NCBI RefSeq assembly: GCF_009669325.1
Contig: NZ_SZWE01000001.1
Location: 1,548,501 to 1,612,500, forward strand
Length of the DNA stretch: 64,000 nt
DNA from: Roseovarius bejariae
Lineage (GTDB): Bacteria > Pseudomonadota > Alphaproteobacteria > Rhodobacterales > Rhodobacteraceae
Reading direction: 5' to 3'
Part shown: positions 1 to 64,000 of the stretch, piece by piece
How positions within the stretch are numbered: the stretch's first letter is position 1
Layout of the letters: each line of letters starts with the position of its first letter
Translations under genes and position numbers: made by a program
Notes under the pieces: generated by a model
The model's database searches: none
Seen by the model: the letters and a program-made list of their open reading frames with translations, nothing else
What the model was told of the DNA's origin: nothing

Positions 1-510
1 ACCGAGGCCCTCGGCATCGTCTTCCTGACCGCAGGCCTCGCAATCTGGGCCGAGGTTTCCTTCCTGCTGGCGGGGATGACAGCGGGGGCCTTGGTGGCCA
101 ACCTCGCCCGCCACCACGAGACCGCCTTTCACGAGATCGAACATATCCAATGGCCCTTCATGATCCTGTTCTTCCTGTTGGCCGGAGCCTCACTGAATCT
201 TTCGCATCTCAATGGCGTCGGCCTTGCGCTTGGCGGCTATGTCGCCCTGCGCATTCTTGGCCGCGCCCTTGGCGGCTGGATCGGCGGGGCCGCCGCCGCC
301 ACGCCCGCCAAACACCGCCCATGGTACGGCATGGCCCTGCTGCCACAGGCGGGGGTGGCCGTAGGCATGGCCCTTGTCGCCGCACAGGAATTTCCCGAAT
401 ACGCCGACCTGTTGCTGGGGCTCACCATCGCCACCACGGTCATTTTCGAACTGATCGGCCCCATCGCCACGCTATGGGCCATCAACCGCGTGCAGCGCCC
501 GGACCGCTAG
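1..510 (+). CDS. Cation/proton antiporter (CPA2/Kef-like), C-terminal part
   Basis: The frame is open from the first base, so the 5' part lies outside the window and 169 residues are visible. The protein is a membrane carrier: at least four hydrophobic segments are separated by short polar loops, including a Gly/Ala-rich helix and a segment starting MALLPQAGVAVGMAL that is typical of the last helices of sodium/proton exchanger domains. No cytoplasmic TrkA-N or USP domain follows, because the protein ends soon after the final helix. Family knowledge suggests Na+ or K+ exchange for protons at the inner membrane; the substrate cannot be read from this fragment. Its TAG stop overlaps the stop of the convergent Lrp gene within a CTAG tetranucleotide. 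Confidence 0.75.
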   Translation, partial: TEALGIVFLTAGLAIWAEVSFLLAGMTAGALVANLARHHETAFHEIEHIQWPFMILFFLLAGASLNLSHLNGVGLALGGYVALRILGRALGGWIGGAAAATPAKHRPWYGMALLPQAGVAVGMALVAAQEFPEYADLLLGLTIATTVIFELIGPIATLWAINRVQRPDR

Positions 511-959
511 GCGCGCTCGTCCTTGGGGCTTCCCATCACCACGTAAGAGGTAATCGCGTGAACCTGCGGCAAGGTTCCCAGAACATCGGTGTGAAACCGC
601 TTGTACGAAACAAGATCCGCGGCTTCGACCCGCAAAAGATACTCTACCGCGCCGGTGGTGTTGTGGCATTCGACCACCTCGTCGGCCTGCATCATGGCCC
701 GCTCGAAGGCCTCTTGGCTGGATTTGATATGACTGTTCAAAGCCACGGTCACATAAGCCGTAAAGCCAACCCCCAATGCGCTCTTGTCCAGAACCGCACG
801 ATAGCCCGCGATCACCCCGCGCCGCTCCAATTCCTGCACCCGGCGCAGGCAGGCCGAAGGCGACAGCCCGACCCGATCCGCCAGATCAAGATTGCTGATC
901 CGGCCATCGCGTGAAAGCTCATGCAATATTCGCGCGTTTATTTTGTCTATTTCCGCCAT
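507..959 (-). CDS. Lrp/AsnC family transcriptional regulator
   Basis: This 150-residue protein has the standard Lrp/AsnC length. Residues 1-60 form the winged helix-turn-helix, opening MAEIDKINARILHELSRDGR with LSPSACLRRVQELE as recognition region. Residues 65-150 form the RAM ligand-binding and oligomerisation domain. I chose the ATG at 959 because it begins the canonical N-terminus; the frame stays open upstream but that extension shows no homology and would run into the neighbouring gene. It is divergent from a LysE exporter 73 bp away, a common pairing in which the regulator senses an amino acid and controls its export. The 3' end overlaps the antiporter gene by a few bases. Confidence 0.9.
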   Translation of the reverse strand: MAEIDKINARILHELSRDGRISNLDLADRVGLSPSACLRRVQELERRGVIAGYRAVLDKSALGVGFTAYVTVALNSHIKSSQEAFERAMMQADEVVECHNTTGAVEYLLRVEAADLVSYKRFHTDVLGTLPQVHAITSYVVMGSPKDERA

Positions 960-962
960 TAA

Positions 963-1010
963 TTGTGCATCTATCCATCCAACGCATGAAAACGCAATCC
1001 AAATGCACAC
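963..1010. promoter_or_regulatory. Candidate Lrp operator between divergent genes
   Basis: The gap between the Lrp and LysE starts contains TGTGCAT at 964-970 and its exact inverse ATGCACA at 1003-1009. The half-sites are 39 bp apart start to start, close to whole DNA turns, as expected for an Lrp-type octamer that wraps DNA. That the Lrp protein binds here is inference. Confidence 0.4.
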
Positions 1011-1032
1011 AAACCCGCGTAAGTTTGCGCGC

Positions 1033-1635
1033 ATGACATTTGACCTTCTTGCCGCCATCTTCGGCTTCGCCCTCGTCACCGCCGGCACCCCCGGCCCGAA
1101 TAACCTGATGCTCATGGCCTCGGGCGCGAACTTCGGCTTTCGCCGGACGGTGCCACATATGCTGGGCATAGGATTGGGATTTCCCACCATGGTGTTTCTG
1201 GTGGGTGTGGGCGTCATGCAGGTCTTTGATCTCTGGCCGCTCAGCTACACGATCCTCAAGGTGCTTAGCGTCGGCTACCTGCTCTACCTGGCTTGGAAAA
1301 TCGCCAATGCCGCCCCCCCGAAGGCGACCGAGGCCAGTGGCCGCCCCCTCACCTTTTTGCAAGCCGCCGCCTTCCAATGGGTCAACCCCAAGGCGTGGTC
1401 CATGGCGCTTTCAGCGGTCACGCTTTACGCCGCCAGCCGTGACATCCCGGCGGTGCTTTGGGTGGCGGGCACCTATATAGCGGCGTCCCTGCTGTCCACC
1501 ACGAGCTGGACAGTACTGGGCCAGCAACTCCGCCGCCTGCTCAAGCGCCCCGGCACCCTGCAAAAATTCAACTTTGCCATGGCCGCGCTTCTGGTCGCCA
1601 CCCTGATCCCCGTGTTATGGCCCACAGGCGGGTGA
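1033..1635 (+). CDS. LysE/RhtB family amino-acid exporter
   Basis: This 200-residue inner-membrane protein has about six hydrophobic segments and the N-terminal signature TPGPNNLMLMASGANFGFRR (residues about 20-39), which is diagnostic of LysE/RhtB efflux proteins. A second conserved stretch, FQWVNPKAWSMAL, lies near residue 120. The ATG at 1033 places the start at the usual position for the family; the frame is open further upstream but would include the divergent promoter. It exports an amino acid or derivative by proton exchange; the substrate is not evident. Control by the divergent Lrp protein is likely from context. Confidence 0.9.
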   Translation: MTFDLLAAIFGFALVTAGTPGPNNLMLMASGANFGFRRTVPHMLGIGLGFPTMVFLVGVGVMQVFDLWPLSYTILKVLSVGYLLYLAWKIANAAPPKATEASGRPLTFLQAAAFQWVNPKAWSMALSAVTLYAASRDIPAVLWVAGTYIAASLLSTTSWTVLGQQLRRLLKRPGTLQKFNFAMAALLVATLIPVLWPTGG

Positions 1636-1676
1636 CCCTGCGGGGCACCCTTCACGCCACTTGAAGGGACATCACG

Positions 1677-2663
1677 ATGCGCGCCTTTTTCGCCACCCTC
1701 TGGGCGGCCCTTGCCCTCTGCGCCACTCCCAGCTTTGGCCAAACCGGCTGTGACGGCACAAGGATTGATGAGTGCGAGGCCATTGCCGCCTACTACAGGC
1801 ATGGCATCCCGCCTTTCCCCAAAAACCCCGACCGCGCCCAACGCCTGCTCGATACCGCCGTGGCCGAGGGCAAGGCCACCTGCCGCGCGGGCGACTTCGC
1901 CCAATGTTTCAAGTGGGTCAACCTCGTGCAAAAACAGGCCCAAACCTCCAGTGCTGCAAACCCCGCCGAGGCCACGCTTCTGCTTTTACAAACCACCGCC
2001 CAAGCCTGCGCTGAGGGCAAGGCAAACGGCTGCTACTGGCAGGCGCAGGCCCTGCGCAAAATGGGCGATGCGCGCCCCGAAAAACCCACGCATCACGAGT
2101 TGATGGCACAGGCCAAAACCCTGGCCGAAACCGAGGCCAAGGCCCTCCGCCCCGCCTGCACAAATGGCGATGCGCTGGCCTGCGGGCGGCTTGGTCGGCT
2201 GATCGAGGATTACGACCTTCCCGAAGAAACACCGTTCGAGCGCCTCGATTTCCTGACCCAAGGTTGCGTGGTGGGGTCTGACGACGCCTGCTTCTTCCTT
2301 GGTTTCGCCGTCACCAGCCTTGCCCAAGCCGAGCCCTCCAAACCCGCCGAGGCCCCGATCAAGGCCGAAACCATCACCGATCTGGAAACCCTGTGTGACG
2401 ACGGCCACGGTCAGATTTGCACGCTTCTGGCCACCCGCATCCTCAAGCCCAAGGATGTACACGCCTTCCTTGCCATCGCGGAAAAGGCTTGTGACGGGGG
2501 CGACGCCATCGGCTGTTCGGCCTACGGCATGACGCAACTGGGCGAGTATCGCGAAACGCCCGAGCCCGCGACTTTGACCAAGGCCACGGATGCCCTGTCC
2601 AAAGCCTGTGATCAGGATTTCATGCTGTCGTGCCACGCCCTCGAACATATCGGCCAACAATGA
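1677..2663 (+). CDS. Secreted Cys-rich Sel1/TPR-like repeat protein
   Basis: This 328-residue protein has a clear Sec signal peptide (MRAFFATLWAALALCATPSFG, cleavage near residue 22). The mature part is built of degenerate alpha-helical repeats of about 35-40 residues, each carrying a Cys pair in patterns such as GD-x-A-x-C and CDGGDAIGC. This recalls Cys-rich Sel1-like (Hcp-type) repeat proteins in which disulfides staple the helices, implying a periplasmic location. Its stop overlaps the start of the next gene as ATGA, so the two are probably translationally coupled. The function is unknown; a scaffold role is inferred from the fold only. Confidence 0.6.
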   Translation: MRAFFATLWAALALCATPSFGQTGCDGTRIDECEAIAAYYRHGIPPFPKNPDRAQRLLDTAVAEGKATCRAGDFAQCFKWVNLVQKQAQTSSAANPAEATLLLLQTTAQACAEGKANGCYWQAQALRKMGDARPEKPTHHELMAQAKTLAETEAKALRPACTNGDALACGRLGRLIEDYDLPEETPFERLDFLTQGCVVGSDDACFFLGFAVTSLAQAEPSKPAEAPIKAETITDLETLCDDGHGQICTLLATRILKPKDVHAFLAIAEKACDGGDAIGCSAYGMTQLGEYRETPEPATLTKATDALSKACDQDFMLSCHALEHIGQQ

Positions 2664-3271
2664 CCCTGACCCTGATCCACACCGCCAAGGTCCACGAGGA
2701 CACCTTCAACACCCTGCGCGATCGCCTCGCACCGGGGGCCGAGATGCACCATGTCACCCGCCCCGACTGGTTGGATCGCGCCCGCGCCGGGGATGAAACC
2801 GTCGCAGACGATATGGCCCACGTCATCGCCAAGGCTCCGGGCACGACACTTTGCACCTGCACCACGTTGGGCGAGGTGGCCGAATCGCTTGGTGCGCTGC
2901 GCATCGACTGGCCGATGATGCAGGCCGCCGCGCAAACCGGCGGGGCAATCATGCTTGTCTATGCGCTCGACAGCACCTATGAACCCAGCCTCGCCCTGCT
3001 TGACCGCGCGCTTGAGGCCACGGGCACCCGGCAAAAGGTTCACCCGCTGCCCCTCACGCAATATTGGCCGCTTTTCGAAGCGGGCGAGGCTGACGCTTTC
3101 ACTTCCGTCATCGCCGGTGAGATTCGTCAGGCCGCCATGACGCTGCCGAACCTTTCCTGCGTGGTGCTGGCCCAAGCCTCCATGGCGCCCGCCGCCGCGC
3201 GGCTTTCGGATATGCGTGCCCCGGTCCTTGCCTCACCCGAATTGGCCCTTCGTGCTGCGCTTGAAACATGA
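2660..3271 (+). CDS. Asp/Glu racemase-like hypothetical protein
   Basis: This is a 203-residue cytoplasmic protein without signal peptide. The start ATG at 2660 overlaps the upstream stop codon by the ATGA motif. It has two Cys-centred or Ala/Ser-rich turns after beta strands (TLCTCTTLGEV near residue 60 and VVLAQASMAPAAARL near residue 175), which resembles the two-domain Asp/Glu/hydantoin racemase fold. The second catalytic Cys expected in true racemases is not evident, since Ala-Gln-Ala-Ser occupies that position, so a racemase activity is doubtful. No metabolic context helps, because the upstream gene is a secreted repeat protein. Confidence 0.5.
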   Translation: MTLTLIHTAKVHEDTFNTLRDRLAPGAEMHHVTRPDWLDRARAGDETVADDMAHVIAKAPGTTLCTCTTLGEVAESLGALRIDWPMMQAAAQTGGAIMLVYALDSTYEPSLALLDRALEATGTRQKVHPLPLTQYWPLFEAGEADAFTSVIAGEIRQAAMTLPNLSCVVLAQASMAPAAARLSDMRAPVLASPELALRAALET

Positions 3272-3282
3272 ATCTTCGACTC

Positions 3283-3296
3283 TTGATTTAGATCAA
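3283..3296. promoter_or_regulatory. FNR/Crp-type box, perfect TTGAT-N4-ATCAA
   Basis: The sequence TTGATTTAGATCAA is a perfect match to the FNR/FnrL/NnrR consensus. Its centre is about 65 bp before the ATG at 3355, leaving room for a start site about 41 bp downstream of the centre, as in class II activation. This suggests oxygen- or NO-responsive control of the 3355 gene. Confidence 0.65.
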
Positions 3297-3354
3297 GGAA
3301 AACATTCCGAATCTCGCATGTAGTGCCTGCAAGACGAACAACGCAGGCCACACA

Positions 3355-3777
3355 ATGCGCAACATGATCAAGACCACGACCCTGATTCTTGCGATCGCCA
3401 CCGGCTTTGGCGCCCATCAGGCACAGGCCAGCGACATGGGCGGTTTGTCCGCCCCTATCATGCGCCTGACCAAGACAATCGCGCAAAATGCAGATGCTCT
3501 TGATCTCAACACCGATCAACGCGCCGATCTCAAAGCATGGCTCGATGCGAAACCCGCCCAGCGCATGGCCATCGAGGCCGAGGCCCGCGGCACACGTGCC
3601 CGACTACGCGCCGCCATCATTGATGGCGCCCCACGCACAGACCGTCAGGTACTGGCGCAGGAATTGGGCGTTCTCGAAACCCGGCTGGTGATGATGCGCT
3701 CCGATTGCGTAGATCACTGGCGCGCCACCCTCACCGAAGACCAGTTTGCAAAGGCACTTGAACTGGCCGGTTACTAA
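3355..3777 (+). CDS. Periplasmic Spy/CpxP-like helical protein
   Basis: This 140-residue protein has a Sec signal peptide (MRNMIKTTTLILAIATGFGAHQAQA). The mature part is nearly all helical, with LDLNTDQRADLKAWLD followed by a long charged helix and a second LT-E-DQ motif (ATLTEDQFAKALEL). The paired L(T/N)-x-(D/E)-Q motifs are reminiscent of Spy/CpxP-type periplasmic chaperones and metal-stress sensors, although exact LTxxQ copies are imperfect. The upstream FNR-type box suggests it is made under low oxygen or nitrosative conditions. A strong terminator follows, so it is probably monocistronic. Confidence 0.6.
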   Translation: MRNMIKTTTLILAIATGFGAHQAQASDMGGLSAPIMRLTKTIAQNADALDLNTDQRADLKAWLDAKPAQRMAIEAEARGTRARLRAAIIDGAPRTDRQVLAQELGVLETRLVMMRSDCVDHWRATLTEDQFAKALELAGY

Positions 3778-3817
3778 CCCCCCTAAAAACAAAAAATTGC
3801 GTTTCCTTCCAACTTGC

Positions 3818-3848
3818 AGCTCCGCGCCTTGCGCCGGAGCTGTCTTTT
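3818..3848 (+). terminator. Rho-independent terminator
   Basis: A perfect seven-base stem, AGCTCCG at 3818-3824 and CGGAGCT at 3835-3841, is followed by GTCTTTTT. It ends the transcript of the 3355 gene. Confidence 0.8.
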
Positions 3849-3914
3849 TATCTGACCGATTGCAAATCATGACGCACAAGGCCATATATCGCAGCGTTGA
3901 ACCGGGAGCGTAGA

Positions 3915-4880
3915 ATGACCAATTACCTCGACTTCGAGAAACCTCTGGCTGAAATCGAAGGCAAAGCCGAGGAGCTACGCGCCCTCGCCCGATCCAGCGA
4001 AGACAAGATGGATGTCGAGGAAGAGGCCGGCGCGCTCGACCGCAAGGCCGAGGGGATGCTCAAGGATCTCTACAAATCGCTGACCCCGTGGCGCAAATGC
4101 CAAGTGGCCCGCCATCCCGAACGCCCCCATTGCCGCGACTACATCGAGGCGCTCTTTACCGAATACACCCCACTGGCCGGCGACCGGAACTTTGCCGATG
4201 ATCACGCCGTCATGGGCGGCCTCGCACGGCTGGATGACAAACCCGTCATGGTCATCGGCCATGAAAAGGGCAACGACACCAAGTCACGGATCGAACGCAA
4301 CTTCGGCATGGCCCGGCCCGAAGGCTACCGCAAAGCAATCCGCCTGATGGAAATGGCCGATAACTTCGGCCTGCCGGTGATCACCCTTGTCGACACCCCC
4401 GGCGCCTACCCCGGCAAAGGCGCCGAGGAACGCGGTCAGTCCGAGGCCATTGCGCGCTCCACCGAGAAATGCCTGCAAATCGGCGTGCCGCTGATTTCGG
4501 GCGTGATTGGCGAGGGCGGCTCGGGCGGGGCGGTGGCCTTTGCCACCGCGAACCGCGTGGCGATGCTGGAACATTCGGTCTACTCGGTGATTTCGCCCGA
4601 GGGCTGCGCCTCGATCCTGTGGAAGGACGCCGAGAAGATGCGCGAAGCCGCCGAGGCCCTGCGCCTGACGGCGCAAGACCTTCTGAAACTGGGTGTGGCC
4701 GACAAGGTCATCGAAGAACCCCTGGGCGGCGCGCATCGCAACGCCGAAGCGGCGATCGCCTCGGTGGGCGAAAGCATCAAATCCCTGCTCTCGGAACTCG
4801 AAGGCAAAAGCCCTGAAAAACTGATCAAGGATCGCCGCAAGAAATTCCTGGACCTCGGGAACAAGGGCCTCGCGGCCTAA
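3915..4880 (+). CDS. accA: Acetyl-CoA carboxylase carboxyltransferase subunit alpha
   Basis: This 321-residue protein matches the usual AccA length. It transfers the carboxyl group from carboxybiotin to acetyl-CoA together with AccD in the first step of fatty acid synthesis. The AccA-specific N-terminal helix ([18 protein letters not shown]) is followed by the crotonase-like carboxyltransferase domain, with [17 protein letters not shown] near residues 159-175 and GEGGSGGA near 199-206 forming the oxyanion pocket. The ATG at 3915 is preferred because it begins the family N-terminus [10 protein letters not shown]; an in-frame ATG at 3897 adds six residues without support. No accD is in the window, so the gene stands alone. 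Confidence 0.97.
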
Positions 4881-4968
4881 TCCCCCGGCTGCTAACAGCC
4901 CGGCACGGCCGTTGGCCCTTGGGTGCGACCATGGACAGGCCATGTGATCCGCGTTACGCATTGAAACC

Positions 4969-5931
4969 ATGCGTTTATTTTTACTTCTAACCGCCGCCGC
5001 ACTGACCTTTTCATCCCTTCCCGCCGAGGCACAGGACAAAGCGTTTTACAACCGCCAAACCCTCGGAAGTCCCCACACCCCGACCCCCAAGCGCCACGCC
5101 GACAGCGCATGGCACGTGATCGAGGCCCGGGCGCATTCCAATGTGCGCGGCGCGGCGATGTATGTCTCGCCCCACAATACCCATGCCGACATGATGCGCG
5201 CCGCGCTGCGGTCGCGCCAAACGGAAATGACCCTGCATATAAGCTGGTATGACATGCGTCGCGGGTGGAACGATTATTTATCACGCACCCGGGATTGGGT
5301 GATAAATCACACCATTGCACTGAAAGAGCACAGGAAAACAGACTCACTTAGTCCACAACCGATCAACGCCGGCCCGGTCATCCCGGTGCGGGCCTACGAG
5401 GCCTGCGAAGATCGCATCGGTCGCGATGCCTCGATCACGGAACTGACAACCTGCATGGCGGCAAGTATTCTCAATACGGCCAGCCTTGAAATCAATGCCA
5501 TGATTGACACCCGCGAGATCGAACGCAGCCTTGGCACGTCCAAGGACATCACGGGCCTCAAAGGGATCGCCCTTTACGATGCCGACACCGACGACAGGAC
5601 CATGCTGCACGAACTGACGCCAGGTGAAGTCTGCAAACCCGGCGACGCGTTGACACTGTGTTCACAATGCACGGCGGATTTCACACATCTGGTTCTTGGC
5701 GGAACCGATAGCTCGGCCTGCCGGGATCGTGACACCTTCATCAGCATCAGCGCCATGATCCCCTATGGCAGCTTCATGACCCGGGCCGAAGACCTTGGTT
5801 CGCCGCGCCTCGCACTGGTTTTCAACACCTCGAATGATTCCGATTATACGCTGTGGTATCGCCTCGATGGACTGGCCGAGGCGCTGGCCTCCGAACGGCT
5901 TGTTTTCGAGGGCAAGGTTATCGGCGACTAA
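4969..5931 (+). CDS. Secreted hypothetical protein
   Basis: I do not recognise this 320-residue protein. It has a clear signal peptide (MRLFLLLTAAALTFSSLPAEA) and no other membrane segment, so it is probably periplasmic or secreted. About six Cys residues in the C-terminal half (for example YEACEDR, LTTCMA, EVCKPGD, LCSQCTAD, SACRDRD) suggest disulfides. The N-terminal half has an AMYVSPHNTHADMMRAAL stretch and a Trp-rich WYDMRRGWNDYL segment. It stands alone between accA and a convergent sugar-nucleotide gene, with 8 bp between the two stop codons. Confidence 0.6.
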   Translation: MRLFLLLTAAALTFSSLPAEAQDKAFYNRQTLGSPHTPTPKRHADSAWHVIEARAHSNVRGAAMYVSPHNTHADMMRAALRSRQTEMTLHISWYDMRRGWNDYLSRTRDWVINHTIALKEHRKTDSLSPQPINAGPVIPVRAYEACEDRIGRDASITELTTCMAASILNTASLEINAMIDTREIERSLGTSKDITGLKGIALYDADTDDRTMLHELTPGEVCKPGDALTLCSQCTADFTHLVLGGTDSSACRDRDTFISISAMIPYGSFMTRAEDLGSPRLALVFNTSNDSDYTLWYRLDGLAEALASERLVFEGKVIGD

Positions 5932-5939
5932 ACCGGGGG

Positions 5940-7379
5940 TTAGCCCTTGGCGCCCTGCCCGCGGGCATAGACATCCTCGTAGCGAATGATGTCATCCTCA
6001 CCCAGGTAACTGCCGGTCTGAACCTCGATCAGTTCCATTGGCACCTTGCCGGGGTTCTCCATCCGGTGCACGGCACCCAGAGGGATGTAAACCGACTGGT
6101 TCTCGCCCACCAGTTTGACCTCGTCATCAATGGTCACCTTGGCGGTGCCCGCCACGACGATCCAATGCTCGGCCCGGTGCATATGGCTTTGCAGGCTCAG
6201 GGCCGCGCCGGGGTTCACCACGATACGTTTGACCTGAAAGCGACCACCCAGAATGAGGGTTTCGAAAAAGCCCCATGGCCGGTGATCCTTGGGGAAGGTA
6301 TCGGCCTGCGCAATGTCCGCCTTGCGCATCGCCTTCACCGCATCGCCCAGTTCCGACACTCGCGATCGGTCAGCCACCAGCACCGCGTCGGGCATGGCCA
6401 CCGCCACGATGTTCTCAAGGCCCAGCCCCAGAAGCTGCTGACCGTCATTTTCCGACCGCAAAAGCGACCCCTTGCACTCGATCGCGCGCACCGGCCCCTG
6501 ACAGGCCACCTCGTCGGCATCGGCCTCCGAATGCTGCAACACCGCCTCCCAGCCGCCAAGGTCGGACCAGTCCGCAGCGTGCCGGACCACCGACAGCGCG
6601 TCGAATTTTTCCATGATCGCCACGTCCACGGAAATATCCTCGCACTGCGCCCATGGTTCGGGCGCCAGACGCAGGAACCCAAGATCGGCCTGCGCCTGCG
6701 TAACCGCCGCCCGCACCTGCTCCAGCATCGCAGGCGCATGGCGCTCAAAGGCCGCGATCAGGGTCTTCGCGGCATAAAGGAAAATGCCCGAGTTCCAAAG
6801 GTATCCGCCCTGATCCAGCATCTCCTGCGCACGGTCCAGCGAGGGTTTCTCGACAAAACGGCTGAGCGGCAGCACGACATCGCCCGCGTCGCCATCGCCC
6901 AGTTCGAGATAGCCATAGCCCGTTTCGGGCCGGTCCGGCACGATGCCAAAGGTCACGATGCGCCCCGCCTCGGCGGCCACGCGCCCTGCCTCGACCGAGG
7001 CGCGAAAGGCATTGGCATCCTTGATGTAGTGATCCGATGGCGCGGCAAGGATCATCGCCTCGGGGTCGGCCTCAGCCACCACCAAGGCGGCAGCCAAAAG
7101 CGCGGGCGCGGTATTGCGCCCCTCCGGTTCGATCAGGACCGGGCCGGGGTCGATCCCCACCTCGCCCAATTGCTGGGTGACGATGAACCGGAAATCCGCG
7201 TTGGTCACCACCACGGGCGCGGCGAACTCCGCCCCGGAAAACCGCTGTGCTGATTGTTGGAACAAACTGCCATCGCCGATCATTGGCACGAACTGCTTGG
7301 GATAACTCTTGCGCGACAGCGGCCAAAGCCGGGTTCCCGACCCGCCACACAAAATAACAGGTGTGATAACACTACCCAT
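5940..7379 (-). CDS. Mannose-1-phosphate guanylyltransferase / mannose-6-phosphate isomerase
   Basis: This 479-residue protein is a bifunctional type II GMP-PMI of the AlgA/XanB/CpsB family and makes GDP-mannose for surface polysaccharides. The nucleotidyltransferase domain starts with PVILCGGSGTRLWPLSRKSY (residues about 6-25), the G-x-G-x-R-x-(W/L) phosphate-binding signature, and reaches about residue 290. The C-terminal cupin with QSHMHRAEHWIVVAG near residue 395 is the metal-binding isomerase part. I place the start at the ATG at 7379, which begins MGSVITPVILCGG; the frame is open 36 bp further up. No other capsule or EPS genes adjoin it. Confidence 0.93.
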   Translation of the reverse strand: MGSVITPVILCGGSGTRLWPLSRKSYPKQFVPMIGDGSLFQQSAQRFSGAEFAAPVVVTNADFRFIVTQQLGEVGIDPGPVLIEPEGRNTAPALLAAALVVAEADPEAMILAAPSDHYIKDANAFRASVEAGRVAAEAGRIVTFGIVPDRPETGYGYLELGDGDAGDVVLPLSRFVEKPSLDRAQEMLDQGGYLWNSGIFLYAAKTLIAAFERHAPAMLEQVRAAVTQAQADLGFLRLAPEPWAQCEDISVDVAIMEKFDALSVVRHAADWSDLGGWEAVLQHSEADADEVACQGPVRAIECKGSLLRSENDGQQLLGLGLENIVAVAMPDAVLVADRSRVSELGDAVKAMRKADIAQADTFPKDHRPWGFFETLILGGRFQVKRIVVNPGAALSLQSHMHRAEHWIVVAGTAKVTIDDEVKLVGENQSVYIPLGAVHRMENPGKVPMELIEVQTGSYLGEDDIIRYEDVYARGQGAKG

Positions 7380-7473
7380 GGGTTCAACCTCGTCTGCTCC
7401 GCGCGGCCCTTGCACCGCCCTTATCTCCTAAATCCACGCCTGCATGGATACAAACCGATACTCTGGCCCGGCG

Positions 7474-8076
7474 CTACTCCGGGCGCGTGGCCCGCATCGC
7501 CTCGCGCTCGGCAAAAACCGCGAACCAATCGTCCAGCGCGTCGTTGCCCTTGCGCCAGTTGCGTTCGCCATGGCGGAAATCCAGATAGGCCAAGGCACAG
7601 CCCACGGCGATCTGGCCCGCGTCCAACGGCCCGTTCAGGTGGCTCATCCATCGTGCATTCAGGGCCGCAACCGCACGGTCGATCTTGCCCCACTGCGCGT
7701 CACACCAACCGTCATAAACCTTTTCGGGCGGGCGGAACCGATGCTCATAGACGATCGAAATGGCCGCCTCCATGATGGCATCCGCCGTGGCCTCCAGCGT
7801 CAGCACCTCCCAGAGGCGCGCCTGCGGGTAAAGCCCCGCCTGCGCCCGATCATCCAGATACCGGCAGATCACCCGGCTGTCATAGATCGACGGCCCCTCG
7901 TCGCGGATCAGCGCCGGGATCTTGCCCAGCGGGTTCGCCGCCACGACTTCCGCCGGGCTGTCAAAGGGCGAGGTGGCCACCGGCACGATCTCGACCTCCT
8001 CCAGAAGGCCGGTTTCATGCAAGACGACATGCACCTTGCGCACGAATGGCGAGGCTGCGGCAAAGACAAGTTTCAT
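7474..8076 (-). CDS. Glutathione S-transferase family protein
   Basis: This 200-residue protein has the two-domain GST layout. The N-terminal thioredoxin fold (residues 1-78) opens MKLVFAAASPFVRKV, where the Ser/Pro-Phe-Val-Arg-Lys turn is the glutathione site, and contains NPLGKIPAL with the cis-Pro and YDSRVICRYLD with the Glu/Asp-Ser pair that holds the glutamyl moiety. The C-terminal all-helical domain covers about residues 85-200. The substrate is unknown, as is usual for bacterial GSTs. It precedes dacB on the same strand but 51 bp away, and the association looks incidental. Confidence 0.85.
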   Translation of the reverse strand: MKLVFAAASPFVRKVHVVLHETGLLEEVEIVPVATSPFDSPAEVVAANPLGKIPALIRDEGPSIYDSRVICRYLDDRAQAGLYPQARLWEVLTLEATADAIMEAAISIVYEHRFRPPEKVYDGWCDAQWGKIDRAVAALNARWMSHLNGPLDAGQIAVGCALAYLDFRHGERNWRKGNDALDDWFAVFAEREAMRATRPE

Positions 8077-8127
8077 GGGAACCTCCTCCCGAATTCGGCG
8101 ACAAGCGCCTTCATGGCATGTCCCGGC

Positions 8128-9663
8128 TCAACTGCCGTAGACCATCCCCCAACGTTCGATCAGCGCCTGCTGCAACCGCTTGGCGCGCCTGTTCCACCCC
8201 CTCGCGCCCGGCGGACGCTCGGTCACGCTGGGGTCGATCTTGGCACGTTTTCCCGTATTGGAACACAAAATCGCAAAGGCCAGGTTGGTGCCATCCGGCG
8301 CGGTCATGTATCCCGCCAGCGACGACACGAAATACAGCGTCCCGGTCTTGGCCTGTACCTTCACCGGATGATTGCGATCCACGCGGCCATTCTCGTCGCG
8401 CAGGTCGATATCCTTCAGGATCGGCCGCAAGGCGCGATCCCCGTGCACCCTGACCAAGGCCTGCGTCATGGCCCGCGCCGACAGGCGCGAGGCCGCTCCC
8501 AGCCCCGAGTGATCCACAAGTTTGGCACCGCTCATGCCCAGCTCGGTGCGTGCCCAACGGCTCATCTCGCGGGCCGAAGCCTTCAGTGACGGCACCTGCC
8601 CTTTGCGCGCGCGGGTGGCGGTCATACCCACCAGTTCCGCCGTCAGGTTGGTGGAATACTTCAACATCCCGCGCAACACATCGCGCAACGGCGCACTTTG
8701 ATGGGTAACCAAGGCCGTGCCCTTCGGCGTCTGGCGCAATTCACCGCCATCTTTCAAAACGATCCCCTGTGATCGTGCGAAGACGGCAAAGACCTCACCG
8801 GCATAGGCCGCCGGTTTGCGCACCGGAAGCCAACGCGCCCCGCGCCCGCCCAGCGCCCCGCGCGCCACGCTCCAACTGTCGTGGTCACCGCGGTCCTTGT
8901 AGGTATAGACCGGCGATGAGCGCGTCGAAATCACCATTCGCGCAACCCGCACCTCGGGCCGGTATCGCTTGGAGCGGGCGTCCATCGTCACCTGGTAGCC
9001 ATCCCCACCACGCCGCCATTCGAAATGCACGCGGTTGTAATTCAGGTTCAGCCCGGAAATCGACGGGTTGTACCCCACATGCGCGGGCTGTCCCGGGTCG
9101 ATCACCCTCTCGAATGGCAACACGCCGCCCCATGTGCGGAAGCGGCCGCGCACCTCGCGCACACCTTTTTTCTTCAGGGCCGCCGCCATATCGGCCAGGG
9201 CATCGGTGTCAAGCGTCGGGTCCCCGCCCCCTGCAAGGATCAGGTCGCCCTTGAGAACACCGCCCTCGACCGGGCCGGTGGCAATAAGTTGGGTCTTGAA
9301 GCGATATCCGGCACCAAGGGTATTCAGGGCATAAAGCGCCGTGACCGCCTTCATCACGCTGGCGGGCGGCTGGCCTTCGCTGGCCTCGTGCTCCTCAAGG
9401 ATCAGGCCGGTTTTCACGTCCATCACGGAAAAGGACACATCCCCGCCCAGCTTGGCCGCCCGGATCAGGCTTTCGGCCCCCGGGGCTGCGCGCCGGACAA
9501 ATCCGTCAGGCCGCAACCTGGGCCGCAGCGACACCGCGGGCGCCTTGGCCCAGGCCATACCGCCCAGCACCGACACTCCTGCCGCCAAAAAAGCCCGCCG
9601 TGACACGCCTGTTTTCATGCCATCAGTTAACCGCAGGTCAGGCGAACAGACAATCCGTTTCAT
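8128..9663 (-). CDS. dacB: D-alanyl-D-alanine carboxypeptidase/endopeptidase (PBP4 type)
   Basis: This class C low-molecular-weight penicillin-binding protein acts on peptidoglycan cross-links in the periplasm. All three active-site motifs are present: S102-x-x-K105 in PASVMK, S-T-N near residue 335, and K-T-G in QAKTGTLYF near 436. The region between the first two holds the extra domains typical of DacB. The 511-residue frame starts at 9663, where ATG overlaps the nadD stop as ATGA, implying coupling. A second in-frame ATG at 9618 begins a neat twin-arginine leader ([10 protein letters not shown]), so either start is possible. Confidence 0.92.
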
Positions 9664-10277
9664 TGCCCTTTTTCATCCGGGGTCCATTCTCCCCGCGCCC
9701 TCAACCGGGTCGAGGATATGTCCAGCATCGGCACATTCACAAAGGCCCAGGCCGGGGGGGCCGCAGACCCCAGCAAACGGCCCCTTTTGCCTCGCAAACG
9801 CGCGGAATCATACACCTGTGCAGCCTTCGACATGCGTGCCGAGATCCGCTGTCCGGGCCGGGCCAGAACACCCACCGGCACGCGGGCCATGATGTCCCGC
9901 CAGTCCTGCCACTGATCGAACTGCGCCAGATTGTCGGCCCCCATCAACCAGACGAACCGCACGCCCGGATAGCGCGCCTGAATCGCGCGAAGGGTCTGGG
10001 CGGTGTAGCGGGTTCCAAGCTCTGCTTCCACGTCGCTTACTTCTATCCGTGGGTGCGTCACCAAATCCCGGCAGGCCGCCATGCGCGCCTCAAGCGGTGC
10101 GGGGCCATGCTCTTTCAACGGGTTGCCGGGGCTCACCAGCCACCAGACCCGGTCAAGGCCAAACCGGCGCAGGGCCTCGCGGCTGATATGCACATGCCCT
10201 GCGTGCGGCGGGTCAAACGACCCCCCCAAAAGCCCGATCACCTGACCGGCCCGCGCCTTTGGCATGCCCATCCGCAT
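9660..10277 (-). CDS. nadD: Nicotinate-nucleotide adenylyltransferase
   Basis: This 205-residue enzyme joins nicotinate mononucleotide and ATP to give deamido-NAD in NAD synthesis. The ATP-binding signature [11 protein letters not shown] is at residues 18-28 and the second signature ISSTRLR is near the C-terminus (about 189). Family length is about 200-215 residues. The stop codon overlaps the dacB start, making a two-gene unit. The frame has two alternative starts within five codons (MRMGM), so the exact N-terminus is uncertain. Confidence 0.95.
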
Positions 10278-10473
10278 CTACCGAATCCTCCTTCGTGCAC
10301 CCCATGCCACATCGGCATGGCCAGCACCCGACCTGCCATAGTCGAAATCACGCCACGGATTCAATCATTACAAATTTATCCAAATCGCGTTTCAGGATCA
10401 CGCCACAAGCTACCGGATATTAACCGCATCGCCGCACCCTGCACCGAACATACGACGGCAACAGGCGGTCCCC

Positions 10474-12264
10474 GTGGCGCAAAATCAACGAAAAACAGCA
10501 GTCCCTCTTCAGGCACCGGGCACATGGGCCAATGCACAGGCGATCCTCGGCCTCGTGCTGGACCATACCCGCGATGCAATCGTCGTTCAGGATGTCGAAG
10601 GTCATATTGAATGGCTCAATCCCGCCGCGGAAGCCATGTTCGGCTGGTCACTGGACGAGGCTTTAGGGAAAAAACCGCACGAATTCATCCTTCCGCCCGG
10701 CATGCGCCCGACGACTGAACGGCTCAAGTCTTTTCGCTATAACCTGAACAGCAATCTTTTCGGGCGCTACCACCTCACAGAACATCAGCGCCGCGATGGC
10801 TCGCGCTTCTGGAACCAGCAAAACTTCTCGGTGATCGATCTGGGCCCGCTGGACCACCAGAAAAAGATCGTCATCACCTGCCGCGATGTCACCGATCAGG
10901 TCGAAACCGAAGAGGAACTGCGCCGTGTGCAGGTCGACCTGCAACACGCCGCCTATCACGATGACCTCACGGGGCTGGCCAATCGCAAGCGCCTGTCAGA
11001 ATACTTTGCGTCCAATCTTGTCTCGGAGCGTTTGAAATATCATGGCATCGGTGTGCTCCAGCTTGATGTCGACAAGTTCAAGGAAATCAACGACACGCTG
11101 GGCCACGCCGCTGGCGATGCCACGCTGGTTCACATCGCGGATGCCTTGCATGCCGCCTGCGACCCGAATGATCTTGTCTGTCGGACAGGTGGTGACGAAT
11201 TCCTGCTCGTCTGCCTGCGGATCAACGATCCGGACACCCTCATGGACCGTGCCGAACGCCTGCTAAGCGAAATCTCCACGCCCTTACCGTGGAAGGATCA
11301 GACGATCCGCATCGGCATCTCGATCGGCGCCAGCCTTTGCACATCCGGCAACTGCACTGGCGAGGCCCTGATTCAACGGGCAGATCAAGCGCTATACGCC
11401 GCCAAGAACCGCGGCCGTGGGCAGGTCGTGCTCTACACAAAGGAGCTGGGCCGTGCCCAGAAAGCACAACAACAACTGGCCCGTGACCTCAAGTCTGCGG
11501 TGGCCGAAGACCAGTTCGAAGTTCACCTTCAACCGCAGCTTCTCCTCCCGAACAACAAGATCACGGGCTGCGAGGCCCTCTTGCGGTGGAATCATCCGGT
11601 GCGTGGGAAACTGGCCCCCGGGGTCTTTCTTGAAACCGCCCGCAAAACCGGCCTGATGGCAGAGGTCGATTATATCTCGATGAACCTGTCGCTGGATGCC
11701 CTCGTAAACCTGCGCGAAAACGGGTTTCCGGATATGTGCATGTCGATCAATGTCTCCTGCGCGATCCTCGCCGACTCCAACTATCCCGGCCTATTGGACT
11801 GGGCACTGCAATCGCGTGGCCTGCCCGCCTCCTCGGTCTGCGTCGAGATACTGGAAACCACGATCCTCGAAGGCGGCGATCTGGACGTGGTGACCGCCGT
11901 TGATCGCCTCAAGCGCCTTGGCGTGCGCGTGGCGCTGGATGATTTCGGCACCGGCTATGCGGGGCTGGCACATATGTCGGCTTTCGACATCGACGCGATC
12001 AAGTTGGATCGCTCGATGATCGGGCGGCTGGAACACGACCCCCGTAACCGGGTCATCATCCGTTCGATCATCCGGCTCTGCGCGCTTTTGAACATGAAGG
12101 TCATCGCCGAAGGCGTGGAAACCAACGCACAGCTTGAAATCCTCCGCCGTGCCAAGTGCCCGCTGATCCAGGGGTTCCACCTTGCCCGCCCCATGGAGGT
12201 CGACGCCATGATCAACTGGCTACGTCAGCACACCATGCCGAAAGCGCCCGAAAAACAGGGCTGA
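10474..12264 (+). CDS. PAS-GGDEF-EAL cyclic di-GMP signalling protein
   Basis: This 596-residue protein without membrane segments is probably a cytoplasmic sensor. A PAS domain occupies residues about 20-140 (DHTRDAIVVQDVEGHIEWLN). A diguanylate cyclase domain at about 160-330 keeps the active GGDEF loop (RTGGDEFLLV near 240). An EAL phosphodiesterase domain at about 345-590 keeps CEALLRW, DDFGTGYAGLAH and EGVETNAQ, so the metal-binding residues look intact. No RxxD I-site is obvious before GGDEF. Start is a GTG at 10474. It is divergent from nadD across 196 bp. Whether synthesis or degradation dominates cannot be told from sequence. Confidence 0.93.
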   Translation: MAQNQRKTAVPLQAPGTWANAQAILGLVLDHTRDAIVVQDVEGHIEWLNPAAEAMFGWSLDEALGKKPHEFILPPGMRPTTERLKSFRYNLNSNLFGRYHLTEHQRRDGSRFWNQQNFSVIDLGPLDHQKKIVITCRDVTDQVETEEELRRVQVDLQHAAYHDDLTGLANRKRLSEYFASNLVSERLKYHGIGVLQLDVDKFKEINDTLGHAAGDATLVHIADALHAACDPNDLVCRTGGDEFLLVCLRINDPDTLMDRAERLLSEISTPLPWKDQTIRIGISIGASLCTSGNCTGEALIQRADQALYAAKNRGRGQVVLYTKELGRAQKAQQQLARDLKSAVAEDQFEVHLQPQLLLPNNKITGCEALLRWNHPVRGKLAPGVFLETARKTGLMAEVDYISMNLSLDALVNLRENGFPDMCMSINVSCAILADSNYPGLLDWALQSRGLPASSVCVEILETTILEGGDLDVVTAVDRLKRLGVRVALDDFGTGYAGLAHMSAFDIDAIKLDRSMIGRLEHDPRNRVIIRSIIRLCALLNMKVIAEGVETNAQLEILRRAKCPLIQGFHLARPMEVDAMINWLRQHTMPKAPEKQG

Positions 12265-12339
12265 CCGCCCATTGCCCCGCCCTGCCCCCACGGTTATATC
12301 GCCAAAGACCCAAGTCTTTCCTCGCAGGAGCGGTACACC

Positions 12340-13995
12340 ATGGCAGCCTATCAATACGTCTATCACATGCAGGGCGTCTCCAAGACCTACCCCGGCGGCA
12401 AGAAATGCTTCGAGAATATCCACCTCAGCTTCCTGCCCGGCGTGAAGATCGGCGTGGTCGGCCCCAACGGCGCCGGTAAATCCACCCTGATGAAAATCAT
12501 GGCCGGCCTCGACACCGAATTCTCCGGCGAGGCCTGGGCCGCCGAAGGCGCCAAGGTGGGCTACCTCCCGCAGGAGCCGCAACTCGACCCCGCGCTGACC
12601 GTCCGCGAAAACGTCATGCTGGGCGTGGCCGGCAAAAAGGCCAAGCTGGACCGTTTCAACGAACTGGCGATGAACTACTCGGACGAGACCGCCGATGAAA
12701 TGGCCGCCCTGCAAGACGAGATCGACAGCCAGAACCTCTGGGATCTCGACGCGCAGATCGACGTCTCCATGGAGGCCCTGCGCTGCCCCCCCGATGACGC
12801 CGATGTCACCACGCTTTCGGGCGGGGAAAAGCGCCGCGTCGCATTGTGCAAACTGCTGCTCGAAGCGCCCGACATGCTGCTTCTCGACGAGCCGACCAAC
12901 CACCTTGACGCCGAAACCATCGCGTGGCTGCAACAGCACCTGATCGACTACAAGGGCACCATCCTGATCGTCACCCACGATCGGTATTTCCTCGACGACA
13001 TCACCGGCTGGATTCTGGAACTCGACCGCGGCCGCGGCATCCCCTACGAGGGCAACTATTCAAGCTGGCTGGAACAAAAGGCCAAGCGGCTGGAACAGGA
13101 AGCGCGCGAGGATAAATCGCGCCAGAAAACGCTGGAACGCGAATTGGAATGGATGCGTCAGGGCCAAAAGGCCCGGCAGGCCAAGTCCAAGGCCCGGATC
13201 AACGCCTATAACGACCTCGCCAACCAGTCCGAGCGCGAAAAACTCGCGCGCGCCCAGATCGTCATTCCCAACGGCCCGCGCCTCGGCTCCAAGGTGATCG
13301 AGGTCAACGGGCTGAAAAAACACATGGGCGACAAGCTCCTGATCGAGGACCTGTCGTTCTCCCTCCCCCCCGGCGGCATCGTCGGCGTGATTGGCCCCAA
13401 CGGCGCGGGTAAATCGACGCTCTTCAAGGTGCTGACGGGGCAGGAACAGCCCGACGAAGGCACCGTTGAATACGGCGACACCGTTGACCTGTCCTACGTC
13501 GATCAATCCCGCGATGACCTCAAGGACGATGAAACCGTGTGGGAGGCGATCACCGGCGGCGCCGAGATCATCCAACTGGGCGACGCGCAAATGAACTCCC
13601 GCGCCTATTGCTCGGCCTTCAACTTCAAGGGCGGCGACCAGCAGAAAAAGGTCTCGCTTCTGTCGGGCGGCGAACGCAACCGCGTCCACATGGCCCGCCT
13701 GTTGAAATCGGGGGGCAACGTGCTCCTGCTCGACGAACCGACCAACGATTTGGACGTCGAAACCCTCCGCGCGCTCGAAGACGCACTCGTCGATTTCGCC
13801 GGCTGCGCCGTGGTCATCTCCCACGACCGCTTCTTCCTCGACCGTATCTGCACGCACATCCTCGCCTTCGAAGGCGAAGCCCACGTCGAATGGTTCGAAG
13901 GCAACTTCGAGGACTACGAGGAAGACAAGAAGCGCCGCCTTGGCCCGGATGCACTGGAGCCGAAGCGGATCAAGCATAAGAAGTTTAATCGGTAA
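12340..13995 (+). CDS. ettA: Energy-dependent translational throttle protein EttA (ABC-F)
   Basis: This 551-residue ABC-F protein has two fused ATPase domains. Walker A motifs GPNGAGKST occur near residues 40 and 352, signature motifs LSGGEKRR and LSGGERNR precede Walker B LLLDEPTN in each half, and the charged linker (ERELEWMRQGQKARQAK) binds the ribosome between them. EttA family members bind the ribosomal E site and gate the first peptide bond according to ATP/ADP level. The length and the N-terminal YQYVYHMQGVSKTYPGGKK fit EttA rather than Uup or YheS. A good Shine-Dalgarno (GCAGGAG) precedes the start. Confidence 0.95.
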   Translation: MAAYQYVYHMQGVSKTYPGGKKCFENIHLSFLPGVKIGVVGPNGAGKSTLMKIMAGLDTEFSGEAWAAEGAKVGYLPQEPQLDPALTVRENVMLGVAGKKAKLDRFNELAMNYSDETADEMAALQDEIDSQNLWDLDAQIDVSMEALRCPPDDADVTTLSGGEKRRVALCKLLLEAPDMLLLDEPTNHLDAETIAWLQQHLIDYKGTILIVTHDRYFLDDITGWILELDRGRGIPYEGNYSSWLEQKAKRLEQEAREDKSRQKTLERELEWMRQGQKARQAKSKARINAYNDLANQSEREKLARAQIVIPNGPRLGSKVIEVNGLKKHMGDKLLIEDLSFSLPPGGIVGVIGPNGAGKSTLFKVLTGQEQPDEGTVEYGDTVDLSYVDQSRDDLKDDETVWEAITGGAEIIQLGDAQMNSRAYCSAFNFKGGDQQKKVSLLSGGERNRVHMARLLKSGGNVLLLDEPTNDLDVETLRALEDALVDFAGCAVVISHDRFFLDRICTHILAFEGEAHVEWFEGNFEDYEEDKKRRLGPDALEPKRIKHKKFNR

Positions 13996-13996
13996 C

Positions 13997-14117
13997 GTCG
14001 AACGCCCGCGTTCGACGGGTGGGCGAAAGCGTTTCCAAAGGAAACGCGTGCCCACCCCGGTTGCAATTCTGGGTACCGCAGCAATCACAGTCAGGTCCCG
14101 GACCCGATCCGGGACCT
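13997..14117. repeat. Hairpin cluster between convergent genes
   Basis: Three inverted repeats lie between ettA and the brnA-like gene. GTCGAACGC and GCGTTCGAC (13997-14016) are perfect nine-base arms. GGGTGGGC and GCCCACCC (14017-14057) enclose GCGTTTCC and GGAAACGC. AGGTCCCGGA and TCCGGGACCT (14093-14117) form a 10-base stem with a five-base loop. No T-run follows, so these are probably transcript 3'-end stabilisers or dispersed palindromes rather than classic terminators. Confidence 0.6.
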
Positions 14118-14151
14118 CACACCCAACGCCCACCAAGCCGCGCGGAGGGCT

Positions 14152-14547
14152 TTACACCTCCGGTATCTCAGCAGTTTCCGGCGGGGTTTCTGTTTCCTCC
14201 CCCTCCGGCACCTCCACCTTCTCCCCCCAGCCCAGCCGCTCTTTCAGCTTGGCTTCCAATTCCACTTCTCCGGCGATCTTCATCTGCGCCCATGTCGCCA
14301 GCAGCCGATTGATCCGCGCGTGATACCCCTTGCCCATCGCCCGATAAAACCGGGCGACCGAGCGATCCAGGTAAAGCGTCACCTTCTCTTTGGGTTCCTC
14401 CACGTCCACATCCGCCTCCAGCGTGTGCCACGCCTCGGGGACCTCCAGCGCGATGGTCGCCGGAATCCATGTCTCCTGCGACAGGAACACGAGGTTCTTC
14501 ATCAGCCCCTCACGGGCCAGCTTTTCGGTCTTGGTCATCCGGGCCAT
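14152..14547 (-). CDS. BrnA-like antitoxin family protein (orphan)
   Basis: This 131-residue protein contains the BrnA-type core (TLYLDRSVARFYRAMGKGYH then ARINRLLATWAQMK, about residues 57-90), a ribbon-helix-helix-like segment that in BrnA represses transcription and neutralises the BrnT ribonuclease. No BrnT-like ORF lies on either side, so no toxin partner is seen. The protein also has an N-terminal extension and an acidic Glu/Pro-rich C-terminal tail of about 25 residues. The ATG at 14547 is chosen for its strong upstream AGGAGG; the open frame that runs far upstream is antisense to the flavoprotein gene. It may be a lone repressor. Confidence 0.65.
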   Translation of the reverse strand: MARMTKTEKLAREGLMKNLVFLSQETWIPATIALEVPEAWHTLEADVDVEEPKEKVTLYLDRSVARFYRAMGKGYHARINRLLATWAQMKIAGEVELEAKLKERLGWGEKVEVPEGEETETPPETAEIPEV

Positions 14548-14624
14548 CGGCGCCCCTCCTTTTGCAGCAGGCCGACACCCTCGCGAAACGGGGTTAACGG
14601 GGCCTGAGCAGGGCGCGCGCTGCC

Positions 14625-14668
14625 ACCGACGCGACACCGACAAATCACCGACACGATACCGACACGGG
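14625..14668. repeat. Four ACCGAC motifs at exact 11-bp spacing
   Basis: ACCGAC occurs at 14625, 14636, 14647 and 14658, one per 11 bp, with variable five-base fillers (GCGAC, AAATC, ACGAT, ACGGG). The array sits between the divergent brnA-like gene and flavoprotein gene, 40 bp before the latter's ATG. The same spacing recurs at 29884 and 38921 in this window. Confidence 0.8.
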
Positions 14669-14703
14669 TTTTCGGCCCATGCCGCAGGGCTTATGAACAG
14701 GCT

Positions 14704-15864
14704 ATGAAACAGGTCGATCTGGTCATTCTGGGCGCAGGCCCCGCAGGCAGTGCCGCCGCCGTCACCGCCCGGCGTGCGGGGCTTTCCGTGGTGCTGATCG
14801 ACAAGGCGCGCTTTCCGCGGGACAAGCTTTGCGGCGGGTTGGTGACGGGCCGTTGCGCGGCGCATCTGGCACGGATTTTCGGGCAAGCGATCACCGAGGA
14901 CCTCTTCGACACCCGCCGCAACTTCGAATTTTTCATGCAGGGTCAAGACCTTGGCAGGCTGGATGACGTCCCGCCCCTGCACCTGACCATGCGCCGCGCC
15001 TTCGATGCGCAGCTGTTGGGCCATGCCCGCGCGGCGGGGGCACAGGATTACACCGGCCACCGGGTCTCCACACTCGATCTTGCGCAGAACCGGGTCACGC
15101 TGGACCGTGGCGAGCCCCTCTCGTTCAAGGCGCTCATCGGCGCCGATGGGGTGCAAAGCATTGTCGCCAAAGAGCTTTTCAGCCGCGCCTTCGACCCCGC
15201 CCGCGTCGGCTTCGCCCTTGAAATCGAAGCCCCGGCCCAAACCGCAACCCTGGCCACGCCTATCAGGATCGATTTCGCCGCCGCCCGCTGGGGCTATGGC
15301 TGGTCCTTCCCCAAACGCGGCTCCACCACCGTAGGGGTTGCCGGGCTCCACACCCACAACCCCGATATGAAACCCTGCCTCTCCACCTATCTCGATCTGC
15401 TGGACACCGGCCAAGGCGCCAAGATCAAGGGCCATTTCCTGCCCTTCGGCGAGGGTAAATCCCGCCCCGGCCGCGGCAATATCCTGCTGGCGGGGGATGC
15501 GGCGGGCTTTGTCGATCCGATCACCGGCGAGGGCATCGGCCACGCCATCCACTCGGGTGAACTGGCGGCTCTGTCCGTCGCCCACGCCATCGGGAAAAAT
15601 AAGCCGGATCAGGCCCTTACACACTATCGCCGCGCCACGCGCCCGATCCGCAACGCCATTATACAGGCCCGTCTCCTGCGCCCACTGATCTTCGCACCAC
15701 ACCTGCAAGCCTTCTTCGCCCGAAGCTTCGCCAATTCCCGCAGCCTCAAACGCAACTACATGCACCTTCTGTCTGGCGAGACAGAGTACCCGGCCCTTCT
15801 CCTGCGTGTCCTCACCCGCCTGCCCGCGGCGTGCTGGCGCAACATCCGCCGTAAAAATCCTTGA
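14704..15864 (+). CDS. Geranylgeranyl reductase family FAD-dependent oxidoreductase
   Basis: This 386-residue flavoprotein opens with the FAD-binding Rossmann motif VDLVILGAGPAGSAAAVTAR (residues 4-23). It carries the family's (F/Y)PRDK-x-CGG segment near residue 37, GADGV near 147, and the second FAD motif ILLAGDAAGFVDPITGEGIG near 260. This architecture is that of geranylgeranyl reductases, which saturate isoprenoid chains, and related hydroxylases. No chlorophyll or carotenoid genes are adjacent, so the true substrate is unknown. The C-terminus has an amphipathic stretch that may contact the membrane. It is preceded by the 11-bp ACCGAC array. Confidence 0.82.
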   Translation: MKQVDLVILGAGPAGSAAAVTARRAGLSVVLIDKARFPRDKLCGGLVTGRCAAHLARIFGQAITEDLFDTRRNFEFFMQGQDLGRLDDVPPLHLTMRRAFDAQLLGHARAAGAQDYTGHRVSTLDLAQNRVTLDRGEPLSFKALIGADGVQSIVAKELFSRAFDPARVGFALEIEAPAQTATLATPIRIDFAAARWGYGWSFPKRGSTTVGVAGLHTHNPDMKPCLSTYLDLLDTGQGAKIKGHFLPFGEGKSRPGRGNILLAGDAAGFVDPITGEGIGHAIHSGELAALSVAHAIGKNKPDQALTHYRRATRPIRNAIIQARLLRPLIFAPHLQAFFARSFANSRSLKRNYMHLLSGETEYPALLLRVLTRLPAACWRNIRRKNP

Positions 15865-15940
15865 AACCAATCACTTGGTTTTGATTTTTCTCACGGGCGG
15901 TGGCACCATAGGTGGGCTGTGCAACAAGGGGAACGCACCA

Positions 15941-16507
15941 ATGATCAAACGTCGCCACTTCATGGCCACCGGCATGGCCGCCCTCGCCGCACCTGCAATT
16001 CTCCCGGGGGCCGCCCATGCCTTCGAGGTTGCAGATAAATTCAAGCCCACCAAGGTCCGCGTCCGCGCCCCCTATGAACCGGGTCAATTGCTGATCCTGC
16101 CGCGGGCGCATTTCCTGTACTTCCTGACGGGCGAGCAAGAGGCCCTGCGCTATGGCGTGGGCGTCGGCAAGGCGGGTCTGCAATTCACCGGAACGGCGAC
16201 CATCGACGTCAAGAAAAAGTGGCCCACATGGCGCCCCACCAACGAGATGATCGAACGTGAGCCGCAAACCTACGCCAAGTTCAAGGACAACGATTACGTC
16301 CAACCCGGCGGGCCCAGCAATCCGCTGGGGGCCCGCGCGCTCTATCTCTTCCAGAACGGGCGCGACACCTATTTCCGCATCCACGGAACGACCGCGCCAC
16401 GCTCCATCGGGCGCTCGGTCTCCAACGGCTGTATCCGTATGCTGAACGCCCATGTGAAAGACCTGTATGAGCGCGTCCCACTGGGCACCACGGTCACGGT
16501 TCTGTAA
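15941..16507 (+). CDS. L,D-transpeptidase (YkuD family)
   Basis: This 188-residue protein is exported by an Arg-rich leader (MIKRRHFMATGMAALAAPAI, cleavage after AHA near residue 27). The YkuD catalytic domain fills the rest. The active-site motif is intact: HGT near residue 148 and SNGCIRM with the nucleophilic Cys near 163. It makes 3-3 cross-links in peptidoglycan or attaches proteins to it. The ATG at 15941 has the Shine-Dalgarno AAGGGGAA at the right distance; the longer frame upstream overlaps the flavoprotein gene. Alphaproteobacteria carry many such paralogues, so no gene symbol is assigned. Confidence 0.9.
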   Translation: MIKRRHFMATGMAALAAPAILPGAAHAFEVADKFKPTKVRVRAPYEPGQLLILPRAHFLYFLTGEQEALRYGVGVGKAGLQFTGTATIDVKKKWPTWRPTNEMIEREPQTYAKFKDNDYVQPGGPSNPLGARALYLFQNGRDTYFRIHGTTAPRSIGRSVSNGCIRMLNAHVKDLYERVPLGTTVTVL

Positions 16508-16727
16508 GTTCACAGGCACCTAAACCCTTGGTACGTCCATGATAATTCGGGCGTAGGGCGCCAATGCCGAATCCTTGAAATTGATCCGGCATTGGCCCAT
16601 ATTCTTCACCGCGACGTTACCTCTATCGACCATCTGCTCCTCTAACGGCTCAGTCACTCGATCTAGCACTGACTTTGCCGGGCTGCCGCACTACCGCGGG
16701 CAGCATATGACAAAAGGAGACTGACGG

Positions 16728-16934
16728 ATGGCAACTGGTACCGTCAAATGGTTCAACACCACCAAAGGCTACGGCTTCATCGCGCCCGAGGGCGGCGGCA
16801 AGGACGTTTTCGTTCATATTTCCGCTGTTGAGCGTGCCGGCCTGACCGGCCTGGCCGACAACCAGAAAGTGACCTTCGACATCGAAGCAGGCCGCGATGG
16901 CCGCGAAGCGGCGTCGAACATCGCACTGGCCTGA
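16728..16934 (+). CDS. Cold-shock domain protein (CspA family)
   Basis: This 68-residue protein is a single OB-fold cold-shock domain with both nucleic-acid-binding motifs: KGYGFIAP (RNP1, residues 13-20) and VFVHIS (RNP2, about 27-32). It binds single-stranded RNA as a chaperone. The 220 bp upstream contain no gene. They include an inverted repeat (CCAATGCCG 16561-16569 with CGGCATTGG 16587-16595) and a strong AAGGAG before the ATG; part of this is probably a long structured leader, as is usual for csp genes. A terminator follows closely. Confidence 0.95.
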
Positions 16935-16959
16935 TCCGGCCTTTTCGGTAAGTGATTTG

Positions 16960-16986
16960 ACAGGGCCCTACCGGGGCCCTGTTTGC
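16960..16986 (+). terminator. Terminator of the cold-shock gene
   Basis: ACAGGGCCC at 16960-16968 pairs perfectly with GGGCCCTGT at 16974-16982 and is followed by TTGCGTT. The neighbouring convergent esterase gene ends at 16989, so it may serve both strands. Confidence 0.75.
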
Positions 16987-16988
16987 GT

Positions 16989-17642
16989 TCAGGCCCCCGG
17001 GTCGCCAACCCGGTCAATCAGGTCAAGAACCCTTGGCCCCAACCCCTCGACGATTTTCGCCACCCCCTCCGCATTGGGGTGAATCCCGTCATCCTGGAAA
17101 AACACCCGCGCCTGCGCCGGGTCGGATGTGCCTATCCCGTCAAAGAAGCTCTCGACATAAAGAACACCATAATCCTCGGCCAATTCCGGGTACAGGCTGT
17201 CAAAGGCCTGCTTGTACTCTGGCCCATAATTGCCCGGCGCCTGCATCCCCACCAATAGCACCTCGACCGATTTGGCCTGTGCCGCGCTCAGAATGGCCTT
17301 GATGTTGTCGCGCGTGACGTCCGGGTCGATCCCGCGCAGCAGGTCATTGCCCCCCAGCGTCACGATCATCGCATCCACATCCGGCGTCAGGCTCCAATCC
17401 ACCCGCGCGGCCCCGCCCGCGCTGGTGTCACCCGAAACACCCCCGTTGATCACCGCCACCTCGGCGCCCTGCGCCTCAAGCCAGGCGTCCAGTTGCGGCA
17501 CGAATCCCTCGCTCTCGATCAATCCGTACCCCTGGGTCAGGCTGTCGCCGAGGGCAAGAATCCGAAGCTCTTCGGCCATGGCGGCAAATGGCATCACCAC
17601 GCAAAGAAAACCCAAGCCCGCCTTGCCCTTAAGCCAAGCCAT
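16989..17642 (-). CDS. tesA: GDSL/SGNH arylesterase, TesA-type lysophospholipase
   Basis: This 217-residue SGNH hydrolase has a signal peptide (MAWLKGKAGLGFLCVVMPFAAMA) and therefore acts in the periplasm. Block I GDSLTQGYG holds the nucleophilic Ser, block III GGND the Asn, and DGIHPNAEG near the C-terminus the Asp/His pair. It hydrolyses thioesters and lysophospholipids. The start at 17642 gives the best leader; the frame extends 27 codons further up. It is divergent from an ABC transporter pair, exactly the tesA/ybbA/ybbP arrangement of E. coli, which supports the symbol. Confidence 0.88.
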   Translation of the reverse strand: MAWLKGKAGLGFLCVVMPFAAMAEELRILALGDSLTQGYGLIESEGFVPQLDAWLEAQGAEVAVINGGVSGDTSAGGAARVDWSLTPDVDAMIVTLGGNDLLRGIDPDVTRDNIKAILSAAQAKSVEVLLVGMQAPGNYGPEYKQAFDSLYPELAEDYGVLYVESFFDGIGTSDPAQARVFFQDDGIHPNAEGVAKIVEGLGPRVLDLIDRVGDPGA

Positions 17643-17682
17643 GCCATATCTGAACCATCGTCCTCGTCTCAGGTGCCTGCGC

Positions 17683-18381
17683 ATGTCCGATCCCGTCTTG
17701 TCTCTCGATAACGCCGCGCTCACGCTTCAGGGGAACGCGGGGCCTGTCCAGATACTTGATGCGATCACGCTCGATGTCCACCGTGGCGAGACACTTGGCC
17801 TCGTCGGGCCGTCGGGTTCCGGCAAATCCTCGCTGCTGATGCTGATGGGCGGGCTGGAGCGGGCAACAGATGGGCAGGTCACCGCCCTTGGCCACGACCT
17901 GTCGAACATGAGCGAAGATGCCCTCGCCCGCCTGCGCCGCGATCACTTCGGGGTGGTCTTTCAATCCTTCCACCTGATCCCCACCATGACCGCGCTGGAA
18001 AACGTGGCGACCCCTCTGGAACTGGCCGGAAAACGCGACGCCCAAAGCCGCGCACAGGAAGAGCTTGAGGCCGTGGGCCTCGGCGCGCGAATGCACCACT
18101 ATCCCTCACAGCTTTCCGGCGGCGAACAACAGCGCGTGGCGCTCGCCCGCGCCGCCGCCCCCCGGCCCGACATCGTGCTGGCGGACGAGCCAACCGGCAA
18201 CCTCGACAGCCGCACAGGCGCGGGGATCATCGAATTACTTTTCGGCCTGCGCGACCGGCATGGCGCGACCCTTGTCATGGTCACCCATGCCCCGGACCTC
18301 GCCGATCGTTGTGACCGCGTCATTGCCCTCAGCGACGGGCGCATCGCAACCGGACAAGCCGAGGATGCCGTATGCGCCTGA
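17683..18381 (+). CDS. ybbA: ABC transporter ATP-binding protein, YbbA-type
   Basis: This 232-residue ATPase of the LolD/MacB/YbbA group has Walker A GPSGSGKSS (about residues 40-48), signature LSGGEQQRVALARA near 142, Walker B VLADEPTGNLDS near 166 and a switch His in VTHAP. It partners with the FtsX-type permease whose ORF overlaps its 3' end by 10 bp. Such exporters act on lipids, lipoproteins or peptides at the inner membrane; the divergent tesA gene makes a link to lysophospholipid or fatty-acid handling plausible but unproven. The start at 17683 is chosen by homology of MSDPVLSLDNAALTL. Confidence 0.9.
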   Translation: MSDPVLSLDNAALTLQGNAGPVQILDAITLDVHRGETLGLVGPSGSGKSSLLMLMGGLERATDGQVTALGHDLSNMSEDALARLRRDHFGVVFQSFHLIPTMTALENVATPLELAGKRDAQSRAQEELEAVGLGARMHHYPSQLSGGEQQRVALARAAAPRPDIVLADEPTGNLDSRTGAGIIELLFGLRDRHGATLVMVTHAPDLADRCDRVIALSDGRIATGQAEDAVCA

Positions 18382-20891
18382 TCACCGCTGCCCGTCTTGC
18401 CCGGCGGGAACTGCGCGGGGGGCTGCGCGGTTTCCGCATCTTTCTGGCCTGTGTCATCCTTGGGGTCGCGGCCATCGCCGCCGTGGGCACGGTGCGCGAA
18501 AGCATCGGGCAGGGCCTTGTGCAGGAGGGGGCAACCCTTCTGGGCGGCGACGCCGAGATCGAAATCACCTACCGCTTCGCCTCCGAGGCCGAGCGCGCAT
18601 GGATGGACGACACCGCCCTGCGCGTTTCTGAGGTGGTCGATTTCCGCTCCATGGTCACCACGTCGGATGGCGAGCGCGGGCTGACACAGGTCAAGGCCGT
18701 CGATGATGCCTACCCGCTTTTGGGGAAGGTCACGCTTGACCCACCCATGCCACTGTCCGATGCGCTCGACGGGGCAAACGGCCTGCCCGGCCTTGTCATG
18801 CATCCCGTGCTCGTGGATCGCCTCGGGCTGACCCCCGGCGATACCGTCCGCCTTGGCTCCAAGGCGTTTCACCTCTCCGCCCGCCTGACGGGCGAGCCAG
18901 ACAACGCCACCGCCGGTTTCGGCCTCGGTCCGCGCACCATCCTTCGTACCTCGGCGCTTGACGGCTCGGGCCTGCTCGCCCCCGGGACGCTTTACAGCAG
19001 CGATTACCGGCTGGACCTGCCCGAAGGCACCGATCTTGCCGCCACCCAACAGGCCGCGCTTACGGCCTTCCCCGACAGCGGCTTTCGCTGGCGCGATGCC
19101 CGCAACGGCGCCCCCGGTGTGGCCGAATTCGTGCAACGGCTGGGGGCGTTCCTCGTTCTCGTCGGGTTGTCGGGGCTGGCCGTGGGCGGGGTGGGCATTT
19201 CCGCCGCCCTGCGCGCCTATCTCGCGACCAAGACCGAAACCATTGCGACCCTGCGCACACTTGGGGCCGATGGGCAGACGATCTTCCTCACGTACCTGAT
19301 CCAGACCGGGGCACTGGCCTGTCTTGGGCTTGTCATCGGCCTAGCCCTTGGTGTCGGCCTGCCCATTCTGCTTGCGCCCCTGATCGAGGCCCGCCTGCCG
19401 GTCCCCGCCGCCTTCGCCCCCTATCCCGGCCCCATGGCCGAGGCCGCGCTTTACAGCATTCTGACAGTCCTCATATTCACCCTCTGGCCTCTGGCCCGGG
19501 CACAGGAAACCCGCGCCGCCAGCTTGTTCCGCGAGGCCCTTTCCGGCACACGCAGCCTGCCCCGTTGGCCCTACCTGCTGGCGACGGCGCTTTTGACGAC
19601 CCTTCTGGTCACCGCCGCCGCCACCTTCTCGGGCAACCTCGCGCTGACGCTCTGGACGGCAGGCGGCATCGCTGGCGCGCTCGTTATTCTTGCGTTGGCC
19701 GCATGGGGCATTCGCCACGCGGCGCGGCATCTCAAACCGCTGTCCCGGGGCCGTCCCGCCCTCGGCTGGGCGCTCGCGGCCATCGGTGGCCCCGGCACCA
19801 CCGCCGGGCCGGTTGTCCTGTCACTGGGTCTTGGCCTTTCCGTGCTGGCCGCCGTGGGCCAGATCGACAGCAACCTGCGCGGCGCCATCGCCCGCGACCT
19901 GCCAACACGCGCACCATCCTATTTCTTCGTCGACATCCAGAAGGACCAGATGCCGCTGGTTCGCGAAAGGCTGGAAAGCGACCCGGCGGTCAGCGGCATC
20001 GACAGCGCCCCCATGCTGCGCGGCATCCTGTCCAGGATCAACGGCACCCCCGCCACCGAGGTCGCCCCCGGTCACTGGGTCGTCGAAGGGGATCGCGGAA
20101 TTACCTATGCCGCCACCCTGCCGGACCGAACCCGCATTGTGGCGGGCGAATGGTGGGACCCGGACAACCAAGGCAAACCACAGGTGAGCTTCGCCGCCGA
20201 GGAAGCCGAGGAAATCGGCCTCAAGCTGGGCGACGAACTGACCCTCAACATCCTTGGCCGCGACATCACCGCCGAAATTACCTCCTTCCGCGAGGTGGAT
20301 TTTTCCACCGCCGGGATGGGCTTTATCATGGTCATGAACCCCGCCGCGATCGAGGCCGCGCCACATACCTTCATCGCCACCGTCTACGCCAAGGAAGAGG
20401 CCGAGGCGCAGATCCTCCGCGACGTGGCAAACCGCTTCCCAAACATCACTGCCATTCGCGTCCGCGACGCGATCGCGCAGGTCTCCGATCTGCTGGCGGG
20501 GCTGGCCTCGGCCACCACTTGGGGGGCGGCAGCAACGCTTCTCACCGGCTTTCTGGTCCTCATCGGCGCGGCGGCGGCCGATCAATCCGCCCGCACCCGC
20601 GAGGCCGCGATCCTCAAGACACTGGGGGCCACCCGCTCCAACCTATTGATCAGCCTTGCCCTTCGCACAGCTATATTAGGCGCGGCGGCGGGCCTCGTTG
20701 CGCTTGCGGCGGGCCTGACCGGGGGATGGGCCGTCAGCCATTTCGTCATGGAAACCGAATTCTCGATTGCATGGCCCTCGGCCCTTGCCATCATCCTCGG
20801 CGGAGCACTCATCAGCCTGCTGGCGGGCCTTGCCTTTGCATGGGGTCCGCTGCGCGCCCGGCCCGCCCGCATCCTTCGCGCGCGCGAATAG
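18372..20891 (+). CDS. ybbP: FtsX-like ABC transporter permease, YbbP-type
   Basis: This 839-residue inner-membrane protein has about ten transmembrane segments in two FtsX domains. An N-terminal helix (residues about 20-40) is followed by a periplasmic domain, then four helices between about 255 and 450, a second periplasmic domain (about 490-680), and three C-terminal helices. The first FtsX repeat is marked by VGLSGLAVGGVGISAALRAYLATKTETIATLRTLGA-like sequence near residue 250-300 and the second by EAAILKTLGATRSN near 740. It forms the permease partner of the overlapping ATPase gene. Confidence 0.9.
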   Translation: MRLITAARLARRELRGGLRGFRIFLACVILGVAAIAAVGTVRESIGQGLVQEGATLLGGDAEIEITYRFASEAERAWMDDTALRVSEVVDFRSMVTTSDGERGLTQVKAVDDAYPLLGKVTLDPPMPLSDALDGANGLPGLVMHPVLVDRLGLTPGDTVRLGSKAFHLSARLTGEPDNATAGFGLGPRTILRTSALDGSGLLAPGTLYSSDYRLDLPEGTDLAATQQAALTAFPDSGFRWRDARNGAPGVAEFVQRLGAFLVLVGLSGLAVGGVGISAALRAYLATKTETIATLRTLGADGQTIFLTYLIQTGALACLGLVIGLALGVGLPILLAPLIEARLPVPAAFAPYPGPMAEAALYSILTVLIFTLWPLARAQETRAASLFREALSGTRSLPRWPYLLATALLTTLLVTAAATFSGNLALTLWTAGGIAGALVILALAAWGIRHAARHLKPLSRGRPALGWALAAIGGPGTTAGPVVLSLGLGLSVLAAVGQIDSNLRGAIARDLPTRAPSYFFVDIQKDQMPLVRERLESDPAVSGIDSAPMLRGILSRINGTPATEVAPGHWVVEGDRGITYAATLPDRTRIVAGEWWDPDNQGKPQVSFAAEEAEEIGLKLGDELTLNILGRDITAEITSFREVDFSTAGMGFIMVMNPAAIEAAPHTFIATVYAKEEAEAQILRDVANRFPNITAIRVRDAIAQVSDLLAGLASATTWGAAATLLTGFLVLIGAAAADQSARTREAAILKTLGATRSNLLISLALRTAILGAAAGLVALAAGLTGGWAVSHFVMETEFSIAWPSALAIILGGALISLLAGLAFAWGPLRARPARILRARE

Positions 20892-20977
20892 CCGCCGCAC
20901 ACGACCTGGCCACGTTGCACATCACCGGCTAAGCTGGCACCCCTTCTTCCGAGATTCCATCACCCCCGGACCCCGCC

Positions 20978-21838
20978 ATGACAGATTCCCTGCCCGTCGC
21001 CCTCACCACGCTCAGCACCGCGCAAAAAACCGCGCTTATCAATCTCGTGCGCCGCACCGCCAAGGCCGAGATCATGCCGCGGTTCCGCAACCTTGGTCAT
21101 GCCGACATCTCGGCGAAATCCTCACCCCACGACCTGGTGACCGAGGCCGACTTGGCTGCCGAGGCGATGCTGGCCCGAGGGATTCAGGGCATGTTCCCGC
21201 ACGCCCTTGTCGTCGGCGAAGAAGCCGCCAGCAGCGATCCCGACCTGCGCGGCAAGATCGACGAGGCCGAACTGGCCTTCATCCTCGACCCGCTGGACGG
21301 CACATGGAACTTCGCCCATGGCCTGCCACTCTTTGGCGTGATCCTCGCCGCAACCCGGTTCGGCACACCAGTCTTCGGCCTGCTCTACGATCCGGTCATG
21401 GACGATTGGATCACCGCCGATCTGGACAATACCGCCCACCTGTCGCGCAACGTCGGCGCCGCACGGCCCCTGTCGGTGTCTCGTGGTGGCGACCTCAGCG
21501 CGCTTTCGGGCTATGTCCACCTCTACCTCATGCCCGATGAGGTGCAGGCCCGCATGTCGGCCACCCTACCCGATTTCGCCCGCACCCTGATGTTGCGCTG
21601 CTCGTGCCACGAATACCGCACACTGGCCCAAGGCGGGATGGATTTCGCGCTTTCCAGCGTCCCCAACCCATGGGACCACGCCGCAGGGATCCTGATCTGT
21701 CAACAGGCGGGAGGTGTGGCGCGGATGCTCGATGGCCGTGACTACACCGCGGGCATCACCAAGGGGCATATCCTTGCCGCGCCCGACGAAGACACATGGA
21801 ACCGCCTGCGCGACCATTTTGCTTTTTTGCTGGACTGA
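20978..21838 (+). CDS. Inositol monophosphatase family phosphatase
   Basis: This 286-residue Mg2+-dependent phosphatase has all metal-site motifs: DLVTEADLAAEAML near residue 50, GEEAAS near 77, LDPLDGTWNFAHG near 103-115, and WDHAAG near 229. Family members include inositol-1-phosphatase, histidinol-phosphatase and CysQ; the sequence does not decide among them. It stands alone, 86 bp after the ybbP-like gene, and converges on gcvP with a palindromic terminator in between. Confidence 0.85.
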   Translation: MTDSLPVALTTLSTAQKTALINLVRRTAKAEIMPRFRNLGHADISAKSSPHDLVTEADLAAEAMLARGIQGMFPHALVVGEEAASSDPDLRGKIDEAELAFILDPLDGTWNFAHGLPLFGVILAATRFGTPVFGLLYDPVMDDWITADLDNTAHLSRNVGAARPLSVSRGGDLSALSGYVHLYLMPDEVQARMSATLPDFARTLMLRCSCHEYRTLAQGGMDFALSSVPNPWDHAAGILICQQAGGVARMLDGRDYTAGITKGHILAAPDEDTWNRLRDHFAFLLD

Positions 21839-21864
21839 GGCACACCAGAAGGGTCTCAAGCCAA

Positions 21865-21912
21865 GGGGGTGATTTTCGTACGAAAACCACCCCCCAAGCG
21901 TACAAGTTGTAC
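21865..21912. terminator. Bidirectional terminator with TTTTCGTACGAAAA core
   Basis: A palindrome from 21865 to 21894 pairs GGGGGTG with CACCCCC around TTTTCGTACGAAA, with one mismatch in 15 pairs. It is followed by the smaller palindrome GTACAAGTTGTAC at 21900-21912. It separates two convergent genes. The same core occurs at 44568. Confidence 0.7.
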
Positions 21913-21923
21913 ATCTGCCAAAG

Positions 21924-24773
21924 CTATTCGGCGGCCTCGGCATAGTCTTCCATCGGCGGGCAAGTACACACCAGATGCCGGTCACCATAAACGTTATCCA
22001 CCCGGTTCACCGGTGGCCAGTATTTGTCCACCCGGAACGCGCCGGGCGGGAAGCAGGCCTGCTCCCGGGTATAGGGCCGATCCCACTCTTTCACGAGATC
22101 CTCCATGGTATGCGGGGCATGCTTCAAGGGGTTGTTTTCCTTGTCGATTTTCCCCTCCTCGATCTCACGGATTTCCTCGCGGATCGCCAGCATCGCATCA
22201 CAGAAACGGTCCAGCTCGGCCTTGGTCTCCGATTCCGTCGGCTCTATCATCAGCGTCCCCGCCACCGGCCAGCTCATAGTCGGTGCGTGGAATCCGTTGT
22301 CCATCAACCGCTTGGCAATATCGTCCACCGTGACGCCCGCGCTTTCCGCATAGGGCCGGGTGTCGATGATGCACTCATGCGCGACACGTCCATTTTGTCC
22401 TTTATAAAGAACGCCATAGGACCCCTCCAACCGCTTCGCGATATAGTTGGCATTCAGGATCGCCACCCGCGTCGCCTGCGTCAGGCCCTCGCCCCCCATC
22501 AACAGGCAATACGCCCAGCTGATCGGCAGGATCGACGGCGAGCCGAAAGGCGCCGCACTCACCGGCCCCTCCTGCCCCCCGGTCTCGGGATGACCCGGCA
22601 AATGCGGTGCCAAATGCGCCTTCACGCCAATCGGCCCCATGCCCGGTCCACCCCCGCCATGCGGAATGCAGAAGGTCTTGTGCAGGTTCAAATGGCTCAC
22701 GTCCCCGCCAAGGTCACCGGGGCGGCTCAGCCCCACCATGGCATTCAGGTTCGCCCCGTCGATATACACCTGTCCGCCGTGATCATGGGTGATCTGGCAA
22801 ATCTCCTTCACCCCTTCCTCGAACACGCCATGGGTGCTGGGATAGGTGATCATGCAGCCGGCAAGATTCTCCGAATGCTGCTCGGCCTTGGCACGGAAAT
22901 CTTCCATGTCGATGTCGCCGTTTTCATCCGACTTCACCGGCACCACCTTCCAGCCCACCATTTGCGCACTCGCCGGGTTGGTGCCATGCGCACTCATCGG
23001 AATAAGACAGATATTGCGATGCCCCTCGCCATTGGCGCGGTGATAGGCGGCAATGGTCAACAGCCCCGCATATTCCCCCTGCGCCCCGGAATTGGGCTGC
23101 ATCGACAGGTCGTCATAGCCGGTGATCTCGCACAGCTTGGCCGACAAATCGCGGATCATCTCAAGATACCCTTCGGCCTGATCCTCGGGGCAATAGGGGT
23201 GCAGCCGCGAAAACTCGCGCCAACTCACCGGCATCATCTCGGCGGCCGAGTTCAGCTTCATCGTGCACGACCCCAGCGGGATCATCGCCCGATCCAGCGC
23301 CAAATCCCGATCCGCCAAGCGCCGCATATAGCGCATCATCTCGGTCTCGGCCCGGTTCATGTGGAAAATCGGATGGGTCAGGTACTCGGATCCCCGGTGC
23401 ATGTCCTCGGGGATGCGGTACTCGGGCGTGAAATCATCGTCCTTCTGGGTGATCCCGAAAGCCCGCCAGACCGCTTCGATGGTCGCCGGGCGCGCCGCCT
23501 CGTCCATCGAAATGCCGACCCGGGTTTCGCCGACACGGCGCAGGTTCACGCCCTCGTCCACCGCCGATTTCAGAACCGCCGATTGCAGCGGCCCCACATC
23601 CACGGTGATCGTGTCGAAAAACACCTTCGGATCCACCTTGAAGCCCGCCGCCTCCAGCCCCTTGGCCAGACGCGCGGTCTTGCGGTGAATACGCTGCGCA
23701 ATCGCCTTCAGGCCCTTGGGCCCATGGAACACGGCATACATCGAGGCCATCACCGCCAAAAGCGCCTGCGCGGTACAGACGTTGCTGGTGGCCTTTTCGC
23801 GCCGGATATGCTGCTCGCGGGTTTGCAGCGACAGCCGATAGGCCTTGTTGCCGTGGCTATCCACCGACACGCCGACAATCCGCCCGGGCATCGACCGCTT
23901 GTAGGCATCGCGACAGGCCATATAGGCCGCGTGCGGCCCGCCATATCCCATCGGCACACCAAAGCGCTGCGTGCTGCCGACGGCGATATCGGCATCCATC
24001 GCGCCCGGCTCCTTCAACAGGGTCAGCGACAGCGGATCGGCGGCCACGATGCCAATCGCCTTATGCTCGTGCAACATGCCGATATGACTGGTGAAATCCT
24101 TCACATGCCCATAGGTGCCCGGATATTGGAAAATTGCCCCGAAGACCTCTTCGGGCTTCAGCTTGTCAGGGTTGCCGACGATCACCTCGATCCCCAAGGG
24201 CGCAGCGCGTGTTTTCATCACCGCGATATTCTGCGGATGACAATCCCGATCCACGAAAAACGCCTTGGCCTTCGATTTCGCCACCCGCTGCGCCATGGTC
24301 ATCGCCTCGGCACAGGCCGTCGCCTCGTCCAGAAGCGAGGCATTGGCGATCTCAAGGCCCGTCAGGTCGCTGATCATGGTCTGGTAGTTCAAAAGCGCCT
24401 CAAGGCGCCCTTGGCTGATCTCGGGCTGATAGGGGGTATAGGCGGTGTACCACGCGGGGTTTTCAAGAATGTTCCGCTGGATCGCCGGGGGCGTGACCGT
24501 GCCGTAATACCCCTGCCCGATGAGCGAGGTCAGAACCTTGTTCTTGCCCGCCGTCATCCGCATCTTGTGCATCAACTCCCGCTCCGACAGCGGTTTGCCA
24601 AAGTCCAGCGGCGCGTCCTGCCGAATGGATTTCGGCACGGTCTCATCCACCAACCCTTCAAGGCTTGTCGCCCCCAGCACCTCCAGCATCTCGTCCATTT
24701 CCTCGGGCGAGGGGCCGATGTGGCGGCGGTTGGCGAAATCATACGGCAGGTAGTCCGTCGGCTTGAACGACAT
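21924..24773 (-). CDS. gcvP: Glycine dehydrogenase (decarboxylating), P protein
   Basis: This 949-residue protein is the full-length homodimeric P protein. It decarboxylates glycine with PLP and passes the aminomethyl group to lipoyl-GcvH. The N-terminal half begins with the family motif [10 protein letters not shown] (residues 13-22). The PLP-binding Lys lies in [18 protein letters not shown] near residue 699, with the following Gly-rich loop intact. It is the last gene of the gcvT-gcvH-gcvP order, 93 bp after gcvH. Expression is expected to follow the upstream glycine riboswitch. Confidence 0.97.
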
Positions 24774-24810
24774 CTTTCATGCTCCCCGGGGCGGCGTCTT
24801 GGCGCCCCCT

Positions 24811-24836
24811 GTTTCATCTTTCCCAAAATACTCCCG
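24811..24836. repeat. Short GGGAGTATTT..GGAAAGATGAA-type intergenic motif
   Basis: On the minus strand the gcvH-gcvP gap reads GGGAGTATTTTGGG then AAAGATGAAAC. From memory this string recurs between genes in many Rhodobacteraceae, often near terminators. Only one good copy is in this window, so its status as a repeat cannot be shown here. Confidence 0.35.
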
Positions 24837-24866
24837 CCGGAGGCATCCCCGGCCAAGGCACAGGCG

Positions 24867-25226
24867 TTACCCGATGAAGTCCTTGTAGGCGGCTTCATCC
24901 ATGTAATCGTCCATCTGGCTCAGATCGCTGGCCTTGATCTTGAAGAACCACGCATCGCCCATGGGATCGTCATTCACCTTGCCCGGCTCATCGACAAGCG
25001 CCTCGTTGACCTCGGTGATCTCGCCATCCAGCGGGGCCAGGATATCGCTTGCGGCCTTGACGCTTTCGATCACCACGACCTCGTCGTCCTTGGCCACCTC
25101 GCCGCCCACCTCGGGCAATTCCACGAAAACCACATCGCCCAGTTGCTCGCTGGCGTGCTCGGTGATCCCCACGACCACCACATCGCCCTCGACGCGCAGC
25201 CATTCGTGTTCTTCGGTAAATTTCAT
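24867..25226 (-). CDS. gcvH: Glycine cleavage system H protein
   Basis: This 119-residue lipoyl carrier shuttles the aminomethyl group between GcvP, GcvT and the lipoamide dehydrogenase. The lipoylated Lys57 lies in the canonical [11 protein letters not shown]. The N-terminus [15 protein letters not shown] is typical, and the length is normal for the family. The gene lies 17 bp downstream of gcvT and upstream of gcvP, within one transcription unit. Confidence 0.97.
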
Positions 25227-25243
25227 CGCTCTCTCCCTGTTGA

Positions 25244-26371
25244 TCAGCGTTTGAAGTTGGCCGGGGTAAAGGGCAGGGCCGCCACCGTCACCGGCAGGCG
25301 CTTGCCCCGCACATCCCCGAAAAGTTCCGTGCCTTCGGCGGCATGGTCACTGGGGACATACCCCATCGACATCGGCCCGCCAATCGTCGGCCCGAAGGCG
25401 CCCGAGGTGACATGGCCTATCGCCTCCCCGCCCTCGGCGCTTGCGTAGATCTGCGTGCCCTCACGCATCGGCGCGCGCCCCTCGGGGCGCAGACCCACGC
25501 GCTTGCGTGGCGCGCCATTGTCCAGTTGCTCAAGGATCACGTCGGCCCCCGGAAAGCCCCCGGCCCGGTCGCCGCCCGCGCGGCGCACCTTCTGAATGGC
25601 CCAGGACAGCGCCGCCTCGACCGGCGTCGTGCCCTCGTCAATGTCATGCCCATAAAGGCACAATCCGCCCTCCAGGCGCAGACTATCCCGCGCGCCAAGG
25701 CCGATCGGTTCCACTTCGTCTTCGGCCAGCAAAGCGCGGGCAAAGCCCTCGGCCTGATCCGCCGTGACCGAAATCTCATACCCGTCTTCCCCGGTATAAC
25801 CCGAGCGCGAGATCCACAGTTCGCCGAATTGGCTCACCTTCACGGCCACATCCATGAACCGCATCCCGGCCACATCCGGCACCAGACGGGCCAAAACCGC
25901 CTCGGCCTTCGGGCCTTGCAGGGCCAACAGCGCGCGGTCGGTGATCTCGTCCACCTCGCAGCCGGGCAACCCTGCCCGCATATGCGCAATATCCGCCGCC
26001 TTGCAGGCGGCATTGACCACCACGAAAAGGTGGTCGCCCCGGTTGGCCAGCATCAGGTCATCCATGATACCGCCCCGATCATTGGTGAACATGGCATAGC
26101 GCTGCCGCCCCTCGGCCAGCCCCAGCACAGACACCGGCACCAAGCCCTCCATCGCGCGGGCCACCTCGTCATAGCCGCCCGGCGCGCGGACAATCACCTG
26201 CCCCATGTGGCTGACATCGAACAGCCCTGCCGCCGCGCGGCAATGCAGGTGCTCCTTCATCACGCCCAGCTTGTATTGCACCGGCATGTCATAGCCCGCA
26301 AAGGGCACCATCTTGGCTCCCAACTCCACGTGCAATGCATGAAGGGGGGTTTGGCGCAAGGCGTCGCTCAT
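25244..26371 (-). CDS. gcvT: Glycine cleavage system T protein (aminomethyltransferase)
   Basis: This 375-residue enzyme releases ammonia from the aminomethyl-lipoyl group and transfers the methylene to tetrahydrofolate. Recognisable segments are [20 protein letters not shown] at the N-terminus, LFDVSHMGQ near residue 50, and [12 protein letters not shown] near 190. The ATG at 26371 starts the family N-terminus; the open frame further up runs through the riboswitch and is not coding. It is the first gene of the glycine cleavage unit. Confidence 0.96.
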
Positions 26372-26449
26372 CGGGTCATCTCCCAATTCTGCGCCGTCTG
26401 ATCGGGGATCAATCCGGCATCGGTTCCGCACGTGCCACATTGGCCGTAC

Positions 26450-26612
26450 AACGATGCCCCCTCTGTCCTTTGGCCTGAGATCGCTATCCCTTCGGCGCCC
26501 CGACCTGTGCCGGGATCTCTCCAGAGTCATTCGTCCTTCGGATGGTCCCTGTCGCCTGAGAGTTTCCGGGGCGGTTGCTCCTTCGGCACCGGCATGGCCG
26601 GTTCTCCCATCC
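26450..26612 (-). promoter_or_regulatory. Tandem glycine riboswitch
   Basis: The leader of gcvT read on the minus strand contains two glycine aptamer cores: GGAGAACC, CCGAAGGAGCAA, AACTCTCAGG and GACAGGGAC in the first (about 26520-26612), then GGAGAGATCC, CCGAAGGGATA, ATCTCAGGCCAAAGGACAG in the second (about 26450-26519). This is the known tandem arrangement that switches on glycine cleavage genes when glycine is abundant. Here the second aptamer ends about 80 nt before the gcvT ATG, with no strong intrinsic terminator visible, so the expression platform may act on translation. Confidence 0.92.
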
Positions 26613-26644
26613 ACGGCAGACGTTAGTATACAAATACGCCTGCT

Positions 26645-27097
26645 TCAAGCCTGTTGGTGGCAGGCCATCGGACGGAACAACTCCATCAAGGGCGCATTGT
26701 CGCAAACAAGCGCATCAAGCGTGACACCATCCAAAGAGTAATAAAACGCCTCCGCCGCATCCGCGATCGCCAACTTCAGACGGCAGGCATCGACCAAGGG
26801 GCAGGTGTTATCGACATCCGCAAAGCACTCGGCCAAGGGCACATTGGCCTCCAACAGGCGAAAGACGTCCCCGATCACGATCTTTTCGGCGGGCCGTCCA
26901 AGCGCGATGCCACCGCTCCGCCCCCGCTGCGTGTGCAGGAAACCCAGTTGCGCAAGGCGGTTGATCACCTGCGCCAGATGGCTTTCCGAGGTGTTGCAGC
27001 GCTCCGCAATCTCGGACTTGGTCACCAGACGATCAGCATTCGACGCGCAAAACATCAGCACGCGGATCGCGATATTCGTGCGTTTGGTAATGCGCAT
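26645..27097 (-). CDS. Rrf2 family regulator with three conserved cysteines (NsrR-like)
   Basis: This 150-residue Rrf2 protein has an N-terminal winged helix (MRITKRTNIAIRVLMFCASN, recognition part SESHLAQVINRL) and Cys91, Cys99 and Cys105, the spacing seen in iron-sulfur Rrf2 sensors. The R-(Y/T)-N-(I)A-IRVLM-F-A-start and GRSGGIALGRPAEKI wing resemble NsrR, which senses NO through its cluster; IscR- or RirA-like roles are alternatives. The longer open frame upstream is antisense to the next two genes. It is divergent from a ChaC-like gene with an FNR-type site in the gap. Confidence 0.85.
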   Translation of the reverse strand: MRITKRTNIAIRVLMFCASNADRLVTKSEIAERCNTSESHLAQVINRLAQLGFLHTQRGRSGGIALGRPAEKIVIGDVFRLLEANVPLAECFADVDNTCPLVDACRLKLAIADAAEAFYYSLDGVTLDALVCDNAPLMELFRPMACHQQA

Positions 27098-27157
27098 GGT
27101 GAGCCACCTCGTTTGCTTGAACCTGCCCGAAACTGGCGTCAAAACAGGCATATCGAC

Positions 27158-27171
27158 ATGACTTAGATCAA
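27158..27171. promoter_or_regulatory. Degenerate FNR-type box
   Basis: ATGACTTAGATCAA has one mismatch to TTGAY-N4-RTCAA. It lies between the divergent Rrf2 and ChaC-like genes, about 20 bp before the ChaC-like ATG. A role for FNR/NnrR here is inferred. Confidence 0.4.
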
Positions 27172-27190
27172 GCACGGGCCAGAAACATAC

Positions 27191-27757
27191 ATGAAACATG
27201 CATATTTCTTCGGCTATGGCAGCCTCGTGAACCGCGACACGCACGACTTCGCCGAAGCCCACACCGCCCGCCTGCGCGGCTGGAAACGCATCTGGCGCCA
27301 TACCCGCCTGCGGCCCGTGGCCTTTCTGACCGTCGTGCCCGATGACACCTCTGAAATCGACGGTCTGATCGCCGCCGTCCCGGGCGACGACTGGGCCGCG
27401 CTCGACGAACGCGAACGTGCCTACAATCGCGTCCCCGCCGCCCATCAGGTCACCCACGCCCTGACGCATCGCCCCGAGATCGCGGTCTATTCCATTCCCG
27501 ACGGGGCGCATGGCCAGCCGTCCGAAACCCACCCCGCACTCCTCAGCTATATCGACGTGGTCGTTCAAGGCTACCTGCGCGAGTTCGGCGAGGAGGGCGC
27601 GCGCGCCTTCTTCGACACCACCGATGGCTGGGATGCCCCGGTTCTGGATGACCGGGCCGATCCGGTCTATCCGCGCCACCGGGTCCTGACCACCGATGAA
27701 CGCAGCTTCGTCACCGATCAACTGGCCGCGCGCGACATCCGCCTGATCCACCGCTAA
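27191..27757 (+). CDS. ChaC-like gamma-glutamylcyclotransferase family protein
   Basis: This 188-residue protein begins YFFGYGSLVN; the G-Y-G-S-L loop (residues 8-12) binds the gamma-glutamyl moiety. A Glu-rich stretch LDERERAYNRV near residues 75-85 supplies the probable catalytic Glu. Family members cleave gamma-glutamyl peptides, for ChaC glutathione, to 5-oxoproline. The lack of a signal peptide indicates a cytoplasmic enzyme. Placement next to an NsrR-like sensor and an FNR-type box suggests a link of glutathione turnover to NO or oxygen, which is inference. Confidence 0.8.
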   Translation: MKHAYFFGYGSLVNRDTHDFAEAHTARLRGWKRIWRHTRLRPVAFLTVVPDDTSEIDGLIAAVPGDDWAALDERERAYNRVPAAHQVTHALTHRPEIAVYSIPDGAHGQPSETHPALLSYIDVVVQGYLREFGEEGARAFFDTTDGWDAPVLDDRADPVYPRHRVLTTDERSFVTDQLAARDIRLIHR

Positions 27758-27812
27758 AGCCACTGGACCCGCCCCCGCGCTTGCCCCATGTTTAGGCGAA
27801 AAAGGGGGGCCG

Positions 27813-29081
27813 ATGGCCGACTTCAAAACCGCCTCGCAAAGCGTCATGCTGCTTTTGCGTTTTTCCCGCAAACTCTGGGTCCGGGTTGCGCTTTTGGCGC
27901 TTTTGGCGGTGGCCGCCGCCGTGGCCGCGCTTTTTCTGGAAGAGTTCATCCCCCAAAGCCTGCGCCGCCGGATCGCGCCCGACACGGTGATGCCGATCCT
28001 CACGATTCTCGCCTCGGGCATGCTGGCGGTCAGCACCTTTTCCCTCAACGTCATGGTCTCGGCCCATAATGCCGCCGCCTCACAGGCCACGCCAAGGGCG
28101 CATCGCATCCTTCTGGCCGACACCACCACGCAAACCGTGCTGGCCACCTTCATCGGGGCCTTTGTCTATGCCCTGACATCGATCATCCTGCTGCGCGCCG
28201 GGATTCACGGGGGCGACTCCTCGGTCACGGTGCTTCTTTCCACCGTGGCCGTCGTGGTGCTTGTGATTCTTGCGCTCCTGCGCTGGATCGACCACCTCAG
28301 CGATCTGGGCAGCATGGACGCCACCCTGCGCGCCACCGAGGCCGAAGCCCGCTCAAGCCTGCAACTCACCCGCCGCGCCCCGGCCCTGCGCGCCAGTCCT
28401 CTGACTGCCGAAACCCTGATCCCGACCGAGGCCACACCTGTCCCCTCACCACGCTCGGGCTACCTTCAATTCATCGACGTCGCGCATATGAACGAGGTGA
28501 TCAAGACATCCGAGGCACGCATCTATATCCACACCGCACCGGGACAATACCTGCTGACAGGTCAACCCGTCGCCTATGCCACGGGCCTGTCCGACAAACA
28601 GGTGAAATCGGTGCAAAACGGCCTGACCATCGGTCAGCACCGCACGTTTGAACAAGACGCGACCTATGGCCTGCTGGTTCTCTCGGAAATCGCCTCGCGT
28701 GCTCTTTCGCCCGGCGTTAACGATCCCGGCACCGCCATCGACGTCATCGCGCGACAAGAACGCTTGCTTTGGAACTGGGCCCGCACCGACGAGACCACTG
28801 GCGAGCCAAAGTTTCCCCGAATCTTCGTCCCCGAACTGTCGCGCACCGAAATGATCCAAAGTGCCTTTTCCAGCACCGCCCGCGATGGCGCGGGCACGAT
28901 CGAGGTGGTCTGCCGATTGCTTCACGCCCTGCGCGCCTTGCAAGACACGCCCGACCCGGCCCTGGCAAAAGCCGCCGCCGAAATGTCCCAAACCACGCGC
29001 CAATACGCCGAAAGTGCCCTGACCCTCAAATGCGAAAAAGAGGTGATGCGCCAATCCCACGACGCGCCGCGCCTCTCTTGA
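27813..29081 (+). CDS. DUF2254 family membrane protein
   Basis: This 422-residue protein has four N-terminal transmembrane segments (about residues 22-42, 60-82, 105-130 and 140-162) followed by a large soluble domain. The segment MLAVSTFSLNVMVSAHNAAASQATPRA after the second helix is the DUF2254 signature. The soluble part includes YLQFIDVAHMNEV and LSPGVNDPGTAIDVI, also conserved in the family as I remember it. Function is unknown. It starts 55 bp after the ChaC-like gene with the strong AGGGGGG Shine-Dalgarno. Confidence 0.8.
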   Translation: MADFKTASQSVMLLLRFSRKLWVRVALLALLAVAAAVAALFLEEFIPQSLRRRIAPDTVMPILTILASGMLAVSTFSLNVMVSAHNAAASQATPRAHRILLADTTTQTVLATFIGAFVYALTSIILLRAGIHGGDSSVTVLLSTVAVVVLVILALLRWIDHLSDLGSMDATLRATEAEARSSLQLTRRAPALRASPLTAETLIPTEATPVPSPRSGYLQFIDVAHMNEVIKTSEARIYIHTAPGQYLLTGQPVAYATGLSDKQVKSVQNGLTIGQHRTFEQDATYGLLVLSEIASRALSPGVNDPGTAIDVIARQERLLWNWARTDETTGEPKFPRIFVPELSRTEMIQSAFSSTARDGAGTIEVVCRLLHALRALQDTPDPALAKAAAEMSQTTRQYAESALTLKCEKEVMRQSHDAPRLS

Positions 29082-29313
29082 TTGCCATCAACTGCGGCGC
29101 TGCGGGACACGAATACCCATGACCGGCAGGAAGCTGGCTGTAGTACCGGGCAAATGTCCGCAAGTACGGTGTGCGCCCCAAACACGGCCTATGGAGTGTT
29201 TAGCTTCAGATCGCATCATCAATCGGTTCTCCCTACAACCCGTTGGCTGGTCTGTTTCGCGTTTGTCGACGTGACGTGCTATTTTGCACCACAGGAGAAA
29301 ATGGGAGGGCATC

Positions 29314-29742
29314 ATGTCAAATACGCTCAAAGGTCAGTGCTTTTGCGGAGCCGTCGAAATCGAAGTGACCGGAGAACCGGCGGGAATGGGTTATTGTCAT
29401 TGTGAAAGTTGCAGAGCGTGGTCCGCTGGCCCGGTCAACGCGTTCACTCTCTGGCCTCCGGATAACGTCAAGGTAGTGAAGGGCGAAGAACACATACGGC
29501 AATTCAACAAGACCGAAAACAGCGACCGGAAATGGTGTAACAAGTGCGGAGGTCACCTTATGGCAGGGCACCCGGGCCTCGGCCTTACCGATGTATATGC
29601 GGCGATTATCCCGAACCTTGAGTTCAAGCCAGGCATCCACGTCAACTATGCCGAGACCGTGCTGCCCATGAAAGATGGCCTACCAAAAATGAAGGACTTC
29701 CCCTCTGAGTTCGGAGGCTCGGGAGAAACGGTTCCGGAATAG
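29314..29742 (+). CDS. GFA/CENP-V family zinc-binding protein
   Basis: This 142-residue protein has the GFA zinc pattern: C9-x-C11 (GQCFCGAV), C28-x-C30-x2-C33 (YCHCESC) and a C-x2-C pair in WCNKCGGH near residue 76. Glutathione-dependent formaldehyde-activating enzymes and many uncharacterised proteins share this fold. Codon choice is visibly less GC-biased than that of the flanking genes (for example GGA, GTA and AAT codons), which may mark a later arrival. The start has a clear GGGAGG upstream. The 230 bp before it contain no recognisable gene. Confidence 0.8.
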   Translation: MSNTLKGQCFCGAVEIEVTGEPAGMGYCHCESCRAWSAGPVNAFTLWPPDNVKVVKGEEHIRQFNKTENSDRKWCNKCGGHLMAGHPGLGLTDVYAAIIPNLEFKPGIHVNYAETVLPMKDGLPKMKDFPSEFGGSGETVPE

Positions 29743-29806
29743 ATCAATCCAGACACCAGCCTTGATTGCATCTCGGGGGTGGTGGTTGCGCCTTGCAAAG
29801 CCACCA

Positions 29807-29840
29807 AAACGTACGAAACTCACGTACGTTTCGTACGTTT
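29807..29840. repeat. CGTACG inverted repeat
   Basis: AAACGTACGAAAC at 29807-29819 and GTTTCGTACGTTT at 29828-29840 are perfect 13-base arms around TCACGTAC. A second hairpin (GGTGG at 29780-29784 with CCACC at 29801-29805) precedes it. Both lie between the convergent GFA-family and gltX genes. Confidence 0.75.
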
Positions 29841-29883
29841 CTAATCGCACGCCCTGTTAACCCGCCGGGGTGCGGGAAAAAAT

Positions 29884-29927
29884 ACCGACGCGATACCGAC
29901 GTTATACCGACGCGATACCGAAAGGTG
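29884..29927. repeat. ACCGAC motifs at exact 11-bp spacing
   Basis: ACCGAC occurs at 29884, 29895 and 29906, with ACCGAA at 29917; fillers are GCGAT, GTTAT and GCGAT. This is the second locus of the 11-bp array. It lies in a convergent intergenic region, unlike the two other loci. The rest of the 239-bp gap holds no gene. Confidence 0.8.
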
Positions 29928-29981
29928 TTTTCGAGGTTAACCAATGGGTTAGCCCCGATTCGCGCGGGGCTCTCCGAAAGG

Positions 29982-31307
29982 TTAACCCTTGGCCTTGATA
30001 TTTTGCAGCAGCGGCAGCACCTGGCTCATGTCCGGCCCATGGCTCTGCCCGGTCAGCGCCTTCCTGAGCGGCATGAACAGCCCCCGGCCCTTGCGCCCCG
30101 TGGCCTCCTTCACGGTACTGGTCCACTGGCCCCAGGTTTCACCGTCAAACGGCCCTTCCGGCAAAAGCGCCATGGCCTCGGCCACGAATTCGGCGTCCTC
30201 GTCCTCAATCACCGGCTCCGCCCCATCACGGAACATTGCCCACCATTCCGGCAAGTCATTGAGAGTCGTGATATTTTCCCGCGTCACACTCCAGAACCGT
30301 TCCGCCAGATCATCGGGCACACCGATGTCGGCGATCTGGTCTTTCACCTCGTCAAAGGCCCGCTCATGCAACAGCCGCGCAGTCATCGGGTAAAGGTCAT
30401 TCACATCGAACTTCGTGGGCGCCGCGCCAAAACGGGTAATATCGAACCCTTCGATCAGTTCCGCCATATCGTTGCGCAGTTCCACTGGGTCGGCGGACCC
30501 AAGCCGCGCCATCAGGCTCAGCAGCGCCATAGGCTCCACACCCGCCGCCCGCAAGTCCCGCAGGCTCAGCGTGCCAAGGCGTTTCGACAGGCTTTCGCCC
30601 TGCGGCCCGGTCAAAAGCGAATGGTGCGCAAAGCTCGGAACATCACCTCCAAGTGCCTGAATTATTTGGATTTGTGTCGCCGTGTTGGTCACGTGATCGG
30701 ACCCGCGCACCACATGCGTCACGCCCATTTCGGTGTCATCCACGACCGAGGCGAGGGTATAAAGAAACTGCCCGTCCCCCCGGATCAACACCGGGTCGCT
30801 GACACTGGCCGCATCAATCGAGGTATGGCCAAGGATGCCATCCTCCCACTCAATCCGCTCATGGTTCAGCTTGAACCGCCACACGCCATCGCCCCGTTCG
30901 GCCCGCAGCGCCTCGCGCTGTTCTTCCGACAGGTCCAATGCCGCCCGGTCGTAAACCGGCGGCTTGCCCATGTTCAGCTGCTTCTTGCGCTTGAGATCCA
31001 GTTCCGTAGGTGTTTCAAAAGCCTCGTAAAATCGGCCCATATCCCGCAGCTTGTCGGCGGCCGCCACATAGCGATCCAAACGATCGGATTGCCGCTCAAC
31101 CCGGTCCCAATGCAGGCCCAGCCACTCCAGGTCGGCCTTGATGGCATCCACGTATTCCTCTTTCGAGCGCTCCGGGTCGGTATCGTCGATCCGCAGGATG
31201 AATTGCCCCCCGGCCTTGCGGGCAATGAGGAAATTCATCAAGGCGGTACGCAGGTTGCCCACATGGATATAACCTGTGGGCGACGGGGCGAAACGAGTGG
31301 TGGTCAT
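29982..31307 (-). CDS. gltX: Glutamyl-tRNA synthetase
   Basis: This 441-residue class I aminoacyl-tRNA synthetase has the HIGH-type motif in FAPSPTGYIHVGNLRTAL (residues 6-23; here I-H-V-G) and a KMSKS-type SLSKRLG near residue 238. The catalytic domain occupies the first ~300 residues and the helical anticodon-binding part the rest. Alphaproteobacteria often carry two GltX forms, one acting on tRNA-Gln for the amidotransferase route; sequence alone does not tell which this is. The ATG at 31307 begins MTTTRFAPSPTG. Confidence 0.95.
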   Translation of the reverse strand: MTTTRFAPSPTGYIHVGNLRTALMNFLIARKAGGQFILRIDDTDPERSKEEYVDAIKADLEWLGLHWDRVERQSDRLDRYVAAADKLRDMGRFYEAFETPTELDLKRKKQLNMGKPPVYDRAALDLSEEQREALRAERGDGVWRFKLNHERIEWEDGILGHTSIDAASVSDPVLIRGDGQFLYTLASVVDDTEMGVTHVVRGSDHVTNTATQIQIIQALGGDVPSFAHHSLLTGPQGESLSKRLGTLSLRDLRAAGVEPMALLSLMARLGSADPVELRNDMAELIEGFDITRFGAAPTKFDVNDLYPMTARLLHERAFDEVKDQIADIGVPDDLAERFWSVTRENITTLNDLPEWWAMFRDGAEPVIEDEDAEFVAEAMALLPEGPFDGETWGQWTSTVKEATGRKGRGLFMPLRKALTGQSHGPDMSQVLPLLQNIKAKG

Positions 31308-31373
31308 CTGGTGTCTCCTGGTTCGCGTGGGCCATGTCACAGTGGCGCGTGATTGTCCAGATTGCAGCGCGGG

Positions 31374-32705
31374 CTAGCCCTGCGTCGGCCAGACCCTGTG
31401 CTCATCGTCAATCACAAAAACATGGGCGTGCCGCCGCCCGCCATGGGCGCGTAGATGCGGGTGATCAGAAGGCAGATCGGGGTGTTCATGCACGATCTCC
31501 CGTTTCAAGCCCGCAGGCCAGACAACCCGCGCAACGACCACGCCTAATAGGGCCATCAGCCCCAACAAAACAAGGGCGCCCCCCATGCCAAGCCCCTGCG
31601 CCGCCCACCCCGCCGTGGGGTAGGTAACAAGCCAACAGGCATGGCTCAGCGCAAACTGCGCGGCAAACACGGCTGGCCTGTCCTCTGCATGGGCCGAGCG
31701 CCGCAAAAGCCGCCCCGAGGGCGTCAGGACCGACGCATATAGAAACCCGATCATCGCCCAGACCAACAAGAATACAGTCCACCCCGGCAAGCCACCAAAG
31801 CTTATCAGCGCCCCCATGATCAACGCCACCACCACTAACCCTTGCGCGCCGCCCATCATCACGGGCCGGTCCGCCATCCGCTCCAGCAACCTCGGCAGGA
31901 TCAGTGCCGCCCCCATGGACCCCGCGCCAAAGGCCGCCATCGCAAGGGCAAGGCTACGCTCATCCCCACCATAGCCCGATCGCACTAGAACCACGGTGTT
32001 GACCAAGACAAACGCCCCCACCGCCGAAGCCGCAAGGTTCAAGGCCCAAAGTCCCCGCAGGCGCGGCGTGGCAAGGTAGATGCGGATACCCCGTGTCAGA
32101 CGCTCGCGAAATGGGCGTTGCCCGGCATCTGCCCCCAAGGGCGGCACGGCGGCGAGTAGCACCAGCAGGCCCGACACGACAAAGCCCAGAACCGTGCCAA
32201 CAAACAGCCAACTGTAACCCACCAACGTCAACAAAAGCGCCGCAAAGGCCGGGCTCAAAAGGTTCTCCAGATCATAGGCCAACCGCGACAGCGACAGCGC
32301 CCGGGTATACTCCGCCTCATCCGGCAAGACATCCGGGATCGTAGCCTGAAAGGCCGGGGTGAAAGTGGCCGAGGCCGATTGCAGAACGAAGATCAGCACG
32401 TAAATCTGCCAGACCTCGCTGACGAAGGGCAGGCACAGCGCCACCAGCGCCCGCACCGCATCCGCCCCGACCAGGACTCCCTTGCGCGGCAGTCGCGTGG
32501 CCACTGCTTGTGCCACGGGTGACAGGCCCACATAGGCCACCATCTTGAGGGTCAGCGCCAATCCCAGAACGACACCGGCGCGCTCCCCCGCAAGGTCATA
32601 GGCCAAAAGGCCAAGCCCCACGGTCAAAAGCCCCGTACCCACAAGGGCAATGACCTGCGCCGCGAAAAGCGCACGAAATGTGGGATTGTTCAAAATCGCA
32701 ATCAT
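31374..32705 (-). CDS. MFS permease (EntS-like group) with His-rich tail
   Basis: This 443-residue inner-membrane protein has about 12 transmembrane segments. It opens FRALFAAQVIALVGTGLLTV, typical of the MFS_3/EntS-type exporters for siderophores or drugs. After the last helix (PAGLKREIV) comes a cytoplasmic tail of about 45 residues rich in His (HEHPDLPSDHPHLRAHGGRR and HAHVFVIDDEH), which could bind metal; this is inference. The ATG at 32705 precedes the first helix directly; the longer frame upstream is unlikely to be used. Confidence 0.85.
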   Translation of the reverse strand: MIAILNNPTFRALFAAQVIALVGTGLLTVGLGLLAYDLAGERAGVVLGLALTLKMVAYVGLSPVAQAVATRLPRKGVLVGADAVRALVALCLPFVSEVWQIYVLIFVLQSASATFTPAFQATIPDVLPDEAEYTRALSLSRLAYDLENLLSPAFAALLLTLVGYSWLFVGTVLGFVVSGLLVLLAAVPPLGADAGQRPFRERLTRGIRIYLATPRLRGLWALNLAASAVGAFVLVNTVVLVRSGYGGDERSLALAMAAFGAGSMGAALILPRLLERMADRPVMMGGAQGLVVVALIMGALISFGGLPGWTVFLLVWAMIGFLYASVLTPSGRLLRRSAHAEDRPAVFAAQFALSHACWLVTYPTAGWAAQGLGMGGALVLLGLMALLGVVVARVVWPAGLKREIVHEHPDLPSDHPHLRAHGGRRHAHVFVIDDEHRVWPTQG

Positions 32706-32840
32706 GTGGGCAAGATAGCGCGGCACGCCTCTGTCGTTAAGGTGGTATTGCGCCTTCACATTCCCGTGAAGCCCCAAGAGGACTGCCAAAGTCGCGCTAC
32801 ACTCGATCGGTAGGTGAAAAAAACACTGAGAGGAATCGCC

Positions 32841-33764
32841 ATGTCAAAAACAGGATTGACCCGTCGCCACGTACTGGCCACCGCTGCCGCTCTTCCCTTG
32901 GCCGCCGCGACCTCTTGGCCTGCGCGCGCCGCTGCGCCGATGATGGGCGTGGCCTCCACCCGCTTTAATCGCGTGACCCTTGGTGGCTTCGAGGTCACCA
33001 CCATCCTCGCAGGCACCCGCACCGTGCCCGAACCGCAAAACATCTTTGGCATGAACGTCAGTGCCGAAGACTTCGCAGACGCCTCAAAGGCGGCCCATAT
33101 CCCCACCGACGCGGCACAGTTCTTCTTCACCCCCACTTTGATCAACACCGGCAATGAACTTGTGCTCTTCGATACCGGCCTCAACGCCGAAGGAACCACC
33201 GCCGCCATCGAACAGGCCGGCTATACCGCCGATCAGATCGATGTCGTGGTCATAACCCATATGCACGGCGACCACATTGGTGGCTTGATGGCGGGCGAGG
33301 CCCCCACCTTCCCCAATGCCCGCTATGTCACCGGCACCCAGGAATTCGATGCCTGGGCCGCCATGGATAACGAGGGTTTCAACTCCAAGGTACGCCCGCT
33401 GGCCGACCAAATGACCATGCTCGACGATGGTGGCAGCGTCGCCTCGGGGATCACCGCCATGGCCGCCTTCGGCCATACGCCCGGGCACATGACCTACATG
33501 ATCGAAAGTGAAGGCAAACAGCTCCTCGTTGCCGCCGATTTCGCCAACCACTATGTCTGGTCGCTCGGCTATCCCGACTGGGAGGTGAAATTCGATATGG
33601 ACAAAACCGCAGCGGCTCAAACCCGCCGCCGCATCCTGGATATGCTGTCCACCGATCAGATCCCCTTCATCGGCTACCATATGCCATGGCCGGGCACCGG
33701 CTTCGTGGAAAAACAAGGTGAGGGCTACAGATACGTGCCCACCAGCTACCAGTTGATGCTGTGA
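32841..33764 (+). CDS. Exported metallo-beta-lactamase-fold hydrolase
   Basis: This 307-residue protein has a twin-arginine-type leader (LTRRHVLATAAALPLAAATS, cleavage near residue 31). The hydrolase domain carries the zinc motif THMHGDHIGG (H-x-H-x-D-H) near residues 140-150, a later GHTPGHM His, the bridging Asp in VAADFANH, and the final His in IGYHMPWPG. All metal ligands of the fold are present. Substrate is unknown; lactonase or sulfatase-like activities occur in related proteins. A Shine-Dalgarno AGAGGA supports the start at 32841. Confidence 0.87.
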   Translation: MSKTGLTRRHVLATAAALPLAAATSWPARAAAPMMGVASTRFNRVTLGGFEVTTILAGTRTVPEPQNIFGMNVSAEDFADASKAAHIPTDAAQFFFTPTLINTGNELVLFDTGLNAEGTTAAIEQAGYTADQIDVVVITHMHGDHIGGLMAGEAPTFPNARYVTGTQEFDAWAAMDNEGFNSKVRPLADQMTMLDDGGSVASGITAMAAFGHTPGHMTYMIESEGKQLLVAADFANHYVWSLGYPDWEVKFDMDKTAAAQTRRRILDMLSTDQIPFIGYHMPWPGTGFVEKQGEGYRYVPTSYQLML

Positions 33765-33841
33765 TCCACGCTGCCCCTGCCGGCCTGTCAAATTGTCTCT
33801 GGCGCTGAACGGCTGCCACCGTTGCGCAATGGGTATTTATG

Positions 33842-33967
33842 CCAAGAAAAAGCGGGCGTGGTTTTTTCTTGGACAAAATACCCTGGGGGAGGCGCCCGAA
33901 GGGCGGCGGGGGCAAAGCCCCCTGACTGGCGCGCGACAGCGCGCTCAACCTGCGCGGCGCAAGCCGC
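33842..33967. repeat. Row of four hairpins between convergent genes
   Basis: In order: CCAAGAAAAA/TTTTTCTTGG (33842-33872), GGGGGC-AAA-GCCCCC (33908-33922), GCGCGC-GACA-GCGCGC (33929-33944) and CGGC-GCAA-GCCG (33955-33966). The first, with its T-run, can end transcription on either strand. No gene is seen in this 212-bp gap. Confidence 0.65.
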
Positions 33968-33976
33968 ACCGATTGG

Positions 33977-35002
33977 TCAGACCTTCGCGCCGACCATTCC
34001 CACGATTTCATAGGCCTTCTGCAATATCGGGCTGGCGATGCCGCGCGCCCGTTCGGCCCCATGCGCCAGAATACGGTCGATCTCTCCCACGTCGCCCATC
34101 AGCCGCGCCATTTCGTCCGAGATCGGTGCCAGCCGGTCAACCGCAAGATCGGCCAGCATCGGCTTGAACTCGGAAAACGCCTTGCCTCCAACCTCGGCCA
34201 TCACCTGATCCACGCTCTGTTCGGACAAGGCGGCATAGATATTCACGAGGTTGCGCGCCTCGGCGCGGTCTTCCAACCCCTCGGCCTCTAAGGGAAGCGG
34301 TTCGGGGTCGGTCTTGGCCTTGCGGATCTTCTTGGCGATCGTGTCGGTATCATCGGTCAGGTTGATCCGGCTCATGTCGGACGGGTCCGATTTCGACATT
34401 TTCTTCGTGCCATCCCGCAGGCTCATCACCCTCGTTGCCGCGCCCTCGATCACCGGCTCGGTGATCGGAAAGAACTCCTGCCCGAAGTCATTGTTGAACT
34501 TGATCGCGATGTCGCGGGTCAGTTCCACGTGTTGTTTCTGGTCCTCGCCCACCGGCACATGGGTCGCGTGATAAACAAGAATATCCGCCGCCATCAGCGC
34601 CGGGTAAGCAAACAGGCCAAGTGAGGCGTTCTGCTGGTTCTTGCCCGCCTTGTCCTTCCATTGCGTCATTCGCTGCATCCAGCCCATGCGCGCCACACAA
34701 TTGAAAATCCACGCCATTTGCGTGTGCTCGGGCACTTGGCTCTGGTTGAACAGGATGGATTTATCCGGGTCGATCCCCGACGCGATGAACCCCGCAGCCA
34801 GTTGTCGCGTGGCCTGGCGCAAAGCATCGGGGTCTTGCCAGACGGTGATCGCGTGCAGATCGACCATGCAGAAGATCGATTCGATCCCTTCGTTCTGGCT
34901 GTCGGCAAAGCGTTTGAGCGCGCCAAGGTAATTGCCAAGCGTCAGGTTCCCCGAAGGCTGGATTCCCGAAAACACGCGGGGGGTGAATGCCGCCTCTGGC
35001 AT
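33977..35002 (-). CDS. trpS: Tryptophanyl-tRNA synthetase
   Basis: This 341-residue class I synthetase charges tRNA-Trp. The HIGH-type motif lies in [19 protein letters not shown] (residues 12-30; here L-T-L-G-N) and an exact KMSKS near residue 200 ([11 protein letters not shown]). Size and motifs are as expected for bacterial TrpS. The ATG at 35002 begins [18 protein letters not shown]; the frame remains open far upstream but that portion is antisense to the rhomboid-like gene. The rhomboid-like gene is divergent, 75 bp away. Confidence 0.96.
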
Positions 35003-35077
35003 GGTCGATCTCCGTGGTGGATTTTGCTGTCCGCCTCGCTTACCCATGGGGCACAGCCCCGTCAAGGAGAGCAGGCC

Positions 35078-35764
35078 ATGAGCAGCCCCGACACCCAAGC
35101 CCCCCTCAACCCGCTGCCGCCCGTCGTGGTGGCGCTTTTCCTGGTGATCCTCGGCGTGGAGGCCACGTTTTTCCTTGGCTCTCGCGGTCTTGTCGGTGGC
35201 CCCATGGCCGTGGGCTGGCGCACAGCGGCCATTCAGGATTATGGCTACAACGCCGATGTTTTCCGCTGGATGCTGCAAAACAACGTCTGGCCACTGGAAC
35301 ACCTGCAACGTTTTCTCACTTTCCCTTTCATTCACGGCACCTTCACCCACGCGCTTTTTGCTGGCGTCATGCTTCTGGCGCTCGGGAAATTCGTGGGCGA
35401 GGTCTTTGCTCAATGGGCCGTGCTTGCCCTTTTCCTGCTCTCCGGTATCGCGGGGGCCTTGATCTTTACCCTCTTTGCCGGGGCACAGCCCTGGGTGATC
35501 GGGGCCTTCCCCGGGGTTTACGGGTTGATCGGCGGCTTTACTTACCTGATGTGGCTGAAACTCGGGCAAATGGGCGAACAGCAATACCGCGCCTTTACCC
35601 TGATCGGGGTCTTGATGGGGCTGCAACTGGTCTTTGGCCTGCTCTTCGGGGCCAACAGCACATGGATCGCCGAGGTTGCAGGTTTCGGAGCGGGGTTCAT
35701 CCTGTCGATCTTCCTCGCACCCGGAGGCTGGCGGCGCATCCACCAGCGCATTCGCCGGAATTAA
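35078..35764 (+). CDS. Rhomboid-like membrane protein lacking catalytic residues
   Basis: This 228-residue protein has about six transmembrane segments in rhomboid order, with [20 protein letters not shown] corresponding to the conserved H-x3-H-x-x-x-N region of rhomboids. Where active rhomboids have G-x-S-G, this has [14 protein letters not shown], with no Ser. Where the catalytic His is expected, it has [10 protein letters not shown]. Both members of the dyad are therefore missing, which suggests a pseudoprotease comparable in logic to eukaryotic iRhoms. It overlaps the convergent murJ gene by three to four bases at the stop codons. Confidence 0.8.
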
Positions 35765-37305
35765 CCGCCCCGGCGGAAGGCCTTGCCGAACTCTTGCATC
35801 CGGAAGGCGCCCAGCGCGTGACCGATGCCGAAATAGGCCACGGTCCCGATCCCGACCAGCAGCAACAGCGCCAGCCAGCGCAACCCGCCCACCTCGAACA
35901 GCGGCGACAGCACGAGGTTCACGCCCCACAACACTGCCCCCATCAAAACCGAGGCCGCAACGATCCGCCAAACCCGCCGGTGAAACCGCGCGTCAAAGCG
36001 GGCCACATCGCCCAAGGGCCGCGCCCCACGCATCAAAAGCCAGACCATGACCCAGCCTGCTACCGTCGTGGCAATCGCCGCCGCGATCCACCCGATGGCA
36101 AAGGCAAGCCCAATCGCCAGAACCGCATTCACCACCATGGCGACAAGGGCGAAACGGAAGGGGCTTTTGGTATCCTCGCGGGCAAAGAACAAAGGTTGCA
36201 GCACTTTTTGCAGAACAAAGGCGGGCAGGCCCAACCCATAGACCGCGACGGCAAGGGCCGTGGCTGCCGTGTCATCCGATCCAAAGGCCCCCCGCTCGAA
36301 CAGGACCGAAACAATCGGCATCGGGATGGCCACCAAGGCCACCGCCGATGGCACTGTCAACGCCAATGAGATTTCAGCGGCCCGCGAATAAGCCTCCCGC
36401 GCGCCGCTGTCATCCGCCGCCTTCAGGCGGCGCGACAGGTCGGGCAACAGGACAATGCCCACGGCAATTCCCACCACGCCAAGCGGCAGTTGATACAGAC
36501 GATCAGCGGAATAAAGCCAGCTCACCGCCTTGTCGAAATTCGAGGCCACCTGCTGCCCCACCAACAGGTTCACCTGCATCACGCCCCCCGCAAGGGCCGC
36601 CGGAACGGCAATGCGCACAAGTTGCGACATCTCGGGGGTCCAGCGCGGGCGCGTGGGCCGGATGTGCAGGCCCGCCTTGTCGGCGGCAACCCAGACCAGC
36701 GCCAGTTGCGCCACCCCGGCAAAGGGGATGGTCCAGACAAGCGCCGGGGCCACCGGCTTGCCCATCATGGCCGAGGCGCTCATGGCCGTGACCAGCATGA
36801 TATTGAGCAACACCGGCGCGGCGGCCGCGGCGGCAAACCGCCCGCTTGCGTTCAACACGCCGGAAAACAGCGCCGCCAGCGAAATGAAAAAGATATAGGG
36901 AAAGACAACACGCCCGAATTCCACCGTCAGGTCAAAGCGTTCGTCGCCCACGAACCCTTCCGCCGTGGCCCACACCAGCGCCGGCATGAACACCATGGCC
37001 AGCCCCGTCAGCACCAGCAGCACGAAGGCCAGCCCCGACATCGCCAGCGCGGCAAAGCCCACGGCATCCTCGTCCCCCTCCAACCGCTTGGAAAACATCG
37101 GCACGAAGGCCGCGTTGAACGCGCCCTCGGCAAAGAACCGGCGGAACATATTCGGCAGGCGGAAGGCCGCGACAAAAGCATCCATCATCGCCCCCGGCCC
37201 AAGGAAATTGGCGATCAGCACATCGCGCACGAAGCCCAGGATTCGGCTGGCCAGTGTCCAGCCACCGACGGTCAGCACACCGGAAAGCAGGCGAACGGGT
37301 CTCAT
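35761..37305 (-). CDS. murJ: Lipid II flippase MurJ
   Basis: This 514-residue polytopic protein has about 14 transmembrane segments. It moves lipid II across the inner membrane for peptidoglycan synthesis. The N-terminus includes [20 protein letters not shown] and [20 protein letters not shown], the strongest MurJ/MVF signature, with the Arg residues that line the cavity. Full family length is preserved. It is divergent from ilvE over 136 bp and its 3' end overlaps that of the rhomboid-like gene. Confidence 0.95.
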
Positions 37306-37441
37306 GGGCGGGCCTTCGGGGTTGTGGCGGGTTGCCCTTGCCTATCGGATCGCGCCGCAAGGGGGAAGGCCAAAGCGCGCGACCCCTCTGGACCCTCCTG
37401 CAAAGCCGCCGTAACCTGCCGCCAAATCAAGGAGGCAAGGC

Positions 37442-38305
37442 ATGGCAACCGGAAGCAATATCCGCACCTATTTCGATGGCACCTGGCATGACGGCGATAT
37501 CCCAGTGATGCGCGCCGCCGATCACGGCATGTGGCTGGGCAGCAATGTCTTTGACGGGGCACGCTATGCCCATGGCCTGACCCCCGACCTCGACAAGCAC
37601 TGCGCCCGGGTCAATGCTTCGGCGCGCGCCCTGATGGTCGAGCCCACGGTGACGCCCGAGGATATGGTCCAGATCGTTCATGAGGGCCTCAAAGCCTATT
37701 CGCCGGGTTCAGCGGTCTATATCCGTCCCATGTACTGGGCGCTTGATGGCGGCATGTCGGCCATCGTTCCCAAGGAAGGCGGCGGCACCGGCTTTGCCAT
37801 CAGCCTCGAAGAAATTCCCATGGCCCCGCTCGAGGCCAGCACCACACTGGCACGCACTCGCTTTCGCCGTCCGGTGATGGAGGATGCCGTGGTCAACGCC
37901 AAGGCGGCTTGCCTTTACCCCAACAACGCCCGGATGCTGGCCGAAGCGCGTGACAAGGGGTTCGGCAACGCGCTTGTCGCCGATGCCCTTGGCAACGTGG
38001 CCGAAGCAGCCACCGCTAATGCCTTTGCCGTCAAGGATGGTGAGGTTTTCACCCCCGTCCCCAACGGAACCTTTCTGGCCGGGATCACCCGCGCGCGCCA
38101 CATCGAAAACCTGCGCGCCGATGGCGTGAAGGTGCATGAATGCGTGATGTCATTCGATGATTTCCGCGACGCGGACGAGGTCTTCCTGTCTGGCAACATG
38201 ATGAAGGTCACGCCCGTCACCGCCTTCGAGGACCGCCAATACCAGATCGGCCCCCTCACCCGCCGCATCCGCGAGATGTATTGGGACTGGGCTTCGTCCT
38301 CATAG
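37442..38305 (+). CDS. ilvE: Branched-chain amino acid aminotransferase
   Basis: This 287-residue fold-type IV PLP enzyme has its PLP Lys at about residue 154 in VVNAKAACLYPN. The conserved N-terminal segment ADHGMWLGSNVFDGAR and the VAEAATANAF phosphate-binding stretch near 182 are in place. It interconverts Leu, Ile and Val with their keto acids. D-amino-acid transaminases share this fold, so substrate is inferred from overall similarity. A Shine-Dalgarno (AAGGAGG) precedes the ATG. Confidence 0.88.
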   Translation: MATGSNIRTYFDGTWHDGDIPVMRAADHGMWLGSNVFDGARYAHGLTPDLDKHCARVNASARALMVEPTVTPEDMVQIVHEGLKAYSPGSAVYIRPMYWALDGGMSAIVPKEGGGTGFAISLEEIPMAPLEASTTLARTRFRRPVMEDAVVNAKAACLYPNNARMLAEARDKGFGNALVADALGNVAEAATANAFAVKDGEVFTPVPNGTFLAGITRARHIENLRADGVKVHECVMSFDDFRDADEVFLSGNMMKVTPVTAFEDRQYQIGPLTRRIREMYWDWASSS

Positions 38306-38327
38306 TGAACGAAGCCCGGATATTGGC

Positions 38328-38792
38328 TCAGGCCGCCTCGTAGCTTTGGAAAACCTCCGTATTGCCATCGTGGCGAATCAGGAATACGTCATAAGCCTCG
38401 CGCTGATCCTCGGGGCCCATGCCCGGTGACCCATAGGGCATACCCGGCACCGCAAGGCCCACGGCCTCGGGGCGCTCTGCCAGAAGGCGGCGAATATCGG
38501 CGGGTGGGACATGGCCTTCGATCACATAGCCATCCACCTTGGCCGTGTGGCACGACATCATGCTTTGCGGCACGCCATTGTCCATCTTGTATCGGGTCAG
38601 GGCCGAGCCATAGCTGGCTTCACTTGTCACGGGGAACCCATCCCCGGCCAAAACCTGCATCCACCCCTTGCAGCACCCACAGTTGGGGTCTTTCATCACG
38701 TGGATTTCCGGGGCCTGTTGCGCGAACCCCGCAATCGGGGTGGTGGCAATCATTCCGGCGGCTCCGGCAAAAACTTGGCGACGGGTTAGCAT
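38328..38792 (-). CDS. DUF411 family secreted metal-binding protein
   Basis: This 154-residue protein has an Arg-rich leader (MLTRRQVFAGAAGMIATTPI, cleavage near residue 24). The mature part carries KDPNCGCCKGW (C-x-C-C, residues about 34-44) and MSCHTAKVDGYVIEGHVPP near residue 80, the DUF411 pattern. The clustered Cys, His and Met residues (including GMPYGSPGMG) point to copper or a similar metal, and family members often lie near copper genes; none are next to it here. It is likely periplasmic. Confidence 0.85.
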   Translation of the reverse strand: MLTRRQVFAGAAGMIATTPIAGFAQQAPEIHVMKDPNCGCCKGWMQVLAGDGFPVTSEASYGSALTRYKMDNGVPQSMMSCHTAKVDGYVIEGHVPPADIRRLLAERPEAVGLAVPGMPYGSPGMGPEDQREAYDVFLIRHDGNTEVFQSYEAA

Positions 38793-38920
38793 GGTGCGGC
38801 GTCCTTCCTCTGGATTGATCGCGGACAGTCTGCGCAGCGGTCCGCACAGGCGTCAAGCGGACCCCGCCGCGCGCGGCATCACAAGACAGTGACTTCGCGA
38901 CAATCACCTTGGCATATCGC

Positions 38921-38952
38921 ACCGACCAAAAACCGACAAAATACCGACGTGG
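38921..38952. repeat. Three ACCGAC motifs at exact 11-bp spacing
   Basis: ACCGAC starts at 38921, 38932 and 38943, with fillers CAAAA and AAAAT. This third array lies between the divergent DUF411 and iron-sulfur flavoprotein genes, 88 bp before the latter's ATG. The rest of the 243-bp gap shows no gene. Confidence 0.8.
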
Positions 38953-39014
38953 ATTATCGCCTCCTTTTAACGCAGCGTTCGGGGTGACAATTTCGCTCTC
39001 TGCGGGCATCGTGA

Positions 39015-41063
<2,049 letters not shown>

Positions 41064-41069
41064 GCGCAA

Positions 41070-41513
41070 TTATTCCACTGTGATCATTATCACGTCGGAA
41101 ACGACAGGCGGGTCATGCGGCACGTGGTTCATGTCGCCAAGCACCAACTGTAGCGTGTGCTCTCCGGGGCCCAGATCAAGCGATACCTGGGTCTGCCCGC
41201 CGCCAAAATGCATGTGATTGTCATCGGCGGGTAGACTGGCACCCAACTCCTCGGCGCCATCGGGCCCTTCGCCAAGCGGCGGGCGATCAATCAGGATATG
41301 ATGGTGTCCCGTGTTTTCCTTTTCCGTCCCCGCGGGGGCCACCCCCATGCCCTTGAGGCCGAAGATAACGGTAACCGGAGAGCTGACCCTCGCACCATCT
41401 TCAAGATTGGCGAAATAGACATCGGCGCCCTCAGGTGCAGGCGTTTCGCCAGCCAAAGTAGCGCTTACTGACATTCCAAGCACCAAAGCGGCGGCTGTGA
41501 CGTGGTGTTTCAT
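41070..41513 (-). CDS. DUF4399 family secreted protein
   Basis: This 147-residue protein has a signal peptide (MKHHVTAAALVLGMSVSATLA). The mature part contains the DUF4399 features: VFGLKGMGVAPAG-like loop, TGHHHILID, DNHMHFGGGQTQ and LVLGDMNHVPHDPP. The many His residues in turns suggest metal binding. It is a small beta-rich periplasmic protein of unknown function. It ends 6 bp after the convergent flavoprotein gene's stop and is divergent from a LysR regulator. Confidence 0.8.
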   Translation of the reverse strand: MKHHVTAAALVLGMSVSATLAGETPAPEGADVYFANLEDGARVSSPVTVIFGLKGMGVAPAGTEKENTGHHHILIDRPPLGEGPDGAEELGASLPADDNHMHFGGGQTQVSLDLGPGEHTLQLVLGDMNHVPHDPPVVSDVIMITVE

Positions 41514-41707
41514 TGTTTCCTCCCAAGTTCAGGCATCGAGAATAACACGCCACCGACCTGCCCCCCAAATCACGTCAACGTCTGTTTCCCTGTTTCCATG
41601 TCACGAACGATCCCCGACAAAACCAAGATATTGTCTGGGACGTGCCCAAGTTGCGCCCGAATTCAGCGCGATACCCGTTGTCAGAATAACACGTAGAGGT
41701 ATTGAGC

Positions 41708-42613
41708 ATGGATCGCCTGACGGAAATGGAAGCCTTCGCAACGGTTGTTGATCAAGGTGGCTTCACGGATGCGGCGCGCAAGATGGGCATTTCAAAGTCC
41801 GCGGTGTCGAAACACGTATCGTCCCTTGAGGCGCGGCTTGGCGCGCGGCTTTTGAATCGGACGACCCGCCGAGTCAGCCCAACCGAGATCGGCCTTGCCT
41901 ATTACGACCGGGCGCTTCGGGTTCTCAATGACGCGGGCGAGGCGGATGCCCTTGTGAGTTCCATGCAATCCGACCCTTCGGGCCTTCTGCGCATTTCCGT
42001 GGCGACTGATTTCGGGGTCAATCACCTCAGCCCCATTTTGGGGGATTTTCTTGATGAGTTTCCCGACATTACCGTCAACATGGTGCTCAACAACCGTTAC
42101 GTTGAACTGATCTCGGAAGGCTTCGACATGGCGATCCGTATCGGGGAGTTGGAAGACAGCACCCTGCGCGCCCGAAAGCTCACCGAAACCACCAAGCGCA
42201 TGATCGCCAGCCCCGCATATATTGAAAAATACGGGCGCCCCACGAAGATTGACGACCTGAACGAACACAAGCTGCTGCACTATTCCAGCCAGTCGAATGG
42301 CGCGGTCTGGAAATTGACGGCGCCTTCGGGCGAGAAACGTCAGGTGCGCACCGCCGGGGGCCTTTCGGTTAACGACGGGCAGTCCCTTTTGAACGCTGCA
42401 ATTTCCGGGCTTGGAATCGCCTATCTGCCCAGCTTCCTTTACGCACAGGCCATGGCCGACGGTCTGGTTGAAGATGTGATCCCCGAACTGCCGGTGGAAA
42501 CCCAAGGCATCTATGCGGTCTACCCGCCGGGGCGGTTCACCCAGCCCAAGGTGCGTGCCTTCATCGACTTTCTGGTCCATGCCTATGCCGACAAGGGCCC
42601 GACCGACTGGTAA
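41708..42613 (+). CDS. LysR family transcriptional regulator
   Basis: This 301-residue regulator has an N-terminal winged helix (MDRLTEMEAFATVVDQGGFT, recognition part SKSAVSKHVSSLEARLG) and a C-terminal periplasmic-binding-like effector domain (residues about 88-290). The ATG at 41708 is preferred to a TTG two codons earlier because the Shine-Dalgarno AGAGG sits correctly. It is divergent from the DUF4399 gene (194 bp) and upstream of an FMN reductase gene, separated from it by a terminator. Its target is not obvious; LysR proteins of this CrgA-like group often control divergent quinone or redox genes. Confidence 0.93.
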   Translation: MDRLTEMEAFATVVDQGGFTDAARKMGISKSAVSKHVSSLEARLGARLLNRTTRRVSPTEIGLAYYDRALRVLNDAGEADALVSSMQSDPSGLLRISVATDFGVNHLSPILGDFLDEFPDITVNMVLNNRYVELISEGFDMAIRIGELEDSTLRARKLTETTKRMIASPAYIEKYGRPTKIDDLNEHKLLHYSSQSNGAVWKLTAPSGEKRQVRTAGGLSVNDGQSLLNAAISGLGIAYLPSFLYAQAMADGLVEDVIPELPVETQGIYAVYPPGRFTQPKVRAFIDFLVHAYADKGPTDW

Positions 42614-42641
42614 GTATCCCTCGCCATCAATGGCAAACCTC

Positions 42642-42674
42642 ACCCCGGTCGCTTGCGTGCCGGGGTTTCTTTTT
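42642..42674 (+). terminator. Rho-independent terminator after the LysR gene
   Basis: ACCCCGG at 42642-42648 pairs with CCGGGGT at 42660-42666 and is followed by TTCTTTTT. Confidence 0.85.
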
Positions 42675-42772
42675 GGTGGCTGCACAGGTGGTGTGTGGGG
42701 TTTGGCCTTGTCTGGCACACTCAGACTGGCACATTGAGGGCATATCAACGCGCAAGGAAAGGTCGGCTTATC

Positions 42773-43309
42773 ATGTCAAACCCCAAGCTTCTGCTCATCT
42801 CGGGATCGCTTCGCAGGGGGTCGTTCAACCGGATGCTTCTGGCCGAGGCCGAACAAGCCTTTGGAGAGGCGGATGTGACGCGGGCCGACCTGAAGCTGCC
42901 GCTATATGACGGTGATCTGGAAGAGGCCGAGGGTGTACCATCAACTGTGCAAACCCTTGCACAGCAAATAAAAAACGCCGATGGTGTGGTGATTTCAAGC
43001 CCCGAATACAACAAGGGGATCACCGGGGTTCTGAAGAACGCCTTTGATTGGGTCAGCCGTGTTGAAGGGATGCCGTTCAAAGGCAAGCCGACGGTGGTGA
43101 TGTCGGCCAATGCCGGACGGACCGGGGGTGAAACGGGGCAGTTCATGGTGTTGAGTTGCCTGGTCCCGTTACAGGCGCAGGTGATCGCCGGGCCGATGCT
43201 TTGCGTGGCGTCGGCGGGGAATGAGTTTGACGGCGACGGACGCCTGACGAATGACCGTTATCTCAAGGTTCTACGCGGTAAGATGGAGGCCCTGCGCGCG
43301 GAAATCTAA
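42773..43309 (+). CDS. NAD(P)H-dependent FMN reductase family protein
   Basis: This 178-residue flavodoxin-like protein has the FMN phosphate loop ISGSLRRGSFNRML (residues 9-22) and the second flavin-binding segment SPEYNKGITGVLKNAFDW near residues 76-93, which mark the ChrR/SsuE/ArsH-type reductases. It reduces FMN, quinones or metal ions with NAD(P)H in the cytoplasm. The start at 42773 is chosen by homology. Its stop overlaps the stop of the convergent VOC gene by three bases. Confidence 0.88.
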   Translation: MSNPKLLLISGSLRRGSFNRMLLAEAEQAFGEADVTRADLKLPLYDGDLEEAEGVPSTVQTLAQQIKNADGVVISSPEYNKGITGVLKNAFDWVSRVEGMPFKGKPTVVMSANAGRTGGETGQFMVLSCLVPLQAQVIAGPMLCVASAGNEFDGDGRLTNDRYLKVLRGKMEALRAEI

Positions 43310-43707
43310 CCAGTTGATTTATTTGAGATTTCCAGAAGGTTTCCATCCGGGTCGCGCAGGTAGATCGAGGTGATCGGCCCGGTTGCGCCGGTGCGCGGTA
43401 CGGGGCCTTCGATCACGTTCTCACCCTGGCGAGAAAGATGGGCCTGCCATTCGGTTAGCGGAATTTCCGTTAAAAAACAAAGGTCTGCACTTCCAGGGGT
43501 TGGGTTTTGCGCCTTTGGCTCAAACTCTGCCCCCGCCTGGTGGAGGTTTATCTTGTGGCTGCCGAACTTCAATGCCCAACGTGTTGTGCCATCTGCCGGA
43601 GTGAACTGTTCCGCCGACATGCCCAATACTGTTTCATAGAATGTGATGGCTCGTGGTATGTCAGAGACCGTCAGGACAAGGTGATCGAGGCTGTCGAGGT
43701 GTGGCAT
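43306..43707 (-). CDS. VOC family (glyoxalase/dioxygenase-like) protein
   Basis: This 133-residue protein shows the two beta-alpha-beta-beta-beta repeats of the vicinal oxygen chelate fold: LDSLDHLVLTVSDIPRAITF at the N-terminus, HKINLHQAG in the middle and IYLRDPDGNLLEISN at the C-terminus. Potential metal ligands are the early His and the Glu of LLEIS. Lyase, dioxygenase and antibiotic-resistance members all share this scaffold, so the reaction is unknown. It is divergent from a MaoC-like gene over 43 bp. Confidence 0.85.
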   Translation of the reverse strand: MPHLDSLDHLVLTVSDIPRAITFYETVLGMSAEQFTPADGTTRWALKFGSHKINLHQAGAEFEPKAQNPTPGSADLCFLTEIPLTEWQAHLSRQGENVIEGPVPRTGATGPITSIYLRDPDGNLLEISNKSTG

Positions 43708-43750
43708 TTAGGGGATTGTTCCTTTTATCTCAGGTGGTTAGCTTATCTGC

Positions 43751-44545
43751 ATGACTGAACTGGCACAAGAAATCAGCGACGTGATGGACCCTGCGCGCGC
43801 GAGGGCGTTGCAGGTGACACTCGGAAAAGACCCGACGATCGAGGCCGGAGACCCTTTACCGCCGTTTTACCACCAGATTTACTTTTGGGACCCACACCTG
43901 CCACAAGATCTGGGGCGGGATGGACATCCGAAGGTGGGCGGCGTGATCCCGGACATGGGGTTGCCACGGCGGATGTGGGCCGGGGGACGGATGGAATTTC
44001 ACGCTGCACTACACGCCGGAAATCCATCTAAGCGATTGACTTATATTGAGAAATCGGAACGCAAGACCGGGCGCACGGGGCCTTTGGGCTTTGTCACCTT
44101 GCGGCATGAGGTTTGGCAAGGCGAAACGCTGTGCCTGACCGATTGGCAGGATTTGGTTTATCGCGAAGACCCGGCCCCCGACGCACCGAAGCCCACCCCA
44201 CCAGAGGCCGCCACGGATGAAGCGGTTTGCGAGAGGGTGGGCTTTGATAGCACGGTTCTTTTTCGGTATTCCGCCCTGACATTCAACGGCCATCGCATCC
44301 ACTATGATATTGATTATGCAAAAGAAATTGAAGGCTACCAAGGTTTGGTCGTGCATGGCCCACTTCTGGCGCAACACATGATTTCGCTGGCCGACAGAGA
44401 ACTTGGCGGGCTGAAACACTTTGCGTTTCGGGCGACTGCCCCCTTGATGCATTTCGAGGAGGCGGAGGTTTGCTGGCACCCCGAGGGCCGTGTTTGGGTG
44501 CGTGGGCCGGATGGGCGGCAATGCCTGACGGCGACGGCGGAATAA
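43751..44545 (+). CDS. MaoC-like hot-dog dehydratase (FAS1-like/mesaconyl-CoA hydratase type)
   Basis: This 264-residue protein has a double hot-dog layout. The N-terminal half includes PFYHQIYFWDPHLPQDLG and PRRMWAGGRMEF, and the C-terminal half carries FNGHRIHYDIDYAKEIEGY followed by GLVVHGPLLAQH, the hydratase-type Asp/His pocket. The arrangement matches FAS1-like dehydratases, HTD2 and mesaconyl-C4-CoA hydratases, which hydrate or dehydrate acyl-CoA or acyl-ACP. Two CGTACG palindromes and a hairpin follow its stop immediately. Confidence 0.8.
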   Translation: MTELAQEISDVMDPARARALQVTLGKDPTIEAGDPLPPFYHQIYFWDPHLPQDLGRDGHPKVGGVIPDMGLPRRMWAGGRMEFHAALHAGNPSKRLTYIEKSERKTGRTGPLGFVTLRHEVWQGETLCLTDWQDLVYREDPAPDAPKPTPPEAATDEAVCERVGFDSTVLFRYSALTFNGHRIHYDIDYAKEIEGYQGLVVHGPLLAQHMISLADRELGGLKHFAFRATAPLMHFEEAEVCWHPEGRVWVRGPDGRQCLTATAE

Positions 44546-44628
44546 TCGTACGAGTCGTACGACAAGACCCCGATTTTCGTACGAAAATCGGGGGGTGCCG
44601 AAACAGTTTCGTACGAGTCGTACGAAAC
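44546..44628. repeat. Triple CGTACG palindrome cluster between convergent genes
   Basis: Three palindromes fill the gap: TCGTACGA-G-TCGTACGA (44546-44562), a perfect 26-base palindrome CCCCGATTTTCGT plus its complement (44568-44593), and GTTTCGTACGA-G-TCGTACGAAAC (44606-44628). The middle one has the core also seen at 21865. It can act as a two-way terminator. Confidence 0.8.
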
Positions 44629-44633
44629 GGCCT

Positions 44634-45665
44634 TCAATAAGACGCCTCGGGCCGGAAGTCGGGCGGGATGTGATCGGCCCCGTCAAGCATCAGATCGGCC
44701 ATGACCTTCCCGACCTTGGGGGCCATGCCGAAGCCGATCTTGAACCCGCCGTTGGCGATGAAATGACCGGGGTAGAGCGGATGCGCGCCCAGCATCGGCG
44801 CGCGGGAGCGGCTGCGCGGGCGGACCCCGGCCCAGCGCGAGAGGACCGGGGCATCGGCCAACACGGGCACAGCGCGGCGGGCGCGGGCGATGACCTCATC
44901 GAGTTGGGCATCGGTGGTGTCGGGCGCGTCGTAGTCGCGTTCCGAGGTGGAGCCGATGGCCGTGGTGCCATCGGCGTGCGGGACGATGTGGATGGTATCG
45001 GCAAACAGTTGGGGGGCGTCCGGCATGGCGTAATCCAACACGGCCCCCTGCCCTTTGACGCCATTGCCGACGGTCCGGGTGTGATGGCGGGTCAGGTCTT
45101 CGAGGCCGGCGGTGCCGGTGGCGTGCAGGACGTGGCCGGTTTCAGGGCCGTCTGTCGTGATCTCGGCCCCCATGGCGTGCAGGGCGGCGACCAGAGCGGC
45201 GCAGGCTTGGCGTGGGTGCATCCGGGCGGTGAGCGTGTCGTGGATCAGGAAGCCCGTAGGACTGTGGGGTTCCCATGCAGTCCCGGTTGCCGGGATGACG
45301 CTCCATGTGGCGTGATCCTGCCACAGTTCTTTTGCGGTGGTTTCGCGGGCGTGGGCGAGGGACAGGATGTGATCGTCGGCGATGGGTTGCAGGCGTCCGG
45401 TGCGGCCATAGCCCGACGACAGGCCGCCCGCCTGCTTGACCTCAGCCCAGAAAGTTTCGGCCATGAGCAGGCTTTCGAATTGAAACCTCTTCTTGGCGTT
45501 CCAGTTTTCCGGCACATGCGGGGCGAGCGCACCGACCACGCCGCCCGAGGCCCCCGCCCCCGGCCCGTGCGGGTCGATCACCCGAACGGAAGCACCTTTT
45601 TGCAGGCAGGCCCAGGCGACGGAAAGCCCGAAGATTCCCGCGCCGCGAATGGTGACGTCGGCCAT
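44634..45665 (-). CDS. FAD-dependent oxidoreductase, probable MnmC oxidase domain protein
   Basis: This 343-residue DAO-type flavoprotein opens DVTIRGAGIFGLSVAWACLQ (Rossmann FAD motif) and carries GAGASGGVVGALAPH near residue 38 and GVRPRSRSRAPMLGAHP near 285. The G-x-SGG-x-x-GAL-x-P segment recalls the oxidase half of MnmC, which removes the carboxymethyl group in tRNA wobble uridine modification. The divergent neighbour encodes the methyltransferase half, supporting this. A generic glycine or D-amino acid oxidase remains possible. The ATG at 45665 has AAGGAA at proper spacing; an ATG two codons earlier is the alternative. Confidence 0.75.
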   Translation of the reverse strand: MADVTIRGAGIFGLSVAWACLQKGASVRVIDPHGPGAGASGGVVGALAPHVPENWNAKKRFQFESLLMAETFWAEVKQAGGLSSGYGRTGRLQPIADDHILSLAHARETTAKELWQDHATWSVIPATGTAWEPHSPTGFLIHDTLTARMHPRQACAALVAALHAMGAEITTDGPETGHVLHATGTAGLEDLTRHHTRTVGNGVKGQGAVLDYAMPDAPQLFADTIHIVPHADGTTAIGSTSERDYDAPDTTDAQLDEVIARARRAVPVLADAPVLSRWAGVRPRSRSRAPMLGAHPLYPGHFIANGGFKIGFGMAPKVGKVMADLMLDGADHIPPDFRPEASY

Positions 45666-45771
45666 TGCCATTTCCTTTCTTCCCCGGCAGTGTCGCGGCG
45701 GTTATGGCACGATGGCGGCGCGGTGTATATCCGGCGACACCGCCCGAACACTCCGAAAGGCGAACAGGGAC

Positions 45772-46443
45772 ATGACGGGGCAAGCCGATCTGGAATGGCG
45801 TGAGAGCGTGCCGGTTTCGACCCGGTTCGACGACCCGTATTACAGCCTTGAGAATGGCCTTGCCGAAACGCGGCATGTGTTCTTGGCGGGCAATGATTTG
45901 CCAGCGCGTTTCGTGGATGGGTTTCATGTGGCCGAGCTTGGGTTCGGGACCGGGTTGAACCTTTTGGCAACGGTGCAGGCGTGGCGGGAGGCCGGGGTGC
46001 CCGGCACGTTACGGTATACCAGTTTCGAAGCCTTCCCGATGGCGGCCGAAGATATGATCCGGGCGCAGGCGGCTTTCCCGGAGGTGGCCGGGATTGCCGG
46101 GGATCTGGCAGAGCAGTGGCGGCGCGGGGCGCGGGTGTTCGACTTGCCCGATTTGCGGTTCGAGATGATCGAGGGCGACGCGCGGGAGGCGTTGCCCAGC
46201 TGGCAAGGCCGCGCCGATGCGTGGTTTCTGGACGGGTTTTCGCCAGCCAAGAACCCCGAGCTTTGGGAAGAGGGGTTGATGGCCGAGGTCGGCGCGCATA
46301 CGGCCCCGGATGGAACGGCGGCCACCTATACCGCCGCCGGGTTCGTGCGGCGAGGATTGGAGGCGGCGGGCTTTACCGTGGCCCGCGTGCCGGGTTATGG
46401 GCGCAAGCGGCATATGACACAGGCAAGGATGGGCGGCGCATGA
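45772..46443 (+). CDS. mnmD: tRNA 5-aminomethyl-2-thiouridine methyltransferase (MnmD/MnmC2)
   Basis: This 223-residue SAM-dependent methyltransferase lacks the oxidase half found in E. coli MnmC. The SAM motif AELGFGTGLNLLATVQAW lies near residues 48-65, an acidic EGDAREALP loop near 140, and the catalytic-site segment WFLDGFSPAKNPELW near 155-169, strongly typical of MnmC2. It methylates nm5(s2)U34 in tRNA. The end overlaps the DMT permease start as ATGA, and the probable oxidase partner is divergent at 45665. Confidence 0.9.
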   Translation: MTGQADLEWRESVPVSTRFDDPYYSLENGLAETRHVFLAGNDLPARFVDGFHVAELGFGTGLNLLATVQAWREAGVPGTLRYTSFEAFPMAAEDMIRAQAAFPEVAGIAGDLAEQWRRGARVFDLPDLRFEMIEGDAREALPSWQGRADAWFLDGFSPAKNPELWEEGLMAEVGAHTAPDGTAATYTAAGFVRRGLEAAGFTVARVPGYGRKRHMTQARMGGA

Positions 46444-47306
46444 CCGAGCAGAACACGCGACTTGGCATCCTGTTGATGGTGGTGACCACCTTTATCTTTG
46501 CCGTACAGGACGGGATCAGCCGCCATTTGGCGGGGGAATACAACGTGCTGATGGTGGTGATGATCCGCTATTGGTTCTTTGCCGCTTTCGTAATGAGCGT
46601 GGCCGCCCGCAAGGCCGGTGGCCTGCGGGTGGCGGCACGGACGCGGCAACCCCTGATGCAGGGGTTCCGGGCGGTCCTGCTGGTCGCGGAAATCTGCGTG
46701 ATGGTCTTTGGCTTTACCTTGCTGGGGCTGGTGGAAAGCCATGCGGTCTTTATCTGTTACCCGCTGTTGATTGCCGCGCTGTCGGGGCCGATTCTGGGTG
46801 AGCATGTGGGTTGGCGCCGCTGGGCGGCGATTGGCGTCGGATTTGTCGGGGTGATCATCATCCTTGAGCCGGGATTCGGCGTGTTCCAACCCGCTGCGGT
46901 GGTGCCCTTGATCGCGGCGCTGATGTTCGCGCTTTACGGGCTTTTGACACGCTACGTGGCGCGACAGGACACGGCGGCGACCTCGTTTTTCTGGACCGGC
47001 ACGGTGGGATCGGTGGCGATGACGGCCGTGGGCATCTGGTTCTGGGAGCCGATGAGCGGGCCGGATTGGGTGTGGATGGGGGCGCTGTGCATCACCGGGG
47101 CCTTGGGGCATTACACGCTGATCAAATGCTACGAGGTGGCCGAGGCCAGCTCGGTCCAGCCCTTCGCCTATTTGCAACTGGTGTTCGGCAGCGCCATCGG
47201 GATCACGGTGTTTTCCGAAACGATCCGGCCCAACGTGGCCATGGGCGCGGCCTTGATCGTGGCGGCGGGGCTGTTCACCCTGTGGCGGCAGAGGCAAGCG
47301 AGTTAA
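46440..47306 (+). CDS. DMT superfamily (EamA) permease
   Basis: This 288-residue membrane protein has ten predicted transmembrane helices in two EamA repeats. The first begins LGILLMVVTTFIFAVQDGIS and the second PLIAALMFALYGLLTRYVAR near residue 155. Members export amino acids, nucleobases or other metabolites. The ATG overlaps the mnmD stop (ATGA), implying co-translation, though a functional link to tRNA modification is not apparent. A 100-bp palindrome starts directly after the stop codon. Confidence 0.88.
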   Translation: MTEQNTRLGILLMVVTTFIFAVQDGISRHLAGEYNVLMVVMIRYWFFAAFVMSVAARKAGGLRVAARTRQPLMQGFRAVLLVAEICVMVFGFTLLGLVESHAVFICYPLLIAALSGPILGEHVGWRRWAAIGVGFVGVIIILEPGFGVFQPAAVVPLIAALMFALYGLLTRYVARQDTAATSFFWTGTVGSVAMTAVGIWFWEPMSGPDWVWMGALCITGALGHYTLIKCYEVAEASSVQPFAYLQLVFGSAIGITVFSETIRPNVAMGAALIVAAGLFTLWRQRQAS

Positions 47307-47406
47307 AGCGTTTCCAGTTATTGTTGCATCACCAATACCCTGCCAGGCCTACGGCCTTCTCGGGACATTGGTGAAACACTTTGATTCAAGGTAAACTGGA
47401 AACGCT
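47307..47406. repeat. 100-bp nested palindrome filling a convergent gap
   Basis: Outer arms AGCGTTTCCAGTT (47307-47319) and AACTGGAAACGCT (47394-47406) are perfect inverses. Within them lie TCACCAAT/ATTGGTGA (47329-47336, 47367-47374) and AGGCC/GGCCT (47345-47357). The element occupies exactly the bases between the two stop codons. Confidence 0.8.
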
Positions 47407-49377
47407 CTAGTCGAGCGCCGCGCGTAGGGTAGCGCCGGTGAGCTCCTGGGAAAACGGCATCGGGTGCGGATCGCGGCCAAGGCGGGCACGGTAGACCGGC
47501 AGGCTTTCGGCGACGCGCATGACGTAATTGCGGGTTTCGCGGAAGGGGATGTGTTCGATCCAGTCCACCACGTCCATGCCGCCGCGCCGGGGGTCTCCGA
47601 ACCGTTCGATCCAGCGCTCGGGGCGGGTGGGGCCAGCGTTATAGCCTGCGGAGATCATCACGACATTGCCGTCGAAGCGGTCGGCCAGATGGGCGAGGTA
47701 GGCCGATCCAAGCCGCGCGTTATAGGCCCAATCGGTCAGCACGCGGGCGCGGTCGTGATCGAGGTCCAGTTCGCGGGCCATGTCCGAGGCCGTGCCGGGC
47801 ATGAGCTGCATCAGGCCCTCGGCACCGACGCGGCTTGAGACGCCATGATCGAATTCGCTTTCGCGGCGGGCGATGGAAAGGGCCAGTTCCATGGGCACGG
47901 GCAGTTCCATGTCGATCATGGGGTGCAGGGCATAGTATGGCCCCGGCAAGGTCAGGGCACGGCGGGCGGCGCGTTTGCCAACCATGACTTGCAGGTGGGG
48001 TTGGTCGAGGTCGTACAGGAGAGTCACCAGTTGCTTTAGCTCGCTTTCATCAAGCGTTTCGGCGATATGCGTGAAGAAGCGTTCGGCAAGATTCAGGCGA
48101 CCGGCGGCAAGGGCCATAATGGCGGCTTGGGTGACGGGGCGTTGGATCAGTTCGCTGCCCTCATAGGCGGCGTAGTCGTTTTCGCCTTTTAGGGCAGGAT
48201 CAGAGGGCAACCCCGCCTTTTCGGCGGCCAGAAGGCCATAAAAGCTGGTTTGATGGTCTGCGCCTTGGGCATAGGCCAGTTTCGCCGCCTCCGCGTCGCC
48301 CAGAGCCTCTTGCGCGCGGCCGATCCAGTATCCGGCGCGGCCAAGGGAAATCGGCGTATCCACGGCGGCGCGGAAGCGTTGGAAATGGTCGCGGGCCAGT
48401 TCGGCATCCTTGAGGTAGGTCAGCGCGAGGTAGCCCGAGAGCCATTCGAGATCGGCATAGGCCGCGCCTTCGGTCAGTTGGTGGGTGGCGGCGAGGGCAT
48501 AGGCGGTTTGCGGGTTGTCGTCGCGCATCTGGTCACGGGCCAGCGCCCGGCGCCACCCGGCCCAGCGCCCCGGCTCGCCCAAGCCGCCCTTGATGCGGCT
48601 TTGTTCCAGCATGACGGCAATCGCATCTTCGCCGCGATCACGGTCGAGGTAGTGATTGAACAGCGCATAGGCGACATGGGGGTCGGCCTTTGTTTCGTCA
48701 GGCAGATCGTCGATTCGATCATCCAGCCCCCGGCGCGCACCGTCGATCATGCGGGCGGTTTCCACGCGGTCGCGTTTTGCCGCATCGACCAGTGGAAGCA
48801 TCAGGTCCACGTCGCGCAGCCCCCGCCATTGCGCCATGTCGAGGCGGGCGGCGTGGTGGGGCTTGAGGAGGGCCGCGTGGCGGGCGATGAAGGTTTCGTG
48901 TTCCTCGGTGCTGAGATCGAGGGTGCGCCATGCGAGGACAAGGCCCGCCTCGGCCTCGCCCTGCCGACCGGCATTCAGAAGGGCGCGGGTATAAGACAGG
49001 GCACCGATGCCGGTTTGCGGGCGGGTGCCGTCATAAAACCGCAGGATCAGGGCATCGGGGGCCTCGGCCATGGCCTCTTCGCTTTGTTTGCGCAGGTAAT
49101 CGAGGCCGGGCCAGTCAGCGTGGGTTTCCAGGAATCGCAGCACCTCACGCGGGGTGCCGTGGCCCGCGCGCAGGCGGTACCATTCGACCAAGGCCTCGGC
49201 GGAGGGGCCATCGCGGCGGGCCAGTTCGGCAGCCACATCCCAGCGCCCGCCCGAGAGCGCATCGAAGGCGCTGGACAGGGGCCGGGGGGCGATAGGCGGC
49301 GGCGTATCGGCCAGAGCCAGCAGACTCTGGCAAATCAGCACCAATGACAGGGCTATGAGGCGCAACATCTCTTGCAT
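47407..49377 (-). CDS. Soluble lytic murein transglycosylase (Slt70 type)
   Basis: This 656-residue periplasmic protein has a signal peptide (MLRLIALSLVLICQSLLALA region), a long superhelical all-alpha domain with TPR-like pairs (residues about 40-470), and a C-terminal SLT lysozyme-like domain. The catalytic Glu is in ARRESEFDHGVSSRVGAEGL near residue 505, followed by MQLMPGTA and later SAGYNAGP. It cleaves peptidoglycan to anhydromuropeptides. It is monocistronic on the minus strand and divergent from dapA, with 157 bp between them containing no gene. Confidence 0.93.
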   Translation of the reverse strand: MQEMLRLIALSLVLICQSLLALADTPPPIAPRPLSSAFDALSGGRWDVAAELARRDGPSAEALVEWYRLRAGHGTPREVLRFLETHADWPGLDYLRKQSEEAMAEAPDALILRFYDGTRPQTGIGALSYTRALLNAGRQGEAEAGLVLAWRTLDLSTEEHETFIARHAALLKPHHAARLDMAQWRGLRDVDLMLPLVDAAKRDRVETARMIDGARRGLDDRIDDLPDETKADPHVAYALFNHYLDRDRGEDAIAVMLEQSRIKGGLGEPGRWAGWRRALARDQMRDDNPQTAYALAATHQLTEGAAYADLEWLSGYLALTYLKDAELARDHFQRFRAAVDTPISLGRAGYWIGRAQEALGDAEAAKLAYAQGADHQTSFYGLLAAEKAGLPSDPALKGENDYAAYEGSELIQRPVTQAAIMALAAGRLNLAERFFTHIAETLDESELKQLVTLLYDLDQPHLQVMVGKRAARRALTLPGPYYALHPMIDMELPVPMELALSIARRESEFDHGVSSRVGAEGLMQLMPGTASDMARELDLDHDRARVLTDWAYNARLGSAYLAHLADRFDGNVVMISAGYNAGPTRPERWIERFGDPRRGGMDVVDWIEHIPFRETRNYVMRVAESLPVYRARLGRDPHPMPFSQELTGATLRAALD

Positions 49378-49534
49378 TTTCGACCTGTAAGAAGGATAGA
49401 CAGCGCCAGCCTATGCGCGCGCGCGCCTTGCGTCTATTCACATTAACGGCAGGGCGGCGGGGTTCCGCCATGCGCACGTGGCAAGAGTTTAACCGGCCCC
49501 CATGGGCCACGACGCAAAAGCAAAGGAGCGTGTC

Positions 49535-50410
49535 ATGTTCAGAGGATCTTTTCCTGCCCTGGTCACGCCGTTCAAGAACGGCGAGCTGGATCTGGATACG
49601 CTCAAGAAGCTGGTGGAGTGGCATATCGGCGAAGGCAGCCATGGTCTTGTCCCCGTGGGCACCACCGGCGAAAGCCCGACCCTGACCCATGAAGAACACG
49701 AAACGGTAGTCGAGGAAGTGGTGCGCGCCGTGGGCGGGCGTATTCCGGTGATCGCCGGGGCGGGCAGCAACAACACGCTGGAATCGATGCGCTTCATGCA
49801 GCACGCCAAGACGGTGGGCGCCGATGCGGCGCTCGTGGTGACGCCGTATTACAACAAGCCCACGCAACGCGGGTTGATCGCGCATTTCACCGCGCTGCAC
49901 GATTGCTGTGACCTGCCGATCGTCATTTACAACATTCCGGGCCGGTCGGTCGTGGACATGACGCCCGAGACCATGGCGGAGCTGGCCAAGCTGCCGCGTA
50001 TCGTGGGCGTCAAGGATGCCACGGGCGATCTGGCGCGGGTGAACCTGCAACGGATGATCTGCGGGCCGGACTTCTGCCAGATTTCGGGTGAGGACGGCAC
50101 GGCGCACGGGTTCAACGCGCAGGGCGGCCAGGGGGTGATTTCGGTCACGGCCAATGTGGCGCCCCGGTTGGTGGCTGAGGTGCAGAACGCCACGCTGACC
50201 GGCGATTATGCCAAGGCGCTGGAATTGCAGGACCGCCTGATGCCGCTGCACACGGCGATCTTTACCGAGCCGGGGCTTGTGGGCGTGAAATATGCCATGT
50301 CGCGTCTTGGCCTGTGCAGCGAGGAAGTCCGCTCGCCCCTGACGGGGCTGACGGATGAAACCAAGGGCATGGTGGATGACGGGCTGCGGTTTGCAGGGTT
50401 GATGAACTAA
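49535..50410 (+). CDS. dapA: 4-hydroxy-tetrahydrodipicolinate synthase
   Basis: This 291-residue TIM-barrel aldolase condenses pyruvate and aspartate semialdehyde in lysine and diaminopimelate synthesis. The Schiff-base Lys is at about residue 160 in [10 protein letters not shown]. The pyruvate-binding [17 protein letters not shown] lies near 39-56 and [11 protein letters not shown] near 104-114 contains the catalytic Tyr. The ATG at 49535 begins [13 protein letters not shown] after the Shine-Dalgarno AAAGGAG. A strong terminator follows. Confidence 0.96.
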
Positions 50411-50431
50411 GCCCTGCCCGATTGAACAGAC

Positions 50432-50466
50432 ACGCCCCGGACCGTCAGATCCGGGGCGTTTTCGTT
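50432..50466 (+). terminator. Rho-independent terminator of dapA
   Basis: ACGCCCCGGA (50432-50441) pairs perfectly with TCCGGGGCGT (50450-50459) and is followed by TTTTCGTTT. Confidence 0.9.
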
Positions 50467-50486
50467 TCGGCGGCTCATGCGGGCCG

Positions 50487-50930
50487 TCAGACCACAAGAA
50501 CCGGGATTGTCGTGATGCTGGTCACCTTGTGGCTGACCGAGCCGAGCATATAGCTTTCCGCCGCCCCGAGGCCGCGAGACCCGACGACGATCAGGTCGCA
50601 GTCGTGATCCTTGGCGAAGGCCGCGATGGTCCGGGCCGTTTGCCCGCCCTTGATGAAGGCGTGCACCTCGGGTGCGCCAAGGTCGATTGCCCGTTGCTTG
50701 GCGTATTCCGCCGCCTCGCGGGAGGCCGCGCGCATCGCATCGTCGAGGTTGCCCGACCCGTCATCGCCACCGCGTACCATCGACAGGGATGCCTCAAGCA
50801 TCGAATGGTGACGGTAGACGGTGAGGACCTGCAGTTCGGCCCCGGCGAGTTTGGCCAGTTCGGTGGCCTTTTGCAGTGCCTCGTCTGCACCGTTGGACCC
50901 GTCATAGGCCAGAAGGATTTTCTTGAACAT
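50487..50930 (-). CDS. Universal stress protein (UspA family)
   Basis: This 147-residue single-domain UspA protein opens KKILLAYDGSNGADEALQKA and has the ATP-binding loop VVGSRGLGAAESYMLGSVSH (G-x2-G-x9-G-S) near residues 120-138. It is the last gene after the TRAP transporter, 12 bp from dctM. This linkage is common: UspA-like proteins such as TeaD bind ATP and tune TRAP uptake. The Shine-Dalgarno AGGAGG is strong. Confidence 0.92.
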   Translation of the reverse strand: MFKKILLAYDGSNGADEALQKATELAKLAGAELQVLTVYRHHSMLEASLSMVRGGDDGSGNLDDAMRAASREAAEYAKQRAIDLGAPEVHAFIKGGQTARTIAAFAKDHDCDLIVVGSRGLGAAESYMLGSVSHKVTSITTIPVLVV

Positions 50931-50942
50931 TGGTCAGCCTCC

Positions 50943-52229
50943 TTACTTGCCGAATGCCAGGTCGCGCAGGAACAGTGCGATCTGCGGGAAGAAGATCAAC
51001 AGGACCGCAACGGTGAGCAGCATGAAGATGAAGGGCGGGGTGCCGCGCACCACCTCGACATAGGGCCGTTTGAACACCGCGATTGCCGTAAAGATGTCAC
51101 AGCCGAATGGCGGTGTCGCGCTGCCGATGGCGACCTGAAGGGTGATGATCGTGCCGACCAGCACCGGATCGAGCCCGACGGATTGCACCACGGGGGCGAA
51201 AATCGGGACGAAGATCAGGATGACGACGATGGGATCGACGAACATGCAGCCGACGAAAAAGGCGATGGAGATGACGAAGAGCACGCCGTATGCGCCCATC
51301 TCGTCGATGCCGATGGCGCCAAGCACCTGCTGCGGAATCTGCGCGAAGCTGATGACGTAGGAGAACGCGGCCCCTGCCCCGACGAGGATGAAGACCACGG
51401 CGGTGATCAGGCCCGTGGACTTGGCCGTCGAATAGAGTTGCTTGACCGTCATTTCACGGAAGACGACCATTTCGAGCAGCAGCGCATAGAGCACACAGGC
51501 GGCCGCCGCTTCGGTCGGGGAGAAGATGCCGCCGTAGATGCCGCCCACGATGATGACCGGGAAGCCCAATGGCCAGAGCGCGCGCCGGATGGCGGCGCCG
51601 CGTTCGGCCCATGTCGATTTCGGTTCGGTCGGGACGTTTTCGCGGATCGCGTAGATGTAGGAGTAGACCGAGAACATGAACAGGATCAGCAGGCCCGGCC
51701 CGATCCCGGCGATGAACAGTTCGGAAATCGAGGTGCCCGAGACCACGCCGTAGATGATCATGCCGATGGAGGGCGGGATCAGGAAGGCGATGTCGGAGGA
51801 GTTCACGATAAGCGCCAGAACGAAGCTGTCCTTGTACCCCGCCTTGAGCATACGCGGGCGCAGCGGCCCGCCGACGGCGACCACGGTCGCCTGCGTGGAG
51901 CCGGAGACCGCGCCAAAGAGCGTGCAGGCGGTTGCGGTGGACACGGCAAGCCCGCCCTTGAGGTGGCCGACGAAGGTCATGACAAGGTCGATCAGGCGGT
52001 TGGCCGATTGGCCGCGCGTCATGATGTCGGCGGCGAAGATGAACATCGGAACAGCGATCAGGCTGGCGGGTTGAATGCCGCCGAGGATCTGCTGAACCAT
52101 TGTATCAAGCTGGCCGACCCCGCCGAAGAGGCCGATAAAACCGATCAGCGACCCGGCGATAAGCGGCACCATCATCGGGAACCCGAGGAGGAGCAGCAGG
52201 ATCATGACAGAGAAAATTGCAATGGCCAT
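50943..52229 (-). CDS. dctM: TRAP transporter large permease (DctM type)
   Basis: This 428-residue membrane protein has about 12 transmembrane segments of the DctM/ion-transporter superfamily, opening IAIFSVMILLLLLGFPMMVP and containing LIPPSIGMIIYGVVSGTSIS and GGIYGGIFSPTEAAA. It is the sodium-driven solute channel of a TRAP system with the DctQ and DctP proteins encoded just upstream. It starts 3 bp after dctQ ends, so the two are coupled. Confidence 0.93.
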   Translation of the reverse strand: MAIAIFSVMILLLLLGFPMMVPLIAGSLIGFIGLFGGVGQLDTMVQQILGGIQPASLIAVPMFIFAADIMTRGQSANRLIDLVMTFVGHLKGGLAVSTATACTLFGAVSGSTQATVVAVGGPLRPRMLKAGYKDSFVLALIVNSSDIAFLIPPSIGMIIYGVVSGTSISELFIAGIGPGLLILFMFSVYSYIYAIRENVPTEPKSTWAERGAAIRRALWPLGFPVIIVGGIYGGIFSPTEAAAACVLYALLLEMVVFREMTVKQLYSTAKSTGLITAVVFILVGAGAAFSYVISFAQIPQQVLGAIGIDEMGAYGVLFVISIAFFVGCMFVDPIVVILIFVPIFAPVVQSVGLDPVLVGTIITLQVAIGSATPPFGCDIFTAIAVFKRPYVEVVRGTPPFIFMLLTVAVLLIFFPQIALFLRDLAFGK

Positions 52230-52232
52230 GAC

Positions 52233-52892
52233 TCAGACCTCCTCTTCGCCGGTGTTGTCGTAGCCTTCGAGCGTGGAGGTCGACAGCCAGATGTCTTGTT
52301 CGATGATGTTCTTGATCCCGGTCAGCGCGTATTGCACGCCGGTCAGGAAGAACCCGACAGGCGCCCAGACGATAATCCACCAGACGGGCACTTGCAGCGC
52401 GGGCAGAAGGCGACCGCGCGAGGCCTGCGCCAGAAGGTAATCAATGGAATACCATGTCAGCAGGAACATTGCCGCCGCCGTGACGAAGGCGATCAGGATC
52501 ATCAGCACCTTGCGCATCGGCGGCGCGATCGTGTCGAAGATCGCCGACATGCGGATGTGACGGCCATGGCGCGCCGCATAGGAGATACCCGCGAAGGTAA
52601 TCAGGATGATGAGCGCCCGGTTGATTTCCTCGGAGAAGAACAGGCTTTGGCCAATCACGAAGCGGCCTATGACATTGGCCATGGTGTTGACGGCCATGGC
52701 CAGAACGCCGACGGCCAGCATCACCGCCTCGACCCGTGCGATCACGACATCAATCACCCCGAGAAAGCCGGGAAGGCCGGAGACATAATTGGAATCGTCG
52801 ATATCATCATCGACGGCGACCTCGACCGCGAGGCTTTGGGTGTCGGATGAGGTATCCGGATCAACCTTGGAACGGTTTTCTTCTTCGCTCAT
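52233..52892 (-). CDS. dctQ: TRAP transporter small permease (DctQ type)
   Basis: This 219-residue protein has four transmembrane helices in DctQ order. An unusually long acidic, Ser/Asp-rich N-terminal extension of about 45 residues (SKVDPDTSSDTQS, then VDDDIDDSN) precedes the first helix and is probably cytoplasmic. The conserved RHIRMSAIFD-type segment near residue 120 fits the family. The ATG at 52892 has AGGA eight bases upstream; an earlier ATG exists in the frame. It lies between dctP and dctM. Confidence 0.88.
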   Translation of the reverse strand: MSEEENRSKVDPDTSSDTQSLAVEVAVDDDIDDSNYVSGLPGFLGVIDVVIARVEAVMLAVGVLAMAVNTMANVIGRFVIGQSLFFSEEINRALIILITFAGISYAARHGRHIRMSAIFDTIAPPMRKVLMILIAFVTAAAMFLLTWYSIDYLLAQASRGRLLPALQVPVWWIIVWAPVGFFLTGVQYALTGIKNIIEQDIWLSTSTLEGYDNTGEEEV

Positions 52893-52931
52893 CGCCAAAA
52901 TCCTGATTTTTATTGAAAACTGGCATAGGGG

Positions 52932-52961
52932 GAATCCGGCCATTCCTTGATGGCCGGATTC
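52932..52961 (-). promoter_or_regulatory. Intercistronic hairpin between dctP and dctQ
   Basis: GAATCCGGCCAT (52932-52943) and ATGGCCGGATTC (52950-52961) form a perfect 12-bp stem with a six-base loop, without a T-run on the minus strand. Such hairpins stabilise upstream mRNA or attenuate, so DctP can be made in excess over the permeases. Confidence 0.7.
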
Positions 52962-53000
52962 GTTGCTTTGTCAGCCACGCGAATAATGCGCGTTTCCCGA

Positions 53001-54011
53001 TTACTCGGCACCGACGGCTTCGAGGTCTTTCTTGAACTGCGTGAGCAGTTCTTCGGCCTGATCGCCACCGATTTCGAGGAATTTCTGCTCGACCGAGTCG
53101 GCGGTGGCCATGAAGGGCTCGCGCTGTTCTTCGGTCAGTTCGGTGATCGTCATCGACGGCTTGGCTTCCTTGATCTTGGCCAGCGATTCCTCGGTGAGGC
53201 CCGACTGATAGTCGATGATGTAATCGAAGGCCGCGTCGATGGCGTTGTTCACAACGGTTTTATCCTCGTCGGACAGGCCGTCATAGAAATCCTTGTTGGC
53301 CATGACCGCCGTGGTGAAGTTGTTGTGACCGGCGCGGGTGATGTGATCGGTCACCTCGTACATCTTCGTCGATTCGATGAAGAAGGCGGGGTTTTCCTGA
53401 CCCTGAATGATGCCGGTCTGAAGTGCGCCATAGACCTCGCCCCAGGGCAGGGGTGTCGGCGTGGCACCGAAGGCCTTGTAGTTCTCGACCAGAAGCGGGT
53501 TTGTCATGACCCGGAACTTCACCTCGTCGAGATCGGCCGGCCCGGTAACGGGTTCGGTCGTGGTCATCATGACCTCGCCCTCGGGGAACATGGTGAGAAG
53601 TTCGAGGCCCTGCTCGGCGTAGAGCGGCGGGAACATCTCGTTGATGGCCTTCGATTCCTCAAAGAATGTGGCGAGTTTCTCTTCGTCCTGCGGCAGCAGG
53701 TAGGGCACGAAGAAGACCTGCGCCTCGGGGATCAGGGCCCCGGTGAAGCCCGGCGATTGATCGACGAATTGCAGGATGCCCGACTGGGTCTGTTCCAGGA
53801 TGCTGTCGGATTCACCGAGCGTTCCGAACGGAAACAGCTGAATGCTGTGGTCTGAGTTGGCCTCGACCTCTTCTTTGAACTTCTGGGCGAACTTGCCCTG
53901 GACCTCGTCCATGGCTTCCTCGAAGGCGTAGCGCCATGTATCCGAAAGGGCGGCACCGCTACCGACGAGAAGGGCAAGGGCACTGGTTGCAGCGAGTTTG
54001 AAATAGGACAA
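53001..54011 (-). CDS. dctP: TRAP transporter substrate-binding protein (DctP type)
   Basis: This 336-residue periplasmic binding protein has a signal peptide (MSYFKLAATSALALLVGSGAALS). The DctP-fold shows VKFRVMTNPLLVENYKAFGA, with the Arg that anchors substrate carboxylates, near residues 165-180, and PLPWGEVYGALQTGIIQGQE near 184-203. The substrate, a carboxylate of some type, is not predictable here. The start is a TTG at 54011 with GGGGAG seven bases upstream. A MocR-type regulator lies upstream on the same strand. Confidence 0.9.
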   Translation of the reverse strand: MSYFKLAATSALALLVGSGAALSDTWRYAFEEAMDEVQGKFAQKFKEEVEANSDHSIQLFPFGTLGESDSILEQTQSGILQFVDQSPGFTGALIPEAQVFFVPYLLPQDEEKLATFFEESKAINEMFPPLYAEQGLELLTMFPEGEVMMTTTEPVTGPADLDEVKFRVMTNPLLVENYKAFGATPTPLPWGEVYGALQTGIIQGQENPAFFIESTKMYEVTDHITRAGHNNFTTAVMANKDFYDGLSDEDKTVVNNAIDAAFDYIIDYQSGLTEESLAKIKEAKPSMTITELTEEQREPFMATADSVEQKFLEIGGDQAEELLTQFKKDLEAVGAE

Positions 54012-54112
54012 TGATTTGCTCCCCGTGTTGATGTTGTTGGCGAACAGGTTCGCGCATGTTTCTGATGTTCGCGGCGCGTTTTTTCTCTGATCGCGCTCTG
54101 TAGGGAGCGTTC

Positions 54113-54134
54113 ATGTTAAGAACATTCAAGTCAA
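54113..54134 (-). promoter_or_regulatory. Candidate promoter and operator of the TRAP operon
   Basis: On the minus strand TTGACT (54129-54134) resembles a -35 box. Just downstream is the perfect inverted repeat ATGTT-CTT-AACAT (54113-54125), placed where a repressor would block the spacer. A good -10 box is not evident, so this is tentative. Confidence 0.35.
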
Positions 54135-54147
54135 TGCAAATATTAAA

Positions 54148-55560
54148 TCATGACAATTTCACCGACGTCCCGCTCTCGTCGCTGTTGGACGGCCTCTCCG
54201 GGGACGAGATGACTGCCGAGATTTCATGCAGGGCGTATTCGACCTGATGGCGTGCGGCACCGCCAAGACAGATGCGAATCGCAGGCGGCATCTCGGTGAG
54301 AGCGAAGCGTTCGCCGGGGGCAACGGCGATACCTTGATCCAGCAGGGATTTGACGACAGCGCCCTCTTGCGTGCCTTCAGGAAGCGGCAACCAGCGGTGC
54401 AGCCCGTAAAGGTTGCCGTGACTGCGCGGCCCGAGAATGCGGGACGCCAGCCTGTTTCGCGCCTGTAATTCTGCGCGCTGCGCGTCGAGTACGCGATCCG
54501 CATCCCCCGATTCGATCCAATCCGCGGCGATTTCAGCGATCAGTGGCGTGGCCATCCAGGACATCGCCGTATGCCGGTTCACCGTCAGTTCAAACTTGCT
54601 GCCGGGAGAGATCAGAATCCCGATTCTGAGACCGGGAGAGAGGCATTTTGCCATGCCGGTGCAATAAAAAGTGCGCTCCGGCGCGATGGTCACGATCGGA
54701 GGCGGGCGGCGTGGTTCCAATGGGCCCAGGGGATCGCACTCAAGAATCATCAGATCGGTATCTTCAGCAACCTGCGCCAAAGCGTGACGGCGTGTCTTGT
54801 CGAGAATTCGCGGGTCAGGACCGGCCCCGTCCGGAAGCAGGTAAACGGCCTTGACCGCGCCGGGGGCCTTGCGCGCGGTTTCACGAAGCGCATCCGGGCA
54901 CATGCCATTCGCATCGCTTGGCACGGCCCGCAAGCCAATGTGCAAGGCTTGCGCTGTCGGGCGCAGTAAATGACTGGTGACTGTATCCGCCAAAACGACA
55001 TCGCCGGGTTTCGCGACGGCGGACAGTGCTGTGAACATCGCCGGGGTTACACCATTGGTGATGGTCATGCGCCGCCCGCTGGTCACAAGACCACAACGGG
55101 TAAGCCACTCGCAAACCGAGGTGGTAAACCGCTCGGACACCTGATCCGGTCGCGACCCCTGGACCAATCCAGCCGGAACTCGTTTGGCAATTCTTTCGAG
55201 GGATGCAGACCATGCCGCGTCCATCTCGGGGAGATGAACGGGTGTCATCAGGGACATGTCGATTGTCCGATGTTTGGTGGCGCCATCTTGCCATGGCATA
55301 CCATCGAGCGCCTGAGGGCCGGGACGAACGAACGAGCCACGCCCCACTTCGCCAGCGATCATGTCGGCGCGGATCAGTTCCTCGTAGGCGCGGCTGACGG
55401 TCTGGACCGAGATGCCGAGGCTCCATGCCAGTTCGCGGTGTGTCGGAAGACGATCCCCCGGACGTAAAGCACCGGCCCCGATGGCCGCCGCGATACCCTG
55501 CGCGAGCGAACGGAAAACCGGACGCTTCATATCTTCGCGGGAAAGGGGCCAATGCGACAT
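54148..55560 (-). CDS. MocR family (GntR-aminotransferase) transcriptional regulator
   Basis: This 470-residue fusion has a GntR winged helix at residues 1-80 (GDRLPTHRELAWSLGISVQT then VSRAYEELIRADMI) and an aminotransferase-like domain at about 100-455. The PLP-binding Lys is present near residue 305 in CTGMAKCLSPGLRIG. MocR proteins use PLP as cofactor or ligand and usually control neighbouring catabolic or transport genes, so the TRAP operon 137 bp downstream is the likely target; this is inference. The ATG at 55560 has AGGGA at suitable distance. Confidence 0.92.
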   Translation of the reverse strand: MSHWPLSREDMKRPVFRSLAQGIAAAIGAGALRPGDRLPTHRELAWSLGISVQTVSRAYEELIRADMIAGEVGRGSFVRPGPQALDGMPWQDGATKHRTIDMSLMTPVHLPEMDAAWSASLERIAKRVPAGLVQGSRPDQVSERFTTSVCEWLTRCGLVTSGRRMTITNGVTPAMFTALSAVAKPGDVVLADTVTSHLLRPTAQALHIGLRAVPSDANGMCPDALRETARKAPGAVKAVYLLPDGAGPDPRILDKTRRHALAQVAEDTDLMILECDPLGPLEPRRPPPIVTIAPERTFYCTGMAKCLSPGLRIGILISPGSKFELTVNRHTAMSWMATPLIAEIAADWIESGDADRVLDAQRAELQARNRLASRILGPRSHGNLYGLHRWLPLPEGTQEGAVVKSLLDQGIAVAPGERFALTEMPPAIRICLGGAARHQVEYALHEISAVISSPERPSNSDESGTSVKLS

Positions 55561-55765
55561 TGGGGTTGTCCCTGAAAATTGACTCGGGAACGCGCGGGCA
55601 CACCTGCATGACGGGGCCGTCGTTACCTTGTCAGTCTATGTCGCGACGGGTTGGTGCCGCAACACCCCTGCCAATTCCGGGCCGAAGGCGGCCCTCACCC
55701 TTCGTTCGTCACCATGCGCAACGGGGCTTTTGGGCGGACTTCGGCGGACGGTAGCCTGTTCGTGT

Positions 55766-56143
55766 TTAGAATGGCTGCGACCTAAGCACCCTGTCTTCCA
55801 GCGAGCGGCCATGGCCTACGCCCACGCTGATAGCCTCGCGACCGCCACGATATTGCGGGCCTTTGCCCTTCCCACCGCTGGCGTGATCGGATTCATGATC
55901 GTCGTCATGGTCATCGACATGATCATCGCCGTGATCGTCTTCGCCACTGTGGGCATCCTCGGGCCGGCCAAACTGGCTACCGCCATGACCGCCTTCGTCA
56001 CCGGCACCGCGCCCCGCCCCGGGCGCGTGGTCACCGTCGCCTTCATCGGTGTGTTGTGCCAAGCCCGGCGCGGCAAGCATAACGGCAAAGATCCCGGTCA
56101 GGACAAGGCGGCGATTCATAGTGTTAAGTGACACGTTGACCAT
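55766..56143 (-). CDS. Secreted Asp/His-rich low-complexity protein
   Basis: This protein of about 117-125 residues has a signal peptide (NRRLVLTGIFAVMLAAPGLA). The mature part is dominated by Asp, His, Glu and Gly, with runs such as DDHGDDHVDDHDDDHESDH, consistent with metal or calcium binding or disorder. The start is uncertain: ATG at 56143, GTG at 56134 (best placed after GAAAGGA) or ATG at 56119. It lies 50 bp after the 405-residue secreted protein on the same strand. An overlapping frame on the other strand is rejected because this one has the leader and operon context. Confidence 0.6.
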   Translation of the reverse strand: MVNVSLNTMNRRLVLTGIFAVMLAAPGLAQHTDEGDGDHAPGAGRGAGDEGGHGGSQFGRPEDAHSGEDDHGDDHVDDHDDDHESDHASGGKGKGPQYRGGREAISVGVGHGRSLEDRVLRSQPF

Positions 56144-56193
56144 CCTTTCAAAGGCTGCGGGGCGGCGGCATGGCCGCCCCGCACTTCACTGGA

Positions 56194-57411
56194 TCATTCG
56201 ATAGCTTCCGGGACGGCGTATTCGTGGATAAACTCGATCACCGCCCGCGCATCATCCGCGGCCAGAGTGTAAGCGTCCAGAGATCCACTGGCCGAGTCAT
56301 CCACCGACCCGAACACCACGTCGTAGACATCGACGGTTTCAGCCTTGAAGGAGCCGTCCTCCTGTTCCACGAGCACGGTCGTGGTCACGCCCGAATATGT
56401 GTCGGAACGGTCATAGGAAAACGACGAATAGTCGACCTCGGAATACGTAACATCGCCGACCGTTGTGGCGTTGATGCCGAGGAAGGCGTCGATATAGGCG
56501 ATTTCATCCGTCGTGAATTCGCCTGTCTTGTCGGTTGCAGCGGCAAGGAATGCGGCGGATGCATCGAGATCAGCCTGCGTATACGTGCCATCCACCATGA
56601 AGTCGTATTCAGTGCCAACCAGATCGCCGGGCGTTAGCCCCGGAATGCTGCCAGTCGTCAGCAACGACACGTAGATCGCCAGGTTCTCCAATGGAGAATC
56701 GATGGTTTTCTCTTCTCCATCCACCGTCAGAACCAGACGCCCCGCGGCATCCGTGGATACGTCCGTTGCACTGGACAGAATGGCGATGACCTCATCGGCA
56801 CGCGTCGTCAGAACCCGCGATGGTGCACGGCCCACGTTCAGACGGCCAAGCTCGACCTCGGTTGTCAGTGTCTCGTCGACGGGGTGCCCTTCTTCATCGA
56901 GTTCGATGGGATTGCCATCCGCATCCAGCGGCTGCACGTATCCCTCATCGGTCAGGATGGGTACGCCGTTTTCGTCACGCAGTATGACCCAGAGATCACC
57001 GAAAATATCACCTTTCGTTGACCCTGCGTTTGGCGGCTGTCCGCCGCCTGCACCATCCTTACCCCCGGACTGACCGGCCCATTCCGGGCGGTCGGAGTCA
57101 TCGTCGCCTTCGTCTGCGGTATCTGCCGTGTCATCGTGTCCGCCGACCGGGTCGTCGTCCATGCCGGTGATGTCCTTGAAGATGCCGCCAAGGCCCTTCC
57201 CGGCGCCAGCGCCGCCCATCTGGCCACCTTGACCATGACCACCACCGGCACCGCCGCCGGACTGTGCGCCATGCGCCTGTTTGCCGGATCCGGACCCCTG
57301 TTGTGCCAGCGCCATATTCGGCGTGACCGCTGTGCTGGCAAGCGCCACTGCGGCGACACCAGCCGCAAGAATACCTTTTACCGACTTTTTGAACCGAACG
57401 AGTTCAGGCAT
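56194..57411 (-). CDS. Secreted Gly/Asp-rich hypothetical protein
   Basis: I do not recognise this 405-residue protein. It has a signal peptide (FKKSVKGILAAGVAAVALAS region, cleavage after ALA near residue 36), then a Gly/Gln-rich linker with GGGAGGGHGQGGQMGGAG, an acidic stretch (DDTADTADEGDDDSD), and a folded C-terminal part from about residue 130. Tandem turns such as RDENGVPILTDEGYVQPLD and ADGNPIELDEEGHPVD resemble short beta-hairpin repeats. The Shine-Dalgarno AGGAGG is strong. It sits between the multi-barrel outer-membrane gene and the Asp/His-rich protein, suggesting a shared cell-surface role. Confidence 0.6.
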   Translation of the reverse strand: MPELVRFKKSVKGILAAGVAAVALASTAVTPNMALAQQGSGSGKQAHGAQSGGGAGGGHGQGGQMGGAGAGKGLGGIFKDITGMDDDPVGGHDDTADTADEGDDDSDRPEWAGQSGGKDGAGGGQPPNAGSTKGDIFGDLWVILRDENGVPILTDEGYVQPLDADGNPIELDEEGHPVDETLTTEVELGRLNVGRAPSRVLTTRADEVIAILSSATDVSTDAAGRLVLTVDGEEKTIDSPLENLAIYVSLLTTGSIPGLTPGDLVGTEYDFMVDGTYTQADLDASAAFLAAATDKTGEFTTDEIAYIDAFLGINATTVGDVTYSEVDYSSFSYDRSDTYSGVTTTVLVEQEDGSFKAETVDVYDVVFGSVDDSASGSLDAYTLAADDARAVIEFIHEYAVPEAIE

Positions 57412-57569
57412 CAAATATCCTCCTATGAGCCAAAATTGCGCACCAAGCCCGAGGGGCCAAAAACGGCGCGCCGAAAAGCACAAACTTACGACACATGAAT
57501 CTACAAAAGCACAGATTTCACATTCAAAAACTGATTTGTGTCAACCGATCCATACGGCGGGCCGGGTTG

Positions 57570-60023
57570 TCAGAACTGTCGCGTCAGACCAATATGGAAT
57601 AGCCGTTCCGAGGTATCGAAACGGTCCGTACCCTGCCCATAAAAGACGGCATTCGCGTCATATTCCGTTTGCGTGTAGTCAAACCGGGCGGTCGTTTTCT
57701 TACCGACAGGAAACTCGATACCGGCACCGATCCGAATACCGTCCAGCGTTTCCCTCATATCGACGGCGGCCCCGCCATAGGTATAGTCAAAGTCGAATTC
57801 CGAACGTACGGCACCGGCCCGCCCATAGAGCAAGACATTGTCGTTCAGGACATAGCCGACACGAACGCCCAAGCCCACGGTCGAGAGCTTTTCAGCGGAG
57901 TAGATCCTGCCAGTAGGACTGCGCTCCACGTTCCAGTTCGCCGATGAAAGCTCGAACTCCGCTTCGCCGCCGACATAAAACCTTCCGTTCTGAACGCCGT
58001 AACCGGCGAAAAGGCCTCCGGTAAATCCTTGGCCTGCCCGGGTGGTGACAAGCGTGAAAGCCGGAGCCGCAGAATTGGGGCGAGGTCCGGAATTATCGCT
58101 TTGGATCGTTCCATGGCCAAGCTGCGCACCGGCATACAGGCCCGAGAAATCCGCCTTGGTTGCCGTTTGCGATGTGCTTGCCTGCTTGCCGAAGGCATAG
58201 ACAAGGCCGAAACGCGCAAGGCTTTCCACATTGGCGAAATTATCATTGTTTGCCGTGCCCATGGGCGACCCGATAGGATAGTCGTCATAGGCCCTGAGTT
58301 GATACTCCATCCGGCCGGACAATCCGTTGCCAAATGGAATCTCGGCGCCGACCCCGAACAATAGCCCGGTTTCGTTATCCGATTTGACGACAACAGGGTT
58401 TGCGCCTTGCTGATAGGTGCTGTCGAATTCCGCCGAGACCACGCCAAAGCGACCGTACAAAAGATTGCCACTGGTCGTACGAAGCCCTGCAATCCCGCTT
58501 AGCGCATAGGCGTTTCCGCGTTCGACCGCGAAGTTGCGACCCGCCAGGTGTGACCACTCCGTATCGTTGAGCTCCGCCTCGACCTCGGCCCCCAGAACGA
58601 GATTGCCGAATTCGCGCCGATACCCTGCGAATACCCCGCCGGCCAGGCCGTGATCCCCGAAATCCGCCGTCAGGTTCCCGCCCGCGCCGCGCGGGCCGTC
58701 AACCTTGGTATGCATGGCGTTGTCACCAACCTGCACACCGGCATAAAAGCCACCTGCGCCTGCCTTTGCCAGATTATCGGTTTTCTTGTCGAAACGCGGG
58801 TTGAGAGAGGCCCCAAAGCGCAGCGTGATCCTGTGTTCATCGAAATCCGCCCCGGCCACGTCGGATTGACGCTGACGAAAATCATAGTTCGTATCCAGAT
58901 AAAGGCGCGGATTGAAATAGTACCGCAGCGACAGCCCCGTTTCCTTGAGCATGTCGGTCCGCGGAAGGTTCTGATAATCGTTTTGCGTCAGAAACCCGTA
59001 TGCCGCCAATGACATGTTGCTTGCCACGCGATGGCGCAATCGCAGGCCCGCGGATGAGGATACATAACCTGACGCGCCGGACAGGGTGGTTTCCTCGATA
59101 CTGCGCTCGACAATCGCGTCGAGTTCGGTGCCGCCACCCAACGGCATTGTCACATCGGCCCCGAGGTCAACCGCAACAGTCGTGCCAAATCGCGGGTCGT
59201 CATAGTCCTGCGACATTAGCCCAAGCAGAACCTCGCCCTCCATCGGGCCGATCGCGCCGGTATAACCCAATGCGGCCTGGTAGCCTTTGGAGCTGCGCTG
59301 AAACCCGGCCCCCTGATTGTCGATCGCCTGATCGTATTCGCGGTGATCGTAAATTCCCTGAACGAACAGCTCGCCATTTTCGGTGCTGGCAACCCCAAGG
59401 CGCCCACCGAACTCGATCTGGCGGCGGTCGCGGTCATCATTGTCGATCACGCCCAATGCTGCGGGCGTGTCATCGTAGTTCAGGTCCCGTACATTCAGGC
59501 CCAAACGGAAATTGCGGTCGGCCACCTTGCCGCCCAGTCCAATATATCCGCTCGCCTCACGCAGCTCTGTCGGTCGCGAACCGTTCACGTCATCCGGGGA
59601 CTCACGGCTTTCGTGGCCCAGCGAGTAATCCAGACCGCCAAAGGCAAAAACCGTATCGCTGATACGATATTGCGCTTCGCCCCCCAGGAAATAATCTTCG
59701 TAGTCTTCGTTCGAGTTTTCGGCAAAACGCGCGATTTCGGCACTTGCCTCCAGGTTCAGCCGGAAATTTTCCGCCCGGTACGACAGCCCCATCCAAGGCG
59801 CAAAAACCGTGATGAAATCTGAGCGGCGGTCGTTGGCCGTTAAAAACACATTGTCGGTATACTGCTCCGAGAATGTAGCCCCTGCATCGAATTCGAAAGG
59901 CATACGGTCCTGAGTGGAAGCTGACAGAACATCGATGTTCTGCGCGAAAGTAAAATCTGCAGAAAGTAGAAAAACCGTTGAAACTGATACACCGCAGACA
60001 AAAACTGTTTTGCCAAGCGTCAT
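57570..60023 (-). CDS. Large outer-membrane protein with one long and two short beta-barrel domains
   Basis: This 817-residue protein has a signal peptide (MTLGKTVFVCGVSVSTVFLL, cleavage near residue 28) and alternating amphipathic beta strands throughout. Residues about 40-435 look like a BBP2-type barrel of polysaccharide-linked outer-membrane proteins (DAGATFSEQYTDNVFLT, ending LRFGASLNPRF). Residues about 445-620 and 640-817 are two copies of an OmpA/Omp25-like eight-strand barrel, each opening (G/S)GxYAG(V/A)Q(V/L)G and ending in a terminal aromatic strand; the last residue is Phe, as expected for BAM insertion. The ATG at 60023 has GGGAG upstream. Domain limits are estimates. Confidence 0.75.
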   Translation of the reverse strand: MTLGKTVFVCGVSVSTVFLLSADFTFAQNIDVLSASTQDRMPFEFDAGATFSEQYTDNVFLTANDRRSDFITVFAPWMGLSYRAENFRLNLEASAEIARFAENSNEDYEDYFLGGEAQYRISDTVFAFGGLDYSLGHESRESPDDVNGSRPTELREASGYIGLGGKVADRNFRLGLNVRDLNYDDTPAALGVIDNDDRDRRQIEFGGRLGVASTENGELFVQGIYDHREYDQAIDNQGAGFQRSSKGYQAALGYTGAIGPMEGEVLLGLMSQDYDDPRFGTTVAVDLGADVTMPLGGGTELDAIVERSIEETTLSGASGYVSSSAGLRLRHRVASNMSLAAYGFLTQNDYQNLPRTDMLKETGLSLRYYFNPRLYLDTNYDFRQRQSDVAGADFDEHRITLRFGASLNPRFDKKTDNLAKAGAGGFYAGVQVGDNAMHTKVDGPRGAGGNLTADFGDHGLAGGVFAGYRREFGNLVLGAEVEAELNDTEWSHLAGRNFAVERGNAYALSGIAGLRTTSGNLLYGRFGVVSAEFDSTYQQGANPVVVKSDNETGLLFGVGAEIPFGNGLSGRMEYQLRAYDDYPIGSPMGTANNDNFANVESLARFGLVYAFGKQASTSQTATKADFSGLYAGAQLGHGTIQSDNSGPRPNSAAPAFTLVTTRAGQGFTGGLFAGYGVQNGRFYVGGEAEFELSSANWNVERSPTGRIYSAEKLSTVGLGVRVGYVLNDNVLLYGRAGAVRSEFDFDYTYGGAAVDMRETLDGIRIGAGIEFPVGKKTTARFDYTQTEYDANAVFYGQGTDRFDTSERLFHIGLTRQF

Positions 60024-60385
60024 GGCCAGCTCCCGCAATGGATTATGTTGTCGCAACCCAAGTTAAGCAAGGCGCGTAAAACTTAAAACATTCATCTTTT
60101 CCTATTCTTTGAAATCCTCAGCCATGTTGCAAAATTAATATTTTATATTCGACGAAGTGGTCATGGCTTCGATATTAGAGTCGTTAGCTGCCACCCTAGG
60201 CTTTCGCCATATACTCCGTGCCAGTTGAGTTCCCCTGAAAACCGACGACAGAACGCGTTTGTAATTGCCAGACGCACCGGCCAGCTTATTCAACGCTTTA
60301 CGTTCAATCGTAGCACCAAGCGCTCACACACCAAAGACCGCTAAATAGGCGCGGCGCGTTAATCCTTGTTATATGTGGGTAATTT
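60024..60385. other. AT-rich intergenic region, no gene seen
   Basis: These 362 bp lie between the multi-barrel gene and tRNA-fMet. The part at 60060-60180 is clearly AT-rich and should hold the promoter of the 60023 gene. No ORF with homology, tRNA or clear intrinsic terminator for the rRNA operon is visible. Confidence 0.6.
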
Positions 60386-60462
<77 letters not shown>

Positions 60463-60537
60463 CCAATTGCGTCGCCCTAAGCAAAGATCGGTGGTTAGGG
60501 CGTCATCGTAAGAGAGATACCTTCAAGGGTCTTACTA

Positions 60538-60655
60538 GGTTTGGCGGCGACCTACTCTCCCACGTCTTAAGACGCAGTACCATCGGCGCTAAGGCACTTA
60601 ACGGCCGGGTTCGGGATGGGACCGGGTGTTTTGCTCTTGCTATGACCACCAAACC
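60538..60655 (-). rRNA. rrf: 5S ribosomal RNA
   Basis: The terminal helix pairs GGTTTGG with CCAAACC and the interior has the standard CCCATCCCGAAC and GTGCCTTAGCGCCGATGGTA segments. It lies between 23S and tRNA-fMet. Ends are accurate to a few bases. Confidence 0.95.
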
Positions 60656-61162
60656 GAGAAAAACCCTTGAAATTCCAAGTCGTACACAATGGTGTGTATG
60701 CTTTCGACCAGTAAGTCAGTCTGACTTCTACTGGATCAAATCAAGCCTATCGGACAATTAGTACCGGTCAACTGAACGCATTGCTGCGCTTACATCTCCG
60801 GCCTATCGACGTGGTGGTCTTCCACGGTCCTCAGGGATACCTTGTTTTGAGGGGGGCTTCCCGCTTAGATGCCTTCAGCGGTTATCCTGTCCGATCATAG
60901 CTACCCTGCACTGCTGCTGGCGCAACAACAGGTCCACCAGTGGATCGTTCACCCCGGTCCTCTCGTACTAGGGGCAACTCCTCTCAAGTATCCTACACCC
61001 ACGGCAGATAGGGACCGAACTGTCTCACGACGTTCTAAACCCAGCTCACGTACCTCTTTAAACGGCGAACAGCCGTACCCTTGGGACCTGCTCCAGCCCC
61101 AGGATGAGATGAGCCGACATCGAGGTGCCAAACACTGCCGTCGATATGGACTCTTGGGCAGT

Positions 61163-61216
<54 letters not shown>

Positions 61217-61339
61217 GCGGGACCACCGGATCACTATGGCCGTCTTTCGACTCTGCTCGACTTGTCAGTCTCGCAGTCAGGCTGGCTTCTGCCATTGCAC
61301 TCAACGAGCGATTTCCGACCGCTCTGAGCCAACCTTCGC

Positions 61340-61389
<50 letters not shown>

Positions 61390-61644
61390 ACGCAGGGTCC
61401 CGGATCCGGATAACGGACCGCGGTTAGACATCAAGAGTGCGAAGGGTGGTATCTCAAGGGAGGCTCCACAGGAACTAGCGTTCCTGCTTCAAAGCCTACC
61501 ACCTATCCTGCACATCACAATCCTGATGCCAGTGCGAAGCTGTAGTAAAGGTGCACGGGGTCTTTCCGTCTAACCGCGGGAAGCCTGCATCTTGACAGGC
61601 AATTCAATTTCGCTGAGTCGATGTTGGAGACAGCGGGGAAGTCG

Positions 61645-61727
<83 letters not shown>

Positions 61728-62463
61728 TGGGCTTCAATTCAAGGCTCTCACCTCTCCTTTTAACCTTCAGGCACCGGGCAGGCGTCAGACCCTATACGTC
61801 GTCTTGCGACTTCGCAGAGCCCTGTGTTTTTAGTAAACAGTCGCCACCCCCTGGTTTGTGCCCCCAGCCAATACTTGCGTAGAAACTGGGCCTCCTTCTC
61901 GCGAACTTACGGAGGTATTTTGCCGAGTTCCTTCAACATCGTTCTCTCAAGCGCCTTGGTATTCTCTACCAGTCCACCTGTGTTGGTTTAGGGTACGATC
62001 TGATGGAGGTGCTATTTCCAGGGACTGATTAGCGGCCCAGACAATCCGATAAGCCTGAACAACCTTCACAATCCGTCACATCCTCCTGGCCCAGGAATAT
62101 TAACCTGGTTCCCATCGACTACGCCTTTCGGCCTCGCCTTAGGGGTCGGCTTACCCTGCTCAGATTAGCTTTAAGCAGGAACCCTTGGACTTTCGGCGAC
62201 AGGGTCTCTCACCCTGTTTGTCGCTACTCATGTCATCATTCTCGCTAGTGATCTCTCCACCGGATCGCTCACGCGCCGGCTTCACAGAAAGTTCCTCTCC
62301 TCCAATGTACCGCGAACGGCACTAAGGAGGAATGGAACTATGTCACACTACGCTCTGCTACCATGCCTTACGGCATCCTAAGCTTCGGCTCGTGGCTTGA
62401 GCCCCGTTACATCTTCGCCGCAGGACAACTTATTTAGACCAGTGAGCTGTTACGCTATCTTTA

Positions 62464-62494
<31 letters not shown>

Positions 62495-62992
62495 TTGTTT
62501 TGGTCGTCCCACCTGCTTTCCCACTTAGCCACGAATTGGGGGCCTTAGCTGTAGGTCAGGGTTGTTTCCCTCTCCACAACGGACGTTAGCATCCGCTGTG
62601 TGTCTGCCATCTAGTACTCCTCGGTATTCGGAGTTTGGTTAGGATCAGTAAGCCTGTGGGGCCCCATTACCCATCCAGTGCTCTACCCCCGAGGGTATTC
62701 GGATGACGCTCTACCTAAATAGATTTCGCAGAGAACCAGCTATCTCCGAGTTTGATTGGCCTTTCACCCCTAGGCACAACTCATCCCGATCTTTTTCAAC
62801 AGATGTGGGTTCGGCCCTCCAGTAAGTGTTACCTTACCTTCAGCCTGGTCATGCCTAGATCACTCGGTTTCGGGTCTGATCCATCTAACTCGACGCCCTA
62901 TTAAGACTCGCTTTCGCTGCGCCTACACCTAACGGCTTAAGCTTGCTAGATAGACCAAGTCGATGACCCATTATACAAAAGGTACGCCGTCA

Positions 62993-63016
62993 CAAGACTG
63001 GACACTAATGACAACC
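62993..63016 (-). repeat. 3' arm of the intervening-sequence stem
   Basis: In rRNA sense this arm pairs with the arm at 63595-63618: 21 of 24 positions pair (one as G-U), with three U-U mismatches. It directly follows the TAA stop codon of the internal ORF. Confidence 0.9.
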
Positions 63017-63617
63017 TTATCTGGTTGGTATGGACACCCGGAATTGCACCGTTTCAAGGCCAGGGTTGTAACTGTAGATGCCCATGTTCGACCGATGGTC
63101 GACACTCAGGCTCATCTTTACCCCTTGCTTGTTTTTGTATCCGACCTCGATACCAGACCGAAATTCGATCGGCCCGCCGAGATCAACGCCGCTGCCTTCT
63201 TCATAAAGGCCGGTCATCGCATTCAAGGTCAGAAAGAGGTTATCTTTGCGATTGGAAACCGTGTAGGCGTGGCCGAAACCAGCCCAAAGTTCACCATCAC
63301 TTGAAGCAGAAACACCCCATACGCGTTGAAACGGTCCATCTGCTCGGGCTGTTTCGCGCCGGAAGTAGAATTCTTCTCCAACCTCGTTCTTCTGAAAGTG
63401 CGTCGTGCCGACCGCAAGGCTGTTATATGATTGTACTTCGTTTTTTGCGAAGCACCCCTCGTTTGGGCAATGGTTAACACCGGCATCAACCAATCCTGCG
63501 ATGAAGAAGATTGCTGCTGCTGTTCCATCTGTAATAAAAGCCAGGTCCGACACTGTCCGCTCCATTATTGAGTGTTTGCACACTTCATGAAGCAGATTGT
63601 CATTAGAGTCCAGTCAA
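62994..63617 (-). other. ORF-bearing intervening sequence in 23S helix 25
   Basis: The insert replaces the loop of helix 25 at the site known for short (about 100 nt) intervening sequences in enterobacteria and longer ones elsewhere. It has complementary ends that extend the helix and is almost entirely filled by one ORF in rRNA sense. In known cases RNase III cuts such stems and the 23S stays functional as two fragments; the same is expected here. Base composition is lower in GC than the protein genes of the window. Confidence 0.9.
63017..63583 (-). CDS. PagL/acyloxyacyl-hydrolase-like protein encoded inside 23S rRNA
   Basis: The open frame gives 188 residues from a GTG at 63583, or 182 from an ATG at 63565. 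Its C-terminal half reads as amphipathic beta strands (GPIEFRSGIEVGYKNKQG) and ends with DHRSNMGIYSYNPGLE plus a last strand VQFRVSIP. His163, Ser165 and Glu177 have exactly the H-x-S-x11-E spacing of the PagL lipid A 3-O-deacylase triad, and Asn after Ser and NPG before Glu also fit. A hydrophobic N-terminal stretch (AAAIFFIAGLVDAG) could serve as export signal but contains Asp. No Shine-Dalgarno is seen before either start. Third codon positions are mixed, unlike the GC-rich neighbours. The stop abuts the 3' stem arm. Expression is unproven. Confidence 0.8.
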   Translation of the reverse strand: MCKHSIMERTVSDLAFITDGTAAAIFFIAGLVDAGVNHCPNEGCFAKNEVQSYNSLAVGTTHFQKNEVGEEFYFRRETARADGPFQRVWGVSASSDGELWAGFGHAYTVSNRKDNLFLTLNAMTGLYEEGSGVDLGGPIEFRSGIEVGYKNKQGVKMSLSVDHRSNMGIYSYNPGLETVQFRVSIPTR

Positions 63618-63618
63618 G
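63595..63618 (-). repeat. 5' arm of the intervening-sequence stem
   Basis: This arm begins at the tip of the retained helix 25 strand and is the imperfect inverse of 62993-63016 (20 of 24 bases identical after inversion). The two give a long RNase III-type duplex. Confidence 0.9.
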
Positions 63619-64000
63619 CTCCGACTGATTGTAGGCGCTCGGTTTCAGGTACTGTTTCACTCCCCTCGTCGGGGTGCTTTTCACCTTTCCCTCACGGTAC
63701 TGGTTCGCTATCGGTCAGTAAGGAGTACTTAGCCTTCGAGGGTGGTCCCCCGATCTTCAGACAGGATTTCACGTGTCCCGCCCTACTTAATACGTCCCAT
63801 CGAGCTTCTCATACGGGGCTGTCACCCGCTATGGCCATGCTTTCCAACATGTTCTGATCACTCTCAAGGCTCGGCTGGTCCCCGTTCGCTCGCCGCTACT
63901 AGGGGAGTATCAATTGATTTCCTTTCCTCCGGGTACTTAGATGTTTCAGTTCTCCGGGTTTGCTCTTAAAACCCTATGTATTCAGGTTTTAAGTACCTGT

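Follow-up and report, generated by a model that had tools for sequence, protein, structure and literature searches.

The rRNA operon at the end of the 64,000-nucleotide stretch of Roseovarius bejariae DNA that we analysed (the window) raises the question of whether a 23S rRNA gene can also carry, and supply the message for, an envelope enzyme. On the minus strand this operon runs in the order 23S (60737..64000, reaching about 2 bases beyond the window end; Rfam RF02541, 2451.9 bits), 5S (60539..60653; Rfam RF00001, 96.2 bits) and tRNA-Met (60386..60462; ARAGORN and Rfam), and the only 23S gene found in the genome is this insert-bearing copy. The initial annotation had described an insert of about 624 nt splitting helix 25, and this was found at 62994..63617 (minus strand) inside the Rfam-placed 23S gene, where alignment to E. 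coli rrlB and the empty sites of relatives showed it to replace the helix 25 tip (approximately E. coli 23S nucleotides 541-551). Helix 25 is a hotspot for intervening sequences, with helices 9, 25 and 45 given as hotspots in the accessible text of PMC4990558. An empty site was read in 44 relatives (7 of the genus and 37 of a family sample) and held 10-17 nt or, in one case, nothing; in the family sample it was 10-11 nt long in 36/37 genomes and 14 nt in one. In one locus, L092 (G243), the helix 25 tip is wholly absent, leaving 0 nt between the flanks compared to 10-17 nt at other empty sites. Searching positions 56000-64000 with Rfam at the gathering threshold gave the 23S, 5S and tRNA only, with no intron RNA structure, and Pfam searching of the insert gave PagL alone, with no match to a homing endonuclease, transposase, mobility protein or S23 protein. 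These data confirmed a protein-coding intervening sequence at helix 25 of the R. bejariae 23S gene. The next large ORF behind the rRNA operon (57570-60056) has a TTG start and encodes a protein of 828 aa; besides its BBP2_2 porin-like part, this protein has two more parts of outer-membrane barrel type.

The insert starts with TTGACTGGACTCTAATGACAATC and ends with GGTTGTCATTAGTGTCCAGTCTT, and is closed by a stem whose 21-nt arms (5' arm 63595..63615, 3' arm 62996..63016, both minus strand) pair throughout save for a U.U mismatch at position 9 (cofold -31.9 kcal/mol). The same stem was present in all 41 distinct inserts that were fully read, with 804 of 861 cells pairing and position 9 mismatched in 41/41. 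Two-sided changes in the stem, a count that kinship among the sequences can inflate, numbered 9; when the arms were re-dealt 1000 times there were 2.4 on average and never more than 6. Because the arms hardly vary, the excess of paired cells over re-dealt arms (804 versus a mean of 796 and a maximum of 801) was slight.

Between the arms lies one long sense ORF, as first described, which runs from GTG 63553 to a TAA stop (63017..63553, minus strand; 178 aa). The initial annotation had begun this ORF at GTG 63583, giving a product of 188 residues; GTG 63553 is the likelier start, because 34/41 related inserts encode exactly 178 aa from there and 40/41 have a Shine-Dalgarno-like site before it (GGAG at 63560..63563, minus strand, in R. 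bejariae). Such a site precedes only 112 of 688 internal ATG or GTG codons (16%). All ORFs in the 41 inserts (171-178 aa) are in the 23S sense direction; a reading frame from the 23S flank into the pagL-like gene occurs in some inserts, but no single frame is conserved. The GTG start comes after 64 nt of insert, and the stop codon (63017-63019) directly abuts the 3' arm; in 19/41 inserts just 21 nt follow the stop, which therefore overlaps the 3' arm by two bases. Some longer inserts (L011, L017, L044, L045 and L077) hold a recurring element of about 30 nt (CCTCAAGTAG, a hairpin, then GGTAGG) before or after the ORF, which was also seen once outside an insert (L032, near 6855) and which gave no Rfam match at E 0.5 in the five insert loci.

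The product of this ORF had been proposed to be PagL-like, and both profile and fold comparison bore this out. It scored 44.5 bits with PF09411 (PagL; curated cut-off 23), a family which also matched 80/80 members of our homologue set A1, and the predicted model was a confident barrel of eight long strands (pLDDT 92.7) for which PagL structure 2ERV was the first PDB match in both Foldseek and VIA. Identity to 2ERV was 20%; whole-protein phmmer searching of the PDB gave no PagL match, with profile alignment alone reaching 2ERV, and an NCBIfam search of the protein gave no match. In the profile alignment His153 (codon 63095..63097), Ser155 (63089..63091) and Glu167 (63053..63055, all minus strand) align with 2ERV residues 126, 128 and 140, which we take to be the catalytic His, Ser and Glu of PagL, and each was identical in 53/53 ORFs. 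The PagL spacing of these residues (+0, +2, +14) was thus as originally claimed, with the numbering revised from His163, Ser165 and Glu177. At the N-terminus the model has a hydrophobic helix at residues 11-27. In the 178-aa form this helix is not preceded by basic residues such as an ordinary signal peptide has, so that export cannot be taken for granted. This N-terminus (window 63468-63553) is unusual across the A1 rows, with no basic residues and with Cys29 and Cys34 invariant in 80/80.

Family, fold and active-site residues together support a PagL-type protein, to the extent that sequence and model comparison can. The strongest of the competing explanations is that the protein is expressed as a barrel, but is some other acyl hydrolase, or a non-enzymatic barrel, rather than a lipid A 3-O-deacylase; the His, Ser and Glu invariant at PagL positions and a PF09411 score above the family cut-off argue against this, and we regard it as unlikely, at perhaps one chance in five. 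A PagL-type enzyme is the reading that we carry forward. Proteins of this kind are already annotated in some databases (entries P0009 and P0027 are named 'Lipid A 3-O-deacylase (PagL)'), apparently with their location in 23S unnoticed. In R. bejariae the gene within 23S is the sole PagL-family gene found in the genome.

Two sets of genomes were searched for the insert with its flanks, 84 from the genus and 149 from the family with each genus represented once, and matches, empty sites included, came from 49/84 and 55/149; at most 2 or 5 candidates were scored in each genome without a match, and a miss is no proof of absence. The same insert was found at the 23S genes of relatives, the 41 distinct, fully read inserts coming from 32 genus genomes, 8 other genera of the family and one draft (EhC02), with carriers including Roseovarius aestuarii, R. 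pacificus, R. spongiae, R. atlanticus and Pseudohalocynthiibacter. In a survey of the class (289 genomes) 2 genomes had a match above 150 bits, both in Rhodobacteraceae, with the next best at 88 bits. Left out of the 41 were records in which the insert reads wholly or partly N (L018/L085, L024/L081, L048, L049, L079, L082, L083 and L084) and a copy at a contig edge (L050); the 3' part of the ORF is visible before the 23S sequence in L018/L085, L079, L024/L081 and L050. We considered L018 and L024 as truncated pagL remnants and rejected this; part of each record reads N, so neither is informative on decay. The inserts of L048 (G106), L083 (G028) and L084 (G209) are 624-735 nt long and at the same site, with their letters N, and may be further nested copies, since no pagL was found elsewhere in these three genomes.

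The ORF was intact in all 41 fully read inserts. For 21 nested pairs with dS of 0.05-1 the median dN/dS was 0.05, the highest value (0.56) belonging to a distant pair with a dS of 0.99, and the R. bejariae insert differed from that of L026 with a dN of 0.028 and a dS of 0.598. Diversity at codon positions 1, 2 and 3 was 0.31, 0.22 and 0.59. These comparisons of coding sequence show purifying selection keeping the nested PagL-like protein intact, in agreement with the earlier proposal of selection on the protein, and the decay into stop codons that would have spoken against it was absent from the 41 ORFs.

To follow the insert through its carriers we compared trees and distances, with the rpoB ORF of 40 genomes chosen by similarity to a known rpoB stretch. 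Distances between nested pagL genes were correlated with those of rpoB (r 0.67; 0 of 1000 permutations as high), and the two trees had 16 of 37 splits in common, where permuted labels gave at most 3. As the nested-gene distances follow rpoB, residence in 23S looks long. The protein tree comprised 40 nested and 17 standalone rows (57 in all) and required 8 changes between these two states, at least 5 by the starred branches. Five genus genomes with an empty site also lack a close homologue, and the gene is therefore dispensable. Across the 23S flanks the nested genera were closer to each other than empty-site genera in every flank bin and not just near the insert, giving no sign of spread by local recombination; hitch-hiking flanks were considered and set aside, as flank similarity did not decay away from the insert. 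The insert has thus for the most part been passed on with the genome, with some clashes and several losses.

Such clashes would be expected of a mobile or selfish intervening sequence moving between genomes with a protein mainly serving the insert, an alternative raised by the initial annotation as a selfish passenger. Its distribution in the family is patchy and the 23S-flank tree requires 16 changes of state, with at least 9 counted by starred branches. Some pagL placements also conflict with rpoB: in the pagL tree the G200 insert is placed with the genus, on rpoB with G193, and G121 falls among genus members on rpoB and with another group in the pagL tree. Against this, neither Rfam nor Pfam found an endonuclease, transposase or intron in the insert, close standalone relatives exist without any insert, the distances mostly follow rpoB and the flank similarity does not decay. 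With the low dN/dS, the lack of a mobility protein and intact copies outside 23S, a selfish passenger has become the less likely reading, and we judge a mobile element improbable, around half as credible as a barrel protein of different activity. Inheritance within the 23S gene is the reading we retain.

Standalone homologues of the gene were sought and treed, as the 17 standalone rows above. Among genomes with the site read, a homologue above 150 bits was found in 0/40 nested compared to 9/44 empty-site genomes (Fisher p 0.003, the genomes not being independent). R. nubinhibens is one species with a standalone copy. The same contrast gave 0/32 versus 2/7 in the genus alone (p 0.03) and 0/9 versus 7/37 with one genome per genus (p 0.32), so a pattern of one location or the other is weak once each genus contributes a single genome; nested genome G200 additionally has a distant PagL (52.7 bits). 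R. albus (L098) has an empty 23S site (L097); in this species and in its sister G249 the standalone gene falls within the nested clade, and the DNA upstream of it retains a decayed copy of the 5' arm, with scores of 30 and 35. Across the 17 standalone copies tested for such arm fossils, a number at which one chance excess is unsurprising, L009 and L086 scored 30 and 35 with the 5' arm, where the maximum of 100 shuffles each was 27; these are sister rows and both alignments start at the first bases of the arm, which is a stronger point than the excess in score. L100 (26, shuffle maximum 24) was not counted, its alignment being with an unrelated stretch of leader, and no fossil of the 3' arm was found in the 17 copies.

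The standalone gene of G249 lies 220 nt behind the 5S gene on the same strand, and that of R. albus about 1.4 kb behind the 5S gene with an oppositely directed ORF between. A further standalone pagL without a fossil arm, L102 (G156), faces a 5S gene in convergent orientation at a distance of about 0.3 kb, bringing the standalone copies beside rRNA operons to three in all. Branching within the nested clade, the arm fossil and adjacency to 5S suggest that the gene moved out of helix 25 at least once without leaving the neighbourhood of the rRNA operon. The deep-branching standalone copies L108-L111, from four loci in different genera, have the same series of genes around them, and the pagL-like gene may therefore have come originally from an ordinary chromosomal locus; the other standalone copies compared had no shared gene run, with single weak gene matches (for example L038/L098 and L038/L039).

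Taking these data together, we think it probable, with about three chances in four, that a working PagL-type enzyme is expressed from the rRNA operon by way of a message cut from pre-rRNA, which is the best explanation of what sequence and model comparison offer. The gene for a putative outer-membrane acyl hydrolase would be transcribed within pre-rRNA, inside a helix 25 closed by the long stem. This stem looks like a substrate for RNase III, a gene for which is present in the genome, and cutting there would leave 23S to work as two pieces, an arrangement which elsewhere had no detected effect on ribosome function according to the accessible part of PMC8708148. With the start signal and stop codon enclosed by the arms, or running at most into the first few bases of the 3' arm, excision would release a small but complete mRNA. 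Translation would use either this RNA of about 600 nt or the precursor still uncut, and ribosomes may also load before the cut. The protein would then reach the outer membrane, where it would take an acyl chain off lipid A or some similar lipid. Enzyme dose would follow rRNA synthesis, and such tracking of ribosome synthesis, suggested at the outset, fits the anatomy.

It is also conceivable that pagL fell into helix 25 and has been carried there unexpressed, as has been proposed for the S23 ORF of Coxiella, whose intervening sequence RNA is rapidly degraded and whose ORF was judged unexpressed in the available text of PMC4990558. An untranslated passenger is difficult to reconcile with 41 intact ORFs at a median dN/dS of 0.05, with Shine-Dalgarno-like sites in 40/41 inserts and with long co-divergence with rpoB, and we consider it very improbable. 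Although rRNA genes are often misassembled, an assembly artefact or contamination at the rRNA repeat is next to inconceivable and the insert is more than chance, because 41 distinct inserts with intact ORFs share the same junctions across many assemblies, nine of them in contigs of more than 3.5 Mb with 23S on both sides, and the two 23S copies of G238 each hold an identical insert.

Expression of the enzyme from within 23S therefore remains our preferred reading. A broader proposal, which we put forward tentatively and rate as somewhat less likely than not, is that the rRNA operon is also a protein operon in which excision from pre-23S may yield the message of a lipid-modifying enzyme, tying envelope remodelling to ribosome synthesis, and that selection may keep this tie, as the gene sits just behind 5S in sister species where it left helix 25. 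Intervening sequences of 23S are mostly regarded as useless or selfish, and here dozens of species hold an ordinary-looking enzyme gene in an rRNA insert, kept intact by selection and with translation signals inside the piece. The case may show a natural mRNA made from pre-rRNA, and part of the rRNA transcript may serve many marine Roseovarius-type bacteria as the source of an envelope enzyme; culturable marine bacteria now allow a direct test of whether intervening sequences do anything. Other genes of this sort may have escaped notice, since protein genes are often not looked for within rRNA genes during annotation.

The protein genes reported in rRNA inserts, in the accessible parts of PMC4990558, PMC11270868 and PMC2672173, encode S23-type proteins, homing endonucleases and transposases. 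In the literature searched (titles and the starts of abstracts, with subscription journals mostly missing) we found no description of a PagL or outer-membrane protein gene in a 23S insert, consistent with the earlier remark that none was known at helix 25. The homing-endonuclease introns and transposase-bearing intervening sequences of CPR bacteria, Deinococcus and Nostoc are alike in placing protein genes inside 23S (PMC11270868 and PMC2672173, as far as their accessible text goes), but theirs are DNA-moving proteins, whereas the R. bejariae insert yielded neither an intron structure nor a mobility protein. Closer in form are the S23-type intervening sequences of Coxiella and Leptospira (23S_rRNA_IVP), which share an insert at a hotspot helix, a closing stem and one ORF (accessible text of PMC4990558), but which encode a four-helix-bundle protein of unknown function where the R. 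bejariae insert encodes a PagL-type protein under purifying selection. The Coxiella ORF, the best-studied case that we found, is thought not to be expressed; according to the same partial source its Shine-Dalgarno sequence is removed on excision and the ORF is decaying, whereas here the Shine-Dalgarno-like site is inside the piece. The protein itself most resembles the lipid A 3-O-deacylase PagL of Pseudomonas aeruginosa (2ERV), with a like model fold and His, Ser, Asn and Glu at matching positions, and differs from it in its low identity, in its unusual N-terminus with Cys29 and Cys34, and in having its gene inside 23S.
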